A stretch of 64,000 bases of DNA from Campylobacterota bacterium (GCA_003252535.1 QKDN01000042.1:1-64000), one strand, 5' to 3'. Numbered from the stretch's first letter, positions 1 to 64,000 are shown. The notes: generated from the sequence alone by a model not told the origin. Numbers and translations are program-made.

Positions 1-11
1 GAGTTTTCCAT
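1..11 (-). CDS. 5' end of an unidentified gene running off the left edge
   Basis: Only the first three codons and part of a fourth are present (ATG at 11-9, then GAA AAC). The call rests on a strong ribosome-binding site, GGAGG on the minus strand at 21-17, five bases before the ATG, and a TATAAT box on the minus strand at 45-40. The product cannot be named. Because nif genes follow on the same strand it may be another nif gene, but that is a guess. Confidence 0.5.
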
Positions 12-243
12 AATATCCTCCAAAATCTATATATAGAGAATTATATATGATTAATATTTAATCAATTATTAAACGGTTCAATCTTTTTTTTATGAGTCAG
101 GCCTCAAAACTGATTAAATAGTAATCAATATTCCTGACCCCACTACATTTTTTATCAAAAATAGACAAAAATCATCAGTGTCTGAAAGGCAATATATCTT
201 GAATCATATATGGATTTGGAGTGGTGCTGCGGGGTAATTTTCT

Positions 244-291
244 GTATGGTGTTGTCAGGAGGGAGACAACACCATACGGGCGATATGCCCG
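244..291. repeat. Two hairpins beyond the nifU stop codon
   Basis: A perfect 13-bp inverted repeat (244-256 with 265-277, arm GTATGGTGTTGTC) is followed by a 5-bp one (277-281 with 287-291, CGGGC/GCCCG). They lie just past the nifU stop and could act as a 3'-end or terminator structure, but no T-run follows in the nifU direction. The GGTGTTGTC arm recurs in the hairpin after nifB. The rest of 12-243 is AT-rich and shows no gene apart from the promoter of the left-edge gene. Confidence 0.6.
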
Positions 292-297
292 AAGGTC

Positions 298-1278
298 TTA
301 GATCGTCACGACCCTGATCGCCGGGTCGATCTGTTGCTGGAGGGTCGACTCGATGGCGTAGAGGGTGCCGGTGCTGCCGGTCGCACAGCTGCTGCACGCG
401 CCGAGGTAGCGGATGTAGAGATCGTAGTTGCTTCCGGTCTCCTTGATATCGACGACCTCCATGTCCCCGCCGTCCATCACGAGCATCGGGCGGACGAACT
501 CATCGATGACAGAGTCGACGAGCTTGATCTTCTGGACGATAGTAAGCTTGCCGAAGTCTTTGTCGACCTTGGCATTTTCGACGGCAGCTTCTGCGAGTCT
601 CTCCCTGTCCATCTCTGCAAGTGTATCGGCGAGGATATCGACGAGGTAGATATCTTTGGCTTCGTGACCGCCCGGTTTGATACACGATTTACAGAACGCG
701 CCTGCCTTGGTGTAGTCAGTGACCTGCTCGATGGTGGTGAGCTTGTTGAGCTTGATCACCTCTTTGAGGGTATCGAGGCTCACCCTCGCACATTCGCAGA
801 CGATGAACTCCGTCTCGAAGCTCTCCATATCGACACCTTTGTAAAGTGACGCGGCTTTTTTGATGACATCGTATGCCATGACCGAACAGTGCATCTTCTG
901 CGCAGGGACGGCAGGAGTGTTCGGCTCGTCACGCATCGCTTTTTCGACATCGATATTGGTGATCTTGACCGCTTCGTCGACCGTTTTGCCCAGACAGAGC
1001 TCCGTCATGATATCGCTCGATGCGATCGCCGTACCGCAGCCGAACGACTTGAATTTCGAAGCGACGATCTTGTCGGTATCTTTCTCTACCGCCCAGTAGA
1101 GTCTCACGGCGTCGCCGCAGCTCTCGGCTCCGAAATCCGCCACGATGAGGGCAGCGCCCATAGCTTCCGCCTGCTCCTCGGTGATCTCGCCCATGTGTCT
1201 TGGGTTGTTCATCCTGTCCGCTACGATAGATGAGTACTCATCCCAAATCGAACCGCTTACCAGATCATTCTTTGCCAT
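298..1278 (-). CDS. nifU: NifU, Fe-S cluster assembly scaffold
   Basis: Cytoplasmic scaffold that builds [2Fe-2S]/[4Fe-4S] clusters from sulfur delivered by NifS and passes them to nitrogenase proteins. The 326 residues show the full three-part NifU layout. The N-terminal IscU-like domain has Cys54, Cys81 and Cys131. The central BFD-like [2Fe-2S] domain has Cys161, Cys163, Cys196 and Cys199. The C-terminal Nfu domain has a CSSC motif at Cys295/Cys298. The ATG at 1278 is preceded by a purine-rich AAAAGGAG site. nifS lies upstream on the same strand with a 166-base gap holding a BIME-like repeat, so the two are probably co-transcribed across it. Confidence 0.96.
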   Translation of the reverse strand: MAKNDLVSGSIWDEYSSIVADRMNNPRHMGEITEEQAEAMGAALIVADFGAESCGDAVRLYWAVEKDTDKIVASKFKSFGCGTAIASSDIMTELCLGKTVDEAVKITNIDVEKAMRDEPNTPAVPAQKMHCSVMAYDVIKKAASLYKGVDMESFETEFIVCECARVSLDTLKEVIKLNKLTTIEQVTDYTKAGAFCKSCIKPGGHEAKDIYLVDILADTLAEMDRERLAEAAVENAKVDKDFGKLTIVQKIKLVDSVIDEFVRPMLVMDGGDMEVVDIKETGSNYDLYIRYLGACSSCATGSTGTLYAIESTLQQQIDPAIRVVTI

Positions 1279-1352
1279 AATTTTCTCCTTTTGTATTTAA
1301 TGTCGTCATCAGCAGACGGCTCTCGCGACTTGTCGCTCTTTTCTCTCAATAT

Positions 1353-1436
1353 GTAGGTTCGATTTCATCGAACGATTGTCACGGATGTTATGTACGGTTT
1401 CTATATGCAAATAGTGTTCGATAAAATCGAACCTAC
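1353..1436. repeat. BIME-like paired palindrome (GTAGGTTCGAT type)
   Basis: Starts GTAGGTTCGATTTCATCGAA and ends with the matching inverted arm TTCGATAAAATCGAACCTAC; each arm is itself a hairpin. It lies between nifS and nifU inside a presumed operon. A second copy of the same type is at 52430-52516. The layout, a GTAG end plus hairpin in head-to-head pairs, matches REP/BIME elements moved by RAYT transposases; no RAYT gene is in the window. Confidence 0.75.
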
Positions 1437-1444
1437 CTATGCAT

Positions 1445-2674
<1,230 letters not shown>

Positions 2675-2685
2675 TCAATGGCGAA

Positions 2686-3066
2686 TTATACTGCCCTGCA
2701 CGAGAAACAGTTGACCTGATCCTTGCAGCTCGCACACGCCGGAGCTACCTCGCCTACAGAGTCGTAGATGAATTTCTTCCACAGGATATCGGCAGGTTTC
2801 ATCTGCGCCAGTTTGGGGAAGTGTTTCTTCATCATCTGTCCCATCTCGAAACGGGTTCTCAGTCCCAGGTCCTCGTAGAGATGCCCCGACATCAGCGAAG
2901 TCTTCGCGATATGGGGAGCGAGCTTCTCCCTGGTCTGGGCATCGACAGCGTACTGCTGGAGCAGCTTCGTCACCTTCGCCTCCAACAGTTCATAATCGTA
3001 CAGCATCTCCGGCGGAGGAGTTACGAACACTCTGGTCTTGGTCATACTGATATAATCTTGCATCAT
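2686..3066 (-). CDS. nifQ: Short NifQ-like protein
   Basis: NifQ donates molybdenum for FeMo-cofactor assembly. This 126-residue protein carries the conserved NifQ core (HLYEDLGLRTR, then HFPKLAQMKP, then WKKFIYD) and a Cys-rich tail, but it is shorter than the usual NifQ. The family motif is C-x4-C-x2-C-x5-C. Here only C-x2-C-x5-C can be aligned (residues about 111-120), the first Cys is absent, and an extra Cys follows two residues later. The ATG at 3066 overlaps the TGA of the flavodiiron gene, so translation is coupled; an ATG at 3063 is an alternative. Family assignment is from recognised motifs. Confidence 0.75.
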   Translation of the reverse strand: MMQDYISMTKTRVFVTPPPEMLYDYELLEAKVTKLLQQYAVDAQTREKLAPHIAKTSLMSGHLYEDLGLRTRFEMGQMMKKHFPKLAQMKPADILWKKFIYDSVGEVAPACASCKDQVNCFSCRAV

Positions 3067-4283
3067 AATGTGATCTCCACTTCTTTTCCGTTGACGATCT
3101 CGCCGAACTCCACCCCGAACTCATAACACTCGAAGAGCTCCTCTTTGGTCGGGATAAGTTTGACCTTTTTCGGCTCCAGGGGGACCCTGAAGCGCAGCTG
3201 TTTGAGTCTCCCCTGCATCATATCGACTGCCTCGCCGCTCCATCCGTAGCTGCCGAAGCACCCGCCGGTCTTGCCCCGCTTTTCGAGGAGCATCATGCAC
3301 CCGAGGAGGTCCCATACCGGCTTGGGGACATCGCCGTTGATGGTGGGCGAACCGATGAGCACCCCGGTGGACTCTTCGAGGATGTTCAGCATATTGGACT
3401 CGTCCAGTGCACTGAGGTCGTAGATATTGGCTATGACGTTCTCTACAGATTCTATTCCGTCGCAGATGGAGTGCGCCATATTCTTGGTATTTTTATAGCT
3501 GGTGACATAGAAGATCGAGACGATCTTCTTGCCGTGGTGCCTGTCGTCACGGCTGCTCCACTTGGCATACTTGTCGATGTATTTGCCGGGGTTCTCCCGG
3601 ATGATGGGGCCGTGGAGGTTGCAGATGATGTCGATATCGCACTTCTCATAGAGCCTGAGGGCGTTGAGGACATCGGTCTTGAACGGTCTCATGATATGGT
3701 CGTAATAGTAGCGGAACGCATAGTCGAAATCCCCTACCAGGTCGTCGAAAAGACGGCTGTCGTAGTAGTGACTCCCGAAGACATCGCCGCTGAAGAGCAC
3801 CCTGTCCTCGACGAGGTAGCTGCTCATGGTCTCCGGCCAGTGGAGATTGGGGGTGCTGAGGAAGCGGATCGTCTTGCCGCCGATATGCAGCTCCTTGCCG
3901 GTCCAGGCATTCTCGAGGTCGAGGTCGTCCCGTTTGGCGATCGACTTGAGCATCGGGCGTGCCATCGGGGAGATGAAGACCTTGGCATTCTTCGCCCTCG
4001 CAGCCAGTTTGGGAAGCGCGCCGCTGTGATCAGGCTCGAGGTGGTGCATGATGATGTACCTGATGTCATCATAGCTGCACAGCGATTCGATCTTCTCGAA
4101 GAACTCATCCTCGAACTCTTCCTTCACCGTATCGAAGATCACGACCCCCTCGCTCGTCTTGAGAGCATAGGCATTGTAGGTGGAGCCGTTGGCTGTCTTC
4201 ATGATGATGTCGAAGGTTCTGATGTTCGGATCGCTTACACCGATATAATACAGATTATTCCTGATCTTGACTGCTTCATTCAT
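3063..4283 (-). CDS. Flavodiiron protein (FprA type)
   Basis: Likely reduces O2 (or NO) to water (or N2O) in the cytoplasm, using a diiron site and FMN. The 406-residue protein has the metallo-beta-lactamase-type core with HHLEPDHSG (H-x-E-x-D-H), NLHWPE, SGDVFGSH and CNLHGP as diiron ligand motifs. A flavodoxin domain follows with SPTINGDVPKPVWD and GSYGWSGEA. I start at 4283 because residues before MNEAVK in the longer frame do not resemble the family. The 3' end overlaps the NifQ-like gene. Its place heading nifQ-nifS-nifU suggests protection of cluster assembly from oxygen; that role is inferred. No clear Shine-Dalgarno precedes this ATG. Confidence 0.9.
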   Translation of the reverse strand: MNEAVKIRNNLYYIGVSDPNIRTFDIIMKTANGSTYNAYALKTSEGVVIFDTVKEEFEDEFFEKIESLCSYDDIRYIIMHHLEPDHSGALPKLAARAKNAKVFISPMARPMLKSIAKRDDLDLENAWTGKELHIGGKTIRFLSTPNLHWPETMSSYLVEDRVLFSGDVFGSHYYDSRLFDDLVGDFDYAFRYYYDHIMRPFKTDVLNALRLYEKCDIDIICNLHGPIIRENPGKYIDKYAKWSSRDDRHHGKKIVSIFYVTSYKNTKNMAHSICDGIESVENVIANIYDLSALDESNMLNILEESTGVLIGSPTINGDVPKPVWDLLGCMMLLEKRGKTGGCFGSYGWSGEAVDMMQGRLKQLRFRVPLEPKKVKLIPTKEELFECYEFGVEFGEIVNGKEVEITL

Positions 4284-4460
4284 ACACGATGCTATGCATA
4301 AGGTGTTCCCTTTTTTGCATCCATCTTTCTGCAGATCATATTCAAGAGGTTGTGATGATTGGGATGACGCTCTGTGTAACTTTTGGTACAGTTCATAGCC
4401 GCTACAGGCAGGCATTCTCGTGCAGGTCGTGCAAATATTTTAGATTTATATAAGATTGGT

Positions 4461-4563
4461 GTAGGGTGGGTTTCCCAACCCACCAAAAACAACGCATACA
4501 TTCATTATCCGATTTGTATATTTGTTATCGATCGGAGCTAATGGTGGATTTCATCCATCCTAC
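4461..4563. repeat. BIME-like paired palindrome (GTAGGGTGGGTT type)
   Basis: The left arm at 4461-4484 starts GTAGGGTGGGTTTCCCAACC. The right arm ends GGATTTCATCCATCCTAC at 4563. It occupies the 308-base gap between the flavodiiron gene and the membrane protein; I see no gene in that gap. Confidence 0.7.
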
Positions 4564-4591
4564 GATCTCTTGAAGATACCGAAACTTTCGG

Positions 4592-4999
4592 CTACTGTTC
4601 TTCCCACACTGCTCTGAGCGTGATGATCAGATAAATGACCGGAACGATCATCCATGGGAATATATATGACAGGAATATTCCATCACGACCCAATTCTATG
4701 CCCACCCACGCAACGATATTATAGGGATAATCGGTCGCACCAGAAACATCACCCCATGTTGGTATCATAGCAATAACCAATACGATATATGAAATATAAA
4801 AATCGCGGGTTTTCTTTTCGCTTCGTAAGACCATTCTGCCGATATATGGTGTGATAACCAACATCAGGAACACCAGCAACAACCAGTAGTCGTTCCTGAA
4901 ACTGTAAAAACATACCATTATGTACAGTATGCTCATGAGAATAAACAGGATAAAATATCTGAGATAAAGCATTTGAATAGCCTTATGGGTTTGATTCAT
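4592..4999 (-). CDS. Hypothetical four-helix membrane protein
   Basis: I do not recognise this 135-residue protein. It has four apparent membrane segments: about 15-32 (FILFILMSILYIMVCF), 38-56, 68-80 and 108-127. A short basic loop (RSEKKTR) lies between segments 2 and 3, and there is no signal peptide or catalytic motif. It stands alone between the two minus-strand nif groups, with AT-richer composition than its neighbours. A role in nitrogen fixation cannot be claimed from position alone. Confidence 0.7.
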   Translation of the reverse strand: MNQTHKAIQMLYLRYFILFILMSILYIMVCFYSFRNDYWLLLVFLMLVITPYIGRMVLRSEKKTRDFYISYIVLVIAMIPTWGDVSGATDYPYNIVAWVGIELGRDGIFLSYIFPWMIVPVIYLIITLRAVWEEQ

Positions 5000-5112
5000 C
5001 TTTGAAAGATTATAACCAAATAAAATCCAAATCCATCAAGTGCCGGTACATATGGAGATTCCCGATCGGGTCGGGAATGACACCCTTCGTCATACCCACC
5101 GACCGAAAATTG

Positions 5113-5484
5113 TCACCCACCCCTTGTCAACAGTATCCTCTTGAGCCACAGCGGTGCGTTGTCACCCATCATCCCCTGGATGGAGGTGATGATCTCTTCG
5201 ATCGTTTTGGGGACATTGGAGGTGCTCATGGGATAGATGCCCGCTTTCTGCACCATATTGGAGGCCTTGGGGCCTATCTGGGCGACGCAGACGATGTCGC
5301 TCTCATCAAGCGATTCGATCTTGTAGATGAGCTTGTCGACCTCTTCGGTATGCTCTTCGGAGGAGTCAACCTCTTTGACAAGTGTTGCGCTGTCGCTTGT
5401 CACTTCGTAGATATAGAACTTCTGGCACCATCCGAAGTGTTCGTTGACACTGATACCGTCTTTGGATGCGAAGGCTATTTTCAT
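5113..5484 (-). CDS. nifX: NifX-family FeMo-cofactor binding protein
   Basis: A 123-residue single-domain protein of the NifX/NifB C-terminal family, which binds the FeMo-cofactor precursor (NifB-co/VK-cluster) in transit from NifB to NifEN. It opens MKIAFASKDGISVNEHFGWC, the fold's usual first strand and HFG motif, followed by VCVAQIGPKASNMVQKAGI. I start at 5484 because AGGAGAAACAAATG gives a good ribosome-binding site; the longer frame adds residues with no family match. It is the last gene of the DUF815-nifX-like-cowN-NifU-fusion group, separated from the fusion gene by a nested palindrome. Confidence 0.88.
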   Translation of the reverse strand: MKIAFASKDGISVNEHFGWCQKFYIYEVTSDSATLVKEVDSSEEHTEEVDKLIYKIESLDESDIVCVAQIGPKASNMVQKAGIYPMSTSNVPKTIEEIITSIQGMMGDNAPLWLKRILLTRGG

Positions 5485-5514
5485 TTGTTTCTCCTGTGAT
5501 ACATTCCAACCTCT

Positions 5515-5595
5515 CCAAAGAGCGTGCGACAAACCATGCGCTCAACCCATGTAATGGGTAAAAGCGTTCGCATGGTGCAGGAGCACGCTCTTTGG
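5515..5595. repeat. Nested palindrome, CCAAAGAG family, copy 1
   Basis: The outer stem CCAAAGAGCGTGC (5515-5527) pairs perfectly with GCACGCTCTTTGG (5583-5595). Inside are ACCATGCG/CGCATGGT and an apical ACCCAT/ATGGGT. The layout matches the element at 12768-12854. It sits just upstream of nifX. It could be a REP-type element, a 5'-UTR structure or a processing site. Confidence 0.7.
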
Positions 5596-5613
5596 GAAGT
5601 ATACGGGATGTAG

Positions 5614-6585
5614 CTATATGATATATATCCTGATATTCCCGTCGATCACCTGCGAGAGGGTCGAGCGGATCATCTCGTAGGTGTTGGTGGCGCCGAGGCT
5701 GCACCCCGCGCAGTTCCCCTGGTAGGCGAGGCGTATCTCGATCTGCGGCTCTGTGACATACCCGAGGAGAGCAACATTGCCACCATCCTTGATGAGGATA
5801 GGACGGATATAGCGCTCGAGCGCATCTTCGATCGTCTCTATCTGCGCCTCGCGTGACTTGGAGCGGAAGAGCATATTGGGCTTGGCATCACTGTCGGGGA
5901 GCTTGTCGAAGCCGCCCATCTGCGCCATAGCCATCGGGTGGCCGCTCTTGGCAGCCTTGAGCATCGCGTCGAACCCTTCGGCGACGAGGTCCTGGTCGGT
6001 GCGGTCTTTGAGCAGCAGGAGCCCGAGCCTGAAGCACGCGCTCTGGTGATCCTTGGCGACCGCTCTCCTGAAGTACTCGATCGCCAGGGGGATATCCTCC
6101 GCCACGCCGATGCTTGTCTGGTACATCAGGGCGAGGTTGTAGTTGGCCGAGTCGTTGCCGTACTCGCTTGCCATCTCGAACCACTCCTTCGCCTTGTCAT
6201 AGTCCTTGGCGACCCCTTCACCCTTGAGATAGAGGAGACCGAGGTTGGTCATCGCCTGATCACTCTTGAATCTCGCTTCGTTCGTCCATATCTCTATAGC
6301 CTTGTCGTAGTCTTTTGCCCTGTATGCTGCGAGCCCTTCTCTGTGTTGCATGAATCTTACCCCTTCTCCTGGTCTTGGCAGCTCTTTGCCCAGCTCAAGC
6401 TGCCTCTGGATGTGTCTTCGCAGGCACATCGTAGCCATCTCTATGGCCTCCTCGGGATCTTCGCTCGACCCTTTGATATCGAAGTCGGTGTAGATCGCCA
6501 GATAGGCATCCCCTATCTCATGTTCGCCCGGGTATACCTCTACCGGGTACTCCAGCCCCATGTAGTACTCTATATCCCTCTCCAT
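5614..6585 (-). CDS. HicB-like / Sel1-repeat / NifU C-terminal fusion protein
   Basis: Three regions are visible in 323 residues. Residues 1-70 resemble a HicB-like antitoxin fold (YPVEVYPG..., YLAIYTDFDIKGSSEDPEEA, ending GKELPRPG). Residues about 75-235 are Sel1/TPR-type repeats (AMTNLGLLYLKGEGVAKDYD, SANYNLALMYQTSIGVAED, SACFRLGLLLLKD). Residues about 245-323 are a NifU C-terminal (Nfu) domain with ILIKDGGNVALL and the cluster-binding CAGC. It is probably an Fe-S carrier with a protein-binding scaffold. The start at 6585 is the ATG overlapping the cowN TGA by one base. Each region's assignment is by eye; the combination is unusual. Confidence 0.85.
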   Translation of the reverse strand: MERDIEYYMGLEYPVEVYPGEHEIGDAYLAIYTDFDIKGSSEDPEEAIEMATMCLRRHIQRQLELGKELPRPGEGVRFMQHREGLAAYRAKDYDKAIEIWTNEARFKSDQAMTNLGLLYLKGEGVAKDYDKAKEWFEMASEYGNDSANYNLALMYQTSIGVAEDIPLAIEYFRRAVAKDHQSACFRLGLLLLKDRTDQDLVAEGFDAMLKAAKSGHPMAMAQMGGFDKLPDSDAKPNMLFRSKSREAQIETIEDALERYIRPILIKDGGNVALLGYVTEPQIEIRLAYQGNCAGCSLGATNTYEMIRSTLSQVIDGNIRIYII

Positions 6586-6887
6586 CAGCAGCACTCCAGT
6601 TCGACCTGGTCGAGTACCTCTGTCCCTTTGGGGAAGTCATGCTCATCGAAAAGATCGTGGATATAGAAGACATTGGCGCAGACGAGGTAGAGGGTATCTT
6701 TCTCTTCCCCTTTGCTCCACACTTCGCGGTAGTTCTCCGGTATCTTCTCCATGAACTGCACCCAAAGCTCGTTTTTGGAGCCGGGCACAAGATCAAAGAG
6801 TTCGTTCATCGCGTCGAGCACGAGCGCTGCGTTCTCGTAGCAGTCGATATTCTCGAAAGTGATGTACCGATCCCTCACCTCAGCCAT
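6585..6887 (-). CDS. cowN: CowN, N2-fixation sustaining protein
   Basis: CowN allows nitrogenase to work in the presence of carbon monoxide. The 100-residue protein matches the family along its length: DRYITFENIDCYENA near the start, LVCANVFYIHDLFDEH in the middle and LDQVELECC as the characteristic Cys-Cys end. The ATG at 6887 overlaps the end of the NifX-like gene by 8 bases, and the stop overlaps the ATG of the NifU fusion gene, so all three are translationally coupled. Confidence 0.9.
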   Translation of the reverse strand: MAEVRDRYITFENIDCYENAALVLDAMNELFDLVPGSKNELWVQFMEKIPENYREVWSKGEEKDTLYLVCANVFYIHDLFDEHDFPKGTEVLDQVELECC

Positions 6888-7266
6888 GGTTGCATCCGCA
6901 TTGACACGATGCTGCCGAACCGGGATCGAGGAGGTTCCTGTAGTTGTCACCGTCGAGCTTCTGGAGCCTGCTGTGCTTCATGTCCTCGTAGAGCTCGTCG
7001 AGGGTGTAGGGCTTCTTGTCGGCGCTGTAAACGGCGATCTCATTGTTGACAAATGAGTTGTAAACCCCCTCCCCCATGTGGTAGAAGACCGTCGCCGTGA
7101 CATCGATGCTTTTGAGGAACGGCGCGATCTTGGGGCCGTTGCCGCATTCGATATTGTCGATGACGATGACGCTCAGGTCTTCGTCGACGAGGGCGAAGTA
7201 CGGTGCGTTGCCGTAGAGCTTGGATATGGTTGTTGCGCTTTGTTTGTCTATAGGTATGGCTAACAT
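6880..7266 (-). CDS. NifX/NafY-like FeMo-cofactor domain protein with a Cys tail
   Basis: A 128-residue protein with the dinitrogenase iron-molybdenum cofactor domain fold: MLAIPIDKQSATTISKLYGNA at the start, then VIDNIECGNGPKIAPFLKS and VFYHMGEGVYNSF. The C-terminus SCQCGCNHG adds three cysteines and a histidine that could bind metal. An AAGGAGAT site precedes the ATG. It is a second, divergent member beside nifX (5113-5484), presumably a cofactor or metal carrier in nitrogenase maturation. The exact role is not known. Confidence 0.83.
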   Translation of the reverse strand: MLAIPIDKQSATTISKLYGNAPYFALVDEDLSVIVIDNIECGNGPKIAPFLKSIDVTATVFYHMGEGVYNSFVNNEIAVYSADKKPYTLDELYEDMKHSRLQKLDGDNYRNLLDPGSAASCQCGCNHG

Positions 7267-7305
7267 AACATCTCCTTTGGATTATCAAAGGGGGTTATGC
7301 ATATT

Positions 7306-8079
7306 CTATTCCTTCCCGAAGTGGCTGTTGTAGAACTGCTTTGCGGTGCGGGGGCTCCGGCTCGCCCGACGCTGGGAGAAGAGGAGCGCTTCTTTATGGA
7401 GCGCATCCCTGTCGCCGCCGTAGTCCCTGAAGTAGCTGTCCACCACGGCGAGATAGTCGCTCTGCGTCCCCTGGTAGAACGAAAGCCACAGCCCGAATCG
7501 GTCGCTCAGCGCGATCTTCTCCTCCACGCTGTCGCTGTAGTGTATCTCGCCGTCGCTCCCTACCCGCGTCCCTTCGTTATCGCGGTGGTACTCGGTGATG
7601 AGATGGCGGCGGTTGGAGGTGGCGTATATCTTGATGTTCTTCGGCGGCGCTTCGATGGAGCCCTCGAGTATCCTCTTGAGCCCTTTGTACCCCTTCTCCC
7701 CCTCTTCGAACGACAGGTCGTCGCAGAAGATGATGAACCGGTACGGCAGTTCGCGGATCATATCGGATATCTCGATGAGATCGTCGAGGTCTTCCCTGTC
7801 GATCTCTATCAGGCGCAGCCCCTCGTCCCGGTACTCATTGAGGAGCGCTTTGATCAGGGAGGATTTCCCCGTACCTCTGGCGCCCCAGAGGAGGATGTTG
7901 TTGGAGGGGAGGCCGTCGAGGAACCTCCGGGTATTGGCGATCACTTCGCCCTTTTGCCGTTCGATCCCCACGAGGTCGTCGAACCTCGTCTCCTCCAGGT
8001 GGTATACCGCCTTGAGCGATTCCTTTCTGGGTCTCCAGATCGCCGCATAGACCTTGGCCCAGTCGATAGATTCCTGCAT
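7306..8079 (-). CDS. DUF815-family AAA+ ATPase
   Basis: A 257-residue single-domain P-loop ATPase of the DUF815 family. Visible motifs are Walker A GARGTGKSS (about 66-74), Walker B RFIIFCDDLSFEE (about 113-125) and a sensor-like YATSNRRHLI. No substrate is known for the family. It is the first gene of the minus-strand group containing NifX-like, cowN, the NifU fusion and nifX, with only 39 bases to the next gene, and is divergent from nifE across 97 bases. This suggests a chaperone-like role in nitrogenase maturation, by inference. Confidence 0.88.
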   Translation of the reverse strand: MQESIDWAKVYAAIWRPRKESLKAVYHLEETRFDDLVGIERQKGEVIANTRRFLDGLPSNNILLWGARGTGKSSLIKALLNEYRDEGLRLIEIDREDLDDLIEISDMIRELPYRFIIFCDDLSFEEGEKGYKGLKRILEGSIEAPPKNIKIYATSNRRHLITEYHRDNEGTRVGSDGEIHYSDSVEEKIALSDRFGLWLSFYQGTQSDYLAVVDSYFRDYGGDRDALHKEALLFSQRRASRSPRTAKQFYNSHFGKE

Positions 8080-8176
8080 TGTTCATCCCTTTGTGATGTA
8101 ATAACGAAAGTATAGCATCAAACAAAGGAATGGTTCTTGTATCTATGATATATAGATATCTCTACAAGGGAACACC

Positions 8177-9520
8177 ATGGTCAACAAGAAACTTATCAGA
8201 GAACTCCTCAGCGAATCAGCCTGCACCCACAACGACAAGAAAAAGAGCAGCTGTGACAAGCCCAAGCCGGGGGCGACCAGCGGCGGGTGCGCCTTCGAGG
8301 GGGCGCAGATCGCCCTCTTCCCCTATGCCGACGCCGTCCACCTCGTCCATGCCCCTTCCACTTGTCTCAGCGCCTCATGGGAGACCAGGGCGACACCCAC
8401 CAGCTTCAAAGGTGAGAACAACACCGTGCTCGGCTACTACACCGATGTCACGACCAACGATGTGATCTTCGGCGGCGACAAGAAGCTCGAAGAGAGTATC
8501 GCCTATATCGCCGAGGTGAAAAAACCCAAAGCGATCTTCGTCTACGAGACCTGCGTCACTGCGATGATCGGCGACGACATGGACAATACCGCGGCAAGGA
8601 TGCAAGAGAAGTACGGCATCCCCGTCGTGGTCGTCCACGCCCCGGGATTCGTCGGGGGCAAGAACCTCGGCTCCCGCCTCGCCGGAGAAGCGGTGCTCAA
8701 CCAGCTCATCGGCACCAGAGAGCCTGAAGAGATACATCCCTACGGCATCAACCTCATCGGCGAGTACAATGTCACGGGCGATATGTGGCAGTACAAGCCG
8801 ATCCTCGAGAAGATCGGTATCAAGGTGGTCGCGACCCTCGCCGGGGACGGGCGCATCGAGGATATCCAGGCAGCCCACACTGCCAAGCTCAATGTCATCG
8901 TCTGCGCCAAATCGCTCATCACCCTCACCCGCAAGATGCAGGAGCGGTACAACATCCCCTATATCTCCATCTCATTCTACGGCAAGCGCGACACGAGCAA
9001 CGCCATCATGAGCATCGTCAATGCCTTCGGCGATCCCGAGCTGATAGAGAGAGCGGAGAGGATCATCGAAGAGGAGGAGGCGAAGCTCGAAGAGCAGCTC
9101 GCCCCGTACAAAGAGATATTCGCAGGGAAAAAAGCGATCCTCAACACAGGCGGCAACAAATCATGGTCGATCGCCTCCGCCCTCCAGGATATCGGTATCG
9201 AAGTGGTCGCGACCTCTATCCGCAAGGCGACGGCGGAGGATATCGAGATCGCCGCGCAGTATGTCCCCATCCTGATGAAAGTCCCCGCGCTCGAGCAGGG
9301 GAAACTCATCGACGAGCACAAGGTGGATATCCTCCTCGCCGGGGGACGCAGCCTCTATACCGCGATCAAGAAGAAAGTGGCATTCGTCGATGTCAACCAG
9401 GAGAAGAAAGTGAGCTACGGAGCCTATGCAGGTCTTGTCAACCTGGCAAAAGATGTCGCCGCCGCTGTCAACAACCCGGTATTCAGGGTAGTAGGCACCC
9501 CGGCGCCGTGGGAAGAGTAG
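8177..9520 (+). CDS. nifE: NifE, FeMo-cofactor scaffold subunit
   Basis: NifE with NifN forms the NifEN scaffold on which NifB-co is matured to FeMo-co. The 447 residues carry the nitrogenase component-1 pattern: Cys38 in GGCAFEGAQ, Cys63 in HAPSTCLSASWE and Cys126 in VYETCVTAMIGDD, the P-cluster-like ligands of NifE. VHAPGFVGGKNLGSRLAGE and LLAGGRSLYTAIKKKVAF follow. GGCAFEGA and the lack of the NifD cofactor His/Cys context favour NifE over NifD. The start at 8177 follows AAGGGA. nifN does not follow; the next genes are on the other strand. Confidence 0.92.
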   Translation: MVNKKLIRELLSESACTHNDKKKSSCDKPKPGATSGGCAFEGAQIALFPYADAVHLVHAPSTCLSASWETRATPTSFKGENNTVLGYYTDVTTNDVIFGGDKKLEESIAYIAEVKKPKAIFVYETCVTAMIGDDMDNTAARMQEKYGIPVVVVHAPGFVGGKNLGSRLAGEAVLNQLIGTREPEEIHPYGINLIGEYNVTGDMWQYKPILEKIGIKVVATLAGDGRIEDIQAAHTAKLNVIVCAKSLITLTRKMQERYNIPYISISFYGKRDTSNAIMSIVNAFGDPELIERAERIIEEEEAKLEEQLAPYKEIFAGKKAILNTGGNKSWSIASALQDIGIEVVATSIRKATAEDIEIAAQYVPILMKVPALEQGKLIDEHKVDILLAGGRSLYTAIKKKVAFVDVNQEKKVSYGAYAGLVNLAKDVAAAVNNPVFRVVGTPAPWEE

Positions 9521-9554
9521 AAAGTTGTCACGATAGTGTAAACATGGAAGTTAC

Positions 9555-9659
9555 GTAGGGTGTGCTTGCCAGCACACCACATATCACGCATACAGATTTT
9601 GTTCACATTGTAAACCATTACCGGATGGAGCAAAAGGTGCGCTGGCAAGCGCACCCTAC
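9555..9659. repeat. BIME-like paired palindrome (GTAGGGTGTGCT type)
   Basis: The left arm starts GTAGGGTGTGCTTGCCAGCA at 9555. The right arm ends GCTGGCAAGCGCACCCTAC at 9659. It lies between the convergent ends of nifE and the His-rich NifX-like gene. Confidence 0.75.
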
Positions 9660-9681
9660 GCGGTAATGACAATTATATTTC

Positions 9682-10086
9682 TTATGAGAAATTAGCCGCT
9701 ACCTCTTTGAGGATAGCCTCAGCGCCGTTCGCGTTGCCGCCGTACTTGACGATCTTGATCCCGTACGGTTTCATCGCGTTGACGGTGTTCTTGCACGCTC
9801 TCCTGGCGACGAGGTAGTTGCACCCCTCGAGCGCCGTTCCCATTTTGTTGTGCTGGGCGATGTGCTCTTCGTCGTCATGCCCGTGCGAACACTGATGATG
9901 CTCATCCTCTTCGCCGTGGTCGTGATCGTCGAGGTCTGTCCTCGGGTTGTCGATCACACCCTCGAGCTTGAACGAGCGGAACATCCCACCCCCCACCATC
10001 TCAAATATAGCGAACTTGGGCGTATGCCCCGCATTGCCGAAAAACACCAGAGACTCGTCTCTGACAGGAATAGCTATCTTGGCCAT
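9682..10086 (-). CDS. NifX-like protein with a His-rich insert
   Basis: A 134-residue member of the dinitrogenase iron-molybdenum cofactor family: MAKIAIPVRDESLVFFGNAG at the start, PKFAIFEM, then CNYLVARRACKNTVNAMKPY and VKYGGNANGAEAIL. Unlike its relatives here it has a 25-residue acidic/His-rich stretch (about 56-80, containing DDHDHGEEDEHHQCSHGHDD) that looks like a metal-binding loop. I start at 10086 because the longer frame adds residues outside the family. It may bind or buffer a metal or the Fe-Mo cofactor during assembly. Confidence 0.82.
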   Translation of the reverse strand: MAKIAIPVRDESLVFFGNAGHTPKFAIFEMVGGGMFRSFKLEGVIDNPRTDLDDHDHGEEDEHHQCSHGHDDEEHIAQHNKMGTALEGCNYLVARRACKNTVNAMKPYGIKIVKYGGNANGAEAILKEVAANFS

Positions 10087-10198
10087 TATGTATACCTTTA
10101 TTATTTTTGATGCTATTTTACTCACAATATCTGAAAAAAATTGTGCAACGGGTGATTAGGAGTGTTGATTTAGATTGGTTTAATGGAGTTTGGTGGTT

Positions 10199-10272
10199 TA
10201 TAGTTAAATTAGGAGTGTTAAATTTAACTATAGATTTTCATAGTTAAATTTAGAGCTTCAAATTTAACTATG
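10199..10272. repeat. Two tandem AT-rich palindromes downstream of the Fic gene
   Basis: Palindrome 1 has arms TATAGTTAAATT (10199-10210) and AATTTAACTATA (10221-10232). Palindrome 2 has perfect 13-bp arms CATAGTTAAATTT (10239-10251) and its complement (10260-10272). Both share the ATAGTTAAATT core, and the loops share AGAGCTT/AGGAGTGTT-like sequence. They follow the Fic stop codon and may end its transcript or be repeat copies. The rest of 10087-10297 shows no gene. Confidence 0.7.
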
Positions 10273-10297
10273 AATATTTTTAATCACATTTAAAGCT

Positions 10298-11434
10298 CTA
10301 ACTCTGACTATAGATCGTAAGATAACGGTCAAAAACAAACAGTTTATTTCTTTGAAATCCCGTGATTTCTCTGAGAATACCTTTTGCTTCAAATTCTTTT
10401 ACCAATGAGTTTGCCGTAGGTTTGCTTATTTCTAATGATTCGACAATTTCATTAATGGCAATAATAGGTCTTTGATACAAAAACTCTATCAGCTTGCCTG
10501 CATTATGGGCTTTCTTACCGAAACCGATTATCAGACTGTCCATCTCCTGCTTGAGGGTGAGAATATCCTGAAATGTCCTGATACCGCTGTTTGCCGTCAC
10601 GATGACAGCCTCCAGGAAAAACTTGATCCATCGGTTGAGATCATTATCGGTTCGCACATGGGTCAATGCCTCATAGTACACTGTCTTGTTCTTTTCGATA
10701 AAATCCGAAAGGTACAAGGATGGTTTTTTGAGAAGTCCATTGCTGACCAGATAAAGTGTGATCAAAAGCCTTCCTATCCTGCCATTACCGTCCAGGAACG
10801 GGTGTATCGTCTCGAACTGATAGTGTGCTATAGCTATCTTGACCAAATGCGGGACGAGTATTTCATCATTGTGCAGGAACTTTTCCAGGTCGCTCATCAA
10901 CTCATCTACCTCATTATGATGCGGAGGAATGAAATAGGCCGTTGCCAGACTCGCTCCGCCTATCCAGTTCTGAGACCGCCTGAACTCCCCAGGCTGTTTA
11001 GTCTCACCCCGTACACTGCTGAGCAGAATATGATGGATATTTTTGATCAGCCTGTTCGAGATAGGAAGTTTTTCGAGCTCTTTGATAGCATAGTTCATCG
11101 CATCGATATAGTTTCGTACCTCCTGCCAGTCATCTCTTTTCTCGGGATTGATCTGTTCTTTAGCGACGAGTACCTCATCGATCTCAGTCTTGGTGCCTTC
11201 GATCTTGCTCGATGTGTTCGCCTCTTTGGTAATGTGCATCTGGATGAAGATATCGATATTGGGCACGATCATCGTATAGGCATTGAGCTCACCCAGAGCC
11301 CTGGTTGCGTTTTCGAGCATAGTATTGATCTGCGGATCATCCCAGGTGAAAGTATGGTTGATCTTTTCGGGCAAAAAACTTTTGTATTGATACTCCTGGC
11401 GAAGTGTGCCAGCTTTGAAATTATTGATGTTCAT
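10298..11434 (-). CDS. Fic-domain protein, probable AMP-transferase with C-terminal winged helix
   Basis: Fic enzymes usually transfer AMP to a hydroxyl of a target protein. The 378 residues include a Fic_N region and the catalytic motif HPFLDGNGRIGR (His211-Arg222). The N-terminal self-inhibition motif S-x3-E-G (Ser75-Gly80 in SSKIEG) is that of class II Fic proteins. The C-terminal part (about 300-378) looks like a winged helix (INEIVESLEISKPTANSLVK). The gene is AT-richer than the nif genes around it, which suggests transfer. Its ATG overlaps the stop of a 54-residue gene by 4 bases. The target is unknown. Confidence 0.9.
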   Translation of the reverse strand: MNINNFKAGTLRQEYQYKSFLPEKINHTFTWDDPQINTMLENATRALGELNAYTMIVPNIDIFIQMHITKEANTSSKIEGTKTEIDEVLVAKEQINPEKRDDWQEVRNYIDAMNYAIKELEKLPISNRLIKNIHHILLSSVRGETKQPGEFRRSQNWIGGASLATAYFIPPHHNEVDELMSDLEKFLHNDEILVPHLVKIAIAHYQFETIHPFLDGNGRIGRLLITLYLVSNGLLKKPSLYLSDFIEKNKTVYYEALTHVRTDNDLNRWIKFFLEAVIVTANSGIRTFQDILTLKQEMDSLIIGFGKKAHNAGKLIEFLYQRPIIAINEIVESLEISKPTANSLVKEFEAKGILREITGFQRNKLFVFDRYLTIYSQS

Positions 11435-11595
11435 ATTGTTTGTGTAAAAAGCGTGCGGAGTTTCTCTTTTTTCTTCTTGTTTCTGCCCGTATCTTTGTCA
11501 TGGACGAACATAGAGAATACTTTTTTTGCATCTGCCCCCGAAAGGAGGACACCGCTCTCTTCTTTTGCCTGTTTGTTGATATGTTTCACAGCCAT
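11431..11595 (-). CDS. Small basic protein coupled to fic (54 aa)
   Basis: The translation begins MAVKHINKQAKEESGVLLSG and continues with KVFSMFVHDKDTGR and a lysine-rich NKKKKEKLR end. An AAAGGAGG site seven bases before the ATG at 11595 and a 4-base ATGA overlap with the Fic start make it a convincing gene despite its size. I do not recognise the family. Position resembles an antitoxin or accessory gene of a Fic module, yet the Fic protein already carries its own inhibitory motif, so this partner would be additional. Confidence 0.72.
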   Translation of the reverse strand: MAVKHINKQAKEESGVLLSGADAKKVFSMFVHDKDTGRNKKKKEKLRTLFTQTI

Positions 11596-11665
11596 TTGGC
11601 TACCTCCTTTACAGAGATGATATTTGGTAGATTATAACACAAATATATCCAAAATGACTAAAATC

Positions 11666-11851
11666 TTACGAAAGCCTCACATCCTTGAGCAGGGCGCTCA
11701 GGTCGTTGTTGAACCTGTTGAGGAGGTCGATGAGTTCGTCCCTCTTCTCATCGATAGCGAAGCGGCTTTCGATGGTATCGTAGATGGCGGTGGTGTTGCC
11801 GAAAATGTCGAGCATCAGCTGTGCTTTGATCCTATCTTCTATCTGTCCCAT
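11666..11851 (-). CDS. Small hypothetical protein (61 aa)
   Basis: The protein is acidic, soluble and largely predicted helical (MGQIEDRIKAQLMLDIFGNT, then IDEKRDELIDLLNRFNNDLS). No motif is recognised. It lies 10 bases downstream of the redoxin gene and is the third gene of the hemerythrin-redoxin group, so it probably belongs to the same transcript. Confidence 0.6.
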   Translation of the reverse strand: MGQIEDRIKAQLMLDIFGNTTAIYDTIESRFAIDEKRDELIDLLNRFNNDLSALLKDVRLS

Positions 11852-11861
11852 GTCCGGCTCC

Positions 11862-12335
11862 TTATGCGCTCATCCAGTCTTCGTGGGTATGACCTTTTTT
11901 CTTGAACTTGATCGCTTCATCGAGCGCCGTATCGAAGGCATCGATATCGAGCGCTTCTCCATCGAGCACCGCGAGGTCCCTGTAGACGATCTCGCCGTCC
12001 TTGTTGACGATGAAGACCGAGCCGACGCAGCTCTCGTCACGGTAGACACCGTACTTGAGCGAGAACTTCTCGCACTCGGTCGTGGCGCTGACAGCGCCCA
12101 GCGGGCAGCTGATCGGCTCGGGGCAGATGAGATAGACGGAGGCTTTCTCATCGTACTTGAGCATGGTGTCGAGGAGCTTTGTCGAGAGCTCTTTGGCCGA
12201 GGGGATCGTCACCATCACCTGTACCTTGGGGGCCATCATCCCGATGACCATCTCCGAGCCCTCCGTGTTTTTGAGCCTCACGGCGGGGGCTTCCATCCCT
12301 ACGAACTTTTGTTTCTGTATCGGTTTAGTCGGCAT
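11862..12335 (-). CDS. Thiol peroxidase-like redoxin lacking the usual active Cys
   Basis: The 157 residues have the Tpx/AhpC-like thioredoxin fold: GMEAPAVRL, VMVTIPSAKELS, VYLICPEPISCPLGAVSA, KYGVYRDESCVGSVFIVNKDGEIVY. In thiol peroxidases the PSxDTPVC motif carries the peroxidatic Cys; here that site reads PSAKELST, with no Cys. Three other positions (ICPEPISC, TTEC, ESC) do have cysteines. It may be a peroxidase with moved chemistry or a non-catalytic relative. Its start overlaps the hemerythrin gene by 11 bases, which indicates coupled expression near the nif genes. Confidence 0.78.
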   Translation of the reverse strand: MPTKPIQKQKFVGMEAPAVRLKNTEGSEMVIGMMAPKVQVMVTIPSAKELSTKLLDTMLKYDEKASVYLICPEPISCPLGAVSATTECEKFSLKYGVYRDESCVGSVFIVNKDGEIVYRDLAVLDGEALDIDAFDTALDEAIKFKKKGHTHEDWMSA

Positions 12336-12732
12336 TGAGAACTCCTTTTGCTTTTGTGAGATAACTGACCAGATCGCTGTCCATGCTGAGCAGGTGTCGG
12401 TCGAACCAGTCGGGGAGTATCTGCGAGTAGTACCCCCTGAGCATATTGCGGCCGAAGAGGGTCGGCTCCATCTTGAGGAAATACTCCATCTCCGAGAGCA
12501 CCTTCTTGTGTTCGTTGGTGTGCTCCCTTTTGTTGGGGTAGTCGATCTCCTCCATCATCTGCTCCTCTTCGGCGAAATGGTTCACCGTATGGGAGTAGAG
12601 CCTCTGGAGATGGCGCTTGAGCGACTCGGTCGACTCGATGTCGGCACCGTTGTAGATATCGAGGAACTCCCTGTGCATCGTATCCATCGTTTCGTTTTTC
12701 AATCTGTGTTTGTGTTCTTCAAACTCTTTCAT
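12325..12732 (-). CDS. Bacteriohemerythrin
   Basis: A 135-residue four-helix oxygen-binding protein with a diiron site. The hemerythrin ligand pattern is visible: HREFLDIYN, HTVNHFAEEEQMM, HTNEHKKVL and WFDRHLLSMDSDL. It probably binds or delivers O2, or scavenges it near nitrogenase. The start at 12732 is the first ATG; a later ATG in NETMDTMHREF would remove 15 residues. It heads a three-gene minus-strand group and is divergent from the ferredoxins. Confidence 0.9.
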   Translation of the reverse strand: MKEFEEHKHRLKNETMDTMHREFLDIYNGADIESTESLKRHLQRLYSHTVNHFAEEEQMMEEIDYPNKREHTNEHKKVLSEMEYFLKMEPTLFGRNMLRGYYSQILPDWFDRHLLSMDSDLVSYLTKAKGVLNAD

Positions 12733-12767
12733 CTATAAGACTCCCTGAGAGTACCTCCAAAAACGCC

Positions 12768-12854
12768 GTTCCAAAGAGTATACTCCTGCGCCATGCAAAC
12801 GCAAGCGCCCATTGCATGGGTCAAGTGCATGGCTTGTCGTATCCTCTTTGGAAC
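12768..12854. repeat. Nested palindrome, CCAAAGAG family, copy 2
   Basis: The outer arm GTTCCAAAGAGTATAC (12768-12783) pairs with GTATCCTCTTTGGAAC (12839-12854) with one mismatch. An inner GCCATGCA/TGCATGGC and an apical CCCAT/ATGGG (12808-12820) complete a three-tier hairpin. It matches the layout of 5515-5595. It lies in the divergent region between the hemerythrin and ferredoxin genes. Confidence 0.7.
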
Positions 12855-12887
12855 TATATTTATATGGTTTTCAAAGTTCCTTGAGTA

Positions 12888-12906
12888 TTTGGCAATACAA
12901 ATGCAA
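12888..12906 (+). promoter_or_regulatory. Possible sigma-54 promoter for the ferredoxin genes
   Basis: TTTGGCAATACAAATGCA has GG (12891-12892) and GC (12903-12904) separated by 10 bases, the sigma-54 -24/-12 spacing, with TTGGCA and ATGCA flanks close to consensus. A start near 12916 would leave a 57-base leader before the ATG at 12973. It is a single site judged by eye. Confidence 0.4.
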
Positions 12907-12972
12907 AAAGTGTTCCAAGCCCGTGGAATACTCTATGCATATACGATACAAAACCAACACAAAGGATTTACC

Positions 12973-13359
12973 ATGGCAGTAATGATTACAGATGAATGCA
13001 TCGTATGTGATGCGTGCGCACAGGAGTGTCCGGTCGCAGCTATCCTCGCGGACGGCGACGAAAAGAACCCATTCGATGAGAAATACTATGTCAAGCCCGA
13101 GAGCTGTGTAGAGTGCGTCGGTCATGCAGATGCCCCGAGATGTGCCGAGGCCTGCCCTACTGAAGGTGCGATCGTCTGGGATATGCCGTATACCACTGAC
13201 TATGAAGCGTACTATACAGCCGGTCACGAGAGCGGTACCTACGCTATCAGAGAGCACAAGAAAAAAGGGATCATGTTCCCGTCGGTCAAAGCACAGCCGT
13301 TCATGGAGAACATCGATATCGCTACCCGTGAAGCTCACGGCAATGTAGGGAACTTCTAA
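12973..13359 (+). CDS. Nitrogenase-associated 2[4Fe-4S] ferredoxin, copy 1
   Basis: A 128-residue ferredoxin that probably feeds electrons to nitrogenase or to NifB. The first cluster motif is CIVCDACAQECP (C-x2-C-x2-C-x3-CP). The second is C-x2-C-x8-C-x3-CP (CVEC, then CAEACP), the widened spacing seen in nif-linked FdxN-type ferredoxins. The C-terminal half (EGAIVWDMPYT..., REHKKKGIMFPS) is shared with the next gene. The start at 12973 is the ATG giving the expected MAVMITDECIVCD; upstream codons in the longer frame are not conserved. Confidence 0.88.
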   Translation: MAVMITDECIVCDACAQECPVAAILADGDEKNPFDEKYYVKPESCVECVGHADAPRCAEACPTEGAIVWDMPYTTDYEAYYTAGHESGTYAIREHKKKGIMFPSVKAQPFMENIDIATREAHGNVGNF

Positions 13360-13360
13360 G

Positions 13361-13738
13361 ATGTCCGTCTATATCACCGACAGCTGTATCAACTGCGATG
13401 CCTGCATCGAGGAGTGCCCTGCCACGGCGATCGTGAGCGCGGATGATTCTCCGGTAGAGGGCGGCTATACCTATGTCAAACCCGAGAACTGCATCGAGTG
13501 CGTCGACAGCACCGTCCCCAAATGTGCGGATGTCTGCCCCACAGAGGGTGCGATCGTGTGGGATATGCCGTACACCGCAGAGTACGACGACTACTACCTC
13601 GCAGGTCAGGATGAGGGACGCTACAAGTTCCGGGTCCACAAGAAAAAAGGGATGCTCTCACCGGCCAACCAGCCGCGCCCTTTCAGAGAGAGCGTTTCGG
13701 CGCAAGCGCGCGAAAATCGTGAGAACGTGGTAGCCTAG
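13361..13738 (+). CDS. Nitrogenase-associated 2[4Fe-4S] ferredoxin, copy 2
   Basis: At 125 residues it is clearly a paralogue of the preceding gene, one base downstream of it. Cluster motifs are CINCDACIEECP and CIEC...CADVCP with the same widened second spacing, followed by EGAIVWDMPYTAEYDDYY and HKKKGMLSPANQ. The tandem copies probably serve different partners (for example nitrogenase and NifB) or different redox conditions; nothing in the sequence tells which. Confidence 0.88.
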   Translation: MSVYITDSCINCDACIEECPATAIVSADDSPVEGGYTYVKPENCIECVDSTVPKCADVCPTEGAIVWDMPYTAEYDDYYLAGQDEGRYKFRVHKKKGMLSPANQPRPFRESVSAQARENRENVVA

Positions 13739-13774
13739 GCTCCCCTTCTCACCTCCTTCAGTATAGTAATTCCA

Positions 13775-13844
13775 GGGGCGCAAGCCCCGACATATTTCCT
13801 CCAAGTTTTGTTTATAGTTAAGTGGGACGGGGTCAACGACCCCG
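13775..13844. repeat. Two GC-rich hairpins between the ferredoxins and nifB
   Basis: GGGGC-GCAA-GCCCC at 13775-13788 and CGGGGTC-AAC-GACCCCG at 13828-13844. They are 40 bases apart and could end the ferredoxin transcript or form a REP-like pair. No T-run follows either hairpin closely. Confidence 0.55.
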
Positions 13845-13938
13845 AACTCATCTTTTTGCAAAAATTCCTCATTTTATTTTTCCCTGTGGAACACTTTATG
13901 TAATGTACCTCCCAATGACCAATAAAAAGGAGACGATC

Positions 13939-15408
13939 ATGAGTTGTTCAACAGGCGGATGCGGTACGACCAGTCAAAATGGGTTCGATCCAAACGATTC
14001 GCAGGCTATGGCCATACAGGAAAAGATCAATAACCACCCATGCTACAGCCAGGAGGCTCACCAACACTACGCCAGGATCCATGTACCAGTGGCTCCTGCG
14101 TGTAATATCCAGTGCAACTACTGCAACCGTAAGTACGACTGCTCCAACGAGAGCCGCCCGGGTGTCACGAGCAGCAGGCTCAGCCCCGAAGAGGCTGTCA
14201 AGAAGGTGCTCTATGTCGGTGGGAACATCGAACAGCTCTCGGTCGTCGGTATCGCCGGGCCCGGAGACGCGCTCGCCAACCCGAAAGCGACCTTCAGGAC
14301 ATTCAAAATGCTCCAGGAGAGAGCCCCCGACCTCAAGCTCTGTCTTTCGACCAACGGTCTGAGACTCCCCGACTACATCGACCAGATCGTCAAGTACAAT
14401 GTCGATCATGTCACGGTGACGATCAACACTGTCGACGAGACAGGCGAGATCGGCAGCCAGATATACCCGTGGGTACACTGGGAGCACAAGAAGGTCTGGG
14501 GCAAAGAGGGTGCGAAGATACTCCTCGCCAGACAGCTTGAGGGGATCAGGATGCTCACCGAGCGCGGTATCCTCGTCAAGGCCAACTCAGTCCTCATCCC
14601 GGGTGTCAACGACAAAGACCTCCCGAATGTAGCCAAAAAGCTCAAAGAGATGAATGTGTTCCTCCACAACATCATGCCGCTTCTGAGCGCACCGGAGTTC
14701 GGTACGAAGTTTGGTCTCGAGGGAGTACCGAGCGCGACAGACCAGGAGGTAATGGCAGCGCAGGAAGCGTGCGGCATGGATATGAAGCTCATGCAGCACT
14801 GCCGCCAGTGCCGTGCCGACGCTGTCGGTCTCATCGGAGAGGACAGAGGTGCGGAGTTCACCAAGGATACCTTCGCGACGATGACCTTCGAAGCGCTTGA
14901 AGATGTCTACGATATCGACAAACGCGCCAAAAAACACGCGATGATCGAGAACTGGAGAACAGCCCTCGCCAAAGCCAACGAGCGGATCAAAATCGAGCAG
15001 GCTACCAAGGCAGAGCTCAGCTCCACAGGCGAGACAAAGCTCGTAGCGGTCACTACCGCAGGAGAAGGGGTGATCAATATGCACTTCGGAAGTGCGAGCG
15101 AATTCCTCATCTACGAAGCGGGCGACAAGGCTATCAAGTTCGTCATGCACAGAAAGGTAGAGAATGCCTACTGCAGCGGCCCAGAGAACTGCAACGGCAA
15201 CAACCCGATCGAAGAGATCAAACAGTCTCTTAAGGATTGTGACCTCCTCCTCACGGAGAAGATCGGCGAGTGCCCGATGAACGAGCTCAGAGAGATCAAC
15301 CTCATCACCGATGAGTCTTACGCCCACGCTCCGATAGAGAAATCTGTCTTTGAAGCGGTGAAGAAACACTTCTTCGCACAGAACGCAGAACAGAGCGCCG
15401 AGATCTAA
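13939..15408 (+). CDS. nifB: NifB, radical SAM FeMo-cofactor precursor synthase
   Basis: NifB fuses two [4Fe-4S] clusters and inserts carbide to make NifB-co. The 489 residues show the radical-SAM triad CNIQCNYC (Cys55, Cys59, Cys62) and GIAGPGDALANP. The NifB-typical APEFGTKFGLEG and MQHCRQCRADAVG (cluster ligands) follow. A C-terminal NifX-like domain (about 370-489, VAVTTAGEGVINMHFGSASE) completes the two-domain form. I start at 13939 because AAAAAGGAGACG precedes it and the MSCSTGGCG opening fits NifB. A GGAACACTTTATG upstream at 13888 is a weak sigma-54-like candidate. Confidence 0.96.
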   Translation: MSCSTGGCGTTSQNGFDPNDSQAMAIQEKINNHPCYSQEAHQHYARIHVPVAPACNIQCNYCNRKYDCSNESRPGVTSSRLSPEEAVKKVLYVGGNIEQLSVVGIAGPGDALANPKATFRTFKMLQERAPDLKLCLSTNGLRLPDYIDQIVKYNVDHVTVTINTVDETGEIGSQIYPWVHWEHKKVWGKEGAKILLARQLEGIRMLTERGILVKANSVLIPGVNDKDLPNVAKKLKEMNVFLHNIMPLLSAPEFGTKFGLEGVPSATDQEVMAAQEACGMDMKLMQHCRQCRADAVGLIGEDRGAEFTKDTFATMTFEALEDVYDIDKRAKKHAMIENWRTALAKANERIKIEQATKAELSSTGETKLVAVTTAGEGVINMHFGSASEFLIYEAGDKAIKFVMHRKVENAYCSGPENCNGNNPIEEIKQSLKDCDLLLTEKIGECPMNELREINLITDESYAHAPIEKSVFEAVKKHFFAQNAEQSAEI

Positions 15409-15422
15409 ACACATCGTCGCCC

Positions 15423-15450
15423 AAGGGTGTTGTCCCCCGACAACACCCTT
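15423..15450. terminator. Hairpin after nifB
   Basis: AAGGGTGTTGTC (15423-15434) pairs perfectly with GACAACACCCTT (15439-15450) around CCCC, 14 bases past the nifB stop. It is probably a 3'-end structure, though without a T-run. The arm matches the GGTGTTGTC hairpin after nifU and the BIME at 52291, so it may be a single REP unit. Confidence 0.5.
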
Positions 15451-15517
15451 GTATAACTCCAGAAACCGTAATATACCCCTATGATTGTTCACTTGCAGGC
15501 TGAACCCGGTTACGATG

Positions 15518-15546
15518 TTTACAAAAAAATCCAATTGTAGTATAAT
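15518..15546 (+). promoter_or_regulatory. Sigma-70-type promoter
   Basis: TTTACA (15518-15523), a 17-base spacer and TATAAT (15541-15546), very near consensus. It lies 31 bases before the small lipoprotein-like gene at 15578. Confidence 0.6.
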
Positions 15547-15577
15547 CGTCTTATCTCAATTCAGAAAGAATGTTACT

Positions 15578-15688
15578 ATGTACTCTCGAATCAGATGTTC
15601 TTTGCTCTTTATCCTAGTGATGTTCACCGTAGGTTGCACTCGCCCCCTCGAGCAGGTTCGGGCAGTGGTAGTCGTTCGAGAAGCCTGA
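15578..15688 (+). CDS. Tiny predicted lipoprotein (36 aa)
   Basis: The 36 residues begin MYSRIRCSLLFILVMFTVGC, a short basic start, a hydrophobic segment and an FTVGC lipobox, leaving a mature peptide of about 17 residues. A near-consensus promoter stands upstream, with a weak AGAAAG site. It resembles entericidin-sized lipoproteins in form only. The rest of 15409-15837 shows no further gene. Confidence 0.45.
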   Translation: MYSRIRCSLLFILVMFTVGCTRPLEQVRAVVVVREA

Positions 15689-15837
15689 AGTCTCGGTTAT
15701 GATAAAACATACATTGTAGGTCAGATCCATCTTACAATTGTTTTGTTACTGTTTGCGTGATTTGTGTTGACGAGAGAGCACCTCGATATGGATATGTTTC
15801 TGTTATCACTATAAATACAGCCTATAGAGAGGTCTTT

Positions 15838-16242
15838 ATGAGATATTTGATTATCTTATTGATGTTTTTGACTCACAGTGCATGTTTTGCACATGGTAAA
15901 GCTGACAGTAATGCACAAAGTGTTTCGATGATCAATCTGATCGCAACGCCTGAGAAATATCATGGGAAAGTAGTCCGGGTCATTGGTGTAGTGGAGATCA
16001 AGTTCGAGGGTACCAAAATATGTTTGTCGAAAGAATCGTGTGAATATAGTCTGAGCAGCAATGCACTTTGGATGGAACTGAATTATGAGAAGATAGGTAA
16101 GACAAAAAAGGAACTGCGAAAGTATAACGGTAGATATGTCCTCATCGAAGGTACATTCAATAAAGACTATCACGGGCATATGGATATGTATAGTGGCGAG
16201 ATTGAAAATATAACACGCTATCAATTGTGGGAGCGTCAATAA
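15838..16242 (+). CDS. Small secreted protein, OB-fold-like
   Basis: A 134-residue protein with a signal peptide (MRYLIILLMFLTHSACFAHG). The mature part (INLIATPEKYHGKVVRVIGV, then ALWMELNYEKI, YNGRYVLIEGTFN) resembles the small periplasmic OB-like proteins that begin with a YxGKxVRVxG pattern. No catalytic residues are evident. I start at 15838 because the signal peptide begins there; the longer frame adds unrelated residues. It stands alone. Confidence 0.65.
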   Translation: MRYLIILLMFLTHSACFAHGKADSNAQSVSMINLIATPEKYHGKVVRVIGVVEIKFEGTKICLSKESCEYSLSSNALWMELNYEKIGKTKKELRKYNGRYVLIEGTFNKDYHGHMDMYSGEIENITRYQLWERQ

Positions 16243-16298
16243 TTTTCTTCGCGGGTGAGGGCACCCCGACCTACGGAAAAAGGAATGGTTCTTCACAT

Positions 16299-16406
16299 GT
16301 AGGGTGGGTTTGCTAACCCACCATTTGTTCCAGATATCATCAATTACTCCAAATTGAACATTACCCTTCATACGAAATAATTGGTGGGCTGGCAAGCCCA
16401 CCCTGC
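16299..16406. repeat. BIME-like paired palindrome (GTAGGGTGGGTT type)
   Basis: The left arm starts GTAGGGTGGGTTTGCTAACC at 16299. The right arm ends GCTGGCAAGCCCACCCTGC at 16406, with CTGC instead of CTAC. A degenerate half-unit (GGGTGAGGGCACCCCGACCTAC) lies just before it at 16253-16274. This pair fills most of the 332-base gap to the next gene; nothing else is seen there. Confidence 0.7.
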
Positions 16407-16574
16407 GGATGATAGAGGTGTTTCTTTGACTGCTCTATGTCTAATAACTACGGCATTACCCCATATCCCATTTCGTGTTTTGACATTTTTTTGTTAGACT
16501 TTACTGCACAGATCTGTTTACGGATGAATTTAATACCATTTATACTGATGCAGTAAATCAAGAAGGAGATAAAG

Positions 16575-17882
16575 ATGAGGATATTATGGATAGTTTTGCT
16601 GACGATGAATGTTCTCCTCGGAGCGGTCGGTGGGATAGGGTATCAATATGCCGTTTACCTGCCCAACAGCCTGGAGGACAATGTCACTGTAGAGAAAGCA
16701 AGGCAGCTGTCGCAGCAGTACCTCAAGGGCTTTGACATAGTAGCCGAAATCGACCGCAAATCGGATAAACCGCAGGTGATGATTTCGCTCATCGATACCC
16801 GGAAGGCACATTATCTGCCACCGGACAAAGAGTCGCTGGGATATTTCGGTCGGGGTATCACATCGGAGGATGTTGCGGTGCTGGGTGCCAACGAACAGGC
16901 AATCATACTGGATGTCCGGTATCCTGAGCAGTATATCTACAGCGGACTCTATGATTTTTCCATCTTTACCCTCGAGGTAGGCAAAGCATACCGGGGGCTT
17001 ATCTGGGATGAAGAGACCCGGGAGGTCTTCGGATATGACAAATGGAAGGAGCAGAGGATAGAGAGTTACTCAGCAGAGAAGATCCCCGATGTCACCAAAC
17101 AGATCACGATCCATGCCTACAAGAACAGTGATTATATCAGGGCCATTACCCTGGGGATGAAGAAATTCGGCAGGGAGGATATCGTGGTCAACGATTTCGC
17201 ATGGTCGAACAACAGCAGCGTAGGGAATCTCATCAACCTGATCGCCCAGCAGATCGTCGAGACACGGTCAGGAGAAACCGCTCTCAAAATGATCGCGAAC
17301 ATAGATGCGATCAAACATCCTGTAGTCAAGGGGTATTACAAAAATATACTCTACGAGAACGCATCCAAGGGGATCGCCGTAACCCTCAAGCCGACGAAGA
17401 ACGAAGAGGGCGATCCCGATAACCGCCTGCTGGAAGTAGACTTCGATACCCTCGATGGCAAAAGTCTCCAGGCCAGACAGGAGCAGCTACTCGCTTCTCT
17501 TTTCGGATTTGAAGACAAAATATCCTATGTCAAACACAATGATGAAATCCTCAAAAAAAGCGAAGAGGCAAAAGCCAAACTCCCCGGATATAAAGAGAAA
17601 TTCAACAAAGGGTTTAAACCCGGTGAATATCTCCTGCTCAAGGCTCCTTTCCCCGTCGGTGACGATACAAACGAGTGGATGTGGGTCGAGGTGCACGAGT
17701 GGAAAGGGACGCAGATCACAGGACTGCTGAAGAACGACCCCTACAACATACCCGCGCTCAAAGCCGGGATGACGGTGACCGTAGACCAGAATGATATATT
17801 CGACTATATCCACTATCTGCCTGACGGTACGAGCGTGGGCAATGAGACAGCGAAACTAATAGAAAAGTATCAAACGAGATGA
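16575..17882 (+). CDS. DUF2314-domain secreted or membrane-anchored protein
   Basis: 435 residues with an N-terminal hydrophobic segment (LWIVLLTMNVLLGAVGGIGY) acting as a signal or anchor. The C-terminal 90 residues match DUF2314 (KAPFPVGDDTNEWMWVEVHE, then ITGLLKNDPYNIPALKAGM, DIFDYIHY), a domain of unknown function. The middle part is not recognised. AGAAGGAGATAAAGATG supplies a clear ribosome-binding site. It stands alone on the plus strand and its function is unknown. Confidence 0.78.
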   Translation: MRILWIVLLTMNVLLGAVGGIGYQYAVYLPNSLEDNVTVEKARQLSQQYLKGFDIVAEIDRKSDKPQVMISLIDTRKAHYLPPDKESLGYFGRGITSEDVAVLGANEQAIILDVRYPEQYIYSGLYDFSIFTLEVGKAYRGLIWDEETREVFGYDKWKEQRIESYSAEKIPDVTKQITIHAYKNSDYIRAITLGMKKFGREDIVVNDFAWSNNSSVGNLINLIAQQIVETRSGETALKMIANIDAIKHPVVKGYYKNILYENASKGIAVTLKPTKNEEGDPDNRLLEVDFDTLDGKSLQARQEQLLASLFGFEDKISYVKHNDEILKKSEEAKAKLPGYKEKFNKGFKPGEYLLLKAPFPVGDDTNEWMWVEVHEWKGTQITGLLKNDPYNIPALKAGMTVTVDQNDIFDYIHYLPDGTSVGNETAKLIEKYQTR

Positions 17883-17927
17883 TCCCTGCGGTTTCTCCCT
17901 GACGGTGGAGAAGCCGCCGCTCCCGAT

Positions 17928-18320
17928 CTATGACCCTGACGTCATCCAGACGATCGCGGGCATACAGAGGAGCAGGATGATACCGAATGTGAGGAGATTG
18001 CCCGAGCGGGGGTCGAAGTCGCGCATGATGGCGGGGTAGGAGAGCTTGAAAAAGCGTCTGCCGATGTAGATATCCGCAGCTGTCATCATCGACGCCCATA
18101 CGGCTCCGATGATCCATGCCTCGCCCAGGCTCTCGGGGGCGATGAGGGGGACGGTGACGAACGACCAGACGATCACCATGACGGAGCCCAGGATGAAGGA
18201 GATGACGAGGGCTTTTGGTTTGCCGTAGCGTTTGACGAGGTAGCGGACACGCAGGGTACCGTTGACCATCTCGCTGAGGATGATGAGGATGAAAGCGGCT
18301 ATCGTTTTGATCAAGAGCAT
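17928..18320 (-). CDS. Hypothetical membrane protein
   Basis: 130 residues with four hydrophobic segments: LLIKTIAAFILIILSEM, ALVISFILGSVMVIVWSF, AWIIGAVWASMMTAADI and LLTFGIILLLCMPAIVWM. The conserved-looking loop GTLRVRYLVKRYGKPKA may face the cytoplasm. I start at 18320, preceded by GGAGG, rather than at the longer frame's ATG. No family is recognised. It is divergent from the MscS-like gene. Confidence 0.7.
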   Translation of the reverse strand: MLLIKTIAAFILIILSEMVNGTLRVRYLVKRYGKPKALVISFILGSVMVIVWSFVTVPLIAPESLGEAWIIGAVWASMMTAADIYIGRRFFKLSYPAIMRDFDPRSGNLLTFGIILLLCMPAIVWMTSGS

Positions 18321-18440
18321 AGTGAACCTCCGGTCAGAGTATAATGCCATAGAATAGATTATGGATCGACTTGCATATTTCAAGATTTTGGTTTATTATG
18401 TTACATTCTCTTTGAGATCAGAGGGTGGAAAAGGGCGACA

Positions 18441-20063
18441 ATGAAAAAAGTATTAATCCTTATCATCATGGCAGTATCGCTTGCATCAGGGGCAGGAGAT
18501 GACAAGATCGCGACACTGATGGAGCTCAAAAAAACGCAGGAGATGATCCAGAAAGAGCTCGATGAGAAGACCATTCTCCTCAAACAATCCACCCAGCCGG
18601 ACGAAAAGAGCCGGCTCACCGAAGAGATCAAGTATCTCCAGAACCAGAACACGGAAGCCAAGACGATGTTCGAGAATGTTGCTTCGGGGATAGACGAGAC
18701 GATGAACTCGAACGGCAGCGCTGAAGCGGCCAGGACGCTCAGCGAAGATTTCCAGCTCCTGCTCCAGCCGCTGATCCAGCAGGCGAAGGACTCTACCGAG
18801 GCGATGAGGAAAAAAGCGAGACTCAAGGAGGAAGAGGAGCGTTACAGCGAACAGCTCTCGGAGGCGCAGAAGGCGGTGGATAATATCGCCGGGCTGATGG
18901 GACGCGACATGAACAGTACGCTCCACGGGGACCTGATGCAGCTCCTGGAGTACTGGAACAAACAGGCGGGGATACTCAGCGGCAACCTCAAGGCGACCAG
19001 GCACAGGATCGAAGCGCTCAAAGGGGAGGAGAAACCCTTCGGCTCGTCTTTCGAGGATGGGTTCAGAAGTTTCTTCCACAACCAGGGGAGGGCACTCCTG
19101 GAGGCACTCGGGGCATTCGTGGGAGTGCTGGTCGTGATGAAGATCGTATCTGTCGTGCTGATCAAACTCTTCCCGAGGATGGTAGACCCGCACCGTACGG
19201 TCAGTCTCAGGCTGATCGATCTTTTTCTGAGGATACTGACAGTGATCCTCGCGTTCCTCGCGCCGATACAGGTCTTCTACTATGAAGAGAACTGGCTGCT
19301 GGCGAGCATCGGGATACTGCTGATGATCGGCGTCCTCTGGGCGCTCAAGCATCTCATCCCCAACCTCTGGCAGCAGAGCATCCTCCTGCTCAATATCGGC
19401 TCGGTCAGGGAGAACGAGCGGATCAACTACCGTGACCTGCCGTGGAGGGTCAAGAGTATCAATATCTTCACAATACTCGAAAACCCCGATACACTCGTGC
19501 AGATGCGTATCCCTATCGCCGAGCTCATCGGGCTTATCTCCAAGCCGGTCAACAACGACGAGCCGTGGTTCCCCTGCCGCAAGAGCGACTGGGTAGTGCT
19601 CGGCGACGGCTATTTCGGCAAGGTGGTGGCGATCTCGCTGGAGTTCATCGAGCTGGTCGACCTCGGGGGGAGCCGCAAAACCTACAATATCAACGACTTC
19701 CTTTCCCTCTCTCCCATGAACATCTCCACCGGGTTCCGGCTGGTCAATACGATCGGGATCAGCTACAAACACCAGAAGGAGAGTACTGCCGAAGCGATCA
19801 GCAAGCTCGAATCCTATATCCGCAGGAGGATCAGGGAGGAGGAGTACGAGGAGTCGCTCGGCTCTCTGACGGTGGAGTTCGACAGTGCGGGGGACTCGTC
19901 GCTCAACCTGGCGGTCGTCACCAATTTCAGCGGCAAAATGGCTCCCGCCTACAACCGTCTGCGCCGTGCGGTCAACCGCTGGTGCGTCGAAGCGTGCACG
20001 CTCAACGGCTGGGAGATACCGTTCCCGCAGCTCACCGTCTCGACCTTCTCCGATACGCCGTGA
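18441..20063 (+). CDS. MscS-family mechanosensitive channel, large form
   Basis: 540 residues. It has a signal peptide (MKKVLILIIMAVSLASGAG), a long charged coiled-coil periplasmic region (about 20-200), and membrane segments near 225-245, 265-280 and 290-305. The C-terminal part ends in the MscS-type domain (NRLRRAVNRWCVEACTLNGW, then IPFPQLTVSTF). The segment WVVLGDGYFGKVVAISLEFI matches the beta-domain G-x-V-x-I/L pattern after the pore helix. It probably releases solutes on osmotic downshock; gating cannot be judged. It is followed 63 bases later by a small secreted-protein gene. Confidence 0.85.
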   Translation: MKKVLILIIMAVSLASGAGDDKIATLMELKKTQEMIQKELDEKTILLKQSTQPDEKSRLTEEIKYLQNQNTEAKTMFENVASGIDETMNSNGSAEAARTLSEDFQLLLQPLIQQAKDSTEAMRKKARLKEEEERYSEQLSEAQKAVDNIAGLMGRDMNSTLHGDLMQLLEYWNKQAGILSGNLKATRHRIEALKGEEKPFGSSFEDGFRSFFHNQGRALLEALGAFVGVLVVMKIVSVVLIKLFPRMVDPHRTVSLRLIDLFLRILTVILAFLAPIQVFYYEENWLLASIGILLMIGVLWALKHLIPNLWQQSILLLNIGSVRENERINYRDLPWRVKSINIFTILENPDTLVQMRIPIAELIGLISKPVNNDEPWFPCRKSDWVVLGDGYFGKVVAISLEFIELVDLGGSRKTYNINDFLSLSPMNISTGFRLVNTIGISYKHQKESTAEAISKLESYIRRRIREEEYEESLGSLTVEFDSAGDSSLNLAVVTNFSGKMAPAYNRLRRAVNRWCVEACTLNGWEIPFPQLTVSTFSDTP

Positions 20064-20126
20064 GGGGTCAACCCGGATTCATGAACTCTGCATTATAATG
20101 CAGTATATCAATACAAAGGAAACACG

Positions 20127-20420
20127 ATGAAACTATTGAGAGCTTTGGCTATGGTAACGGCGGTCGGATCGGTATTGGCAGCGAATGGTGCCTATGTGAG
20201 GAACTACTATCATCCCCAGAGCGAACCGCGCGGGCTCTTCATCGTAGATTTCGAGTATCGCGGGGTGGGGTATACCTACAGGATGTACTGTCCCAGCGGT
20301 GAGGTGAGGGATATCACCGGCGGCAGCTGGGGCAAGGCGCGCAAGGCATACCAGGAGGATCATATCTATTTCGAGGGTGCGAGGGTCGTCCGCTCTGCGT
20401 TCGACCAGGTGTGTTATTAA
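20127..20420 (+). CDS. Small secreted protein (97 aa)
   Basis: It has a signal peptide (MKLLRALAMVTAVGSVLAAN) and a mature part of about 78 residues with two cysteines (MYCPSGEV and the C-terminal QVCY) that could form a disulfide bond. No family is recognised. AAAGGA precedes the ATG. The next gene starts six bases after its stop, so the two may share a transcript. Confidence 0.65.
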   Translation: MKLLRALAMVTAVGSVLAANGAYVRNYYHPQSEPRGLFIVDFEYRGVGYTYRMYCPSGEVRDITGGSWGKARKAYQEDHIYFEGARVVRSAFDQVCY

Positions 20421-20426
20421 GGAGAA

Positions 20427-20999
20427 ATGATGATCGTAGATTTCGGCACGCTCAGCGAAGGGCGCAAATACAAGACCATGAGCAATACCATTTTCCCCCG
20501 CCCGGTCGCATGGATCAGCAGCGAGGACGAGGGGGTGGTGAACCTCGCGCCGTTCAGCTACTTCACGCCGCTGAGCAGCGAACCTCCGCTAGTTGTCGTG
20601 TCGATAGCACATAAGGAAAACGGCGAGCATAAAGATACCTTCGCCAATATCCTCAGGCACAAAAGATGCACGATCAACCTCGCCCACGACGGGCTCATAG
20701 AGGCGCTGAAGCACAGCGCCGAGGAGCTTCCCCATGAGGTGAGCGAGACGGAGCATTTCGGTATCGAGACGAGACGCATCCTCGACGGGTATCCGCCGAT
20801 GGTCGCCGATGCGAAGTGCGCCCTCTTCTGCCGGCTGGTCAAGACTCTCGATATCGGCAGCGACTACGAGCCGCTGCTGCTGGAGATCGAGCAGATGTAC
20901 ATCGACGATGAGCGGATCGACCCCAAAGGGCATATCCACCTCGAAAATATCGGCAGGGTCGGGATGGAGTTCCTCGTCGATGCGGCGAGGGTGAAGTAG
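20427..20999 (+). CDS. Flavin reductase-like / flavoredoxin family protein
   Basis: 190 residues of the FMN-binding split-barrel flavin-reductase family: TIFPRPVAWISSEDE (the PRPVAWIS motif), NLAPFSYFTPLSSEPPLVVV, KDTFANILRHKRCTINL and HIHLENIGRVGME. It probably reduces or binds FMN in the cytoplasm. The second ATG at 20430 has better spacing from GGAG and may be the true start. It lies in a plus-strand series with the PPOX-like and GNAT-fusion genes. Confidence 0.87.
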   Translation: MMIVDFGTLSEGRKYKTMSNTIFPRPVAWISSEDEGVVNLAPFSYFTPLSSEPPLVVVSIAHKENGEHKDTFANILRHKRCTINLAHDGLIEALKHSAEELPHEVSETEHFGIETRRILDGYPPMVADAKCALFCRLVKTLDIGSDYEPLLLEIEQMYIDDERIDPKGHIHLENIGRVGMEFLVDAARVK

Positions 21000-21025
21000 C
21001 CTCCGGAGAGAGGAAAAGGAGCGTG

Positions 21026-21643
21026 ATGAGACGGGTAGAATTCGAAGTGACCGATATGGAACGGATCGCAGAGGTACTGGGGCAATGCGAGTACGGCACC
21101 CTCTCGCTCATAGCTGAGGGGAAGCCATACGGCGTGGCGCTCAACTTCGTATTCCATGATGGGAAGATATGTTTCCACGGTGCGAAGGAGGGGCGGAAGG
21201 CAGAGGCGATAGCCGCCGACCAGAACGCTTCCTTTCTGGCGGTCAGGCCCCTTTCGTTGATCCCCTCATACTTCAGCGATACCCGCTCGGCGTGCCCGGC
21301 GACCCATTACTTCGCATCGGTGCATATCGAAGGGGAGGTAGAAGCGGTCACAGGGAGCGATGAGAAATCCCGCATCCTCGGCGCGCTGATGGAGAAGCTC
21401 CAGGGAGAGGGAGGCTATGAGCCGATCTCCCCGGACAATCCCATCTATACCAGAATGCTCGATCAGACCGCGGTATACGCGCTCACCCCGGGCATGATGA
21501 CGATGAAGGTCAAGGCGGGGCAGAACCTGACTCAAAGCCGTTTCGATGCATTGACAGCGAAGCTTGAGTCGAGGGGTGAAGGGGAAGATTACGCTACGAT
21601 CGCGTTCATGAAGGAGTACTACCATGCAGCTGCGGATCGCTAG
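21026..21643 (+). CDS. Pyridoxamine 5'-phosphate oxidase-like FMN protein
   Basis: A 205-residue split-barrel protein of the PPOX-like/NimA group: GQCEYGTLSLIAEGKPYGVA, NFVFHDGKICFHGAKEGRKA, then HYFASVHIEGEVEAV. Such proteins bind FMN and may reduce nitro compounds or other small substrates. I start at ATG 21026, five bases after AAAAGGA, instead of the GTG three bases earlier. The end overlaps the next gene by 20 bases, so the pair is coupled. Confidence 0.85.
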   Translation: MRRVEFEVTDMERIAEVLGQCEYGTLSLIAEGKPYGVALNFVFHDGKICFHGAKEGRKAEAIAADQNASFLAVRPLSLIPSYFSDTRSACPATHYFASVHIEGEVEAVTGSDEKSRILGALMEKLQGEGGYEPISPDNPIYTRMLDQTAVYALTPGMMTMKVKAGQNLTQSRFDALTAKLESRGEGEDYATIAFMKEYYHAAADR

Positions 21644-22760
21644 GGTCGAAGACATCGACGGTGTGCTCGAGCTGCATTACCGCTACCAGATCGATTCGAT
21701 TGCCGAAGAGGAGAAGAAGGACGGGTTCGTGACCACACCGTTCACGAGCGGGCAGCTCCGCAGCCTCATAGAGGAGGAGCAGGGGCTCTTCATCGCCCTC
21801 GAGGACGAGAGGGTGATCGCCTATGTCATGGCTGCTTCGTGGAGATTCTGGTCGGCATGGCCGATGTTCGCCTATATGATCGGAGGGCTGGGGGAACTCG
21901 AATACCACGGGGTGAAACTCAGCGTGGACAATTCATACCAGTACGGCCCGGTGTGTGTCGACAGGAGCGTGCGCGGCAGCGGTGTGCTCGAAGCGATATT
22001 CGAGTTCGCCAGGGTGGAGATGGCAAAGCGCTATCCCGTCCTCGTCACATTCATCAACAGGATCAATACCCGTTCCTTCGCAGCACACACCCGCAAACTC
22101 GGGCTTGAGGTGATCGCGGAGTTCGGCTACAACGGCAACTCATACTACGAACTCGCCTATGACACCGCCAGACCGTCTGGAAACCTCCCGGAGTTCCTGC
22201 TGCGCAGCGAGATAGTCGATTATGACGATCCTGCCGTCAGGGAGCTGGCGGCGAGGCTGTCGGATGGACTCGAAGACGACGAAGCGATAGCCGAAGCCTG
22301 CTTCAGGTATGTGCGTGATGAGGTGCGGCATACAGGCGATCATCATGACGACATCACCACCTGGAAGGCGAGCGAAGTGCTGCGATACAAAACGGGATGG
22401 TGCTACGCCAAATCCCACCTGCTCGCCGCCCTCCTGCGTGCCAACGGCATCCCCGCGGGCTTTTGCTACCAGCGGTTTGGATGCGGGGAGTACAGGGACG
22501 ATATCCACTGTCTCCACGGACTCAACGCGGTCTATCTCTGCCAGTACGGCTGGTACAGGGTCGATCCCCGGGGCAACAAAGAGGGGGTCGACGCGCAGTT
22601 CTCACCGCCTGTCGAAAAGCTGGCATTCGAGCCCGGCGAAGGGGAGTACGACCTCGCCGATATCTACCCCGAACCGCTGGCTGTCGTCGTGGAGAAGCTG
22701 GAGAGCAACAGAAGCTATGATGCAATGATCCACGACTTTCCCGATATCCGGACGGAGTAG
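21624..22760 (+). CDS. GNAT acetyltransferase / transglutaminase-like fusion
   Basis: 378 residues in two domains. Residues 1-185 are a GNAT-type N-acetyltransferase (LRIARVEDIDGVLELHYR, then VCVDRSVRGSGVLEAIFEFA as the acetyl-CoA loop). Residues about 195-350 are a transglutaminase-like cysteine-protease fold with a plausible triad: Cys260 in KTGWCYAKSH, His298 in CLHGLNAVY and Asp314 in YRVDPRGN. Function is unknown; it could modify and cleave or cross-link an amide substrate. The start is supported by AAGGAG. It overlaps the flavin protein upstream and is 2 bases from the ABC-F gene. Confidence 0.85.
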   Translation: MQLRIARVEDIDGVLELHYRYQIDSIAEEEKKDGFVTTPFTSGQLRSLIEEEQGLFIALEDERVIAYVMAASWRFWSAWPMFAYMIGGLGELEYHGVKLSVDNSYQYGPVCVDRSVRGSGVLEAIFEFARVEMAKRYPVLVTFINRINTRSFAAHTRKLGLEVIAEFGYNGNSYYELAYDTARPSGNLPEFLLRSEIVDYDDPAVRELAARLSDGLEDDEAIAEACFRYVRDEVRHTGDHHDDITTWKASEVLRYKTGWCYAKSHLLAALLRANGIPAGFCYQRFGCGEYRDDIHCLHGLNAVYLCQYGWYRVDPRGNKEGVDAQFSPPVEKLAFEPGEGEYDLADIYPEPLAVVVEKLESNRSYDAMIHDFPDIRTE

Positions 22761-22762
22761 CG

Positions 22763-24259
22763 ATGCTGCACCTGGGGATCAGTGACCTTTCGTTCCGATA
22801 CGGCGAGAGGGATATCTTCAGCTCGCTCAGTCTCTCGTTCGATGAGGGGTGGCACGCCCTCGCAGGAGCCAACGGGTCGGGGAAGACCACCCTGCTGAGG
22901 CTCATCGACAGGCAGCTGCGACCCACCTCCGGCACCATCACGGGCAATACCCTGACCTATTACTGCGAACAGAAGCTCGATACCCCGCCCGAAGGGTTCG
23001 ATACCTTTGTCAACGCCTACGATGCGCGGGCCTACCGTCTCATCGAGATGCTGGGGATCGAGGAGGAGTGGTTCTACCGATGGGAGAGCCTGAGCTACGG
23101 TGAGAGGAAGAGGATACAGATCGCCGTCGCCCTCTACGGCGAGCCCGATATCCTCCTCCTCGACGAGCCGACCAACCACCTCGACCATACGACCCGGTTC
23201 ATACTCATCCATGCCCTGCGGAGCTATCGCGGGATCGGCATCCTCGTCAGCCACGACAGGGAGCTGATGGACACCCTCTGCACCCACACCTCGATACTCA
23301 GAGGCGGCAGGGTCTACAGCTACAGAACCCCCTACACCAATGCCATGCGCGAGTGGCAAAAAGAGCGCGCCGCACTGCAAAAAGAGCACGAACTCCACAA
23401 CCAGAAGATCAGGTCGCTCCAGCGGACACAGCAGCTCCAGAAGGAGAAAGTATCACGCTCGGCGGGGCGACTCTCCAAGCGCGACATCGATCCCGGAGAC
23501 AAAGATGCCAAAGAGAAGATCAACCTCGCCAAACTTACCGGAAGGGACAGGAACGATTCCCGGCTCCTCCATACCCTCCAGTCGAGATACGAGCAGCTCT
23601 CCGAGAGGAAGATAGCGATCGACAAAGAGTATGCGAAAGGTATCGTGATAGAGCAGGGCGGTGGGAGGGAGCAGTGCTTCCCGCTGATGCTGGAGGGCGG
23701 GATGCTGCGGCTCTCGGGCGAGAAGACGCTGGAGTATCCGGATATCCTCATCGAAGCGACCGACAAGATCGCCCTCACCGGCGACAACGGCACGGGGAAG
23801 AGCAGCTTCATCCGTATGCTCCTCGAAGTGATCGGGTCGAAGAACCTCCTCTACCTCCCGCAGGAGATCGACGAGGAGGGGCGGGAGCGGCTCTACGGCG
23901 AGATCAGGTCGATGCCCAACGACAAGAAAGGGGAGCTCTATACGATCGTCACCAGACTCGCCTCGAATCCCAGGGCGCTCCTCGACGATCATCCTCCCAG
24001 TCCCGGCGAGCTCCGCAAGCTCCTCATCGCCAAAGCCTTACTGGAGAACATCTCACTGATCATCCTCGACGAGCCGACCAACCACATGGATATCGACTCC
24101 ATCACCTCCCTCGAAGAGGCGCTGCGTACATACACCGGCGCGCTCATCCTGGTCAGCCACGACAGGGTGTTCGTCGATGCGGTGGCGAAGCGGCGGTGGA
24201 GGATAGAGAAGTGCGGGGAGGGGAGATACAGACTGTCAGAGGGGACGGCATCTGCCTGA
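22763..24259 (+). CDS. ABC-F family ATPase
   Basis: 498 residues, two ABC domains and no membrane segments, as in ABC-F translation factors that act on the ribosome. The first domain has Walker A GANGSGKTT (35-43), signature LSYGERKR and Walker B ILLLDEPTNHLD. A charged linker (about 190-285) follows. The second domain has GDNGTGKSS and LIILDEPTNHMD, but its signature reads SPGELRKLL, a departure from LSGGE. It may protect the ribosome or give antibiotic resistance. It ends a four-gene plus-strand series. Confidence 0.9.
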   Translation: MLHLGISDLSFRYGERDIFSSLSLSFDEGWHALAGANGSGKTTLLRLIDRQLRPTSGTITGNTLTYYCEQKLDTPPEGFDTFVNAYDARAYRLIEMLGIEEEWFYRWESLSYGERKRIQIAVALYGEPDILLLDEPTNHLDHTTRFILIHALRSYRGIGILVSHDRELMDTLCTHTSILRGGRVYSYRTPYTNAMREWQKERAALQKEHELHNQKIRSLQRTQQLQKEKVSRSAGRLSKRDIDPGDKDAKEKINLAKLTGRDRNDSRLLHTLQSRYEQLSERKIAIDKEYAKGIVIEQGGGREQCFPLMLEGGMLRLSGEKTLEYPDILIEATDKIALTGDNGTGKSSFIRMLLEVIGSKNLLYLPQEIDEEGRERLYGEIRSMPNDKKGELYTIVTRLASNPRALLDDHPPSPGELRKLLIAKALLENISLIILDEPTNHMDIDSITSLEEALRTYTGALILVSHDRVFVDAVAKRRWRIEKCGEGRYRLSEGTASA

Positions 24260-24315
24260 CCATAAGTGATCAGGCGATGCGTCATGATCCAGTGCCGCTG
24301 CCGGGAAAGCGGTGC

Positions 24316-24816
24316 CTAGTCGCAGATACACATATTCCAGGGGCCGCCCGCTGTCACGGTGTCGACACTGTCGAATGTCGTCCCTGTAGGGCAGCTGCAT
24401 TCGTCAGGTACCAGGCCGCCGATATACTCGATGCCGTTGACCACTTCACCGCATTTGAACTGGTCGTAGTAATAGTCGCAGGTGCCACCGGTACCACCAT
24501 TGTAATCGGCCGGATCATAAGTGTAGGTGTAGGTATGTCCCGCTTCGACATCGAGCGTGCTGACGTTGGTCAGGTTCGTCCCGTTGCAGTTGGTCCACTG
24601 CATGGTATTGGCACCCGGGTCTGCGGTCACGCTGCTGCTCCCGCCGGGCTGGATGGGCCCTACCTGCTGATCGTTCCAGAGAGCACACACGTCCGTGTCC
24701 GTTGCAACATTCTTGAATATGACCGTCGCTGTCGTGCTGTCCGACCCTCCGCCGCCGCAACCCGATACAAAAAGTAAAATCCCCAATGACGCGATGATCT
24801 TGTGATGTGTTTTCAT
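24316..24816 (-). CDS. Predicted lipoprotein
   Basis: 166 residues with a lipoprotein signal (ASLGILLFVSGCGGGGSD, lipobox VSGC) followed by a Gly/Ser linker. The mature domain is Thr/Asn-rich with several cysteines (TDVCALW, TNCNGTN, TCDYYYDQFKC, ECSCPTG, CICD) suited to disulfide bonds in the periplasm or at the surface. No family is recognised. Confidence 0.7.
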   Translation of the reverse strand: MKTHHKIIASLGILLFVSGCGGGGSDSTTATVIFKNVATDTDVCALWNDQQVGPIQPGGSSSVTADPGANTMQWTNCNGTNLTNVSTLDVEAGHTYTYTYDPADYNGGTGGTCDYYYDQFKCGEVVNGIEYIGGLVPDECSCPTGTTFDSVDTVTAGGPWNMCICD

Positions 24817-24890
24817 TATATGTCCTGTTGAGTGATTAATGGAGTATTATAGGCCCAATCTATTGAATATAATATAAAACCGTCTTCTGA

Positions 24891-25793
24891 CTATGAGGCC
24901 GTCAGCAGCCACACCCCGTAGGTCGTCAGGAGCGAGAGGAATATCCCGTAGCCTACGATGGCATTGCTCAGCCTCGGCGCGAGACCCAGCATCGATGCCA
25001 TCGCTCCCGCAGTGATCATCGGGGGCATCGCCGCCTCCATGACCGCCACATCAGCCGCCATCCCTTTCCAGTCCAGAGCAGTGCAGAGGATGATCGCGAC
25101 GGCGGGTGCGGCGAGGAGCTTGATCGACAGCGAGAGTACGAGGGGCTTCAGCTCCTCACGCGGCAGGCGCAGTTGGAGCTGCAACCCGACCGCGACGAGG
25201 GCGAGCGGGATAGTGGTCGCGGCGAGGTAGCCGAGGATATCGCTTGCCAGCGGGGTGAACGAGATATCCCGGATCATCATCGCGACGATCAGAGCGGTGA
25301 AAGGCGGGAAGAGGATCAGTTTCTTCAGTATCATCAGGAGGTTGATCTCGCTCCTGTGCGAATAGTACGAGCCGATGAGGGTGCCGTAGGTGGAGAAGGC
25401 GATGAATGTCCCCAGCTGGTCGTAGACGATCACATAGGGGAGGGCCGCTTCCCCGTAATAGGCACTGATGAGCGGTATCCCCACGAACGAGCTGTTCCCC
25501 AGGACCGTGACCAGCATGAGTGCGCCGGTGACCTCCCGTGAGAATCCAAGCTGCCGTGAGAGGAGCCACACTGCCCCTGCGCTCATCCCCATGACGATCC
25601 ACGCGGTGAGGGCGGGGATCATCGCATCGGCACCGAAGTCAAGTTTGGGGATCAGCAGCAGGATCATCGCGGGGAGCGAGACGAAGATGACGAAACTGTT
25701 GAGACGGCGTGCACTCTCCCTCGGAAGTAGAGGGACAAAGCGCAGCAGGTAGCCGACCAGGATATAGATGACGATGAGAAGGAGGTTGGACAT
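24891..25793 (-). CDS. AEC (auxin efflux carrier) family permease
   Basis: A 300-residue inner-membrane transporter with about ten hydrophobic segments in two repeats. The first begins LLLIVIYILVGYLLRFVPLL. Further marks are LMLVTVLGNSSFVGIPLISA (the GNxxFxGxP signature) and MEAAMPPMITAGAMASMLGL in the second half. AEC members move organic acids or other anions; the substrate here is unknown. It is divergent from the DUF2167 gene. Confidence 0.85.
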   Translation of the reverse strand: MSNLLLIVIYILVGYLLRFVPLLPRESARRLNSFVIFVSLPAMILLLIPKLDFGADAMIPALTAWIVMGMSAGAVWLLSRQLGFSREVTGALMLVTVLGNSSFVGIPLISAYYGEAALPYVIVYDQLGTFIAFSTYGTLIGSYYSHRSEINLLMILKKLILFPPFTALIVAMMIRDISFTPLASDILGYLAATTIPLALVAVGLQLQLRLPREELKPLVLSLSIKLLAAPAVAIILCTALDWKGMAADVAVMEAAMPPMITAGAMASMLGLAPRLSNAIVGYGIFLSLLTTYGVWLLTAS

Positions 25794-25951
25794 AGCGCTC
25801 CGCCGGGAAGATTTTGCGTATTGTATCGAAGAGTATATTTGAGGTCGAAAATAGCAACGAAAAAATAATTCAAAAATTCATCAAAAAATTTTGCGAATTG
25901 ACAAAATTATGTTACAGTCGAATTATTCAAACCAAAAACAAGGATATAAAA

Positions 25952-26833
25952 ATGAAAAAGATGCTCGTTGCACTCACGGTACTTTTTGCTTCCTGGCTCT
26001 ATGCCGCTCCAGAAGACGGAGTACCGAAGAGTGAAGTGGACACGGCGTACGAAGCGGCCAACAAGGCTATGGTCAAAGGACCGAAAGATATCTCGATCCT
26101 CGCGCAGGCGACCCTCAAACTGCCTGAGAACTTCGGCTTCATACCCAAGCAACAGGCGATCGATCTGCTTGCCTCCATGGGTAACGGTATGGATGACCAG
26201 GTGGAGGGGATCGTCATCCCCCTGGGCAAGGTCGACCAGGGCTTTTTCGTCGTGAGCTTCAACGACTCCGGGTATATCAAGGATGACGATGCCCTCAACT
26301 GGAATCCCGACGATCTGCTCGAAAGCCTCAAAGAAGGGACGGAGATGAGCAACAAGGAACGTGTCGCTATCGGTTTCCCCGAAGTGGAAGTGCTCGGATG
26401 GATCACGCCGCCGTCATATGATCTCCTGACCCACAAGCTGGTCTGGTCGGCCGAACTCACACAGAAAGACGCGCCGGCAGATGAGGCCCACGGGATCAAC
26501 TACAATACCTACGTGCTCGGAAGGGAAGGGTACATCTCCCTCAACCTCGTCACTGACAGTCAGAACATCGATGCCCTCAAGCCTGTAGCGCACGATCTCC
26601 TTGGTGCGATGAGCTTCAACACAGGGAAGCAGTACACCGATTTCAACGAGAACACCGACCGTATCGCCGAGTATGGCCTTGCCGCGCTCGTCGCAGGGGT
26701 CGCGGCGAAAAAGCTCGGTTTCTTCGCGCTTATGGCGGCATTCGTCCTCAAGTTCGCCAAGTTCATCGGCGTAGCGGCTGTGGGACTGTGGTATCTCCTG
26801 AAAGGCTTTTTCGGCAGGAAACAGGCTGAGTAG
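25952..26833 (+). CDS. DUF2167 family membrane protein
   Basis: 293 residues with a signal peptide (MKKMLVALTVLFASWLYA) and a conserved periplasmic region: FGFIPKQQAIDLLASMGNG, FFVVSFNDSGYIKDDDA, LGWITPPSYDLLTHKLVW and NYNTYVLGREGYISLNLV. Two C-terminal hydrophobic segments (ALAALVAGVAAKKLGFFALM and AKFIGVAAVGLWYLLKGFF) follow, consistent with DUF2167. Function is unknown. The start at 25952 follows AAGGATAT and is the only one that gives the signal peptide at the N-terminus. Confidence 0.83.
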   Translation: MKKMLVALTVLFASWLYAAPEDGVPKSEVDTAYEAANKAMVKGPKDISILAQATLKLPENFGFIPKQQAIDLLASMGNGMDDQVEGIVIPLGKVDQGFFVVSFNDSGYIKDDDALNWNPDDLLESLKEGTEMSNKERVAIGFPEVEVLGWITPPSYDLLTHKLVWSAELTQKDAPADEAHGINYNTYVLGREGYISLNLVTDSQNIDALKPVAHDLLGAMSFNTGKQYTDFNENTDRIAEYGLAALVAGVAAKKLGFFALMAAFVLKFAKFIGVAAVGLWYLLKGFFGRKQAE

Positions 26834-26925
26834 AAGCTCTGTACAGTGCAGGACACCCGGTGGAGCCCTGTGCCGTACGGATCAGGGAACGGGGACAGGA
26901 TATCTTTCCAAAAGGACTGTTCTCC

Positions 26926-27672
26926 TCACGCTTCAATGTTTTCGAGTTTATAGCCGACACCGTAGAGATTCGTGATGCCAAGATCGGGAAGCTTTTTACG
27001 CAATTTGGATATATGGCCCCTGATATTGGCCGGATCAAGATCAAAGTTCTTTGCATAGAAGCAGTTGACGAACTCGTCTATCGTACATATCTGGTTGAGC
27101 TTTGTGATCATCGTCTCCATGACGATGAGTTCATAATGTGTGAGCCTGAGCTCTTTGCCGTCCTGGTAGAGTGTTTTATATTTTTTGTTCCATTGGAGAT
27201 CGGGGGCAAGTGTGATGCTCTCCGACTCTTCAGGGGTAGGCAGCTTCTTTTTTGCTGAGAGTTTATTGGTCACGCTTTTGAAAACATGATAGATATCCTC
27301 AGGATTGACCGGTTTGCACAGGTAGTGATCGATACCCAGGTTGATGAACTCGATGAGCTGGTCGCTCTCTTTGTGTGCGGAAAGGACGATGATGGCCTGT
27401 GCAGGGCTGAGGCGTCTTATCTCCCTTGTAAGCTCGATGCCGTTCATGTTCGGCATTCTGATATCGGTCAGGACGATGTCGAAAGGCTTTTTGTATTTTT
27501 CCATGTACTCCTGGTACTTTTGCAGGCCGTCGGCTCCGTCCACTGCTGTAACCGTGGTATGGAAATAGGTTTCAAAGACCTCTGTGAGCGTAACCCTCAG
27601 CGGTTCATAATCCTCAACGAATAAAACCGAGTAGTTCTGCCATGTTTTCTGTAATGTTAGAATATCTTCCAT
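26926..27672 (-). CDS. Response regulator with C-terminal winged helix
   Basis: 248 residues. The receiver domain has the acidic pair in LFVEDYEPLR, the phospho-acceptor Asp in VLTDIRMPNMNG, Ser/Ala in VLSAHKES and the Lys in YLCKPVNP. The DNA-binding part (about 150-248) has an OmpR-like layout (LTHYELIVMETMI, NIRGHISKLRKKL, LYGVGYKLE). It is divergent from the sensor kinase at 27805 across 132 bases and is almost certainly its partner. It is a close paralogue of the regulator at 58397. Confidence 0.9.
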   Translation of the reverse strand: MEDILTLQKTWQNYSVLFVEDYEPLRVTLTEVFETYFHTTVTAVDGADGLQKYQEYMEKYKKPFDIVLTDIRMPNMNGIELTREIRRLSPAQAIIVLSAHKESDQLIEFINLGIDHYLCKPVNPEDIYHVFKSVTNKLSAKKKLPTPEESESITLAPDLQWNKKYKTLYQDGKELRLTHYELIVMETMITKLNQICTIDEFVNCFYAKNFDLDPANIRGHISKLRKKLPDLGITNLYGVGYKLENIEA

Positions 27673-27804
27673 ATTGTTCCTGTCTTTCTTCCCATTCGTC
27701 TGTTATCACTGATGGCTTAAAGTAGCATCGCTATAATAGTATATAGAATTTATGATCTGGCTGTTATAAAGCTTGGCTGACGACAGTGGATGCCGGGGTA
27801 AAAA

Positions 27805-30800
27805 ATGCAGTATATTCGTCTGGTTTCGGTAGTATGGGTTCTCCTCTTCGCATTTTCGGAGGCCTCGGAGGTCGCTCCCCGGAAGGTATCCCTCCTGCTG
27901 AAATGGAAGAACCAGTTCCAGTCGGCAGGATTCCTTATAGCTAAGGAGAAGGGGTTCTACCGGGATGTAGGTATCGAAGTGGATATCAGCGAGTACGAGA
28001 ATGGTACCGATATCGTTCAGGATGTGCTCGACAACAAGGTCTCTTTCGGTGTCAGCGATTCGGATGTCATACTCGGATATATGCGCGGCAAACCTATCGT
28101 CGCGCTCATGGCGCTTTTCCAGCACTCCCCCAATGTCCTGATGGCACTGGAATCATCTGGTATCAGGACGATAGAGGACCTCAAGGACAAGAAGATCGCC
28201 ATCTATTCGAAGGATACGGCTATCTCGATATTCTCCATGCTCAGAGCCAACAAGATAGACTACCATCGTCTCGATGTGGTGTTCGATGTCAATAAGCTCA
28301 TCGACAAAGAGGTCGATGTGATGCTGGCATATAGCAGCAACGAACCTTTTGTTGTGGGGGAAAAGGGCTATAAACCCGTGATATTCAACCCAAACGAGTA
28401 CGGTTTCGATGCATACGGGGACATACTCTTCAGCTCCAGGGAGATGATAGGCAAGGACCCCGGGACGGTCAGGAACTTCTACTATGCGACCAAACGTGGG
28501 TGGGAGTATGCCTTCAACAATGTCGAGGAGAGTGTAGAGATCATTTACAACAAGTACAATACGCTCAACAAGTCCAAAGAGGCTCTCCGCTATGAAGCGC
28601 GGGAGCTCAGGAAGCTCTCGGGGATCGAAAAGAACTACGGTGAGCTCAGTCTCGAGAGGATCAAGTCGGTAGCGCAGCTCTACAGCCTGATAATGGCCGA
28701 TATCTATATCCCTGCCAGGCTTGATGATTTCATTTACCGCAAGATGGTCACATCGGTGGTGCTGACCCCGGCGGAGAGAGAGTACCTGAAGCAAAAAGGC
28801 ACCATTACCATGTGCTTCCCCGTGAACAATCCCCCTTATACGATGCTTTCGAACGGTCAGCCTGTAGGGATGAGCGTGGACTATCTGAGGATGATGGAGC
28901 AGAAGCTTGGGATACCGTTCGATTTTCTCTATGTGAAGGATACTGAAGAGCAGTTCAAAAAGATAGAGAACAGGGAGTGTGACGCGATTCCGGTTATGCT
29001 CACCTCGCCGCAGATCGTCCCCTATGTCGTCACCTCTGATATCGTAGGCTGGGACACTCTGGCACTGGTCACGCGCAACAGCGAACCCTATGTCTTTGAC
29101 CTGAAGAATCTCAAAGGGAAAAAGATAGGTATCCACAATGATCCCCCCTATATCCGAAGATACCTCGAGCTCCACTATCCTGGTCTCGACTATGTCATGC
29201 TCGATACGCCGGATGTTTCGAGGGTCGCTTCGGGCGAGCTCTACGGGGTGATAGGCGTTTCGGCACAGATGGGCTATCTCGTCTCATCCGATTATGCCCA
29301 CACGCTCAAGGTCATGACCACCTTCGAAGAGAGCAGGGTCAACGGGAGTATCGGTGTGCATATCGACGATCCTGTCCTCATGAATATCATCAACAAAGGT
29401 GTCCTGGCACTGGAGAATATCGTCAACGAAAGACTGCGCCACAGATGGATCAACGTCCACTACAGAGAGGTCAGGGACTACACGCTCGCCTACGAGATAC
29501 TCCTCATTGCCCTCCTCATACTCGGCGGTACGATCTACTGGAACAGGAAGCTGGGTATCGAGATCAGAAAGCGGATCGCTACGGAAGAGGAGCTCAGAAA
29601 AAGCGAGGAGAAGTTCAGGGCGATCTTCGATCTCTCTCCGGTCATGATAGACGGGTTCGACAACAGCGGCCGCTGTATCCTGTGGAACAAAGAGTGCCAG
29701 AAGGTCTTCGGATGGAGTATCGACGAGATCAATCAGCATCAGGAGCCGATATTGCTCTTCTATCCGGACAAAAGAGTCGCCGCAGAGGTGTTCAGGTCCT
29801 TTGACGACGAAGCGCAGGGTGACTTCAGGGAATGGCACCCCGTCGACAGATACGGCCAGACCAGGGTCACAAGATGGGCAAATGTCAAATTATATGACGG
29901 ATCGGTTATCAGTATAGGATACGATATTACCGAGCAAAGAGCGATGGAGCTCGAATCAGCCCGTAAAACTCAGGAGATTATAGACGTAAAAGAGCTTTTG
30001 AAGGAAGCGAACGACAACCTGAGACAAAAAGTCGACCGGACGGTACAGGAGATCAGGAACAAAGAGGTCCTGCTGGAGCATCAGTCACGATTTGCCCAGA
30101 TGGGTGAGATGATGGCGATGATAGCCCACCAGTGGAGACAGCCGCTGAGCGCCATTGCGGCATCGGTCTTTTCGATACAGACCAAACTCGTGTTCAGGCA
30201 GTACGACCTGAGCGAAAAGGACGAGCGGGAGGCTTTCCTGAAAAAGCTGAACGATAACTTCGAGTTCATCCTCGGGCATGCTGATGCCATGTCCGAGACC
30301 ATCGATGATTTCAGAAACTTTTTCAGGCAGGAGGGGAGCATGGAGGAGATGTCGGTCAATGATATCTGCCAGAAGAGCCTTCAGATGATGCGCCCTCTTA
30401 TGGAGAGCAGGGGGATCGATACCGTGGTCGATTATCAAAGTACGGCGTCTGTCAAACTCTATCCGAACAAAGTGATCCAGGTGATACTGAACCTGCTCAA
30501 GAATGCACAGGATGCATTCGACGATAAGGAAACAGGTGACAATATGATCAGACTATCCACCTGCGATACAGCCGATGAGGTCGTGATCGAGCTCAGCGAC
30601 AATGCCGGCGGTATCCCGGAGGAGACAGCATCGCGTATGTTCGATCCCTACTTCAGTACCAAGCTTGACAAGAACGGTACCGGGCTGGGACTCTATATCT
30701 CAAAGATGATCATCGAAGACCATCACAAAGGGACGATCGTCTACAGGAGAGTTGAGAAGGGGAGCTGTTTCATCATCAGGTTTTCTAAAGATGGTACCGG

Positions 30801-30807
30801 AGTATAG
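27805..30807 (+). CDS. Sensor histidine kinase with two periplasmic binding-protein domains
   Basis: A 1000-residue membrane sensor. After a signal peptide, residues about 25-320 resemble NMT1/THI5-type binding proteins (LLLKWKNQFQSAGFLIAKEK). Residues about 325-560 resemble a type-3 solute-binding domain (TITMCFPVNNPPYTMLSNGQ). A membrane segment (LAYEILLIALLILGG) is followed by a PAS domain (about 605-720), a coiled coil, a HisKA domain with His775 in IAHQWRQPL and an ATPase domain (ELSDNAGGIP, GTGLGLY). The ligand is unknown. The partner is the divergent regulator. A TATAAT at 27732-27737 is a possible -10 box. Confidence 0.9.
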   Translation: MQYIRLVSVVWVLLFAFSEASEVAPRKVSLLLKWKNQFQSAGFLIAKEKGFYRDVGIEVDISEYENGTDIVQDVLDNKVSFGVSDSDVILGYMRGKPIVALMALFQHSPNVLMALESSGIRTIEDLKDKKIAIYSKDTAISIFSMLRANKIDYHRLDVVFDVNKLIDKEVDVMLAYSSNEPFVVGEKGYKPVIFNPNEYGFDAYGDILFSSREMIGKDPGTVRNFYYATKRGWEYAFNNVEESVEIIYNKYNTLNKSKEALRYEARELRKLSGIEKNYGELSLERIKSVAQLYSLIMADIYIPARLDDFIYRKMVTSVVLTPAEREYLKQKGTITMCFPVNNPPYTMLSNGQPVGMSVDYLRMMEQKLGIPFDFLYVKDTEEQFKKIENRECDAIPVMLTSPQIVPYVVTSDIVGWDTLALVTRNSEPYVFDLKNLKGKKIGIHNDPPYIRRYLELHYPGLDYVMLDTPDVSRVASGELYGVIGVSAQMGYLVSSDYAHTLKVMTTFEESRVNGSIGVHIDDPVLMNIINKGVLALENIVNERLRHRWINVHYREVRDYTLAYEILLIALLILGGTIYWNRKLGIEIRKRIATEEELRKSEEKFRAIFDLSPVMIDGFDNSGRCILWNKECQKVFGWSIDEINQHQEPILLFYPDKRVAAEVFRSFDDEAQGDFREWHPVDRYGQTRVTRWANVKLYDGSVISIGYDITEQRAMELESARKTQEIIDVKELLKEANDNLRQKVDRTVQEIRNKEVLLEHQSRFAQMGEMMAMIAHQWRQPLSAIAASVFSIQTKLVFRQYDLSEKDEREAFLKKLNDNFEFILGHADAMSETIDDFRNFFRQEGSMEEMSVNDICQKSLQMMRPLMESRGIDTVVDYQSTASVKLYPNKVIQVILNLLKNAQDAFDDKETGDNMIRLSTCDTADEVVIELSDNAGGIPEETASRMFDPYFSTKLDKNGTGLGLYISKMIIEDHHKGTIVYRRVEKGSCFIIRFSKDGTGV

Positions 30808-30960
30808 TCAAAGCTGTCGGTTCACTCATTGAATCACTTGGTCAGAAATCATTTCGAAGAGTTATCATTCACGCTATTTTCAGATAATAGTACTGCCCAG
30901 ATATTTCCTTATTAAAAGGACATACTTTCCGGAAATGAACACCAAAATCATCTAAAAAGC

Positions 30961-30989
30961 TTCCATTTCGAAGAGTATTTCGATACAAT
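30961..30989 (+). promoter_or_regulatory. Candidate promoter of the S10-spc operon
   Basis: TACAAT at 30984-30989 is the best -10 box in the 237-base gap before rpsJ; the -35 position (TTCCAT at 30961) is weak, as is common in this phylum. A start near 30996 would give a leader of about 49 bases containing the hairpin at 31010-31023. Confidence 0.4.
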
Positions 30990-31009
30990 ACGCGTCCACA
31001 CTTAAAAAT

Positions 31010-31023
31010 GTCGGGAAACCGAC
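31010..31023 (+). promoter_or_regulatory. GAAA-tetraloop hairpin in the S10 operon leader
   Basis: GTCGG-GAAA-CCGAC: a five-pair stem capped by a GNRA tetraloop, 21 bases before the rpsJ ATG. It could be a binding site for autogenous control or a stabilising 5' structure. Confidence 0.45.
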
Positions 31024-31044
31024 GAGTTCTTTATAAGGGTTAAA

Positions 31045-31356
31045 ATGGAAAAAATCAGATTGAAGCTTAAAGCTTATGATCATCGTGTCCTAGACAGATC
31101 AGTTGCTGCTATCGTAGACGCAGTCAAAAGAACAGGAGCAGAAATTAGAGGCCCGATCCCGATGCCTACTAAAATGAAGCGCTACACCGTTCTAAAATCT
31201 CCACATGTCAACAAAGATTCAAGAGAACAATTCGAAATCAGAATTCACGGAAGAATGATTGATATTGTTTCTGCTACATCAGATACTATTGATTCGCTTA
31301 TGAAGCTGGATCTGGCGCCTGAGATCGAAGTAGAAATCAGATCAATGGATAAGTAA
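31045..31356 (+). CDS. rpsJ: Ribosomal protein S10
   Basis: 30S head protein, also known as a transcription antitermination partner (NusE). The 103 residues start [20 protein letters not shown] and contain [20 protein letters not shown], the S10 hallmark. It is first in the S10-spc operon; ATAAGGGTTAAA precedes the ATG. Confidence 0.98.
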
Positions 31357-31366
31357 GGAGTAACAG

Positions 31367-31948
31367 ATGGAATTTATCATAGAAAAAATTGGTATGAGCA
31401 GAACAATCGAAGTACCAAGTGTTCCCGTTACACTTCTTAAGGTCATTGACGCCAAAGTGTGTGAAGTGAGAGAAGACGGCAAAGCGCTCGTAGCTTACAA
31501 CAGCAGCAAAAAGCTCAACAAGTCTATCGAGGGTCAGCAGACAAAATACTCTATCTCTAAAGAGTTCAACAAGTTCATGACGATCGAAGTAGCCGAAGGT
31601 ACAGAAGCAGGCGATCTCAGCACAGCTCCTCTTGCAGAAGCGGCAAGCGTCAAAACTTCGCTCAACACAAAAGGTAGAGGTTTCCAGGGTGGTATGAAGC
31701 GCCACAACTTCAGCGGCGGTCCAGCTGAGCACGGTCACAGATTCGGAAGAAGAATCGGTTCTATCGGTAACGCTGAATGGCCAGGTCGTGTACAGCCGGG
31801 CAAAAAGATGCCAGGTCAATACGGTAACACAAAAGTAACCGTGAAAAATGAAGTTGTTTCATTCGATGCCGAGAACGGTATCCTAGTACTAAAAGGTTCG
31901 ATTCCTGGTCACAATGGTGCCAGAGGATTGGTAAGGATTGTTAAATGA
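31367..31948 (+). CDS. rplC: Ribosomal protein L3
   Basis: Early-assembly 50S protein near the peptidyl-transferase centre. The 193 residues include [20 protein letters not shown] and [17 protein letters not shown], typical of bacterial L3. It overlaps rplD by 4 bases. Confidence 0.98.
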
Positions 31949-32538
31949 GTAATGCAGTAGTAGTAAAAACAGAGGAACTTCCAAAGTCATTCCTGGAAGT
32001 CCACCCACACAACCTCTATCTATATTGTAAGGCTTACGCGGCTGGTCTCAGAGCAAACTCTGCTCAGGCAAAGACAAGATCACAGGTAAGCGGCGGTGGT
32101 AAAAAACCATTCGCACAAAAAGGCGGCGGTAGAGCAAGACAAGGTTCTATCCGCGCTCCTCACTACACAGGCGGTGGTGTTGCTTTTGGTCCACAAAACA
32201 ACAGAAACTACGACCTCAAAGTGAACAAAAAACAAAAGAGACTTGCTCTTATGCATGCGATCGCTGAGAAAGCTGCGAACGGTAAAATCTTCGTTGTTGA
32301 TACAATAGCTGTTGAATCAGGTAAGACAAAAGACGCTGCTGCATTCGTAAATGCACTTGCACAGAGAGATGTACTGGTCATCAAGGAACTTATCGATGAC
32401 AAGACATTCTTCGCGTTCAGAAACTTGGCTAACAGTTATCTAATCGAACCAAATGAGCTTAACGCCTACCTGGCAGCTGCATACAGCGCGATCGTGATCG
32501 AGAAAGCTGTTTGGGAAAACCTAACGAAAGAGAGTTAA
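31945..32538 (+). CDS. rplD: Ribosomal protein L4
   Basis: 50S protein lining the exit tunnel; in some bacteria it represses its own operon. The 197 residues include the tunnel loop [19 protein letters not shown] and [17 protein letters not shown]. It is coupled to rplC through an ATGA overlap. Confidence 0.98.
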
Positions 32539-32539
32539 G

Positions 32540-32821
32540 ATGGCAGATATAACAGATATCAAATCAATAATGTATACAGAGAAGACTTTGGAGCTTCAGG
32601 AAGAGGGTGTCATCGTAGTTCAAACAACTCCAAGAATGACTAAGAACGGTCTCAAAGAGGTTTTCAGAGAGTTCTTCGGGATCACTCCTGTAAGAGTAAA
32701 CTCTATGAGAGTGAACGGTAAAGTAAAGAGATTCAGAGGCGTTGCGGGAAAAAGACCAGACATGAAGAAATTCTACGTCAAGCTTCCTGAAGATGCGAAG
32801 ATCGAAAGCTTAGCGGTATAA
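32540..32821 (+). CDS. rplW: Ribosomal protein L23
   Basis: 50S protein at the tunnel exit, the docking site for trigger factor and SRP. The 93 residues contain the L23 loop [20 protein letters not shown]. It starts one base after rplD ends. Confidence 0.97.
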
Positions 32822-32831
32822 GGAGCGGTAG

Positions 32832-33659
32832 ATGGCAATCAAAACATATAAACCAACGACACCTTCACGTCGTTATATGACAAACCTTGACAGTGGTGAT
32901 ATCACTGCCAAAGCAAGCGTAAGAAGTCTACTCGTAAAACTCCCGGCACACGCAGGTAGAAACAGCAACGGTAGAATCACTTCAAGACACAAGCAAGCAG
33001 GTGCTAAGAAGATTTACAGAATCATCGACTTCAAAAGAGAGAAGTTCGGTATCGAAGGTACTGTAGCGACAGTAGAGTACGATCCGTACAGAAACTGCAG
33101 AATCTGCCTTATCAAGTATACTGACGGTGACAGAAGATACGTTCTTCAGCCAAAAGGTCTTGTCGTAGGTGACAAAATCATGTCAGCTGAAGCAGGTCTC
33201 GACATCAAAGTCGGTAACGCGATGAAACTCAAGTCTATCCCTGTTGGTACACTTGTTCACAACATCGAGCTTAACCCTGGTCAGGGCGGCAAGTTCGCAA
33301 GATCAGCGGGTGGTTACGCGCAGATCATGGGTAGAGATGGCAAATACGTATCTCTTAGAATGCCTTCAGGCGAGATGAGATACATCCTTGGCGAGTGTAT
33401 GGCGACTATCGGTACAGTAGGTAACGAAGACTTCGCGAACATCGTTATCGGTAAAGCGGGTAGAAACAGACACAGAGGTATCAGACCACAAACCAGAGGT
33501 TCTGCGATGAACCCTGTAGATCACCCGCACGGTGGTGGTGAAGGTAAAACAGGTTCTTCAGGACATCCTGTTTCTCCATGGGGTATGCCGACCAAAGGTT
33601 ACAAAACTCGTAAGAAAAAATCTAGTGATAGACTCATCATCACTAAGAGAAAGAAGTAA
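32832..33659 (+). CDS. rplB: Ribosomal protein L2
   Basis: Largest and most conserved 50S core protein. The 275 residues contain [35 protein letters not shown] and the signature [15 protein letters not shown], with a basic C-terminus. Confidence 0.98.
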
Positions 33660-33670
33660 GGGGCTAAGAG

Positions 33671-33949
33671 ATGGCTAGATCTACAAAAAAAGGTCCATTT
33701 ATTGATGGTCACCTAAAGAAAAAAGTGCTTAAAGCAAAAGAAGAGGGTTCGAACAAGCCTATCAAAACTTGGTCAAGAAGATCGGTAATCTTCCCTGAGT
33801 TCATCGGCTTGACGATCAACGTACACAACGGCAGACAATTCATCCCTGTATTCGTAACTGAAAACCATGTAGGTTACAAGCTCGGTGAATTCGCTCCGAC
33901 AAGATCTTTCAAGGGCCACAAAGGCTCTGTACAGAAGAAAATAGGTTAA
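33671..33949 (+). CDS. rpsS: Ribosomal protein S19
   Basis: 30S head protein contacting S13 and the 50S subunit. The 92 residues begin [19 protein letters not shown] and include [20 protein letters not shown] and [14 protein letters not shown]. Confidence 0.98.
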
Positions 33950-33958
33950 GGGTGAACG

Positions 33959-34306
33959 ATGAGTAAAGCATTATTGAAATACGTAAGAGTATCACCGACA
34001 AAAGCTAGACTTGTAGCAAGAGAAGTTCAGGGTATGAACGCTGAGCTCGCACTTGCAAGTCTTGAGTTCATGCCGAACAAAGCAGCAGGTATCATCGCAA
34101 AAGTTATCGCTTCTGCGGTAGCAAACGGTGACATGGAGCCGGAAGATGCTGTTATCACTAGCTGCAGAGTAGACAAAGCAGCGGTAATGAAGAGATGGAG
34201 ACCGAGAGCTCGTGGTACTGCCAGCAGAATCATCAAGCCTACGTCACACATCCTCGTAGAAGTGGCTGAACAAAAAGAAGAAAAAACTGCTAAGAAGGGT
34301 GCGTAA
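33959..34306 (+). CDS. rplV: Ribosomal protein L22
   Basis: 50S protein whose hairpin reaches the exit tunnel. The 115 residues include [19 protein letters not shown] and [20 protein letters not shown], plus a short charged tail ([11 protein letters not shown]). Confidence 0.97.
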
Positions 34307-34308
34307 CT

Positions 34309-35007
34309 ATGGGTCAGAAAGTTAATCCGATAGGTCTTAGACTAGGTATCAACAGAAACTGGGAATCAAGATGGTTCCCTGCAAAAGAGAGAACACCTTC
34401 TTTCATCGCTGAAGACTACGAGATCAGAAAATATCTCAAAAAAGAGCTTTACTATGCAGGTGTTTCCAACATCATCATCGAAAGAACAGTCAAGAAGCTC
34501 AGAGTGAACATCGTTACTGCAAGACCGGGTATCATCATCGGTAAAAAAGGTAGCGATATCGAGAAGCTCAAAGAGACTCTCTCTACAAAACTCGGCAAAG
34601 ATGTTGCTATCAACATCAAAGAAGAGAAGAGACCAATGGCATCTGCTCAGCTTGCAGCAGAGAACGTCGCTACACAGCTCGAGAGAAGAACAGCGTTCAG
34701 AAGAGCGATGAAAAAAGTGATCCAGGGTGCCCTCAAGTCAGGTGCAAAAGGGATCAAGATCTCTGTATCAGGAAGACTCGGCGGTGCTGAAATGGCGAGA
34801 AACGAGTGGTACCTCGAGGGAAGAGTTCCTCTCCATACGCTCAGAGCAAAAATCGATTACGGTTTTGCGGAAGCTCACACTACTTACGGTATCATCGGTA
34901 TCAAAGTTTGGATCTTCAAAGGTGAAGTTCTTCAAAAAGGTATCCAAGCAGAGCCTGCCGAAGAGAAGAAACCAAGCAGAAAACCATCTAGAAAAAGAGG
35001 TGAATAA
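34309..35007 (+). CDS. rpsC: Ribosomal protein S3
   Basis: 30S protein at the mRNA entry site. The 232 residues contain [13 protein letters not shown], the KH motif region [17 protein letters not shown] and [20 protein letters not shown], with a basic tail rich in KPSRK. Confidence 0.98.
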
Positions 35008-35009
35008 TT

Positions 35010-35435
35010 ATGTTAATGCCTAAGAGAACAAAATGGCGTAAGCAGATGAAAGGCCGCAACAGAGGCAAATCTTTCAGAGGCAACAAGATCGAGTTCGGTG
35101 AATTCGCGATCAAAGCTACAGAGGCAGGCAGAATCGATTCAAGACAGATCGAAGCTGCGAGGATCACTATGACCCGTAGAATCAACAGACAGGGTAAAAC
35201 CTGGATCCGTGTATTCCCTGACAAGCCGCTCACTGCGAAGCCGCTAGAGACAAGGATGGGTAAAGGTAAAGGTTCAGTTGATAAATGGGTCATGAACATC
35301 AAGCCGGGTAGAATTATTTTCGAGATGGCCGGTGTAGAAGAAGAGCTTGCACGTGCGGCTTTGACACTTGCTGTCCATAAACTGCCTTTCAAATCGAAGA
35401 TCATTTCCAGAAAGGATAGCAATGAAATATACTGA
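35010..35435 (+). CDS. rplP: Ribosomal protein L16
   Basis: 50S protein near the A site. The 141 residues begin [19 protein letters not shown] and include [20 protein letters not shown] and [15 protein letters not shown] equivalents. The start at 35010 matches the MLxPKRTK opening of relatives. It overlaps rpmC by 14 bases. Confidence 0.98.
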
Positions 35436-35613
35436 TTTGTCAACCAAAACAGAAGCTGAGCTTATTGAGGTGCTCAAAGAGAAGAAACTCGAGCTTTTCA
35501 CACTTAAAGCAAAGCAAAGAACTATGCAGCTTACGAACACAAGTGAACTCAGAGCTGCCAAAAAAGATATCGCAAGAATCCAAACAGCAATCACTGCTGC
35601 TAGATCGAAGTAA
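35422..35613 (+). CDS. rpmC: Ribosomal protein L29
   Basis: Small 50S protein near the tunnel exit. The 63 residues begin [20 protein letters not shown] and include the helix [20 protein letters not shown] start at ATG 35422, preceded by AAAGGATAG, inside the end of rplP. Confidence 0.95.
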
Positions 35614-35623
35614 AGGGTAAACA

Positions 35624-35872
35624 ATGCCAAAAAGAGAGATAACAGGTACAGTGATCAAGAAAGCCGGTGATAAGACGGCAACTATCCTGGTTGAGAGACG
35701 CGTTCTTCACCCAAGATATCACAAAACCGTTAAAAGATTCAAAAAATACCTTATCCACGATGAGAAGAACGAGACTACTGCGGGTGACGTAGTAAGCGCG
35801 ATCGAGTGTAGACCTCTTTCAAAAACAAAGAGCTTCAGACTTCTTGAAATCCTCAAGAAAGGAGAGTTGTAA
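35624..35872 (+). CDS. rpsQ: Ribosomal protein S17
   Basis: OB-fold 30S protein. The 82 residues include [39 protein letters not shown] and [16 protein letters not shown]. Its stop shares a base with the rplN start. Confidence 0.97.
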
Positions 35873-36240
35873 TGATCCAGAGTTTTACCAGACTAAACGT
35901 AGCTGACAACAGCGGTGCAAAAGAGATCATGTGTATCAAGGTCCTCGGCGGATCAAAAAGAAGATACGCTTCAGTAGGTGATGTCATCATCGCTTCTGTA
36001 AAAAAAGCTCTTCCTACAGGTAAAGTAAAGAAGGGTAAAGTTGTCAAAGCTGTCGTCGTAAGAACAAAAAAAGAAGTTCAGAGAGAGAACGGCTCATTGA
36101 TCAGATTTGATGACAACGCAGCTGTTATCATCGATGACAAGAGAGAGCCTATCGGCACTCGTATCTTCGGACCTGTCAGCCGTGAGACTAGATATGCAGG
36201 TTTCATGAAGATCGTATCACTTGCACCGGAGGTATGGTAA
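35872..36240 (+). CDS. rplN: Ribosomal protein L14
   Basis: 50S protein at the subunit interface. The 122 residues begin [20 protein letters not shown] and include [20 protein letters not shown] and [11 protein letters not shown]. Confidence 0.98.
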
Positions 36241-36470
36241 TGTCAAAGTTGAAAATCAAAAAAGGTGACAAAGTCGTTATCATCGCCGGTGACGACAAAG
36301 GCAAAGAGGGAGAAGTCCTTCAGGTATTGCCGAAAAAAGAGTCTGTAATCGTTGCAGGCTGCAAGGTAGCTAAGAAGGCTGTCAAGCCTAGCGAAGAGAA
36401 CAAAGAGGGTGGGTTTGCTCAAAAAGAGATGCCTATACATATCTCAAACGTGAAAAAAGTAGAGGGTTAA
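36240..36470 (+). CDS. rplX: Ribosomal protein L24
   Basis: KOW-motif 50S assembly initiator. The 76 residues begin [20 protein letters not shown] with the KOW segment [21 protein letters not shown] 36240 overlaps the last base of rplN; an ATG two codons earlier is possible. Confidence 0.95.
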
Positions 36471-36474
36471 TCCT

Positions 36475-37020
36475 ATGAGTAGAATGAAGCAAAAGTACAA
36501 TGACATCGTTCCTGCGCTCAGAGAAGAGTGCGGGATTGCTAACGCGATGCAGACACCGAAGCTTGAAAAAATCGTGATCAGTGTTGGTATCGGTGAAGAG
36601 GGTAAAGATGCAAAACTTACTCAGAACATCGCTGAGACCATCTCTTTGATCGCGGGTCAGAAAGCAGTTGTCGTCAACGCAAAGAAATCGGTTGCAGGTT
36701 TCAAAGCCAGAGAAGGAAGCCCGAGTGGTATCAAAGTGACACTCAGAGGCGAGAATATGTACAACTTCTTTGACAAGCTTGTCTCGATCGCACTTCCAAG
36801 AGTAAAAGACTTCAGAGGTGTTCCAAGAAAAGGTTTCGATGGTAGAGGTAACTACAACTTCGGTCTTCAAGAGCAATTGATGTTCCCTGAAGTAGTATAT
36901 GACAAGATCATCAAGACTCACGGTATGAACATCACTATGGTAACAAGCGTCGATGACGACAAGCAGGCATTCGTTCTTCTCGAGAAGCTCGGTATGCCTT
37001 TTGCTAAAGGGAGAAAGTAA
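36475..37020 (+). CDS. rplE: Ribosomal protein L5
   Basis: 50S protein that holds 5S rRNA. The 181 residues include [38 protein letters not shown] and [18 protein letters not shown]. Confidence 0.98.
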
Positions 37021-37205
37021 TGGCTAAGAAGTCTATGATCAACAAGCAACAGGGCAAACAAAAGTTCGCTGTCAGAGCATACACAAGATGTTCGATCTGT
37101 GGTAGACCGCACTCAGTATACCAGGATTTTGGTATCTGCCGTGTATGTCTAAGAAAAATGGCCAATGAAGGCCTCATCCCAGGCATGCGTAAAGCAAGCT
37201 GGTAA
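37020..37205 (+). CDS. rpsN: Ribosomal protein S14, zinc-binding short form
   Basis: 61 residues with two CxxC pairs (CSICGRPH and CRVCLRKM) that bind zinc, the short C+ form rather than the long Cys-less form of E. coli. It overlaps rplE by one base. Confidence 0.97.
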
Positions 37206-37219
37206 TTAAGGAGTAAAAG

Positions 37220-37618
37220 ATGATGACAGATATAATTGCAGACTCTCTTACCCGAATAAGAAATGCTGCACAAAGAAGATTGGACGCTACTACTCTTCTA
37301 CACTCAAACACTGTTGAGGCAATCGTTTCTATTCTTGTAGAGAAGGGTTACCTTGAGAGTTTCAAAGTAAAAGAGCTGGAAGGCAACAAAAAGCAGATCA
37401 AAGTTGTTCTCAAATATGACGAGAGCGGCAGAAGTGTAATCAACGAAATGAAAAGAATCTCAAAGCCGGGTCGTCGTGTACACCAGGGCAAAGACTCTAT
37501 CAAGTCATTCAAGAACGGTTACGGTACTCTCGTAGTTTCAACAAGCCAGGGCGTACTTCCAAACGATGAAGCGTTTAAACGTGGAATCGGCGGTGAAGTT
37601 CTCTGTAGTATCTGGTAA
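37220..37618 (+). CDS. rpsH: Ribosomal protein S8
   Basis: 30S protein binding the central domain of 16S rRNA. The 132 residues include [37 protein letters not shown] and [17 protein letters not shown]. Two adjacent ATGs are possible starts. Confidence 0.97.
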
Positions 37619-37627
37619 GGAGTAAGT

Positions 37628-38170
37628 ATGTCAAGAGTTGGAAAAAAACCCGTAGCAATCGAAAAAGGCATTGAAGTTACTGTAGACGGTACTGTAATCG
37701 TCGCAAAGAAGAACAAGCTTGAGAAGAGACTTGAGACTCACGGCCGTGTAGGTATCGCTGTCGAAGGTGACAGCGTAACTTTCACCAAAGTAGGGAACGA
37801 CAAGACAAGCTCAGCATACTGGGGTACATACAGAGCCCTCTTTAACAACATCATCATCGGTCTTGACAAAGGATTCACAAAAGTCCTCGAGATCAACGGT
37901 GTCGGTTACAGAGCAGCGGTCAACGGTAACGTACTTACATTGCAGCTTGGTTACTCTCACGAGATCAACTACAACATCCCTGAAGGGCTTGAGATCAAAG
38001 TAGACAAGAACGTTGTCACTATTACCGGTTCTGACAAGCAAGTTGTCGGTCAGGTAGCTGCCGAGATCAGAGAATTCAGACCTGTTGAGCCGTACAAAGG
38101 CAAGGGTGTAAGATATGCCGGTGAAGTGGTTATCAGAAAAGCTGGTAAATCAGCAGGTAAGAAGAAGTAA
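37628..38170 (+). CDS. rplF: Ribosomal protein L6
   Basis: 50S protein near the GTPase centre. The 180 residues begin MSRVGKKPVAIEKGIEVTVD and include GVGYRAAVNGNVLTLQLGYS and EPYKGKGVRYAGEVVIRKAG. Confidence 0.98.
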   Translation: MSRVGKKPVAIEKGIEVTVDGTVIVAKKNKLEKRLETHGRVGIAVEGDSVTFTKVGNDKTSSAYWGTYRALFNNIIIGLDKGFTKVLEINGVGYRAAVNGNVLTLQLGYSHEINYNIPEGLEIKVDKNVVTITGSDKQVVGQVAAEIREFRPVEPYKGKGVRYAGEVVIRKAGKSAGKKK

Positions 38171-38180
38171 GGAGCGGTAG

Positions 38181-38537
38181 ATGCTAAAGAGTATTCAGAA
38201 AAGAAAAAACAGACTCAGCGCTCAGAGAAAAGCAAGAGTAAGAGGCAAGATCTCAGGAACTGAGGCCAAGCCAAGACTTACAGTGTTCAGATCAAACAAA
38301 CACTTCTACGCTCAGGTTATCGATGATACAAAAGGTCATACACTTGCTGCTGTTGACGGCAACAAGCTTGGTCTTAAAGCGAACAAGGAAGATGTCAAGC
38401 AGATCGCAGCCGCACTCGGTGCCGATCTTTCTGCTAAAGGTATCGAAACTGTAGTATTTGACAGAAACGGTTATCTTTACCACGGTGTGGTCGCGTCGTT
38501 CGCCGATGCGCTCAGAGAAGCCGGAATCAAGTTTTAA
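38181..38537 (+). CDS. rplR: Ribosomal protein L18
   Basis: 5S rRNA-binding 50S protein. The 118 residues include RKARVRGKISGTEAKPRLTV, FRSNKHFYAQVIDDTKGHTL and FDRNGYLYHGVVASFADALR. Confidence 0.98.
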   Translation: MLKSIQKRKNRLSAQRKARVRGKISGTEAKPRLTVFRSNKHFYAQVIDDTKGHTLAAVDGNKLGLKANKEDVKQIAAALGADLSAKGIETVVFDRNGYLYHGVVASFADALREAGIKF

Positions 38538-38546
38538 GGGAAGACG

Positions 38547-38990
38547 ATGGAAAATATTAACAGAGAAGATTTCGAAGAAGCAATAGTAAACATCGGTCGT
38601 GTTACTAAAGTTGTAAAGGGTGGTAGAAGATTCAGATTCACCGCTCTTATCGTAGTCGGTGACAAGAACGGTACTGTTGGTTACGGATTCGGTAAAGCAA
38701 AAGAAGTTCCCGATGCGATCAAGAAAGCCGTTGACGATGCGTTCAAGAACCTTGTAAAAGTAAACATCAAGGGTACGACTATCGCTCACGACATCGAGCA
38801 CAAGTTCAACGCAAGCCGCGTTATCCTCAGACCTGCTTCAGAAGGTACAGGGGTTATCGCAGGTGGTGCGGCAAGACCGGTCATCGAACTTGCAGGTATC
38901 AAAGATATCCTCACCAAGTCTATCGGTTCGAACAACCCAAACAACCTTGTAAGAGCTACAATTCAAGCACTTACTAGAATCAAAGCGTAA
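38547..38990 (+). CDS. rpsE: Ribosomal protein S5
   Basis: 30S accuracy protein. The 147 residues include [40 protein letters not shown] and [20 protein letters not shown]. It is followed after nine bases by rplO, with no L30 gene between. Confidence 0.98.
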
Positions 38991-38999
38991 GGAGCAGGT

Positions 39000-39398
39000 A
39001 TGTCATTGCACAATCTACAACCGGCACCGGGTTCTACAAAGAACAGAAAAAGAATCGGCCGTGGCCAGGGTTCAGGTACCGGTAAAACTGCCGGTAAAGG
39101 TAACAAAGGTCAGAAAGCAAGAGCTGGTTACAACCACAAGAGAGGTTTCGAAGGTGGTCAGCAGCCACTTTACAAGAGACTTCCAAAGATCGGCTTTACA
39201 AGCAGAATCGAGAAGCCTTATGTGATCAACGTTGAGAGAATCAAAGGTATCGCTGAGCTCGAAGAGATCACGCTTGAGAGCATCAAGAGCATCCACAAGC
39301 TCGGTAAGAGCGTAACAAAAGTGAAGCTTATCGGCGCAAGCGCGAGAGACTTGGCATCTAAGATCAAAGACGAAGCTGTCACGACAAGCGGAAAATAA
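39000..39398 (+). CDS. rplO: Ribosomal protein L15
   Basis: Late-assembly 50S protein. The 132 residues begin MSLHNLQPAPGSTKNRKRIG with GRGQGSGTGKTAGKGNKGQK and FEGGQQPLYKRLPKIGF, typical of L15. Confidence 0.98.
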   Translation: MSLHNLQPAPGSTKNRKRIGRGQGSGTGKTAGKGNKGQKARAGYNHKRGFEGGQQPLYKRLPKIGFTSRIEKPYVINVERIKGIAELEEITLESIKSIHKLGKSVTKVKLIGASARDLASKIKDEAVTTSGK

Positions 39399-39399
39399 T

Positions 39400-40662
39400 A
39401 TGGGTAACACGCTGACTCAAAAGATCCTGGTGACACTGGGCTTTATCTTCGCGTACAGAGTTCTAGCATATATCCCTACACCCGGCGTTGATCTTGGCGT
39501 CATCAAAGAGTTCTTTGATGCCAATGCCAACAACGCTTTGGGACTCGCCAACATGTTCAGCGGTGATGCAATCAGCCGACTGAGTATCATCTCCCTTGGT
39601 ATCATGCCATACATCACCGCATCTATCGTAATGGAGCTTCTCGCAGCAACATTCCCCGCACTTGGACAAATGAAAAAAGAACGTGACGGTATGCAGAAAT
39701 ATATGCAGATCATCCGATATTTCACTATTTTCATCACAGTCGTACAGGCGATCGGTGTATCGATAGGACTTCAGAGTATGACAGGCCGCGCAGGTCAGAG
39801 CGCAGTAATGATCGACCCGACAATGTTCACGGTCATCGCTACATTCTCTATGCTTGCAGGTACGATGCTTCTTATGTGGATAGGTGAGCAGATCACCCAG
39901 AAAGGTATCGGTAACGGTATTTCACTGATCATCTTCGCAGGTATCGTCTCGGGTATCCCTTCGGCTATCTCGAACACGGTCAAAGCGATCAATGCCGGTG
40001 AGATGAACTTCCTGATGGTACTCGCTATATTGGCGATCATGCTTGTTACGATCTTCTTCATCATCTATGTCGAGCTTGGGGAGAGAAGGATTCCGATCTC
40101 CTATTCGCGCAAGACGATCATGCAGAACCAGAACAAAAGAGTGATGAACTATATCCCGGTCAAAGTGAACCTCTCGGGTGTTATCCCCCCGATCTTCGCT
40201 TCAGCCGTGTTGATGTTCCCTCTTACCATGCTCCAGGCGAGTACCAACGGCGTCGCTACTGCGGTAGCCGATGCGCTGGCACCGGGCGGTGTGGTATTCA
40301 ACGTTGCGACATTCGCTATGGTCGTGTTCTTCGCGTTCTTCTACGCGTCTATCGCGTTCAATGCGAAGGATATCTCCGACAACCTCAAAAGACAGGGTGG
40401 TTTCATCCCTGGCGTGAGACCGGGTGAGCACACCAAAGAGTTCCTCAACGAGATCGCTTCGAGACTGACAGGTTCAGGCTCGATCTATCTTGCGAGTGTT
40501 TCTACTCTGCCGTTCATCCTGATCAATGGTATGGGTGCGAGCTTCTACTTCGGCGGTACAGCGGTACTGATCGTTGTGCAGGTAGCACTTGACACCATGA
40601 GAAAGATCGAAGCCCAGAGAACGATGAACCAATACCAGACATTAGGGAATGTAGGTCTCTAA
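39400..40662 (+). CDS. secY: SecY, protein translocase channel
   Basis: Pore subunit of SecYEG in the inner membrane. The 420 residues have ten hydrophobic segments and SecY hallmarks: YIPTPGVDL, GIMPYITASIVMELL, GIGNGISLIIFAGIVSGIP and FIPGVRPGEHT. It starts one base after rplO and its stop overlaps map, the usual spc-operon order. Confidence 0.98.
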   Translation: MGNTLTQKILVTLGFIFAYRVLAYIPTPGVDLGVIKEFFDANANNALGLANMFSGDAISRLSIISLGIMPYITASIVMELLAATFPALGQMKKERDGMQKYMQIIRYFTIFITVVQAIGVSIGLQSMTGRAGQSAVMIDPTMFTVIATFSMLAGTMLLMWIGEQITQKGIGNGISLIIFAGIVSGIPSAISNTVKAINAGEMNFLMVLAILAIMLVTIFFIIYVELGERRIPISYSRKTIMQNQNKRVMNYIPVKVNLSGVIPPIFASAVLMFPLTMLQASTNGVATAVADALAPGGVVFNVATFAMVVFFAFFYASIAFNAKDISDNLKRQGGFIPGVRPGEHTKEFLNEIASRLTGSGSIYLASVSTLPFILINGMGASFYFGGTAVLIVVQVALDTMRKIEAQRTMNQYQTLGNVGL

Positions 40663-41417
40663 TGGCTATAGCACTTCGTAAACCCGACGAGATCGCCAAG
40701 CTTGCAAAAGCTGGCGAGGCAGTCGGAAAAACTCTCAAATATCTCCAGGAAACAGTCAAACCGGGTATGAGTCTCAAAGAGGTCGACACTATGGGCGAAG
40801 AGTATCTCAGAAATCTCGGGGCAACACCCTCTTTCAAAGGACTCTATGGATTTCCAGCCGCAGTCTGTACATCGCTCAACGAGGTAGTGATCCATGGGAT
40901 ACCGACTGACTATATACTTCAGGAAGGCGATATCCTTGGTCTTGATATCGGCTCCAAAGTGGACGGGTATTACGGCGACGCTGCGATCACAATGGCGATC
41001 GGCGAAGTATCCGAAGAGGATAAAAAGCTGATCGAATGTTCACGTGGCGCACTCTATCATGCGATCTCCCAGATCAAAGAGGGTATGAGATTCAAGGAAC
41101 TCTCCAAGATCCTTGAGGATTATATCACCGGGGCAGGTTTCATACCGCTACGCAACTACTGCGGCCACGGGATCGGGAGCAGACCGCACGATGAACCGAA
41201 CATTCCCAATTATCTCGAGGGCAAAACGAACCAGGGACCCAAGATCAAGAACGGTATGGTATTCTGTATCGAACCTATGATCTGCCATAAGGACGGGAAC
41301 CCAGTCTTGCTCGAAGATGAGTGGTCGGTCGTGAGCGAAGACGGACTGAGAACAAGCCACTATGAACACCAGGTGGCTATAGTCGACGGCAAAGCCGTCA
41401 TACTGACAGAGGCATAA
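40662..41417 (+). CDS. map: Methionine aminopeptidase type I
   Basis: Removes the initiator methionine from nascent proteins. The 251 residues contain [20 protein letters not shown] and [20 protein letters not shown] (metal-binding Asp pair). [20 protein letters not shown] supplies the His, and GMVFCIEPM and [18 protein letters not shown] supply the Glu ligands. It is coupled to secY by a one-base overlap. Confidence 0.97.
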
Positions 41418-41430
41418 CAAAAGGAAATTC

Positions 41431-41649
41431 ATGGCGAAAGATGATGTTATTGAAATTGATGGTAAGGTAGTTGAGGCACTCCCGAATGCGACATTTAGAG
41501 TAGAGCTTGATAACAAACATATCATTCTGTGCCACATTGCAGGCAAGATGAGAATGCACTATATCAAGATCCTACCCGGCGACAAGGTAAAAGTGGAGCT
41601 AACTCCATACAGCCTTGACAAAGGAAGAATTACCTTCAGGTACAAATAA
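41431..41649 (+). CDS. infA: Translation initiation factor IF-1
   Basis: A 72-residue OB-fold factor: [50 protein letters not shown]. It ends the ribosomal operon here; rpmJ, rpsM, rpsK, rpsD, rpoA and rplQ, which often follow, are absent. Confidence 0.98.
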
Positions 41650-41661
41650 GCCGTACCACCC

Positions 41662-41746
41662 TTAGGGTGCAAGTAATTGCACCTTATACCTGCATATTGT
41701 ATGATTTACAAATGCGTTATTTCCGGTGCATCGAAATGCACCCTAC
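41662..41746. repeat. BIME-like paired palindrome (TAGGGTGCA type)
   Basis: The left arm TTAGGGTGCAAGTAATTGCA begins at 41662. The right arm GGTGCATCGAAATGCACC with CTAC ends at 41746. It fills the gap between infA and dnaG, at the point where the usual ribosomal gene order breaks. Confidence 0.65.
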
Positions 41747-41764
41747 ATTGTACAAAGAATCCAA

Positions 41765-43429
41765 ATGATCGACAACTCCTCAATCGAAGCACTCAAGAAC
41801 AGTATCGATATCGTAGATGTCATCGGCAACTATATCGAGCTCAGGAAAGCCGGGGCCAATTACAAAGCCAACTGCCCTTTTCACGGTGAAAAGACAGCAA
41901 GTTTTGTAGTGAGCCCGAGCAAGCAGATATACCACTGTTTCGGATGCGGCGTCGGGGGCGATGCGATCAGGTTCGTCATGGAGCTGGAGAAGCTCAGCTA
42001 CCCGGAAGCCATCGAAAAGATCGCTTCGAGCTTCAACTTCACCCTCAGATACTCCCAGGGGAGCAGCGACTACAGCAATATCAAAAGGGTACTCGAATCT
42101 GTCCAGAAATGGTATGTGAAGAACCTTGATTTCCAGCCCCAGGCGCTGGAGTATCTCCACAGACGGGGGATATCCAAAAGCTCGATAGAGGATTTCGAGA
42201 TAGGGTATGTCGGGAGGAGCGGGGAGGTGATGCAGTTCCTCGGTTCACACCATATCCCACTGCCACAGGCGGCCGAAGCCGGCATTGTAGCGATAGGTGA
42301 GAACAGCGGCTACTATGCGAGACTCGTAGAGCGGATCACTTTCCCGATCTACTCCACGAGTGGTACGCTGGTGGGTTTCGGGGGGAGGACACTGGGGAAT
42401 CACCCGGCGAAGTACATCAACTCCCCGCAGACAAAGCTCTTCAACAAGTCACGCCTCCTCTACGGCTACCATCGTGCCAAGGAGCATATTTACGCCAATA
42501 AAAAGATCATCGTCTGCGAGGGGTACCTCGATGTGATCATGTTCCACCAGGCAGGGTTCAAGGAGGCGGTGGCGACGCTGGGGACAGCACTCACAGCCGA
42601 CCATCTCCCGCTGCTGCGCAAGGGCGAGCCCAATGTCATCCTCGCCTACGACGGTGACAAGGCGGGGAGGGCAGCAGCGCTCAAAGCAGCACAGATGCTC
42701 TCGATAGCGGGGTTCGAAGGGGGTGTGGTGCTTTTCCCGGGAGGGAAAGACCCGGCTGATCTGATCGCAGAAGGGAAGGGAGACGAAGTGGCAAGACTGC
42801 TCCGGGAGAGGAAACCGTTGATCCCTTTCGTGATCGAGTCGATCTCCTCGGAGTACGACCTGAACTCGCCGCGCGCCAAAGAGGAGGCGTTCGGGAGGAT
42901 CAAGAGCTACCTTGAGAACCACAGCGAGATCATCAGGGAAGCCTATGTCTCCACTGCTGCGACCTACCTCAAGATATCCTCCACTCTCTTCGGGGATAAT
43001 GTCAAGAAGGAGAAGGTCGCAGACGGGATCACCCGCCCGAAAGATGATATAGCACAGCTGAGCATCCTCAAGACACTGCTTGAGAAGCCGGAGCTGATCG
43101 ACGATGTGCTCGATATAGTCGAGAGCAGTATGTTCGGCAACTACAGGGAGCTGTTCGATCTTATCGTCAGCGGTGCGGCCGAAGACCCGAGGCTCGTGGG
43201 GATCACCCTCGACGAGTCGTTGCAGGCGATGAGCCAGGAGGAGCTGATGGATATGCTCAAGAGCTTTCTGATACGCCACTACGACCAGCAGCTCAAGCTC
43301 ATAGCAGCCGACAACTCGATAGAGTTTCGCAAGAAAAGCTATTTGATAAGAAAAATCAAAACCGATATAATACCCCGACTCAAACGCGGGGAGAGCGTGG
43401 CCTACAAAAATCTACTCAAAGAGGTATAA
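41765..43429 (+). CDS. dnaG: DnaG, DNA primase
   Basis: Makes RNA primers for DNA replication. The 554 residues show the CHC2 zinc finger (Cys37, His40, Cys58, Cys61), the primase core with GGRTLG and SRLLYGYHRAKEHI, the TOPRIM motifs CEGYLDVI and AYDGDKAGRAAALKA, and a C-terminal DnaB-binding region (about 430-554). I start at ATG 41765 because the extra upstream residues in the longer frame come from the repeat element. Its stop directly abuts the next gene's ATG. Confidence 0.97.
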   Translation: MIDNSSIEALKNSIDIVDVIGNYIELRKAGANYKANCPFHGEKTASFVVSPSKQIYHCFGCGVGGDAIRFVMELEKLSYPEAIEKIASSFNFTLRYSQGSSDYSNIKRVLESVQKWYVKNLDFQPQALEYLHRRGISKSSIEDFEIGYVGRSGEVMQFLGSHHIPLPQAAEAGIVAIGENSGYYARLVERITFPIYSTSGTLVGFGGRTLGNHPAKYINSPQTKLFNKSRLLYGYHRAKEHIYANKKIIVCEGYLDVIMFHQAGFKEAVATLGTALTADHLPLLRKGEPNVILAYDGDKAGRAAALKAAQMLSIAGFEGGVVLFPGGKDPADLIAEGKGDEVARLLRERKPLIPFVIESISSEYDLNSPRAKEEAFGRIKSYLENHSEIIREAYVSTAATYLKISSTLFGDNVKKEKVADGITRPKDDIAQLSILKTLLEKPELIDDVLDIVESSMFGNYRELFDLIVSGAAEDPRLVGITLDESLQAMSQEELMDMLKSFLIRHYDQQLKLIAADNSIEFRKKSYLIRKIKTDIIPRLKRGESVAYKNLLKEV

Positions 43430-44419
43430 ATGAAAGCATTTTCACTATTCAGCGGCGGGCTCGACAGCATGCTCGCCATCAAGCTCATAGCCGACCAGGG
43501 GATCGAAGTGATCGCCCTGCACATGAAGACGGGCTTTGGCGGGAGCAAGGATGTCACCGAGCTCATGCGCCAGAGAGCCGAGATGGCGGGGGCGAAGCTC
43601 GAAGTGATCGATGTACGCGAGGAGTATATCCAGAAGATACTTTTCAATCCGAAATACGGCTACGGCAAGAACTTCAACCCATGCATCGACTGTCACGGAT
43701 ATATGTTCAAGGTCGCCAAGGGTTTGATGGAGCAGTACGGGGTCTCGTTCCTGGTCACGGGAGAGGTGATAGGGCAGCGCCCGATGAGCCAGAGGGTCGA
43801 GGCGCTTGGGCAGGTGTCGAAACTCGCCAATGACGAGGAGGAGAAGCTCATCCTCAGACCGCTGTGCGCCAAACGGATGGCGCCGACCACCCCTGAGATC
43901 GAAGGGTGGGTCGACAGGGAGAAACTCCTCGACATCGAGGGGCGCAGCCGCGAGACGCAGATGAAGCTCGCCGAGTCCTACGGCTGGGAAGACTACGAGA
44001 GTCCGGGCGGCGGCTGTCTCCTCACCGAAGAGCACTTCAGCGACCGCATCCGTGAGTTCATCAAGTACGACAAAATGGAGGTGAGCGACATCGATCTCCT
44101 CAAGTTCGGCCGCCACTTCCGCCTCCCCGAAGGAGCCAAGCTCGTCGTCGGCAGGCACAAGGAGGACAACGACGGACTCCAGGGTATAACCAGCGACAAG
44201 TACATCCGTGTCAAGCTCCCGCTTGCCGGACCTTTCTCCCTCATCACCGCCGATGCCAGCCCGGCAGACAGGGAGCTCGCCGCCCGCATAGCGATCACCT
44301 ACGCAGGCAAGAGCCAGATGGGAGAATCGTACGGCGTGACCTTCGGTGAAGATAGCGTCGTCACCGTCTCCCCGCTGGAGAGCAAAGCCGAAGCGCAGAA
44401 GTATTTTTTCAACGCCTAA
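43430..44419 (+). CDS. PP-loop ATPase, probable tRNA thiouridylase-like protein
   Basis: 329 residues with the N-type ATP pyrophosphatase loop SGGLDSMLA (8-16). CIDCHGYMFK near 84-93 and a third Cys in GGGCLL suggest thiolation or Fe-S chemistry. Residues after 210 form a separate domain (LPEGAKLVVGRHKEDNDGL, VKLPLAGPFSLITAD). It resembles the MnmA/ThiI class of RNA sulfur-transfer enzymes but lacks the full MnmA pattern, so the substrate is open. It is coupled directly to dnaG. Confidence 0.8.
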   Translation: MKAFSLFSGGLDSMLAIKLIADQGIEVIALHMKTGFGGSKDVTELMRQRAEMAGAKLEVIDVREEYIQKILFNPKYGYGKNFNPCIDCHGYMFKVAKGLMEQYGVSFLVTGEVIGQRPMSQRVEALGQVSKLANDEEEKLILRPLCAKRMAPTTPEIEGWVDREKLLDIEGRSRETQMKLAESYGWEDYESPGGGCLLTEEHFSDRIREFIKYDKMEVSDIDLLKFGRHFRLPEGAKLVVGRHKEDNDGLQGITSDKYIRVKLPLAGPFSLITADASPADRELAARIAITYAGKSQMGESYGVTFGEDSVVTVSPLESKAEAQKYFFNA

Positions 44420-44440
44420 GAACAAAGCGATCCCTCACAC

Positions 44441-44463
44441 GGTCTGTCAACTCTGGACAGACC
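44441..44463 (+). terminator. Hairpin after the PP-loop gene
   Basis: GGTCTGTC (44441-44448) and GACAGACC (44456-44463) form an 8-bp stem 21 bases past the stop codon. Only a weak T-rich tract follows, so it is a possible terminator of the dnaG transcript. Confidence 0.4.
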
Positions 44464-44549
44464 TGTCCATACTTTCTATCCGATCATCAAAAAAATTGAT
44501 ACCCATAGTAACAAATATTGAAAAATAATATTTTATTATCTGAATTTAT

Positions 44550-44578
44550 TTGAAAACAGTATATGGTTTTGTAATACT
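44550..44578 (+). promoter_or_regulatory. Candidate sigma-70 promoter for the DUF302 lipoprotein
   Basis: TTGAAA (44550-44555) and TAATACT (44572-44578) with 16-17 bases between, 36 bases before the ATG at 44614, in an AT-rich gap. Confidence 0.4.
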
Positions 44579-44613
44579 TGTGTTACCAAAAAATCAAAAA
44601 AGAAGGTGACAGG

Positions 44614-46059
44614 ATGAAAATATTGACGAAGTTTTTAGGTTCTACAGTGTTGGCGGCACTGTTGGTAACAGGTTTTACCGGGTGTGGCAGCAGCAGTAGC
44701 AGTGATGACAATACGACAGCCGATCTCAACACCACGGCAGACAACAGTGACAAGATACCGTTCGGTGACGGGGAGTTCTCGGCATTCGAGCAGGTAGCCG
44801 TCTTCGATGTGGTCAAAAATGCCGATGGTACGGTCGACCATACAGCCACCTATCAAAAGGTATCCGCCATCGCTGCCATCATCGGCCAGTATGTCGCCAA
44901 TACCAACGAACCCGGCGTTGATGCGGAGACGTTCAAAGGGACCAACTGGATCGTAGCCGGGCTGGAAGCAACCACTGCCGAGAACAACTTCACGTCAGAC
45001 GATGTCAACAAACACATCCTCGGTATACCGACGAAACTTACGATCGATCCTACTCAGCCGTACTCACCGACCAATACAAAGAAAGTGAAAGTGCTTGAGA
45101 TATGCAATTCCGGCTATGCGTCACAGGCGCTCGGCGTGGTCAATGTGGGCGGCGATGAAGGTGCGAAGGTACCCAACGGATCGTACCATGCTACTGCGCT
45201 TCCATGTGAGATCACCGTACACAACGACGATAACGGCATCTATGTCACCATGCTCAACCCAGAGACGATATTTACACTCTTCTTTACTGAAGTGTTCACA
45301 GCTGATGTAATGCAGAACGAAAACTTCAAAAATGCTATGATGACATTGCCGACGCAGGTGAAGAGCGAGATATACGCGATGATCTACAATGCACTCGATG
45401 GTGCAGGCGAAACATACACCAAAGAGGCCACGAAGATGGGGACGATCTACACCACGATGTCAAGCGTCGTCGCGACGACCGATGTGGACAACGGAGGCAA
45501 AGAGCCGTACAGACACTACAAGTATACGGGGACACTCGGTACGGAATACACCGCTGCCGATGCCAAAGCTATAGCAGAGAAGCTCATCTCTGTGATGACC
45601 AGCGACGAAGAGGGTACGGTAGGGGTACAGGAGAGCGAACTCCTCAATATCCTCCCGAGCACGCAGGATGGAGTCAAGCCTGCATGGAGATCGGGCAGAC
45701 TGGCACCGCTCAAGGTTCCCGGCGGTTCATATATCGTCGAAGCATGTTCACCGACCTACGCCAAAGAAGCTCTCTCTACGGGTGAATACCATACGCCTGC
45801 ACTGCCGTGTGAGATAGCAGTCACTGTCAACCCCGATGACAACAAGTCTGTTGACATCTCGATCCTCAACCCTGAGTTCATGTTCACCGCGATGTTTGGC
45901 GACAGCATGTCCAAGATGACAGCCGATGAGATCGCAGCATTCAACACGATCATCGACAATATCAACGGCGACCTCAAGACGATCGTCGACTACACTATGG
46001 AGCACAACGTCTCCGGGTTCGACGGGTCGAACGTCAAGATCACGCCGATAGAGTACTGA
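44614..46059 (+). CDS. Lipoprotein with two DUF302-like domains
   Basis: 481 residues. A lipoprotein signal (FLGSTVLAALLVTGFTGCGS) and a Ser/Asp/Thr linker are followed by two related halves. The first holds EICNSGYASQAL and ALPCEITVHNDDNGIYVTML. The second holds EACSPTYAKEAL and ALPCEIAVTVNPDDNKSVDI. The pattern CxxxYAxxAL...LPCEIxV fits DUF302. Function is unknown; it is likely periplasmic. AAGAAGGTGACAGG gives a ribosome-binding site for ATG 44614. Confidence 0.75.
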   Translation: MKILTKFLGSTVLAALLVTGFTGCGSSSSSDDNTTADLNTTADNSDKIPFGDGEFSAFEQVAVFDVVKNADGTVDHTATYQKVSAIAAIIGQYVANTNEPGVDAETFKGTNWIVAGLEATTAENNFTSDDVNKHILGIPTKLTIDPTQPYSPTNTKKVKVLEICNSGYASQALGVVNVGGDEGAKVPNGSYHATALPCEITVHNDDNGIYVTMLNPETIFTLFFTEVFTADVMQNENFKNAMMTLPTQVKSEIYAMIYNALDGAGETYTKEATKMGTIYTTMSSVVATTDVDNGGKEPYRHYKYTGTLGTEYTAADAKAIAEKLISVMTSDEEGTVGVQESELLNILPSTQDGVKPAWRSGRLAPLKVPGGSYIVEACSPTYAKEALSTGEYHTPALPCEIAVTVNPDDNKSVDISILNPEFMFTAMFGDSMSKMTADEIAAFNTIIDNINGDLKTIVDYTMEHNVSGFDGSNVKITPIEY

Positions 46060-46122
46060 TATACACCCCTGAGAGATATACGTCTATTGGTATACCTCTC
46101 ACTGCATTGTACACGGCTATAC

Positions 46123-46141
46123 TCGACCGCTATGCGGTCGA
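46123..46141. terminator. Hairpin between the lipoprotein and KAP NTPase genes
   Basis: TCGACCGC-TAT-GCGGTCGA is an 8-bp perfect stem 63 bases past the lipoprotein stop. A weaker inverted repeat (GAGAGATATAC with GTATACCTCTC) lies at 46071-46101. Either may end transcription. Confidence 0.4.
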
Positions 46142-46287
46142 TCTTCATCTCTCGACTATCAATTTTTGAAATAAATATACTATAATTATCCATCACCTCC
46201 AAAGGATATCCTATAGCATTTCACAGCAGCGATTATATCGGTACTATTGTCAAAGCAATCAATCGTAATTTCAAACGGCTTGATGAT

Positions 46288-48234
46288 GTGGTTGAACAGT
46301 GCAAAGAGTTGCAAAAAGCGCAAGCTAAGTATACTCAAGCGCTTAATGAATTTCATTTGCCGATCTATAAATCCATATTTAAAAAACATCAATATCGAGA
46401 GAATTTGGATAATGCAAAAAATGTTGTTACGGAGATCAAAAAAGATATTGGCTATTACTGTGATGGTTACACGACTATTGAACCATTGACGATAGGACTT
46501 TTTGGTGAATGGGGAAGCGGCAAGACCCATTTGTTAAAAGGGATCAAAAATCGTATACTTGAAGATGAAGAGAAGAAGTTAAAACTTTGGGAAAATACAC
46601 CAAAGGATCAGTATATTACCATTGACAAGATGATTATACCGATATTTTTTAATGCATGGCGTTTTGAAAAAGAAGAACATATTATCATTCCTCTGGTCAA
46701 AACGATGGTGAGTGAACTAGAGAAATATGACTATATCGAGCAATACAAAAAGATACAAGCCAAGATAAAAATACTTGCTCTTTCGCTAATAGCAGGACTT
46801 CAAATGCCTAGCGGAGGATTGGATAGTTTAACCAAAGTTATTACAGGTGAGGATTTGGGGCTGATTGGGAGTTTTTTCGATAGTGCCAAAATGGGTAAGA
46901 AGCTTACAGAGCTAGCAGACAAACAAGATAGATCAAAACAGCTTGGCAAGATACTATCAGAAGAGCGTATAGAGTCAATATATCTCAATATACCCCAATG
47001 GATAGAGAAGATCACGATGTTGGACAATGTCCGCTTCGTATTCCTCATTGACGATCTTGATCGTTGTCTACCAGAGAATACACTCAAGATGCTAGAATCG
47101 ATCAAGCTCTTCCTCGATGTGGCGGGGTGTGCCTTCGTCCTCGCGGTCGATGATGATGTGGTAGAGCGTGGAGTGGAGCACCACTACCGCGACTATATCC
47201 AGCGCAATGACAACTATATCTATATCAACAACCACGGCGAAAAGAGTGACGAGGAGAGGCAATCCTGCCAGACCCAGAAGAGCTCGCACCTTTCTCTCCC
47301 CATCACAGGCAACGAATACCTTGAGAAGATGGTACAGCTCCCCCTGCGCATCCCGCCGCTCGACAGTCCCAATACCCGCGAATATCTCCTGACGACTCAC
47401 AAAGAGCTCTTTACGGTACAGGAAAGGACTCGTGAGGGTGAGCGGGAGAGCATGGACGAAAGGATCGATGAGAAGCTTCTGGAGTTTTTCATCCGTGCGA
47501 CCCCTCCCACTCCTCGTAAGATCATCCGAGCAGTCAATCTCTATGAGGTGAAGCGTGATCTCATCGCTGACCTTGGCGTAGCAGTCGACAGGATACTCGT
47601 AGCCAAAGTAACGATGCTTGAGCTCTTTGCACCAAGGCTCTATCGGTTTATCAAAAACAACGATATCATACAGATCATTGAGAGGCTCAACGGGTGGATC
47701 AACATGAAGGAGGTACAGAGTCTCCATGAGAGTGAGAAGATATGTGCATGGATAGAGAAGAACAAAACGCCTCGCAAAGAGTATGAGATATACAAGGAGC
47801 TCCTGGCGATCATCATGACGCTCAACAGCAGCCGTGTGAACTTCGATCTCGATTTGATATTCGGTGAGATCGATCCTGATCTGGTCGTCAACTATATCAA
47901 GCTAATAAAAGTCAAAAAAGAAGAGAAAAAAACAAAGTCGTCAGGGGTGAACAAACCCAGGGTAGTACCGTTTGATCTTGATCGATTCTATGAGTACATT
48001 ATGAGCAGTGATAGCACGATCTGGCGTAAGGCATTTAGTGAAGATAGGGCATTTAACGAAGATGTGTGGCTTGATGAACTGACGATTGGACAGCTGATCG
48101 CGAAAGCTAAAGTGAGACCCGGCATCATCGAACCGAAATGGCTGGAGATCGTTGCAGAGTATATGAGTGAGGATGATTTTATGACACTACTCAAAGAGCT
48201 CGATCCTATCAGGAGACTGGTAGATGAAGAATAG
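46288..48234 (+). CDS. KAP-family P-loop NTPase
   Basis: 648 residues from GTG 46288. The KAP pattern is clear: Walker A GEWGSGKT (73-80), FFNAWRFEKEEHIIIPLV (120-137), Walker B RFVFLIDDLDRCLP (249-262) and FVLAVDDDVVERGVEHHY after it. No transmembrane pair is evident between the motifs, unlike many KAP proteins. KAP members include phage-exclusion protein PifA; most have no known role. Coding-like sequence extends 25 codons upstream to ATA 46213, which has an AAAGGA site 6 bases before it, so the listed start may be a fallback. It overlaps the repeat protein gene by 11 bases. Base composition shifts near 47100. Confidence 0.85.
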   Translation: MVEQCKELQKAQAKYTQALNEFHLPIYKSIFKKHQYRENLDNAKNVVTEIKKDIGYYCDGYTTIEPLTIGLFGEWGSGKTHLLKGIKNRILEDEEKKLKLWENTPKDQYITIDKMIIPIFFNAWRFEKEEHIIIPLVKTMVSELEKYDYIEQYKKIQAKIKILALSLIAGLQMPSGGLDSLTKVITGEDLGLIGSFFDSAKMGKKLTELADKQDRSKQLGKILSEERIESIYLNIPQWIEKITMLDNVRFVFLIDDLDRCLPENTLKMLESIKLFLDVAGCAFVLAVDDDVVERGVEHHYRDYIQRNDNYIYINNHGEKSDEERQSCQTQKSSHLSLPITGNEYLEKMVQLPLRIPPLDSPNTREYLLTTHKELFTVQERTREGERESMDERIDEKLLEFFIRATPPTPRKIIRAVNLYEVKRDLIADLGVAVDRILVAKVTMLELFAPRLYRFIKNNDIIQIIERLNGWINMKEVQSLHESEKICAWIEKNKTPRKEYEIYKELLAIIMTLNSSRVNFDLDLIFGEIDPDLVVNYIKLIKVKKEEKKTKSSGVNKPRVVPFDLDRFYEYIMSSDSTIWRKAFSEDRAFNEDVWLDELTIGQLIAKAKVRPGIIEPKWLEIVAEYMSEDDFMTLLKELDPIRRLVDEE

Positions 48235-50485
48235 AGCCAAGATACTCGAGACCATCGAGGTGATCAACAATCGGATCAATCCACGACATCGCAAGGCGAT
48301 CACCACGCTCGATCCCACTCTCTTCGCGTCGCTCGATGGCAAGTGGGAAGAGCTCAATCCATACAATACCAATCTTAGGGGTGTACCTATTGATGGGAAG
48401 GTAGAGGAGGATCGCATTCCAATAGCTCCTCCGACATTGAAACCATTGTCAAGGATAAGATTGACATCAAATATTGAAGAGATAATAGCACTAGATGAGT
48501 ATTTAGTGATTGCAAGTGGTCGTGAGATACTGATATACGAGTATCACAGTCAAAAGATTATCAATACATTATTAGCAAAAGATTCTATTCTCGCTATAGC
48601 CAAAGTAGCTGAAGGGGTGATTGCATATGGCGGAAGAGATAGTCAAGTGACATTAGTGAATATTAACGATCCATGCAATCCTGTGAAGCTTGGCGAGATT
48701 AGATCAAAAGACTCAGTTCTCTCTATAACCAAAGCGGCTGATGGGGTGATCGTCTACGGTGGAGATGATAATTGTGTAACATTTGTCAATATCACTAATC
48801 CTTCCAATCCACAAGTTCTAAGCGTGAGTGAATCAACACATAGGATTCGTTGTGTTACGAAAGTAGGTGATGCTATAATCGCCTATGGCGGGAGTGATGG
48901 CCGAGTGACATTAGTGAATATTAGTGATCCTACAAAGCTACGAATACTAGGTGTAATAAGCTCAAAAAATAGAGTTCGCTCTATAACCAAAGTAACAGAG
49001 AAAATAATAGCTTATGGCGGTGATGATAATTGTGTAACATTTGTCGATATCGGTAATCCTTCCGATCCACAAATTCTTAGTGTAATTGAATCAACAGATA
49101 GAGTTCATTGCGTTGCTAAAATAGCTGAAGGTATGATTGCCTATGGAGGAAGTGATGATCGCGTGACGTTAGTGAATATCGATGATCATTATTTACCACA
49201 AAAAATGAATGTAATAGAGACAAAAGGCTCGGTTTATTTCATCACAAAACTGGCAGAGGGATTAATCGCTTATGGTGGTAATAATAAACTGGTCACACTG
49301 CTAGATATATATGACGCTGCTTTACCAAAAGTATTGAATGTGATCGAGTCACAGCAATGGATTCATGCTCTAGCTAAAGTATCAGAGGGGATGATAGCCT
49401 ATGGTGGAGCAGATGGGCAAGTGACTTTTGTTGATATCGACAAATCATCAAACTTTAGATTATATGGCACAATAAATGAGCAAAGTTCTTGGATTCGCTC
49501 TATAACAAAAGTGGGAAAAGATCTAATAGCATATGGTGGTGATGATCAGCAGTTTGCGTTAGTTAGTACTGCTGATAATTCCTTGCCCAAAGTGCTTGAG
49601 AGGATCGATTCACAAGGCTGGATTAATTCGATCGCAGAAGTTGCTGACGGGGTGATCGCCTACGGAGGGTATGATAAAAAATTGACACTGGTCTATATCG
49701 GGAGCCTTGATTCACCCAAAAAATTGGGAGAGATCAAAACAAAAGGTATAGTCAACTCCATAGTTAAAATATCAGAGGGGATAATTGCATACGGTGGAAA
49801 TGATAATCGCGTCACACTAGTAAATATTGGAAATTTTGCTTCACCTAAAGTATTGGGGGAAATCGAATCAAAAGATAAAGTCCGATGCATAGTTAAAATA
49901 TCAGAGAAGATAATTGCTTATGGAGGGTATGATAAACAAGTGACATTGGTTGATGTTGATAACCCTGCTTCAACTAAAATAGTGGGAGCACTCAAGTCAA
50001 AGGATACTGTTCTTTCTATTGTCAAAGTAATGGATGGAATGATTGCATATGGTGGCTTTGACAATCAAATAACATTGGTTGATATTCATGATCCTAGCAA
50101 TCCTGTGCAGTATGGAACGATTGAATCACAAGGTTTGGTTCTTTGCATTGCCAAAGTAGGTGAAAAGTTGATCGCGTATGGTGGAAGCGATGGGCAAGTG
50201 AGTATAATTGATATCAGTGACCCCAATCATCTACGACAACTCTCATCGATGCAGAATCTCGACGGTGAGACTATGGAGTTGAAGACTGAGAGTGGAGAAA
50301 TTATCCTCCAAAGTAGTGAACCCTTCGAGCTTGTCGATGACGAGCGACTCTACAAGTACGCATGGTTCGTTGGAGATGGCGGGAAAGCCTATCCATACTA
50401 TATGTGCGAGGATAGAGTGGAGTTCAGCGAGGATCGCAGGAGCGTACGGCTCCTCACACAGGCACGAAGTAGCGGGGAGTCGTGA
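48224..50485 (+). CDS. Repeat protein with 13 propeller-like 43-residue repeats
   Basis: 753 residues without signal peptide or membrane segment. Residues 123-682 are thirteen repeats of 43 residues (one of 44) on the pattern ITKVxEGxIAYGGxDxxVT, then LVNIxDPxxPxxLGxIES. A degenerate unit at about 93-122 makes fourteen. The pattern resembles LVIVD/WD40-type beta-propeller blades, and fourteen would make two seven-blade propellers. The flanks (1-80 and 690-753) are not recognised. It probably senses or binds a partner for the coupled KAP NTPase; this is inference. It overlaps genes on both sides. Confidence 0.8.
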   Translation: MKNRAKILETIEVINNRINPRHRKAITTLDPTLFASLDGKWEELNPYNTNLRGVPIDGKVEEDRIPIAPPTLKPLSRIRLTSNIEEIIALDEYLVIASGREILIYEYHSQKIINTLLAKDSILAIAKVAEGVIAYGGRDSQVTLVNINDPCNPVKLGEIRSKDSVLSITKAADGVIVYGGDDNCVTFVNITNPSNPQVLSVSESTHRIRCVTKVGDAIIAYGGSDGRVTLVNISDPTKLRILGVISSKNRVRSITKVTEKIIAYGGDDNCVTFVDIGNPSDPQILSVIESTDRVHCVAKIAEGMIAYGGSDDRVTLVNIDDHYLPQKMNVIETKGSVYFITKLAEGLIAYGGNNKLVTLLDIYDAALPKVLNVIESQQWIHALAKVSEGMIAYGGADGQVTFVDIDKSSNFRLYGTINEQSSWIRSITKVGKDLIAYGGDDQQFALVSTADNSLPKVLERIDSQGWINSIAEVADGVIAYGGYDKKLTLVYIGSLDSPKKLGEIKTKGIVNSIVKISEGIIAYGGNDNRVTLVNIGNFASPKVLGEIESKDKVRCIVKISEKIIAYGGYDKQVTLVDVDNPASTKIVGALKSKDTVLSIVKVMDGMIAYGGFDNQITLVDIHDPSNPVQYGTIESQGLVLCIAKVGEKLIAYGGSDGQVSIIDISDPNHLRQLSSMQNLDGETMELKTESGEIILQSSEPFELVDDERLYKYAWFVGDGGKAYPYYMCEDRVEFSEDRRSVRLLTQARSSGES
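48590..50269 (+). repeat. Thirteen tandem 129-base coding repeats
   Basis: Each unit encodes one 43-residue blade (unit 7 has one extra codon). AYGG or VYGG recurs at the same place in every unit. The DNA of units is diverged while the protein pattern is kept, so this is an old expansion rather than a recent slip. Confidence 0.85.
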
Positions 50486-51144
50486 TGCTCACTATCCTCC
50501 TCCTCGAAGACGACCCGATCATCGCCGATATACTCAGAGAGTACCTCGAGGGGAAGGGGTATGGGGTGGCGTATGCCTACGATATCGGGGAGGTCTATGA
50601 CCATATCGACCGCAGCAGCTTCGACCTCTACCTCTTCGATGTCAATGTCCCCGGCGGCAACGGCTACGAGCTCCTCGGGGATATACGGCGCAGCGGCGAC
50701 CGCACCCCTACCATCTTCATCACCGCACGCGGCGGGATCGGGGATATGAAGGAGGGGTTTGCCAGCGGTTGCGACGACTATATCCGCAAGCCATTCGAGC
50801 TCGACGAACTGGAGCTGCGGATCGAGAACATCAAGCGCATCTACCGACTCGACACCCTTGTCCGTATCGACGAGACGCTGAGCCTCGACCGGGAGAACCT
50901 CGCGCTCATCGTGGACGGTGAAGCACGGACGATCAGGGAGAAGGAGTTCGCCATCCTCGAGTACCTCGCCAGGCACAGCGGCAGGGTCGTCTCGCACGAG
51001 GAGCTGACCCGCAATGTCTGGGCGTACGAGGAGCATCCCGGCGACGCGACGCTGCGCACCTATATCAAGAACCTTCGCCGCCTCGTCGGAGCCGAGCGGA
51101 TCGAGACCGTCAAGGGGGTGGGCTATCGTTTTGTCAACGCTTGA
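50485..51144 (+). CDS. OmpR-family response regulator
   Basis: 219 residues: a receiver domain with LLLEDDPIIADIL, phospho-Asp in LYLFDVNVPGGNGYE, TIFITARG and IRKPFELDELE, then a winged-helix domain (LTRNVWAYEEHPGDATLRTY, IKNLRRLVG, VKGVGYRFV). ATG 50485 shares a base with the propeller gene's stop, and the kinase start overlaps its end, so it is co-translated with both. It is markedly GC-richer than the propeller repeats. Targets are unknown; the metal efflux operon downstream is convergent, not in the same direction. Confidence 0.9.
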   Translation: MLTILLLEDDPIIADILREYLEGKGYGVAYAYDIGEVYDHIDRSSFDLYLFDVNVPGGNGYELLGDIRRSGDRTPTIFITARGGIGDMKEGFASGCDDYIRKPFELDELELRIENIKRIYRLDTLVRIDETLSLDRENLALIVDGEARTIREKEFAILEYLARHSGRVVSHEELTRNVWAYEEHPGDATLRTYIKNLRRLVGAERIETVKGVGYRFVNA

Positions 51145-52273
51145 GAGGCGATCGTTCGTCAGCTTCCTGGGGCTCTACCTCGGCTCGTCGTTCGCCCTGA
51201 TCATTATCATCGCCGTGCTCTACTACGACACGGTCTCGGGGACGATGGTGCAGATGCGCCAGGATGCCATGAAGAGCCACGGGGCGCAGCTCGCATTCGC
51301 AGCGATCGGGGCGCACATGCACCGCCAGCCCTTCGACTACCGCAACGATACACCCTACAGCGTGGGGATGTACTCGAGCGCCCGTGAGCTCCTCTATGGT
51401 GAGGAGATCGAGGGGGCAGATTTCAACAGCTCGGTCTACACCCGTGACGACACCCTCTATGTGATCGACCGCTCGGCGCAGCTCCACATGGGGGTGAAGT
51501 ATATCGTCCTGCGCGACCGTACCATCTTCGGCGAGGTGGCGAAGCTGCGGGAGCGTGTGGTGATCTATACCCTCTTCACGCTGCTGCTGGTCGGCGCGAT
51601 AGGATACATCCTAGGCCGCCTCTTCCTCCGCCCCATCGCCAACGAACGCGAACGGCTCGACCGCTTCATCAAGGACACTACCCATGAGCTCAACACCCCC
51701 ATCTCCGCCCTCCTGATGAGTATCTCAGCTCTCGGCGGTGAGGAGAGCAGGGCAAAGGAGCGCATCCGCCTCAGCGCCGGCCGCATCTCTGCCATCTACG
51801 ACGACCTCTGCTACCTCCTGCGCGACGAGCGGGGCGGACACGGTGAGGTCACGGAGCTCGACCTGCGGGAGATCGTCACCGAGCAGCTCGCGCTGCTGGA
51901 GGGATATGCCAGGAGCAAGCGGATAGAGATCGTTACATCACTGGAGAGCCTGACCGTCGTCATCGACCCCGAGAGTGCGAGGAGACTGGTGGGCAATATC
52001 CTCGGCAACGCCCTCAAATACTCCCGCCCCAACACCACCGTCGAGGTGACGCTCGCAGGCAATGCGCTCACCGTCACCGACCACGGCATCGGCGTAGACC
52101 CGGGCGAACTCTCCCGAATCCAAAACCGCTACTACCGCGCCGACAACAGCGAAGGGGGCTTCGGGATAGGACTCGACATCGTCAGCACGATCTGCAAACG
52201 CTACGGCATAGGGTTCGAGATCGAATCGGTGAAAGGGGAAGGGACGAGGGTGAGGTTGGTGTTCGGCGTGTGA
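51131..52273 (+). CDS. Sensor histidine kinase
   Basis: 380 residues from TTG 51131, which overlaps the regulator by 14 bases. Two membrane segments (SFLGLYLGSSFALIIIIAVL and VIYTLFTLLLVGAIGYILG) flank a periplasmic domain of about 120 residues. The dimerisation box DTTHELNTPISALL carries the phospho-His. The ATPase domain has GNALKYSRPN, VTDHGIGVDPGEL and GGFGIGLDIV. No ATG is available near the first membrane segment, so TTG is the likely start. The signal is unknown. Confidence 0.88.
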   Translation: MSTLERRSFVSFLGLYLGSSFALIIIIAVLYYDTVSGTMVQMRQDAMKSHGAQLAFAAIGAHMHRQPFDYRNDTPYSVGMYSSARELLYGEEIEGADFNSSVYTRDDTLYVIDRSAQLHMGVKYIVLRDRTIFGEVAKLRERVVIYTLFTLLLVGAIGYILGRLFLRPIANERERLDRFIKDTTHELNTPISALLMSISALGGEESRAKERIRLSAGRISAIYDDLCYLLRDERGGHGEVTELDLREIVTEQLALLEGYARSKRIEIVTSLESLTVVIDPESARRLVGNILGNALKYSRPNTTVEVTLAGNALTVTDHGIGVDPGELSRIQNRYYRADNSEGGFGIGLDIVSTICKRYGIGFEIESVKGEGTRVRLVFGV

Positions 52274-52290
52274 TTGGAATCCCGGCACGC

Positions 52291-52405
52291 GTAGGGTGTT
52301 GTGCCCTCACAACACCATAATCTACAACCGTAGCAAAGCCATCAATTTTACAGAAACATTGCTCCATTCGTAATGTTGTGGTGCTGTGAGGGCACAGCAC
52401 CCTAC
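52291..52405. repeat. BIME-like paired palindrome (GTAGGGTGTTGTG type)
   Basis: The left arm starts GTAGGGTGTTGTGCCCTCAC. The right arm ends CTGTGAGGGCACAGCACC plus CTAC at 52405. It is the first of two elements side by side between the convergent kinase and efflux genes. Confidence 0.75.
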
Positions 52406-52429
52406 TGCTGATCCAAATGATGAGGCACT

Positions 52430-52516
52430 GTAGGTTCGATTTTATCGAACAAATGTTTCGGATAATATCAACCTCACATTTTTTGTGTAATAAATGTTCG
52501 ATGAAATCGAACCTAC
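52430..52516. repeat. BIME-like paired palindrome (GTAGGTTCGAT type)
   Basis: Starts GTAGGTTCGATTTTATCGAA and ends TTCGATGAAATCGAACCTAC, the same type as 1353-1436 though 51 kb away. It lies 24 bases after the preceding element. Confidence 0.75.
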
Positions 52517-52548
52517 ACAAATATGCGGGCTTAAAACCCCGATTCCAG

Positions 52549-55500
52549 TTATCTCCTCCACCTCAAACTCACCAGATACAAAACCGGAATGATTATCAGC
52601 GTCAATATCGCTGAAGTGACAACCCCTCCTATCATCGGGGCGGCGATGCGCTGCATCACTTCGCTTCCCACACCGTGGGTGTACATGATGGGGATGAGGC
52701 CGCCGATGATGGCGAATACCGTCATGAGCTTGGGGCGGAGGCGGAGCGCTGCGCCGCTGTAGATCGCTTCGAGGTGCTCGGCATGGGTGAGGGGACGGGC
52801 GAGCTCGGTGTGCTTCTGCTCGATCGCTTCGGTGAGGTAGATGATCATCACGATGGCGGTCTCGGCGGCGACACCCAGCAGCGCCAGGAACCCGACGATC
52901 ACCGCCACGGAGATATTGAACCCCAGGTAGTCGATATAGAGGAGACCGCCGAAGAGGGCGAAGGGGAGGGTCGAGAATACGATGAGCGAGTCGCTGAGCC
53001 TCCCCAGCGCCATATAGATGAGGATGAAGATCAGCAGGAGGGTGACCGGGATGATGTAGCGGAGCTTCTCCATCGCCTGTTCGAGGTAGCGGCTCTGCCC
53101 CGACCACTCGTAGTAGTAGCCTGTGGGGAGCTTGATGTCGGTCAGCGTTTTCTGCGCCGCTTCGCGGTACTCCTCGCTGCTGATCCCCTCCTTGGGGGTG
53201 ATGTAGACGAAGGAGACCTTCATCCCCTTCTCACTCTTGATCACGCTCGCGCTCTCCTTGAACGAGAACGAGGCGAAGTTGCGCAGCGGCTGCATCCCGT
53301 AGCGGGTCTTGATGTGGATATCGGCGATCGATTCGAGGCTCTTGCGGTTGGTACCCTGGAGGCGGAGCGAGACGGGGTAGCGTTCGAGGTTCTGCACCAT
53401 CGTCGTGACCTTGTTTCCCCCGACCCCCAGCGAGACGGCATCGAGGATATCGTTCTTGCTCACGCCGTAGCGGGCGAGCTTCTCCTGGTCGATATCGAGG
53501 GAGATGTAGTAGCCGCTGTTGGACTTGTCCGCCGAGACGCTGAGGCTCTGCGGGAGGGTTTTGAGCTTCTGCTCGATGGCGGAGCTGATCTTCTGGAGCT
53601 CGTTGTTGTCGCTGCCGTAGAGCTTGATCCCCAGCGGGGTGCGGATGCCGGTGAGGAGCATATCGATGCGGCCGCGGATGGGGTAGGTCCATGAGTTGAT
53701 GAGACCGGGGATCTTGAGCTCCTTGTCCATCATAGTCATGAGCTTCTCGTAGCTCATCCCCTCACGCCACTGTGACGGGTCCTTGAATTCTATGATCGTC
53801 TCGATCATCGCCAGCGGCGCGGGGTCGGTGGCGGTGTCGGCGCGGCCCGCCTTGCCAAAGACGCTCGCCACCTCGGGGAAGGACTTGATGATCCTGTCGG
53901 TCTGCTGGGTGAGCTCTTTGGCCATATCGATACCGATACCGTAGGGGGTGACCGGCATATACATGAAGGTCTGCTCGTTCATCATCGGCATGAACTCCCA
54001 CTTCTGCCCCTTGTAGAGGGGGTAGATAAAGGCAAGCGCGCCAAAGAGGAGTAGGATCACGAGGTAGCGCCCCCTGAGCGAGAGGTGGAGGATAGGGGAG
54101 TAGAGGAAGAGAAAGAAACGGTTGATCGGGTTGCGGTGCTCGTCGATGATGTGGCCTCGGATGAGGGCGAGCATCAGCACCGGGACGAGGGTGATCGAGA
54201 GGATCGCCCCCACGATCATCGCGAAGCTCTTGGTGTACGCCAGCGGGGTGAAGAGCCGCCCCTCCTGCCCCGTGAGGGCGAAGATGGGGAGGAACGAGAC
54301 GACGATGAGCAGCAGCGCGAAGAAGATCGGCGTCCCCACCTGCTTGGCTGCTTTGAGGATCGCCTCGGTGCGCTGCGCGGGGGTGGGGTTGGTCAGGGGT
54401 GCGAGGTACTTGTGGGCGTTCTCGATCATGACGATCGTCGCATCGACCATCGCCCCGATCGCTATGGCGATACCACCGAGGCTCATGATGTTCGACCCGA
54501 TACCGGAGAGCTTCATCAGAAGGAATGTCAGCGCCACGGTGAGCGGCAGGACGAGGATGATGATGAGGGCGCTGCGGAGATGGAAGAGGAAGATGGCGCA
54601 GACGAGCATCACGATGAGCGACTCCTCGACCAGCGTGCTCTTGAGGGTGTCGATCGCCTTGTCGATGAGGGCGCTGCGGTCGTAGGCGGTGACGATCTCG
54701 ATATCTTTGTTGACGATGGTGGCGAGCTTCTGCTTGACCCGCTCGATGACGCTGTAGGGGTTCTCGCCGTAGCGCACCACGACGATACCCCCCACCGTCT
54801 CACCCTCGCCGTTGAAGTCCGCCATCCCGCGTCGCGATGCGGGGACGATCCGTACCTCACCGATATCTTTGACCTTCACGGGCTGCCCGGCGACACTCCT
54901 GATGGTGATGTTCTCTATATCCTTCTCGTCCCTGAGATACCCTTTGGCCTCGATGATCTTCTCGTAGCCGTTCTCGAGGACGATCCTCCCCCCTGCGTCG
55001 TTGTTGTTGGCTCTGAGGGCTTTGGCCACTTCGGCGAAGGAGATGTCATACTGGATGAGCCGCCCCTGGTCGAGGCTCACCTCGTAGTCCCTGACGAAGC
55101 CGCCGACCGCCGCCACTTCGCTCACCCCGTCGACCCCGAGGAGGGCGTACTTGAGGTAGTAGTCCTGGTAGCTGCGGAGCTCGTCGAGCGACTTGTCCGC
55201 AGATTTGAGGACATACTCGAACGCCCAGCCCACGCCCGTCGCGTCGGGGCCTATCGAGACCTCCGCTTCTTTGGGGAGGGTGGGGGCGAGCTGCGAGAGC
55301 TGCTCGAGGATGCGGGTGCGCGCGTCATAGAGGTCGGTGTTCTCCTTGAAGATCACATAGATCATCGCGTTCTCGAAGCTGCTCATCGCCCGCACCGTCT
55401 CGATGCCGCTGAGGCTCATGAGGTTGGAGATGAGCGGGTAGCTCACCTGGTCTTCGATGATGCGGGGGGACTGCCCGGGGTACTTCACCTGGAGGATCAC

Positions 55501-55638
55501 CTGCGGGGGCGAGAGGTCGGGGAGGGCGTCGAGCGAGGTGTGCTTGATCGCCCACACCGACGCCCCGAGGGCGATCAGCAGGAGGCTGAAGAGGAGAAAG
55601 AGATTGCGGACGCTCGCGTCGATGATCTTCCCTACCAT
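52549..55638 (-). CDS. cusA: CusA-like heavy-metal RND efflux pump
   Basis: Inner-membrane proton-driven pump exporting a metal ion, probably Cu(I)/Ag(I), through a CusBC-type channel. The 1029 residues have twelve expected membrane segments in two halves with large periplasmic loops. HME-RND hallmarks are SIGPDATGVGWAFEYVL, RGRIDMLLTGIRTPLGIKLY and ATIVMIENAHKYL. The resemblance to CusA in these blocks is strong; metal choice is inferred. It is last of a four-gene minus-strand operon and its gene begins 9 bases after cusB ends. Confidence 0.92.
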   Translation of the reverse strand: MVGKIIDASVRNLFLLFSLLLIALGASVWAIKHTSLDALPDLSPPQVILQVKYPGQSPRIIEDQVSYPLISNLMSLSGIETVRAMSSFENAMIYVIFKENTDLYDARTRILEQLSQLAPTLPKEAEVSIGPDATGVGWAFEYVLKSADKSLDELRSYQDYYLKYALLGVDGVSEVAAVGGFVRDYEVSLDQGRLIQYDISFAEVAKALRANNNDAGGRIVLENGYEKIIEAKGYLRDEKDIENITIRSVAGQPVKVKDIGEVRIVPASRRGMADFNGEGETVGGIVVVRYGENPYSVIERVKQKLATIVNKDIEIVTAYDRSALIDKAIDTLKSTLVEESLIVMLVCAIFLFHLRSALIIILVLPLTVALTFLLMKLSGIGSNIMSLGGIAIAIGAMVDATIVMIENAHKYLAPLTNPTPAQRTEAILKAAKQVGTPIFFALLLIVVSFLPIFALTGQEGRLFTPLAYTKSFAMIVGAILSITLVPVLMLALIRGHIIDEHRNPINRFFLFLYSPILHLSLRGRYLVILLLFGALAFIYPLYKGQKWEFMPMMNEQTFMYMPVTPYGIGIDMAKELTQQTDRIIKSFPEVASVFGKAGRADTATDPAPLAMIETIIEFKDPSQWREGMSYEKLMTMMDKELKIPGLINSWTYPIRGRIDMLLTGIRTPLGIKLYGSDNNELQKISSAIEQKLKTLPQSLSVSADKSNSGYYISLDIDQEKLARYGVSKNDILDAVSLGVGGNKVTTMVQNLERYPVSLRLQGTNRKSLESIADIHIKTRYGMQPLRNFASFSFKESASVIKSEKGMKVSFVYITPKEGISSEEYREAAQKTLTDIKLPTGYYYEWSGQSRYLEQAMEKLRYIIPVTLLLIFILIYMALGRLSDSLIVFSTLPFALFGGLLYIDYLGFNISVAVIVGFLALLGVAAETAIVMIIYLTEAIEQKHTELARPLTHAEHLEAIYSGAALRLRPKLMTVFAIIGGLIPIMYTHGVGSEVMQRIAAPMIGGVVTSAILTLIIIPVLYLVSLRWRR

Positions 55639-55647
55639 GGCGTCCCC

Positions 55648-56604
55648 TTACCACTCGTCGTTGTAGAGGCCGTTGGTGACGGCGTCGCTGTCGAGGAGGA
55701 AGAGGGCATTGGCGACGATCTCGTCACCCTCCTCCGCCCCGCTGCTGATCTCGTACCCCTCGGGGGTGCGTACCGCCTCGACCTCGATCGGGGTGTATTC
55801 GTTCCCCTCTTTGGAGAAGAGATAGTGTTTCCCCTCCCTTGTCACGACGGCGTTGTGGGGGACGATGAGGTGTTTTTGCGACTTCTCGTAGATGTGTACC
55901 CTGGCGAACATACCGGGGTAGAGTCTGAGCTCCGGGTTGGGGAGGACGATCCGCACGGGGATGGTCTGGTCGGCAGGGTTGAGGGCGGGGTAGAGGGCGT
56001 CGACCTTCGAGTCGATCCTCCCGCTCACGCCGTCTATCTCCGCCGTTGCCCTCATCCCCTCGCGGACGAACCCCCTGTCCTTCTGGTAGACATTGGCGAT
56101 GAGCCAGAGGGAGGAGAGGTCGGTGATCTCGAGGGCGCGCTTGCCCGCCATCACGAAGCTCCCCTCCCTGAGGTCGTTCGCCGTGATGATACCGTCGACG
56201 CTGCTGCGGATCGTCACGCTGCCGTCGCTGTTGCGCTCGGGCGCGTCGATGCCGAAAAGGGCGATCTTGTTCCTGATCGATTCGTAGAGGGCTGGGGAGC
56301 TCTTTTGGGCGATGCGCAGCTCATCGTAGAGGTTGTAGACCTCTTTGGAGTAGATATCGAAGAGCTTGTCCCCTTTGGCGATGCGCATATAGTCGCGGTC
56401 GGCATAGAGTCTGGTGATGTAGCCGCCGAAGCGGAGGCTGAGGTCATGGGTGCGGGCGCGCTCGGCGCTGAGGCGGCCGTAGTACTCCCTGTAGGGGGCG
56501 TCGTCGCGGCTCTCGACCTTGATGGTCCTGATATTGAACGCCTGTTCGATCCGGAACCCCCAGAGGGTATCGGCGATGGCGAGGAGAAACAGCAGGTATC
56601 TCAT
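55648..56604 (-). CDS. cusB: CusB-like periplasmic adaptor
   Basis: Membrane-fusion protein linking the RND pump to the outer-membrane channel. At 318 residues it is shorter than typical CusB. It has a signal peptide (MRYLLFLLAIADTLWG), a barrel-sandwich region (GYITRLYADRDYMRIAKGDK and VDGIITANDLREGSFVMAGK), a helical hairpin and a beta-barrel part (DALYPALNPADQTIPVRIVL). The extra N-terminal metal-binding part of E. coli CusB is not evident. The start overlaps the channel gene's stop by 4 bases. Confidence 0.85.
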   Translation of the reverse strand: MRYLLFLLAIADTLWGFRIEQAFNIRTIKVESRDDAPYREYYGRLSAERARTHDLSLRFGGYITRLYADRDYMRIAKGDKLFDIYSKEVYNLYDELRIAQKSSPALYESIRNKIALFGIDAPERNSDGSVTIRSSVDGIITANDLREGSFVMAGKRALEITDLSSLWLIANVYQKDRGFVREGMRATAEIDGVSGRIDSKVDALYPALNPADQTIPVRIVLPNPELRLYPGMFARVHIYEKSQKHLIVPHNAVVTREGKHYLFSKEGNEYTPIEVEAVRTPEGYEISSGAEEGDEIVANALFLLDSDAVTNGLYNDEW

Positions 56605-57800
56605 AGTCGGGCTTCCAGTCGTGAGGTGAGGTAGCTGAGCTCCAGCTCGGCGAGGCGGAGCTCTTTGCGGTAGGTGAGGAGTTCGATCTCGCTCTCGATG
56701 ATCCTGTTCCTGAGCATGGTCGCCTCCTGTATGCTCTGGGCGGAGTTCTGCGAGAGGATGAACTCCCGCTCCTTCCTGAGGTGCTCCATCAGCGAGCGGC
56801 GGTTGGCGAGGGCTCTGAGGGCGAGCTCCCGTTTGGAGAGGGCGACCCTGTAGAGCGATTCGATCTCGTTGTAGGTCTCGTCGTAGGCGCTCCGGGATGC
56901 GGAGAGGGCGCTCATGCTCTTGGCGAGCTCCCGCTCCTCCCTGCCGTAGACGGGGAGGGGCATCGAGACCGAGAGGTTGAGATAGTCGTCGCGCCCGTCG
57001 CGCTGGTAGTAGCCGCCGCTGATCGTAGGGTTGGGGGTGAGGTTGGCATTGGCGAGCTCGTGCGCGCTTTTGGCCTGCTCGATACGGAGCTTCTGGATGC
57101 GCAGGAGGATGTGGCCGTGGATGCTCTTGCCGTATTTAGGTTCCCGGGAGATCGTGAGGCTTGTGATCCGCTTGCCCGCGAGTTCGGAGAGCTTCACATA
57201 GAGCTGGCTGTTCTGCTCTTCCTTAGAGAGGATGGCGAGGCGGATGTTCTCGATATCGAGGTCGTTCCGGATGATATCCTGGAAGGCTTTTTTCTCTTCC
57301 AAGTGCTCGTTGTGGTAGGCGCTGAGCTCGCGGATATTGGCGATCTTCTCCCGCAGCAGGGAGATGGTGCGGTCGTTCTGCGCTATCTCGTACCCCAGCG
57401 CATAGATCGACCTCGCGATCCGGTGCTTCTGCTCGCTCAGGAGGAGTGCGGCGATCTCCTGCTCGAGGCTCTTGATCCGGGTGTTGTACCCCCGCTTCTC
57501 ACTGCTGACGATCTCCTGTGAGAAGGTGACGAAGTTGGTCTGCATCGCTTCGATATCCCGCTTGAACGGTGTCCTGAGGGAGATATCGGCGAATCCTGCC
57601 GAGAGCATGGGGTTGGGGAGGAGCGCGGCGATCTGGCTGTCGTATCCCTTGGAGCGGATATCGGCGGAGAGCCTGGCGAGGGTAGGGTTGCGCCTGTCGG
57701 CGTACCCGATCACGGAAGCGATATCCTCGGCTGCGAGCAGCGAGGAGACGACCGCGATCAGCGCGGCTACATGGCCGAACCGCATTTGCCCGAAGCGCAT
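56601..57800 (-). CDS. TolC/CusC-type outer-membrane channel
   Basis: 399 residues with a signal segment (HVAALIAVVSSLLAAED) and long helical stretches of the outer-membrane efflux protein family. Examples are RNPTLARLSADIRSKGYDSQ, IEQAKSAHELANANLTPNPT and LNLSVSMPLPVYGREERELA. It forms the outer-membrane exit of the efflux system. The ATG at 57800 has GGAGGG five bases upstream and lies within the end of the preceding gene, a 34-base overlap in another frame. Confidence 0.85.
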   Translation of the reverse strand: MRFGQMRFGHVAALIAVVSSLLAAEDIASVIGYADRRNPTLARLSADIRSKGYDSQIAALLPNPMLSAGFADISLRTPFKRDIEAMQTNFVTFSQEIVSSEKRGYNTRIKSLEQEIAALLLSEQKHRIARSIYALGYEIAQNDRTISLLREKIANIRELSAYHNEHLEEKKAFQDIIRNDLDIENIRLAILSKEEQNSQLYVKLSELAGKRITSLTISREPKYGKSIHGHILLRIQKLRIEQAKSAHELANANLTPNPTISGGYYQRDGRDDYLNLSVSMPLPVYGREERELAKSMSALSASRSAYDETYNEIESLYRVALSKRELALRALANRRSLMEHLRKEREFILSQNSAQSIQEATMLRNRIIESEIELLTYRKELRLAELELSYLTSRLEARL

Positions 57801-58195
57801 TTCATCCCTCCTGTGGAGTCCTGACCGAGGTTGGCGCTCCCTTTGTAGCGGTACTTCTTCTCACCGATCATAAAGAGGATATGGTACTGCCATGTCCCAC
57901 CCATCGAGAGGTTGACGGCGGTCTTGTAGCCATCGCCCTCGGGCGTCCCTTCGCCGATGTACTCCATATAGGGCATCCCCGGCATCTCGGGCATGAAGAA
58001 CTTCGCTTTGAGCTTCGCGTCGGTGATCGCCTTGCCGTCTTTGGAGAGCTTGACGAATACCTCGTTGTTCCCCTCGATGAGGGTCTTCTTGGAGATCACC
58101 TCAACGGTGATCCCGCCGGTCTCCCCTTTGTCGTAATACCCCTCTGCGAAAAGGGAGAGGGTGAGTGTGATAAAGAGTGCAAGTATCTTTTTCAT
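57767..58195 (-). CDS. FixH/YtkA-like periplasmic protein with a Cys-Met tail
   Basis: 142 residues with a signal peptide (MKKILALFITLTLSLFAEG) and an immunoglobulin-like domain (ITVEVISKKTLIEGNNEVFV, AKFFMPEMPGMPYMEYIG, GGTWQYHILFMIGEKKYR) like the FixH/YtkA group. The Met-rich MPEMPGMPYM and the C-terminal MKCASGKCGSAM could bind copper. As first gene of the efflux operon it may collect metal in the periplasm for export; that role is inferred. Confidence 0.8.
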   Translation of the reverse strand: MKKILALFITLTLSLFAEGYYDKGETGGITVEVISKKTLIEGNNEVFVKLSKDGKAITDAKLKAKFFMPEMPGMPYMEYIGEGTPEGDGYKTAVNLSMGGTWQYHILFMIGEKKYRYKGSANLGQDSTGGMKCASGKCGSAM

Positions 58196-58315
58196 GGTTC
58201 ATTCCTTTGTATATTTGTCCGTAGTATGCCGATCCGGCGTGGAGCGTGTGTGGAGCGGCGAAGCAAGCGGTCAAAGAGAATGGTACAGAGGCGGCAATGA
58301 CCGTGCTATGCGATA

Positions 58316-58338
58316 CGGTTAAAAGGTGTTTTTAACCG
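58316..58338. promoter_or_regulatory. Inverted repeat upstream of a response-regulator gene
   Basis: CGGTTAAAA (58316-58324) and TTTTAACCG (58330-58338), 9-bp perfect arms, 58 bases before the regulator start. It could be an operator or a leader hairpin. Confidence 0.45.
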
Positions 58339-58396
58339 CCGGACCAAAAGATATGTGTTATCATGCCGTTTATGATCTTTGAAGAAGGATAAAGTA

Positions 58397-59143
58397 TTGA
58401 TCGATCAACATAAACTTTGTGAAAAGAGCAGACGATATAAAATACTTTTCGTAGAAGACTTCGCACCACTGCGCGAAAAGGTCGCAGAGATACTGGAGAA
58501 CTATTTTGATACCGTGATCGTGGCAGGTGACGGCCAGGAGGGGCTCGATATCTATCGGAGCTATGAGCAGGAGCAAGGGAGACCTGTCGATATCGTCCTT
58601 ACCGATATCAGTATGCCCCGCAAGGACGGGCTGGAGCTCTGCAGGGATATCAAAGCGCTCCACCCCGGGCAGATCATCGTCATACTCTCCGCACACAAAG
58701 AGATCAACCAACTGATCGAGTTCATCCATATCGGTATCACGCACTACCTGCTCAAGCCCATCCAGCCTGCAAACCTTCTCGAGATGATCGACAATGTGGT
58801 ACAGGCGCTTCTCCAGCAGGAGAAGGATACTGGAGAGACCGAATCGCTGGAGGTAGTCCTCGGAGATGGGTTTGCATGGGACAGCAAGCATTCGCAGCTC
58901 TATCATAACGATATGAATATTGTATTGACCCAATACGAACAGGTACTCATGGAACTTTTGGTCAAAAGGATCAATGTGGTCTGTACGGTCGAGGAGATAG
59001 TCAACGAGTACTATAACAGGAACATAGACGTGGAAATGTCCAACATCCGGGGCATTGTCTACCGGCTGCGGCACAAACTTCCCGGGGAATGCCTCTCCAG
59101 CCTCTACGGGATCGGGTACAAGCTCACTCCAGCACCTTCATAA
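58397..59143 (+). CDS. Response regulator with C-terminal winged helix, second copy
   Basis: 248 residues, paralogous to the regulator at 26926: LFVEDFAPLREKV, phospho-Asp in VLTDISMPRKDGLEL, VILSAHKEINQLIEF and YLLKPIQP. The C-terminal DNA-binding part has NIRGIVYRLRHKL and LYGIGYKLTP. I prefer TTG 58397, with GAAGGATAAAG before it, over TTG 58379; this gives the same length as its paralogue. Its likely partner is the kinase at 61231, on the far side of the TonB receptor gene. Confidence 0.88.
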   Translation: MIDQHKLCEKSRRYKILFVEDFAPLREKVAEILENYFDTVIVAGDGQEGLDIYRSYEQEQGRPVDIVLTDISMPRKDGLELCRDIKALHPGQIIVILSAHKEINQLIEFIHIGITHYLLKPIQPANLLEMIDNVVQALLQQEKDTGETESLEVVLGDGFAWDSKHSQLYHNDMNIVLTQYEQVLMELLVKRINVVCTVEEIVNEYYNRNIDVEMSNIRGIVYRLRHKLPGECLSSLYGIGYKLTPAPS

Positions 59144-59150
59144 ACGGCTT

Positions 59151-61151
59151 TCAAAAAGAGGTTTTCAGCTTTATCCCTACGACTTCGGGGGCTCCGAAAT
59201 GGTAGTAGTCGTTGGTAGGGGTATGGATCATGAAGTCGACATACTCTTTGTCAAGGATATTGGTCGCATAGAGCTCGGCGCTCCAGCGGGCTTTTTTGTA
59301 TCCCAGGGTAAGGTTGACCACCGTATAGGGGTCAGCTTTGGCGGTGTTCCCGATATCGTAGTAGCGCTCCCCCATATGGCGGAGAGATGAGACGATATAG
59401 AAGTTGGGGTCGAGTTCGTACCTGATCCCCAGTGCCGCAGTGATATCGGGAACCTCCAGGAGGGTATTGCCCTCGTAGATATTCAGTGTATCGTCCGAGA
59501 ACTCGCGGTAGCGGGCGATGGTCCTCCCCACCGATGAGGTGAGCTCGATATTTTCGTTCCTGTAGGTGAGCTCCGCCTCGAACCCGCAGCTGTAGGCCTT
59601 GTCGGCGGTCAGGACGACGGAGGCGAGTGTATCGGTGAAGGTGTTGATACGGTGGTCGGTGATATCGGTGTAGAAGAGCGCCGCTTTGAATGTGAGAACG
59701 TTGTCCCACTTCGTGTTGTAGCTGATCTCCCAGCTCGAGGTATGTTCGGGCTCGAATGTGGTGAGGAGCTCGGGACTGCGGTACTGGTAGCCCCCCGGAC
59801 GGTATCCCTGTGAATAGGTAAGATAGAGATGCGAATCGCTGTCGGGATACCAGGAGAGCGAGACGGTCGGGAGCAGATGGCTCCACGTCGTGGAACCGCT
59901 TGCATGGATGGGCGCGGCACCGAAATCAGAGAACTCCTGCGTCAGGCTCCGTCTGGTCTGCTGGTAGCGGAGGCCTCCCATGACGGAGAACTTCTCCCCT
60001 AGATAGTACCTGTACTGGGAAAAGAACCCGAAGTTCTCGTCGGGGTTGTCGAGGAGATTGCAGCTCGAAAGTGGGGTGTCAAAAAGGGTGAGGAGGGTCT
60101 GGGTCTCCTTGTAGTCGAAGCCGGTCTTGTGGCTGTAGGAGACCCCTGCGGTCAGATCGCCGTTCTCGAATCTCTGTTTGTATTTGAGCTCCTGGTAGAA
60201 CTCCCCTATATCTATATCGCGGTCGAGCCGGACACCGCCGACGACACCGATGTAGTCGGTCTCGAGTATGGATTGTCTCGAAAAGCTCGATACGGAACTC
60301 AGCTGCGAGTCGCTGTCCTCGTGTCTGACTGTAAGAAAGAGACGGTCGGTCTGCATATCGAGGAAGTTCCTGACCGGATCATCCGCTACCCTGAAGGGGT
60401 CGTCGGTCGTATTGACCTTGTAGGCGGTCCCTCCCTGCCTATCGTCCGTTATGCTGTAGCCGAGTGTGATACCCCACTCGCTGTCATAGCGGTAGAGGAG
60501 CTTACCGTCGAAAGAGAGGAGATCGAGGGTATCGACAGGCTCGCCGGACTCTATGCCCGTGGCGTAGCCGTTGCTGCTTTTTTTGTCGAGGGAGATGGAG
60601 TAGCCGAACCTGTCGTTCTGCACAGGGCCCGAGAGGAAGAGACCGAACTCCCTTGTATCGTATGAGGCATACCCGGCTTCGAGCTCGATCTTCTTCCTGT
60701 CGGAGGGGCTTTTTGTATAGATATTGATAACACCCGCTTCGGCATTCGTGCCGAAGAGCGTCCCCTGGGGCCCTTTGAGTATCTCGAGAGATTCGATGTT
60801 CTTCATATCGATAAGCCCCATACCGTAGCTGAAGGGGAGGGGGACATCATCGACATAGACCGCCACACTGCTCTCATAGACGACGTAGTTGCTGATGCCC
60901 CGCATGGTGACGGTGGTATTGTTCTTGTTGCCGATACCCGATATATTGGTATTGGGGATGAGTGCCGAGAGCTCCCTGATATCTTTGGTCTTGGTCTCTT
61001 CGAGCTTTTCTTCGCTCAAGGTATCTGCCGTCACTCCATCGTTGTCCGGGCTCTTTTGCCCCTTCTCCGATTCCACCCCGATCGAACCGAGATCGACTGA
61101 CTCTGCTGTCAGCAATAACGGAACCAATGGGAGATAAACCAATCTTTTCAT
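59151..61151 (-). CDS. TonB-dependent outer-membrane receptor
   Basis: 666 residues with a signal peptide, a plug domain (about 45-160: IRELSALIPNTNISGIGNKN, VTMRGISNYV, LEILKGPQGTLFGTNAEAGV) and a beta-barrel ending in ...LKTSF, the C-terminal Phe of outer-membrane proteins. It takes up a siderophore, metal chelate or other large ligand using TonB energy; the substrate is unknown. It is convergent with the regulator gene (7-base gap) and divergent from the kinase gene, which suggests the two-component pair controls it. Confidence 0.9.
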   Translation of the reverse strand: MKRLVYLPLVPLLLTAESVDLGSIGVESEKGQKSPDNDGVTADTLSEEKLEETKTKDIRELSALIPNTNISGIGNKNNTTVTMRGISNYVVYESSVAVYVDDVPLPFSYGMGLIDMKNIESLEILKGPQGTLFGTNAEAGVINIYTKSPSDRKKIELEAGYASYDTREFGLFLSGPVQNDRFGYSISLDKKSSNGYATGIESGEPVDTLDLLSFDGKLLYRYDSEWGITLGYSITDDRQGGTAYKVNTTDDPFRVADDPVRNFLDMQTDRLFLTVRHEDSDSQLSSVSSFSRQSILETDYIGVVGGVRLDRDIDIGEFYQELKYKQRFENGDLTAGVSYSHKTGFDYKETQTLLTLFDTPLSSCNLLDNPDENFGFFSQYRYYLGEKFSVMGGLRYQQTRRSLTQEFSDFGAAPIHASGSTTWSHLLPTVSLSWYPDSDSHLYLTYSQGYRPGGYQYRSPELLTTFEPEHTSSWEISYNTKWDNVLTFKAALFYTDITDHRINTFTDTLASVVLTADKAYSCGFEAELTYRNENIELTSSVGRTIARYREFSDDTLNIYEGNTLLEVPDITAALGIRYELDPNFYIVSSLRHMGERYYDIGNTAKADPYTVVNLTLGYKKARWSAELYATNILDKEYVDFMIHTPTNDYYHFGAPEVVGIKLKTSF

Positions 61152-61230
61152 GATACGACCAGGACCTTTTATTGTATAAAGTTATAATATTATATCCAAT
61201 ACAAATAAAGCTTCAAAAGGGATACCCGGC

Positions 61231-64000
61231 GTGCGATCGATCAACAAACCGTTTTGTTTATTTCTTATCATGTTTTTATTCACATCGCTTCTCGTGTCCG
61301 GGGAGGGTCAAAAAATAAAGCTTACTTCCAAAGAGGAACAGTTCATCAGGGAACATCCCCTGATCGTCCTGGGGATCGACAAAGGATGGATGCCGTTCGT
61401 TTTCGTCAACCAGGAGGGGAAGGTGAGTGGGCTCGAGCGGGATATACTCGACCGTATCACCGAAGTGAGCGGTCTGAAGTTCGAACTTCGGGCAGGACGC
61501 TGGAAGGATATGGTGGCTGCTGCACAGAGAAAGGAGATAGACGGTCTCTGCCCGAGCATCGCTTCTCCCGAGAGGGCCAGATATTTCAATTTCTCCGTGC
61601 CCCATATGACCCTCCGGGGGATGCTCATCGTCGCCAAGTCCAACCCGAAGAACATAAAAAGCCTCGACGACCTCAAAGGGAAGACCATAGCGATCCAGAG
61701 ATCGAACGCCGACGATGAGAACTATGTCAAAAGGTTCAGCGAGAGCGCGATACTCCGTCTCGACAGTATGAGGGAAGTGATCGAGAGTGTCCTGACGGGG
61801 CGTGCCGATGCCTATATAGGATCGGGGATATCGCTCTACTTTTCCAAAGAACTGGGCTTCCCCTATCTGGAAATGGCGGTACCGCTCAACAGGGACACGC
61901 TTGAAAGGCATTCGCTCAGGAACGACTATCCGGAGCTTTTGAGCATCGTCAACAAATCATTGCTGCTTATCGGAGAAGAGGAGCTGTTGCGGCTCAAGAA
62001 CTACTGGTTCCAGACATCGGAGATCAACAACAACCTGCTCGACCTTTCATCCGAAGAGGAGAAGTACCTCAAAGGGAAAAAAGAGATCAAAATGTGTGTA
62101 GACCCCGACTGGATGCCTTTTGAGAAGATCGAGAACGGCAGGTATATAGGACTGGGTTCGGAGTATATGAAGCATCTTCAAAACGGTATCGGTGTCCCGC
62201 TGCGGCTCATACCCACAAAGACATGGAGCGAATCGCTCGATCTGGCCAAAAAAAGAGAGTGCGATATCCTGGCGATGGCAGCGAAGACGCCGCAGCGGGA
62301 GGAGTATCTCGATTTCTCCGCCCCCTATGTCAATGTCCCTATCGTAGTGGCGACGAAGGCGGGGTACCCCTTCATCGAGGATATCAGCGAGATCATGGAC
62401 AGGAAGCTGGGGGTTGTGAAGGATTATTCGTTCTACGAGCGCTTCAAAAAACTCTACCCGTCGATCGATCTCGTTGAGGTCGGGACGGCCGAAGACGGGC
62501 TCAAAAAGGTCAAGAGCGGCGAGATATTCGGCTATATCGACAACCATGTCGTCATCAACGAGCTGATACAAAAGGAGTTCCCCGGCATCATCGCGATATC
62601 CGGGAGGCTCAAAGAGAACCTGGAGCTCTCCATAGCAAGCCGCAACGACGAGAAGATACTCGGGGGAATACTCAACAACTTCATCCTTACTATCAAGCCG
62701 ATCACAAAACAATCCTTCTATGACAAATGGGTCCTGCCGTTATACAAGGAGAGGATAGATTATACGCTGCTCTACCAGGTAATATTCGCCGCGCTCGTGA
62801 TCATAGGTGTCACGCTCTACTGGAACAGGAGGCTCAATGCGGAGATCAGGCAGACCGAGATGACGAAACAGAGGCTGAAAGAGAGTGAAGAGAAGTTCAG
62901 AACCCTCTTCGACCTTGCCCCCGTGATGATCGATGCGTTCGACGACGAGGGGCGCTGCGTCCTGTGGAACAAAGAGTGCGAGAAAGTGTTCGGATGGACG
63001 ATGGATGAGGTCAACGGGCACGAACACCCTCTCACACTTTTCTATCCCGATCCCGGAAACAGGCAGAAGGGCAGGAAATCGATGGCAACCCGGGAGAATA
63101 ATGTCTTCAGGGAGTGGCACCCCCTGGACAAAGAGGGGAATGCGAAAGTGACACTGTGGGCCAATGTCCTGCTCCCCAACAATGAATGTATCAACGTAGG
63201 TCTGGACATCACCGAACAGAGGGCCGCAGAGAGAGAAGCGAGAGAGAAGACCGAACAGCTGATCAAAACAGAGAAGCTCCTGAGCGAAGCCAACTCGATG
63301 CTCAAAAGCAGGATCGACCAGGCGGTAGAGGAGATACGAGACAAAGAGATACTCCTCCAGCACCAGTCGCGTCTGGCCCAGATGGGGGAGATGCTCGGGA
63401 TGATCGCCCACCAGTGGAGACAGCCGCTGAGCGCCGTATCGGCAGCGGTATTCGGCGTGGAGACACGTCTGGCATTCACTCAAAGCGATTTGGACAACCG
63501 GCAGACCAGGGAAGAGTTCATAGCCTATCTCCGGTCCAATTTTGAATTTGTCCAGGAACATACCCAAAGGATGTCCGATACCATAGATGATTTCAGAAAC
63601 TTCTTCAAAGAGCAGACGGAGCCGGAGCGTACGACGCTCTCCGATGTCGCCCGGAAAGCGTTGCAGATGATAGGACCGCTCCTTGGGAACAAACTGATCG
63701 AGATCAAAGAACATTTTGAGAGTCGGACACCGATCCTGCTCTACCGCAACGAGCTTATCCATGTCTTGCTCAATCTGCTCAAAAATGCCGAGGATGCTTT
63801 CAGCGACAACGGTATAAAGGAGCCTGTGATCACACTCCACAGCTACGAGGAAGAGGAACACTGCATCATCATGATATGCGACAATGCGGGCGGCATAGCC
63901 CCGAAGATAGCTGAAAGGATATTCGACCCCTATTTCAGTACCAAGCTGGAGAAGAACGGTACGGGGCTTGGGCTCTATATGTCCAAGATGATCATAGAAG
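61231..64000 (+). CDS. Sensor histidine kinase with two solute-binding domains (3' end cut)
   Basis: Open from GTG 61231 to the window edge, 923 codons without a stop; the end of the ATPase domain is missing. After a signal segment (FCLFLIMFLFTSLLVSGEG) come two type-3 solute-binding domains: about 30-265 (HPLIVLGIDKGWMPFVFVNQ) and 275-500 (KMCVDPDWMPFEKIENGRYI). A membrane segment (LLYQVIFAALVIIGVTLYW), a PAS domain, a coiled coil, His727 in IAHQWRQPL and ATPase motifs (CDNAGGIAP, GTGLGLY) follow. It closely resembles the kinase at 27805 from PAS onward. The start follows AAAAGG. Confidence 0.92.
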   Translation, partial: MRSINKPFCLFLIMFLFTSLLVSGEGQKIKLTSKEEQFIREHPLIVLGIDKGWMPFVFVNQEGKVSGLERDILDRITEVSGLKFELRAGRWKDMVAAAQRKEIDGLCPSIASPERARYFNFSVPHMTLRGMLIVAKSNPKNIKSLDDLKGKTIAIQRSNADDENYVKRFSESAILRLDSMREVIESVLTGRADAYIGSGISLYFSKELGFPYLEMAVPLNRDTLERHSLRNDYPELLSIVNKSLLLIGEEELLRLKNYWFQTSEINNNLLDLSSEEEKYLKGKKEIKMCVDPDWMPFEKIENGRYIGLGSEYMKHLQNGIGVPLRLIPTKTWSESLDLAKKRECDILAMAAKTPQREEYLDFSAPYVNVPIVVATKAGYPFIEDISEIMDRKLGVVKDYSFYERFKKLYPSIDLVEVGTAEDGLKKVKSGEIFGYIDNHVVINELIQKEFPGIIAISGRLKENLELSIASRNDEKILGGILNNFILTIKPITKQSFYDKWVLPLYKERIDYTLLYQVIFAALVIIGVTLYWNRRLNAEIRQTEMTKQRLKESEEKFRTLFDLAPVMIDAFDDEGRCVLWNKECEKVFGWTMDEVNGHEHPLTLFYPDPGNRQKGRKSMATRENNVFREWHPLDKEGNAKVTLWANVLLPNNECINVGLDITEQRAAEREAREKTEQLIKTEKLLSEANSMLKSRIDQAVEEIRDKEILLQHQSRLAQMGEMLGMIAHQWRQPLSAVSAAVFGVETRLAFTQSDLDNRQTREEFIAYLRSNFEFVQEHTQRMSDTIDDFRNFFKEQTEPERTTLSDVARKALQMIGPLLGNKLIEIKEHFESRTPILLYRNELIHVLLNLLKNAEDAFSDNGIKEPVITLHSYEEEEHCIIMICDNAGGIAPKIAERIFDPYFSTKLEKNGTGLGLYMSKMIIE

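Follow-up and report, generated by a model that had tools for sequence, protein, structure and literature searches.

Among the systems described so far, the HET-D/HET-E/HNWD proteins of Podospora anserina are among the closest comparisons for the locus presented here. In the HET-D/HET-E repeats, codons 7, 9, 25 and 27 are positively selected and flank the conserved codons 8 and 26 (PMC1805685). In bacteria, a link to innate immunity has been suggested for the WRAP/WD40-type propellers with their high repeat content (PMC6805158, PMC9218822), and KAP NTPases have previously been noted among the targets of diversity-generating retroelements (DGRs; PMC10907252), so that a KAP protein as a DGR target is not new in kind. 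Our literature search returned no description of a propeller counterpart on the same KAP NTPase.

Here we examine such a combination in the window, by which we mean the whole 64,000-nucleotide stretch of DNA analysed (Campylobacterota bacterium, GCA_003252535.1, QKDN01000042.1:1-64000). A KAP NTPase gene is followed in it by an overlapping gene for a propeller protein of 753 residues, and we think it fairly probable that the two products form a two-subunit, NLR-like immune or kin-recognition receptor.

Layout of the locus and recurrence of the KAP-propeller pair

On the plus strand of the window the KAP frame runs to 48234, past the start of the propeller frame at 48224 (an overlap of 11 bases); the propeller frame ends at 50485, the first base of the ATG of a response regulator gene (an overlap of 1 base, or 4 if GTG at 50482 is used), and this gene ends at 51144, beyond the TTG at 51131 of a histidine kinase gene (14 bases). 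An earlier note on this DNA had described four genes with overlaps of 11, 1 and 14 bases, all of which are present in the sequence, and the identities it gave them agree with Pfam matches to KAP_NTPase, to WD40/beta-propeller families, to Response_reg and Trans_reg_C, and to HisKA and HATPase_c. The features of the region are as follows.

46181-46186, plus strand: candidate -10 element TATAAT, read from the sequence
46201-46206, plus strand: candidate Shine-Dalgarno sequence AAAGGA, 6 nt 5' of the KAP start codon, read from the sequence
46213..48234, plus strand: KAP P-loop NTPase, 673 aa (Pfam, homologues, start-codon comparison, AlphaFold2 model)
48224..48451, plus strand: N-terminal domain of the propeller protein (ITNRxNPxYRKEI ... 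NLRG), from the alignment, kept in all KAP-linked homologues
48473..50251, plus strand: 14 four-stranded blades of 43 residues each, predicted as two tandem seven-blade rings (repeats and model)
50264..50482, plus strand: C-terminal domain of the propeller protein (LYKYA..YPYYM..), conserved in L061, L104, L072 and L113
50485..51144, plus strand: response regulator of the OmpR/PhoB type, adjacent and judged to lie outside the module
51131..52273, plus strand: sensor histidine kinase, pairing with the response regulator, adjacent and judged to lie outside the module

The window protein matches Pfam KAP_NTPase with an E-value of 1.8e-36 (126 bits against a cut-off of 20), and it belongs to this family by its intact Walker A (GEWGSGKTHLL) and Walker B (FLIDDLDRC) motifs, which are invariant across the homologue alignment. 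Its N-terminus is helical, as is its C-terminal domain, and its AlphaFold2 model has a pLDDT of 70. A profile search finds 11 homologues, full or partial, at 36-50% identity, all in Campylobacterota assemblies, and more distant ones besides; PDB sequence searches gave no matches. By profile the protein is likened to the defence NTPases QatA and PifA, and by fold, weakly, to RdrA. GC3 shifts along the window KAP gene (46213-48234), with values of 0.37, 0.65 and 0.46 in successive segments, which suggests mosaic ancestry.

The KAP-propeller junction, with an overlap of 4-14 bases and a conserved propeller N-terminal domain, is found at eight loci in seven Campylobacterota genomes (the window, L069, L070, L071, L072, L073, L074 and L113), which makes the NTPase and repeat-protein genes of the earlier note a genuine, recurrent pair. 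Further KAP searches, covering 175 genomes of the family, 399 of the order and 397 of the phylum, added two genomes (G583 and G020) and otherwise returned mostly the same ones; any KAP match at all is present in 18 of the 397, and far fewer belong to this KAP clade. When the propeller alone was used as seed, scans of genomes and viral sequences gave no relatives, because its peptide patterns lack conservation. Phages and viral contigs gave no match to the KAP profile, and the pair turned up in none of the phage or plasmid records; the matches obtained in plasmids were to generic propellers and generic KAP/QatA proteins (20-26% identity), different from this pair, and were set aside.

Apart from those covered by a profile search, the flanking genes were judged by eye. 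Those 3' of the propeller include a ComEA-like gene and ftsZ at L061, a PIN-domain toxin-antitoxin pair (by eye) and recR at L104, DUF4160/DUF2442-like genes (by eye) at L072, and a sixA-like gene and valS at L113. An enrichment of defence genes, for which the earlier note had suggested looking, is not borne out, the neighbours being by eye largely housekeeping genes and forming no defence island. Decay is frequent: at L072 (8001-10597) the KAP gene has an internal stop and the propeller gene is down to one blade, which may be either a real loss or an assembly collapse, and at L079, where a transposase-like gene (by eye) lies next to it, the KAP frame ends prematurely. Such decay (L072, L079, L059) is expected of a costly recognition gene, and equally of a dispensable gene.

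Repeat structure and evolution of the propeller

The array in the window consists of 13 GG-type units, whose AYGG/VYGG cores recur every 43-44 residues, and a degenerate first blade, which together give the 14 repeat units counted earlier. AlphaFold2, run on an alignment of the window protein and homologous proteins, likewise predicts 14 four-stranded blades, mostly with pLDDT near 90 and with a dip in confidence where blade 7 meets blade 8, in a model whose pTM is only 0.44 and whose end domains are poorly modelled. The best Foldseek matches in the PDB include the tandem seven-blade WD40 proteins Gemin5 and Utp21, so that model and structural matches both agree with the two seven-blade propellers first suggested from the repeats, for which structure prediction had been named as the check. 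The protein is thus a member of the WD40-like beta-propellers, with ring closure as predicted by the model. The L113 array is a single tandem repeat (period 120, 12.3 copies, 91% matches) and also has 14 blades including a degenerate first one. These two are the complete, intact arrays, and blade number is known for them only, because the homologues are for the most part from metagenome bins and the array is cut off by the contig end in many of them. At 48689-49204 of the window a two-blade unit of 258 nt is repeated at 74% identity, which suggests duplication in two-blade steps.

At the protein level, blades within an array are 48-91% identical and blades of different arrays 26-57%, except for two G525 contigs, which are from one genome and probably carry the same array. 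Judged by these identities, the blades evolve in concert, those of one array resembling each other more than they resemble the blades of other arrays. Counted from the A of AYGG, the most variable columns in the window, L113 and G525 are -14, -13, -11, +4 and +6; they lie to either side of column -12, where V (or I) is conserved, and of column +5, where D is. Four of the top five variable columns are common to L113 and G525, as are four of five to the window and G525 (p 6e-4 each), and amino-acid states are concentrated in the variable columns (p 2e-6 in L113, 2e-8 in G525 and 1e-3 in the window). The combination of residues at the five columns is unique to each blade (13/13, 11/11 and 12/12).

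Codon comparisons point in the same direction. At variable columns chosen in another array, codon pairs of L113 have 176 nonsynonymous and 3 synonymous differences, against 129 and 103 elsewhere, counts that are not independent of one another; a stricter count of distinct states gives a CMH p of 0.002, with single-array tests reaching only p 0.03-0.09. The paired residues of the top face combine a strong concentration of change at the same columns with low synonymous change, subject to the same dependence between codon pairs. On the model, the variable residues map to two places, the d-a loop that leads into strand a and the b-c turn, the conserved V being in the loop and the conserved D in the turn. 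These positions match the selected loop and turn of HET-D/HET-E in position and structure, not by sequence homology.

Start codon and partners of the KAP NTPase

In the window's KAP frame, ATG, GTG and TTG are all missing ahead of residue 26, and its apparent start is the ATA at 46213. Although an ATA, this is where the earlier note had put the start, and correctly so, since homologues carry ATG or ATC at the aligned codon: it is ATG in L075 and L079 and ATC in L069, L072, L073 and L074. The apparent AUH starts are thus at 46213 in the window, 4893 in L069, 8001 in L072, 3870 in L073 and 417 in L074. Each of these has a Shine-Dalgarno-like sequence a few bases 5', and a promoter and Shine-Dalgarno layout like that of the window is also seen 5' of the four ATC starts. 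In all, AUC or AUA is the apparent start codon in five of the eight KAP genes that are linked to a propeller, and the other three (L070, L071 and L113) use ATG. At L073 and L074 no ordinary start follows until residue 123 or 145, past the P-loop, which is too late to give a working NTPase. As L073 and L074 share one genome bin and L072, with its internal stop, is a copy in decay, there are about three to four independent AUA/AUC cases. In Staphylococcus aureus reporters, conserved AUA and AUU starts cut expression to about 10% of that from AUG (PMC13009471), and the AUA/AUC starts seen here would imply that KAP expression is throttled. A connection to IF3 autoregulation was also considered, and no specific link emerged, given that the infC frames of six of these genomes show no sign of an AUH start, with an upstream TTG in most.

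In three members of the same KAP clade (L075, L076 and L077) a fused C-terminal FGE-sulfatase (C-type-lectin-like) domain replaces the separate propeller gene, and KAP proteins on contigs of G029 end like these fusions. At L076 (Sulfurovum NORP62) genes for bAvd and a reverse transcriptase lie behind the KAP-FGE fusion and the set of parts is complete, with the VR at 10481-10588, bAvd at 10736-11071, the RT at 11050-12126 and the TR at 12135-12242. Comparison of the last 108 bases of the VR with the template copy places 10 of 10 substitutions at template adenines, and by this defining signature the element is a diversity-generating retroelement. No DGR template was found for the C-terminal domain of L077, whose contig ends 343 bases later. 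The window's genome has no RVT_1 match, and the features of a DGR target are seen only at the sister locus L076. In the KAP tree a single lectin clade has moderate support (89/75), and the propeller-type KAPs branch around it in an unsupported order. In G019 a related KAP overlaps a NACHT gene behind it that is apparently truncated; at L059 (5329-7024) a KAP gene overlaps a short, early-stopping NACHT gene, a possible third type of partner.

Interpretation and comparison with known systems

The earlier note took all four genes as one unit and put forward, as a hypothesis, a two-component-controlled stress or defence module. In such a unit the two-component system would sense a stress and switch on the KAP-propeller pair, or else the pair would feed the histidine kinase. 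The same-strand chain with its three overlaps is in favour of this, and makes co-transcription likely in the window. However, neither a response regulator nor a histidine kinase gene follows the propeller at the four other loci with a visible 3' end (L061, L104, L072 and L113), and pairs related to that of the window are common in relatives (up to 48% identity for the regulator and 40% for the kinase). Such a pair is present in G003, G008, G022 and G031, where no KAP homologue was found, and the neighbourhoods of the pairs inspected in G003, G008, G031 and G040 have neither KAP nor propeller. There is also a sharp break in composition at the propeller/regulator boundary, GC3 being 0.30-0.65 in the KAP and propeller genes versus 0.83-0.90 in the regulator, the kinase and the downstream RND efflux genes. 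Because of these absences, the frequency of the pair elsewhere and the GC3 break, we regard the two-component genes as a local junction and the single four-gene unit as very improbable. The earlier note would have called the unit a chance junction if the first two genes were never adjacent elsewhere or if the two-component genes occurred widely without them; on that basis the NTPase-propeller half stands, as the pair recurs, and the two-component half is the chance junction. A sensor or defence role is still the best reading, without two-component membership. CusA/CusB-like RND efflux genes and a further upstream gene (52549-57800) are convergent with the regulator-kinase pair and are a possible regulatory target; no such RND genes lie beside the related pairs inspected.

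Two further readings concern the KAP-propeller pair itself. The propeller could assist, as a scaffold or a chaperone-like adaptor, a KAP that acts at the membrane or on the cytoskeleton in housekeeping or stress, the likeness of the blades reflecting recent amplification of a single blade and nothing else. Highly repetitive propellers do arise continually and many decay (PMC9218822), and the one blade remaining at L072 beside an interrupted KAP gene would be in keeping with this, but neutral differentiation after amplification would not be expected to gather replacements at the same few surface positions of independent arrays, and the patchy distribution of KAP matches and the partner swap with a DGR-type domain also speak against an adaptor, which we consider unlikely. 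Alternatively, the mechanism may be that of a receptor but serve to tell self from non-self among conspecifics, in kin discrimination or plasmid incompatibility, in place of anti-phage defence. Here the nearest pattern of repeat evolution, that of the fungal allorecognition genes het-d/het-e, weighs in favour, whereas the KAP relatives of known function (QatA and PifA) are anti-phage and NTPase sensors diversified by DGRs have been interpreted as sensing antigens (PMC10907252), and we give this, too, a rather small chance.

In the receptor that we favour, the propeller would be the sensor, with the hypervariable residues on one face of both rings binding a foreign or non-self ligand, and the KAP ATPase would be the signalling or killing subunit, held to the sensor through the conserved end domains; that the two proteins touch is suggested by the overlap of their genes. 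Binding at the sensor would switch KAP on, probably by ATP-driven oligomerisation, and active KAP would stop the cell, as in NLR/STAND-type defence. For binding, activation and the result for the cell we reason by analogy with QatA/PifA-type KAPs, the RdrA fold, DGR sensors and fungal receptors. The output is the weakest point of the proposed mechanism, as no killing domain (nuclease, TIR or protease) is recognised in the KAP-propeller module. Specificity would be renewed by recombination, through which blades are gained, lost and made uniform, under selection for contact residues that differ; related KAPs have exchanged the propeller for a fused lectin-like domain open to retroelement diversification, and the AUA/AUC start would keep the KAP subunit scarce in several lineages. 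The sequences themselves establish that the genes pair, that the blades evolve in concert with their diversity at particular positions, that partners have been swapped, that one locus has a DGR signature and that an ordinary start codon is lacking; the rest of the model, from the ligand and its binding to oligomerisation, the effect on the cell and low expression, is inferred. A broader and more tentative proposal is that of a bacterial two-gene NLR analogue in which a single KAP clade has used two engines of sensor hypervariability, blade homogenisation and a retroelement acting on the lectin domain, and with a conserved AUC/AUA start that keeps a lethal subunit scarce. If this is true, a prokaryote builds a receptor repertoire much as fungal allorecognition genes do, with diversity at the same blade positions, and the same NTPase can trade a propeller sensor for one mutated by a retroelement. 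How bacterial immune receptors keep pace with their targets would become directly testable in a two-gene system, and the apparent AUC/AUA starts provide a testable claim as to how a dangerous immune NTPase is kept low.

Of the known systems, RADAR provides in its RdrA ATPase the best solved-structure match of the KAP model, with TM-scores of only about 0.2, and the window has no deaminase partner. QatABCD likewise has a KAP NTPase domain, and the window protein gives a partial QatA match of 132.5 bits, far below the cut-off of 600; qatB, qatC and qatD are absent next door, where the window has instead the propeller, response regulator and histidine kinase genes. WRAP/WD40 highly repetitive propellers (PMC6805158, PMC9218822) similarly have many near-identical blades per bacterial chain, whereas the window protein has LVIVD/GG-type blades, dedicated end domains, a fixed KAP partner and measured hypervariable positions. 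DGR-diversified NTPase antigen sensors (PMC10907252) and NTP-dependent conflict systems (PMC7159879) also join an NTPase to a variable sensor, and DGR-type systems share the CLec/FGE variable domain, reverse transcriptase and bAvd with the sister KAP locus L076, although the sensor in the window is a separate propeller diversified by repeat turnover. Podospora HET-D/HET-E/HNWD likewise combine an NTPase with a WD40 propeller, have blades homogenised by concerted evolution (PMC1805685, PMC2873952), as is found here, and have their diversity at paired residues that flank conserved ones in the d-a loop and in the b-c turn; the system described here differs from them in having KAP in place of NACHT, two overlapping genes in place of one polypeptide and no known effector domain, and in being bacterial.
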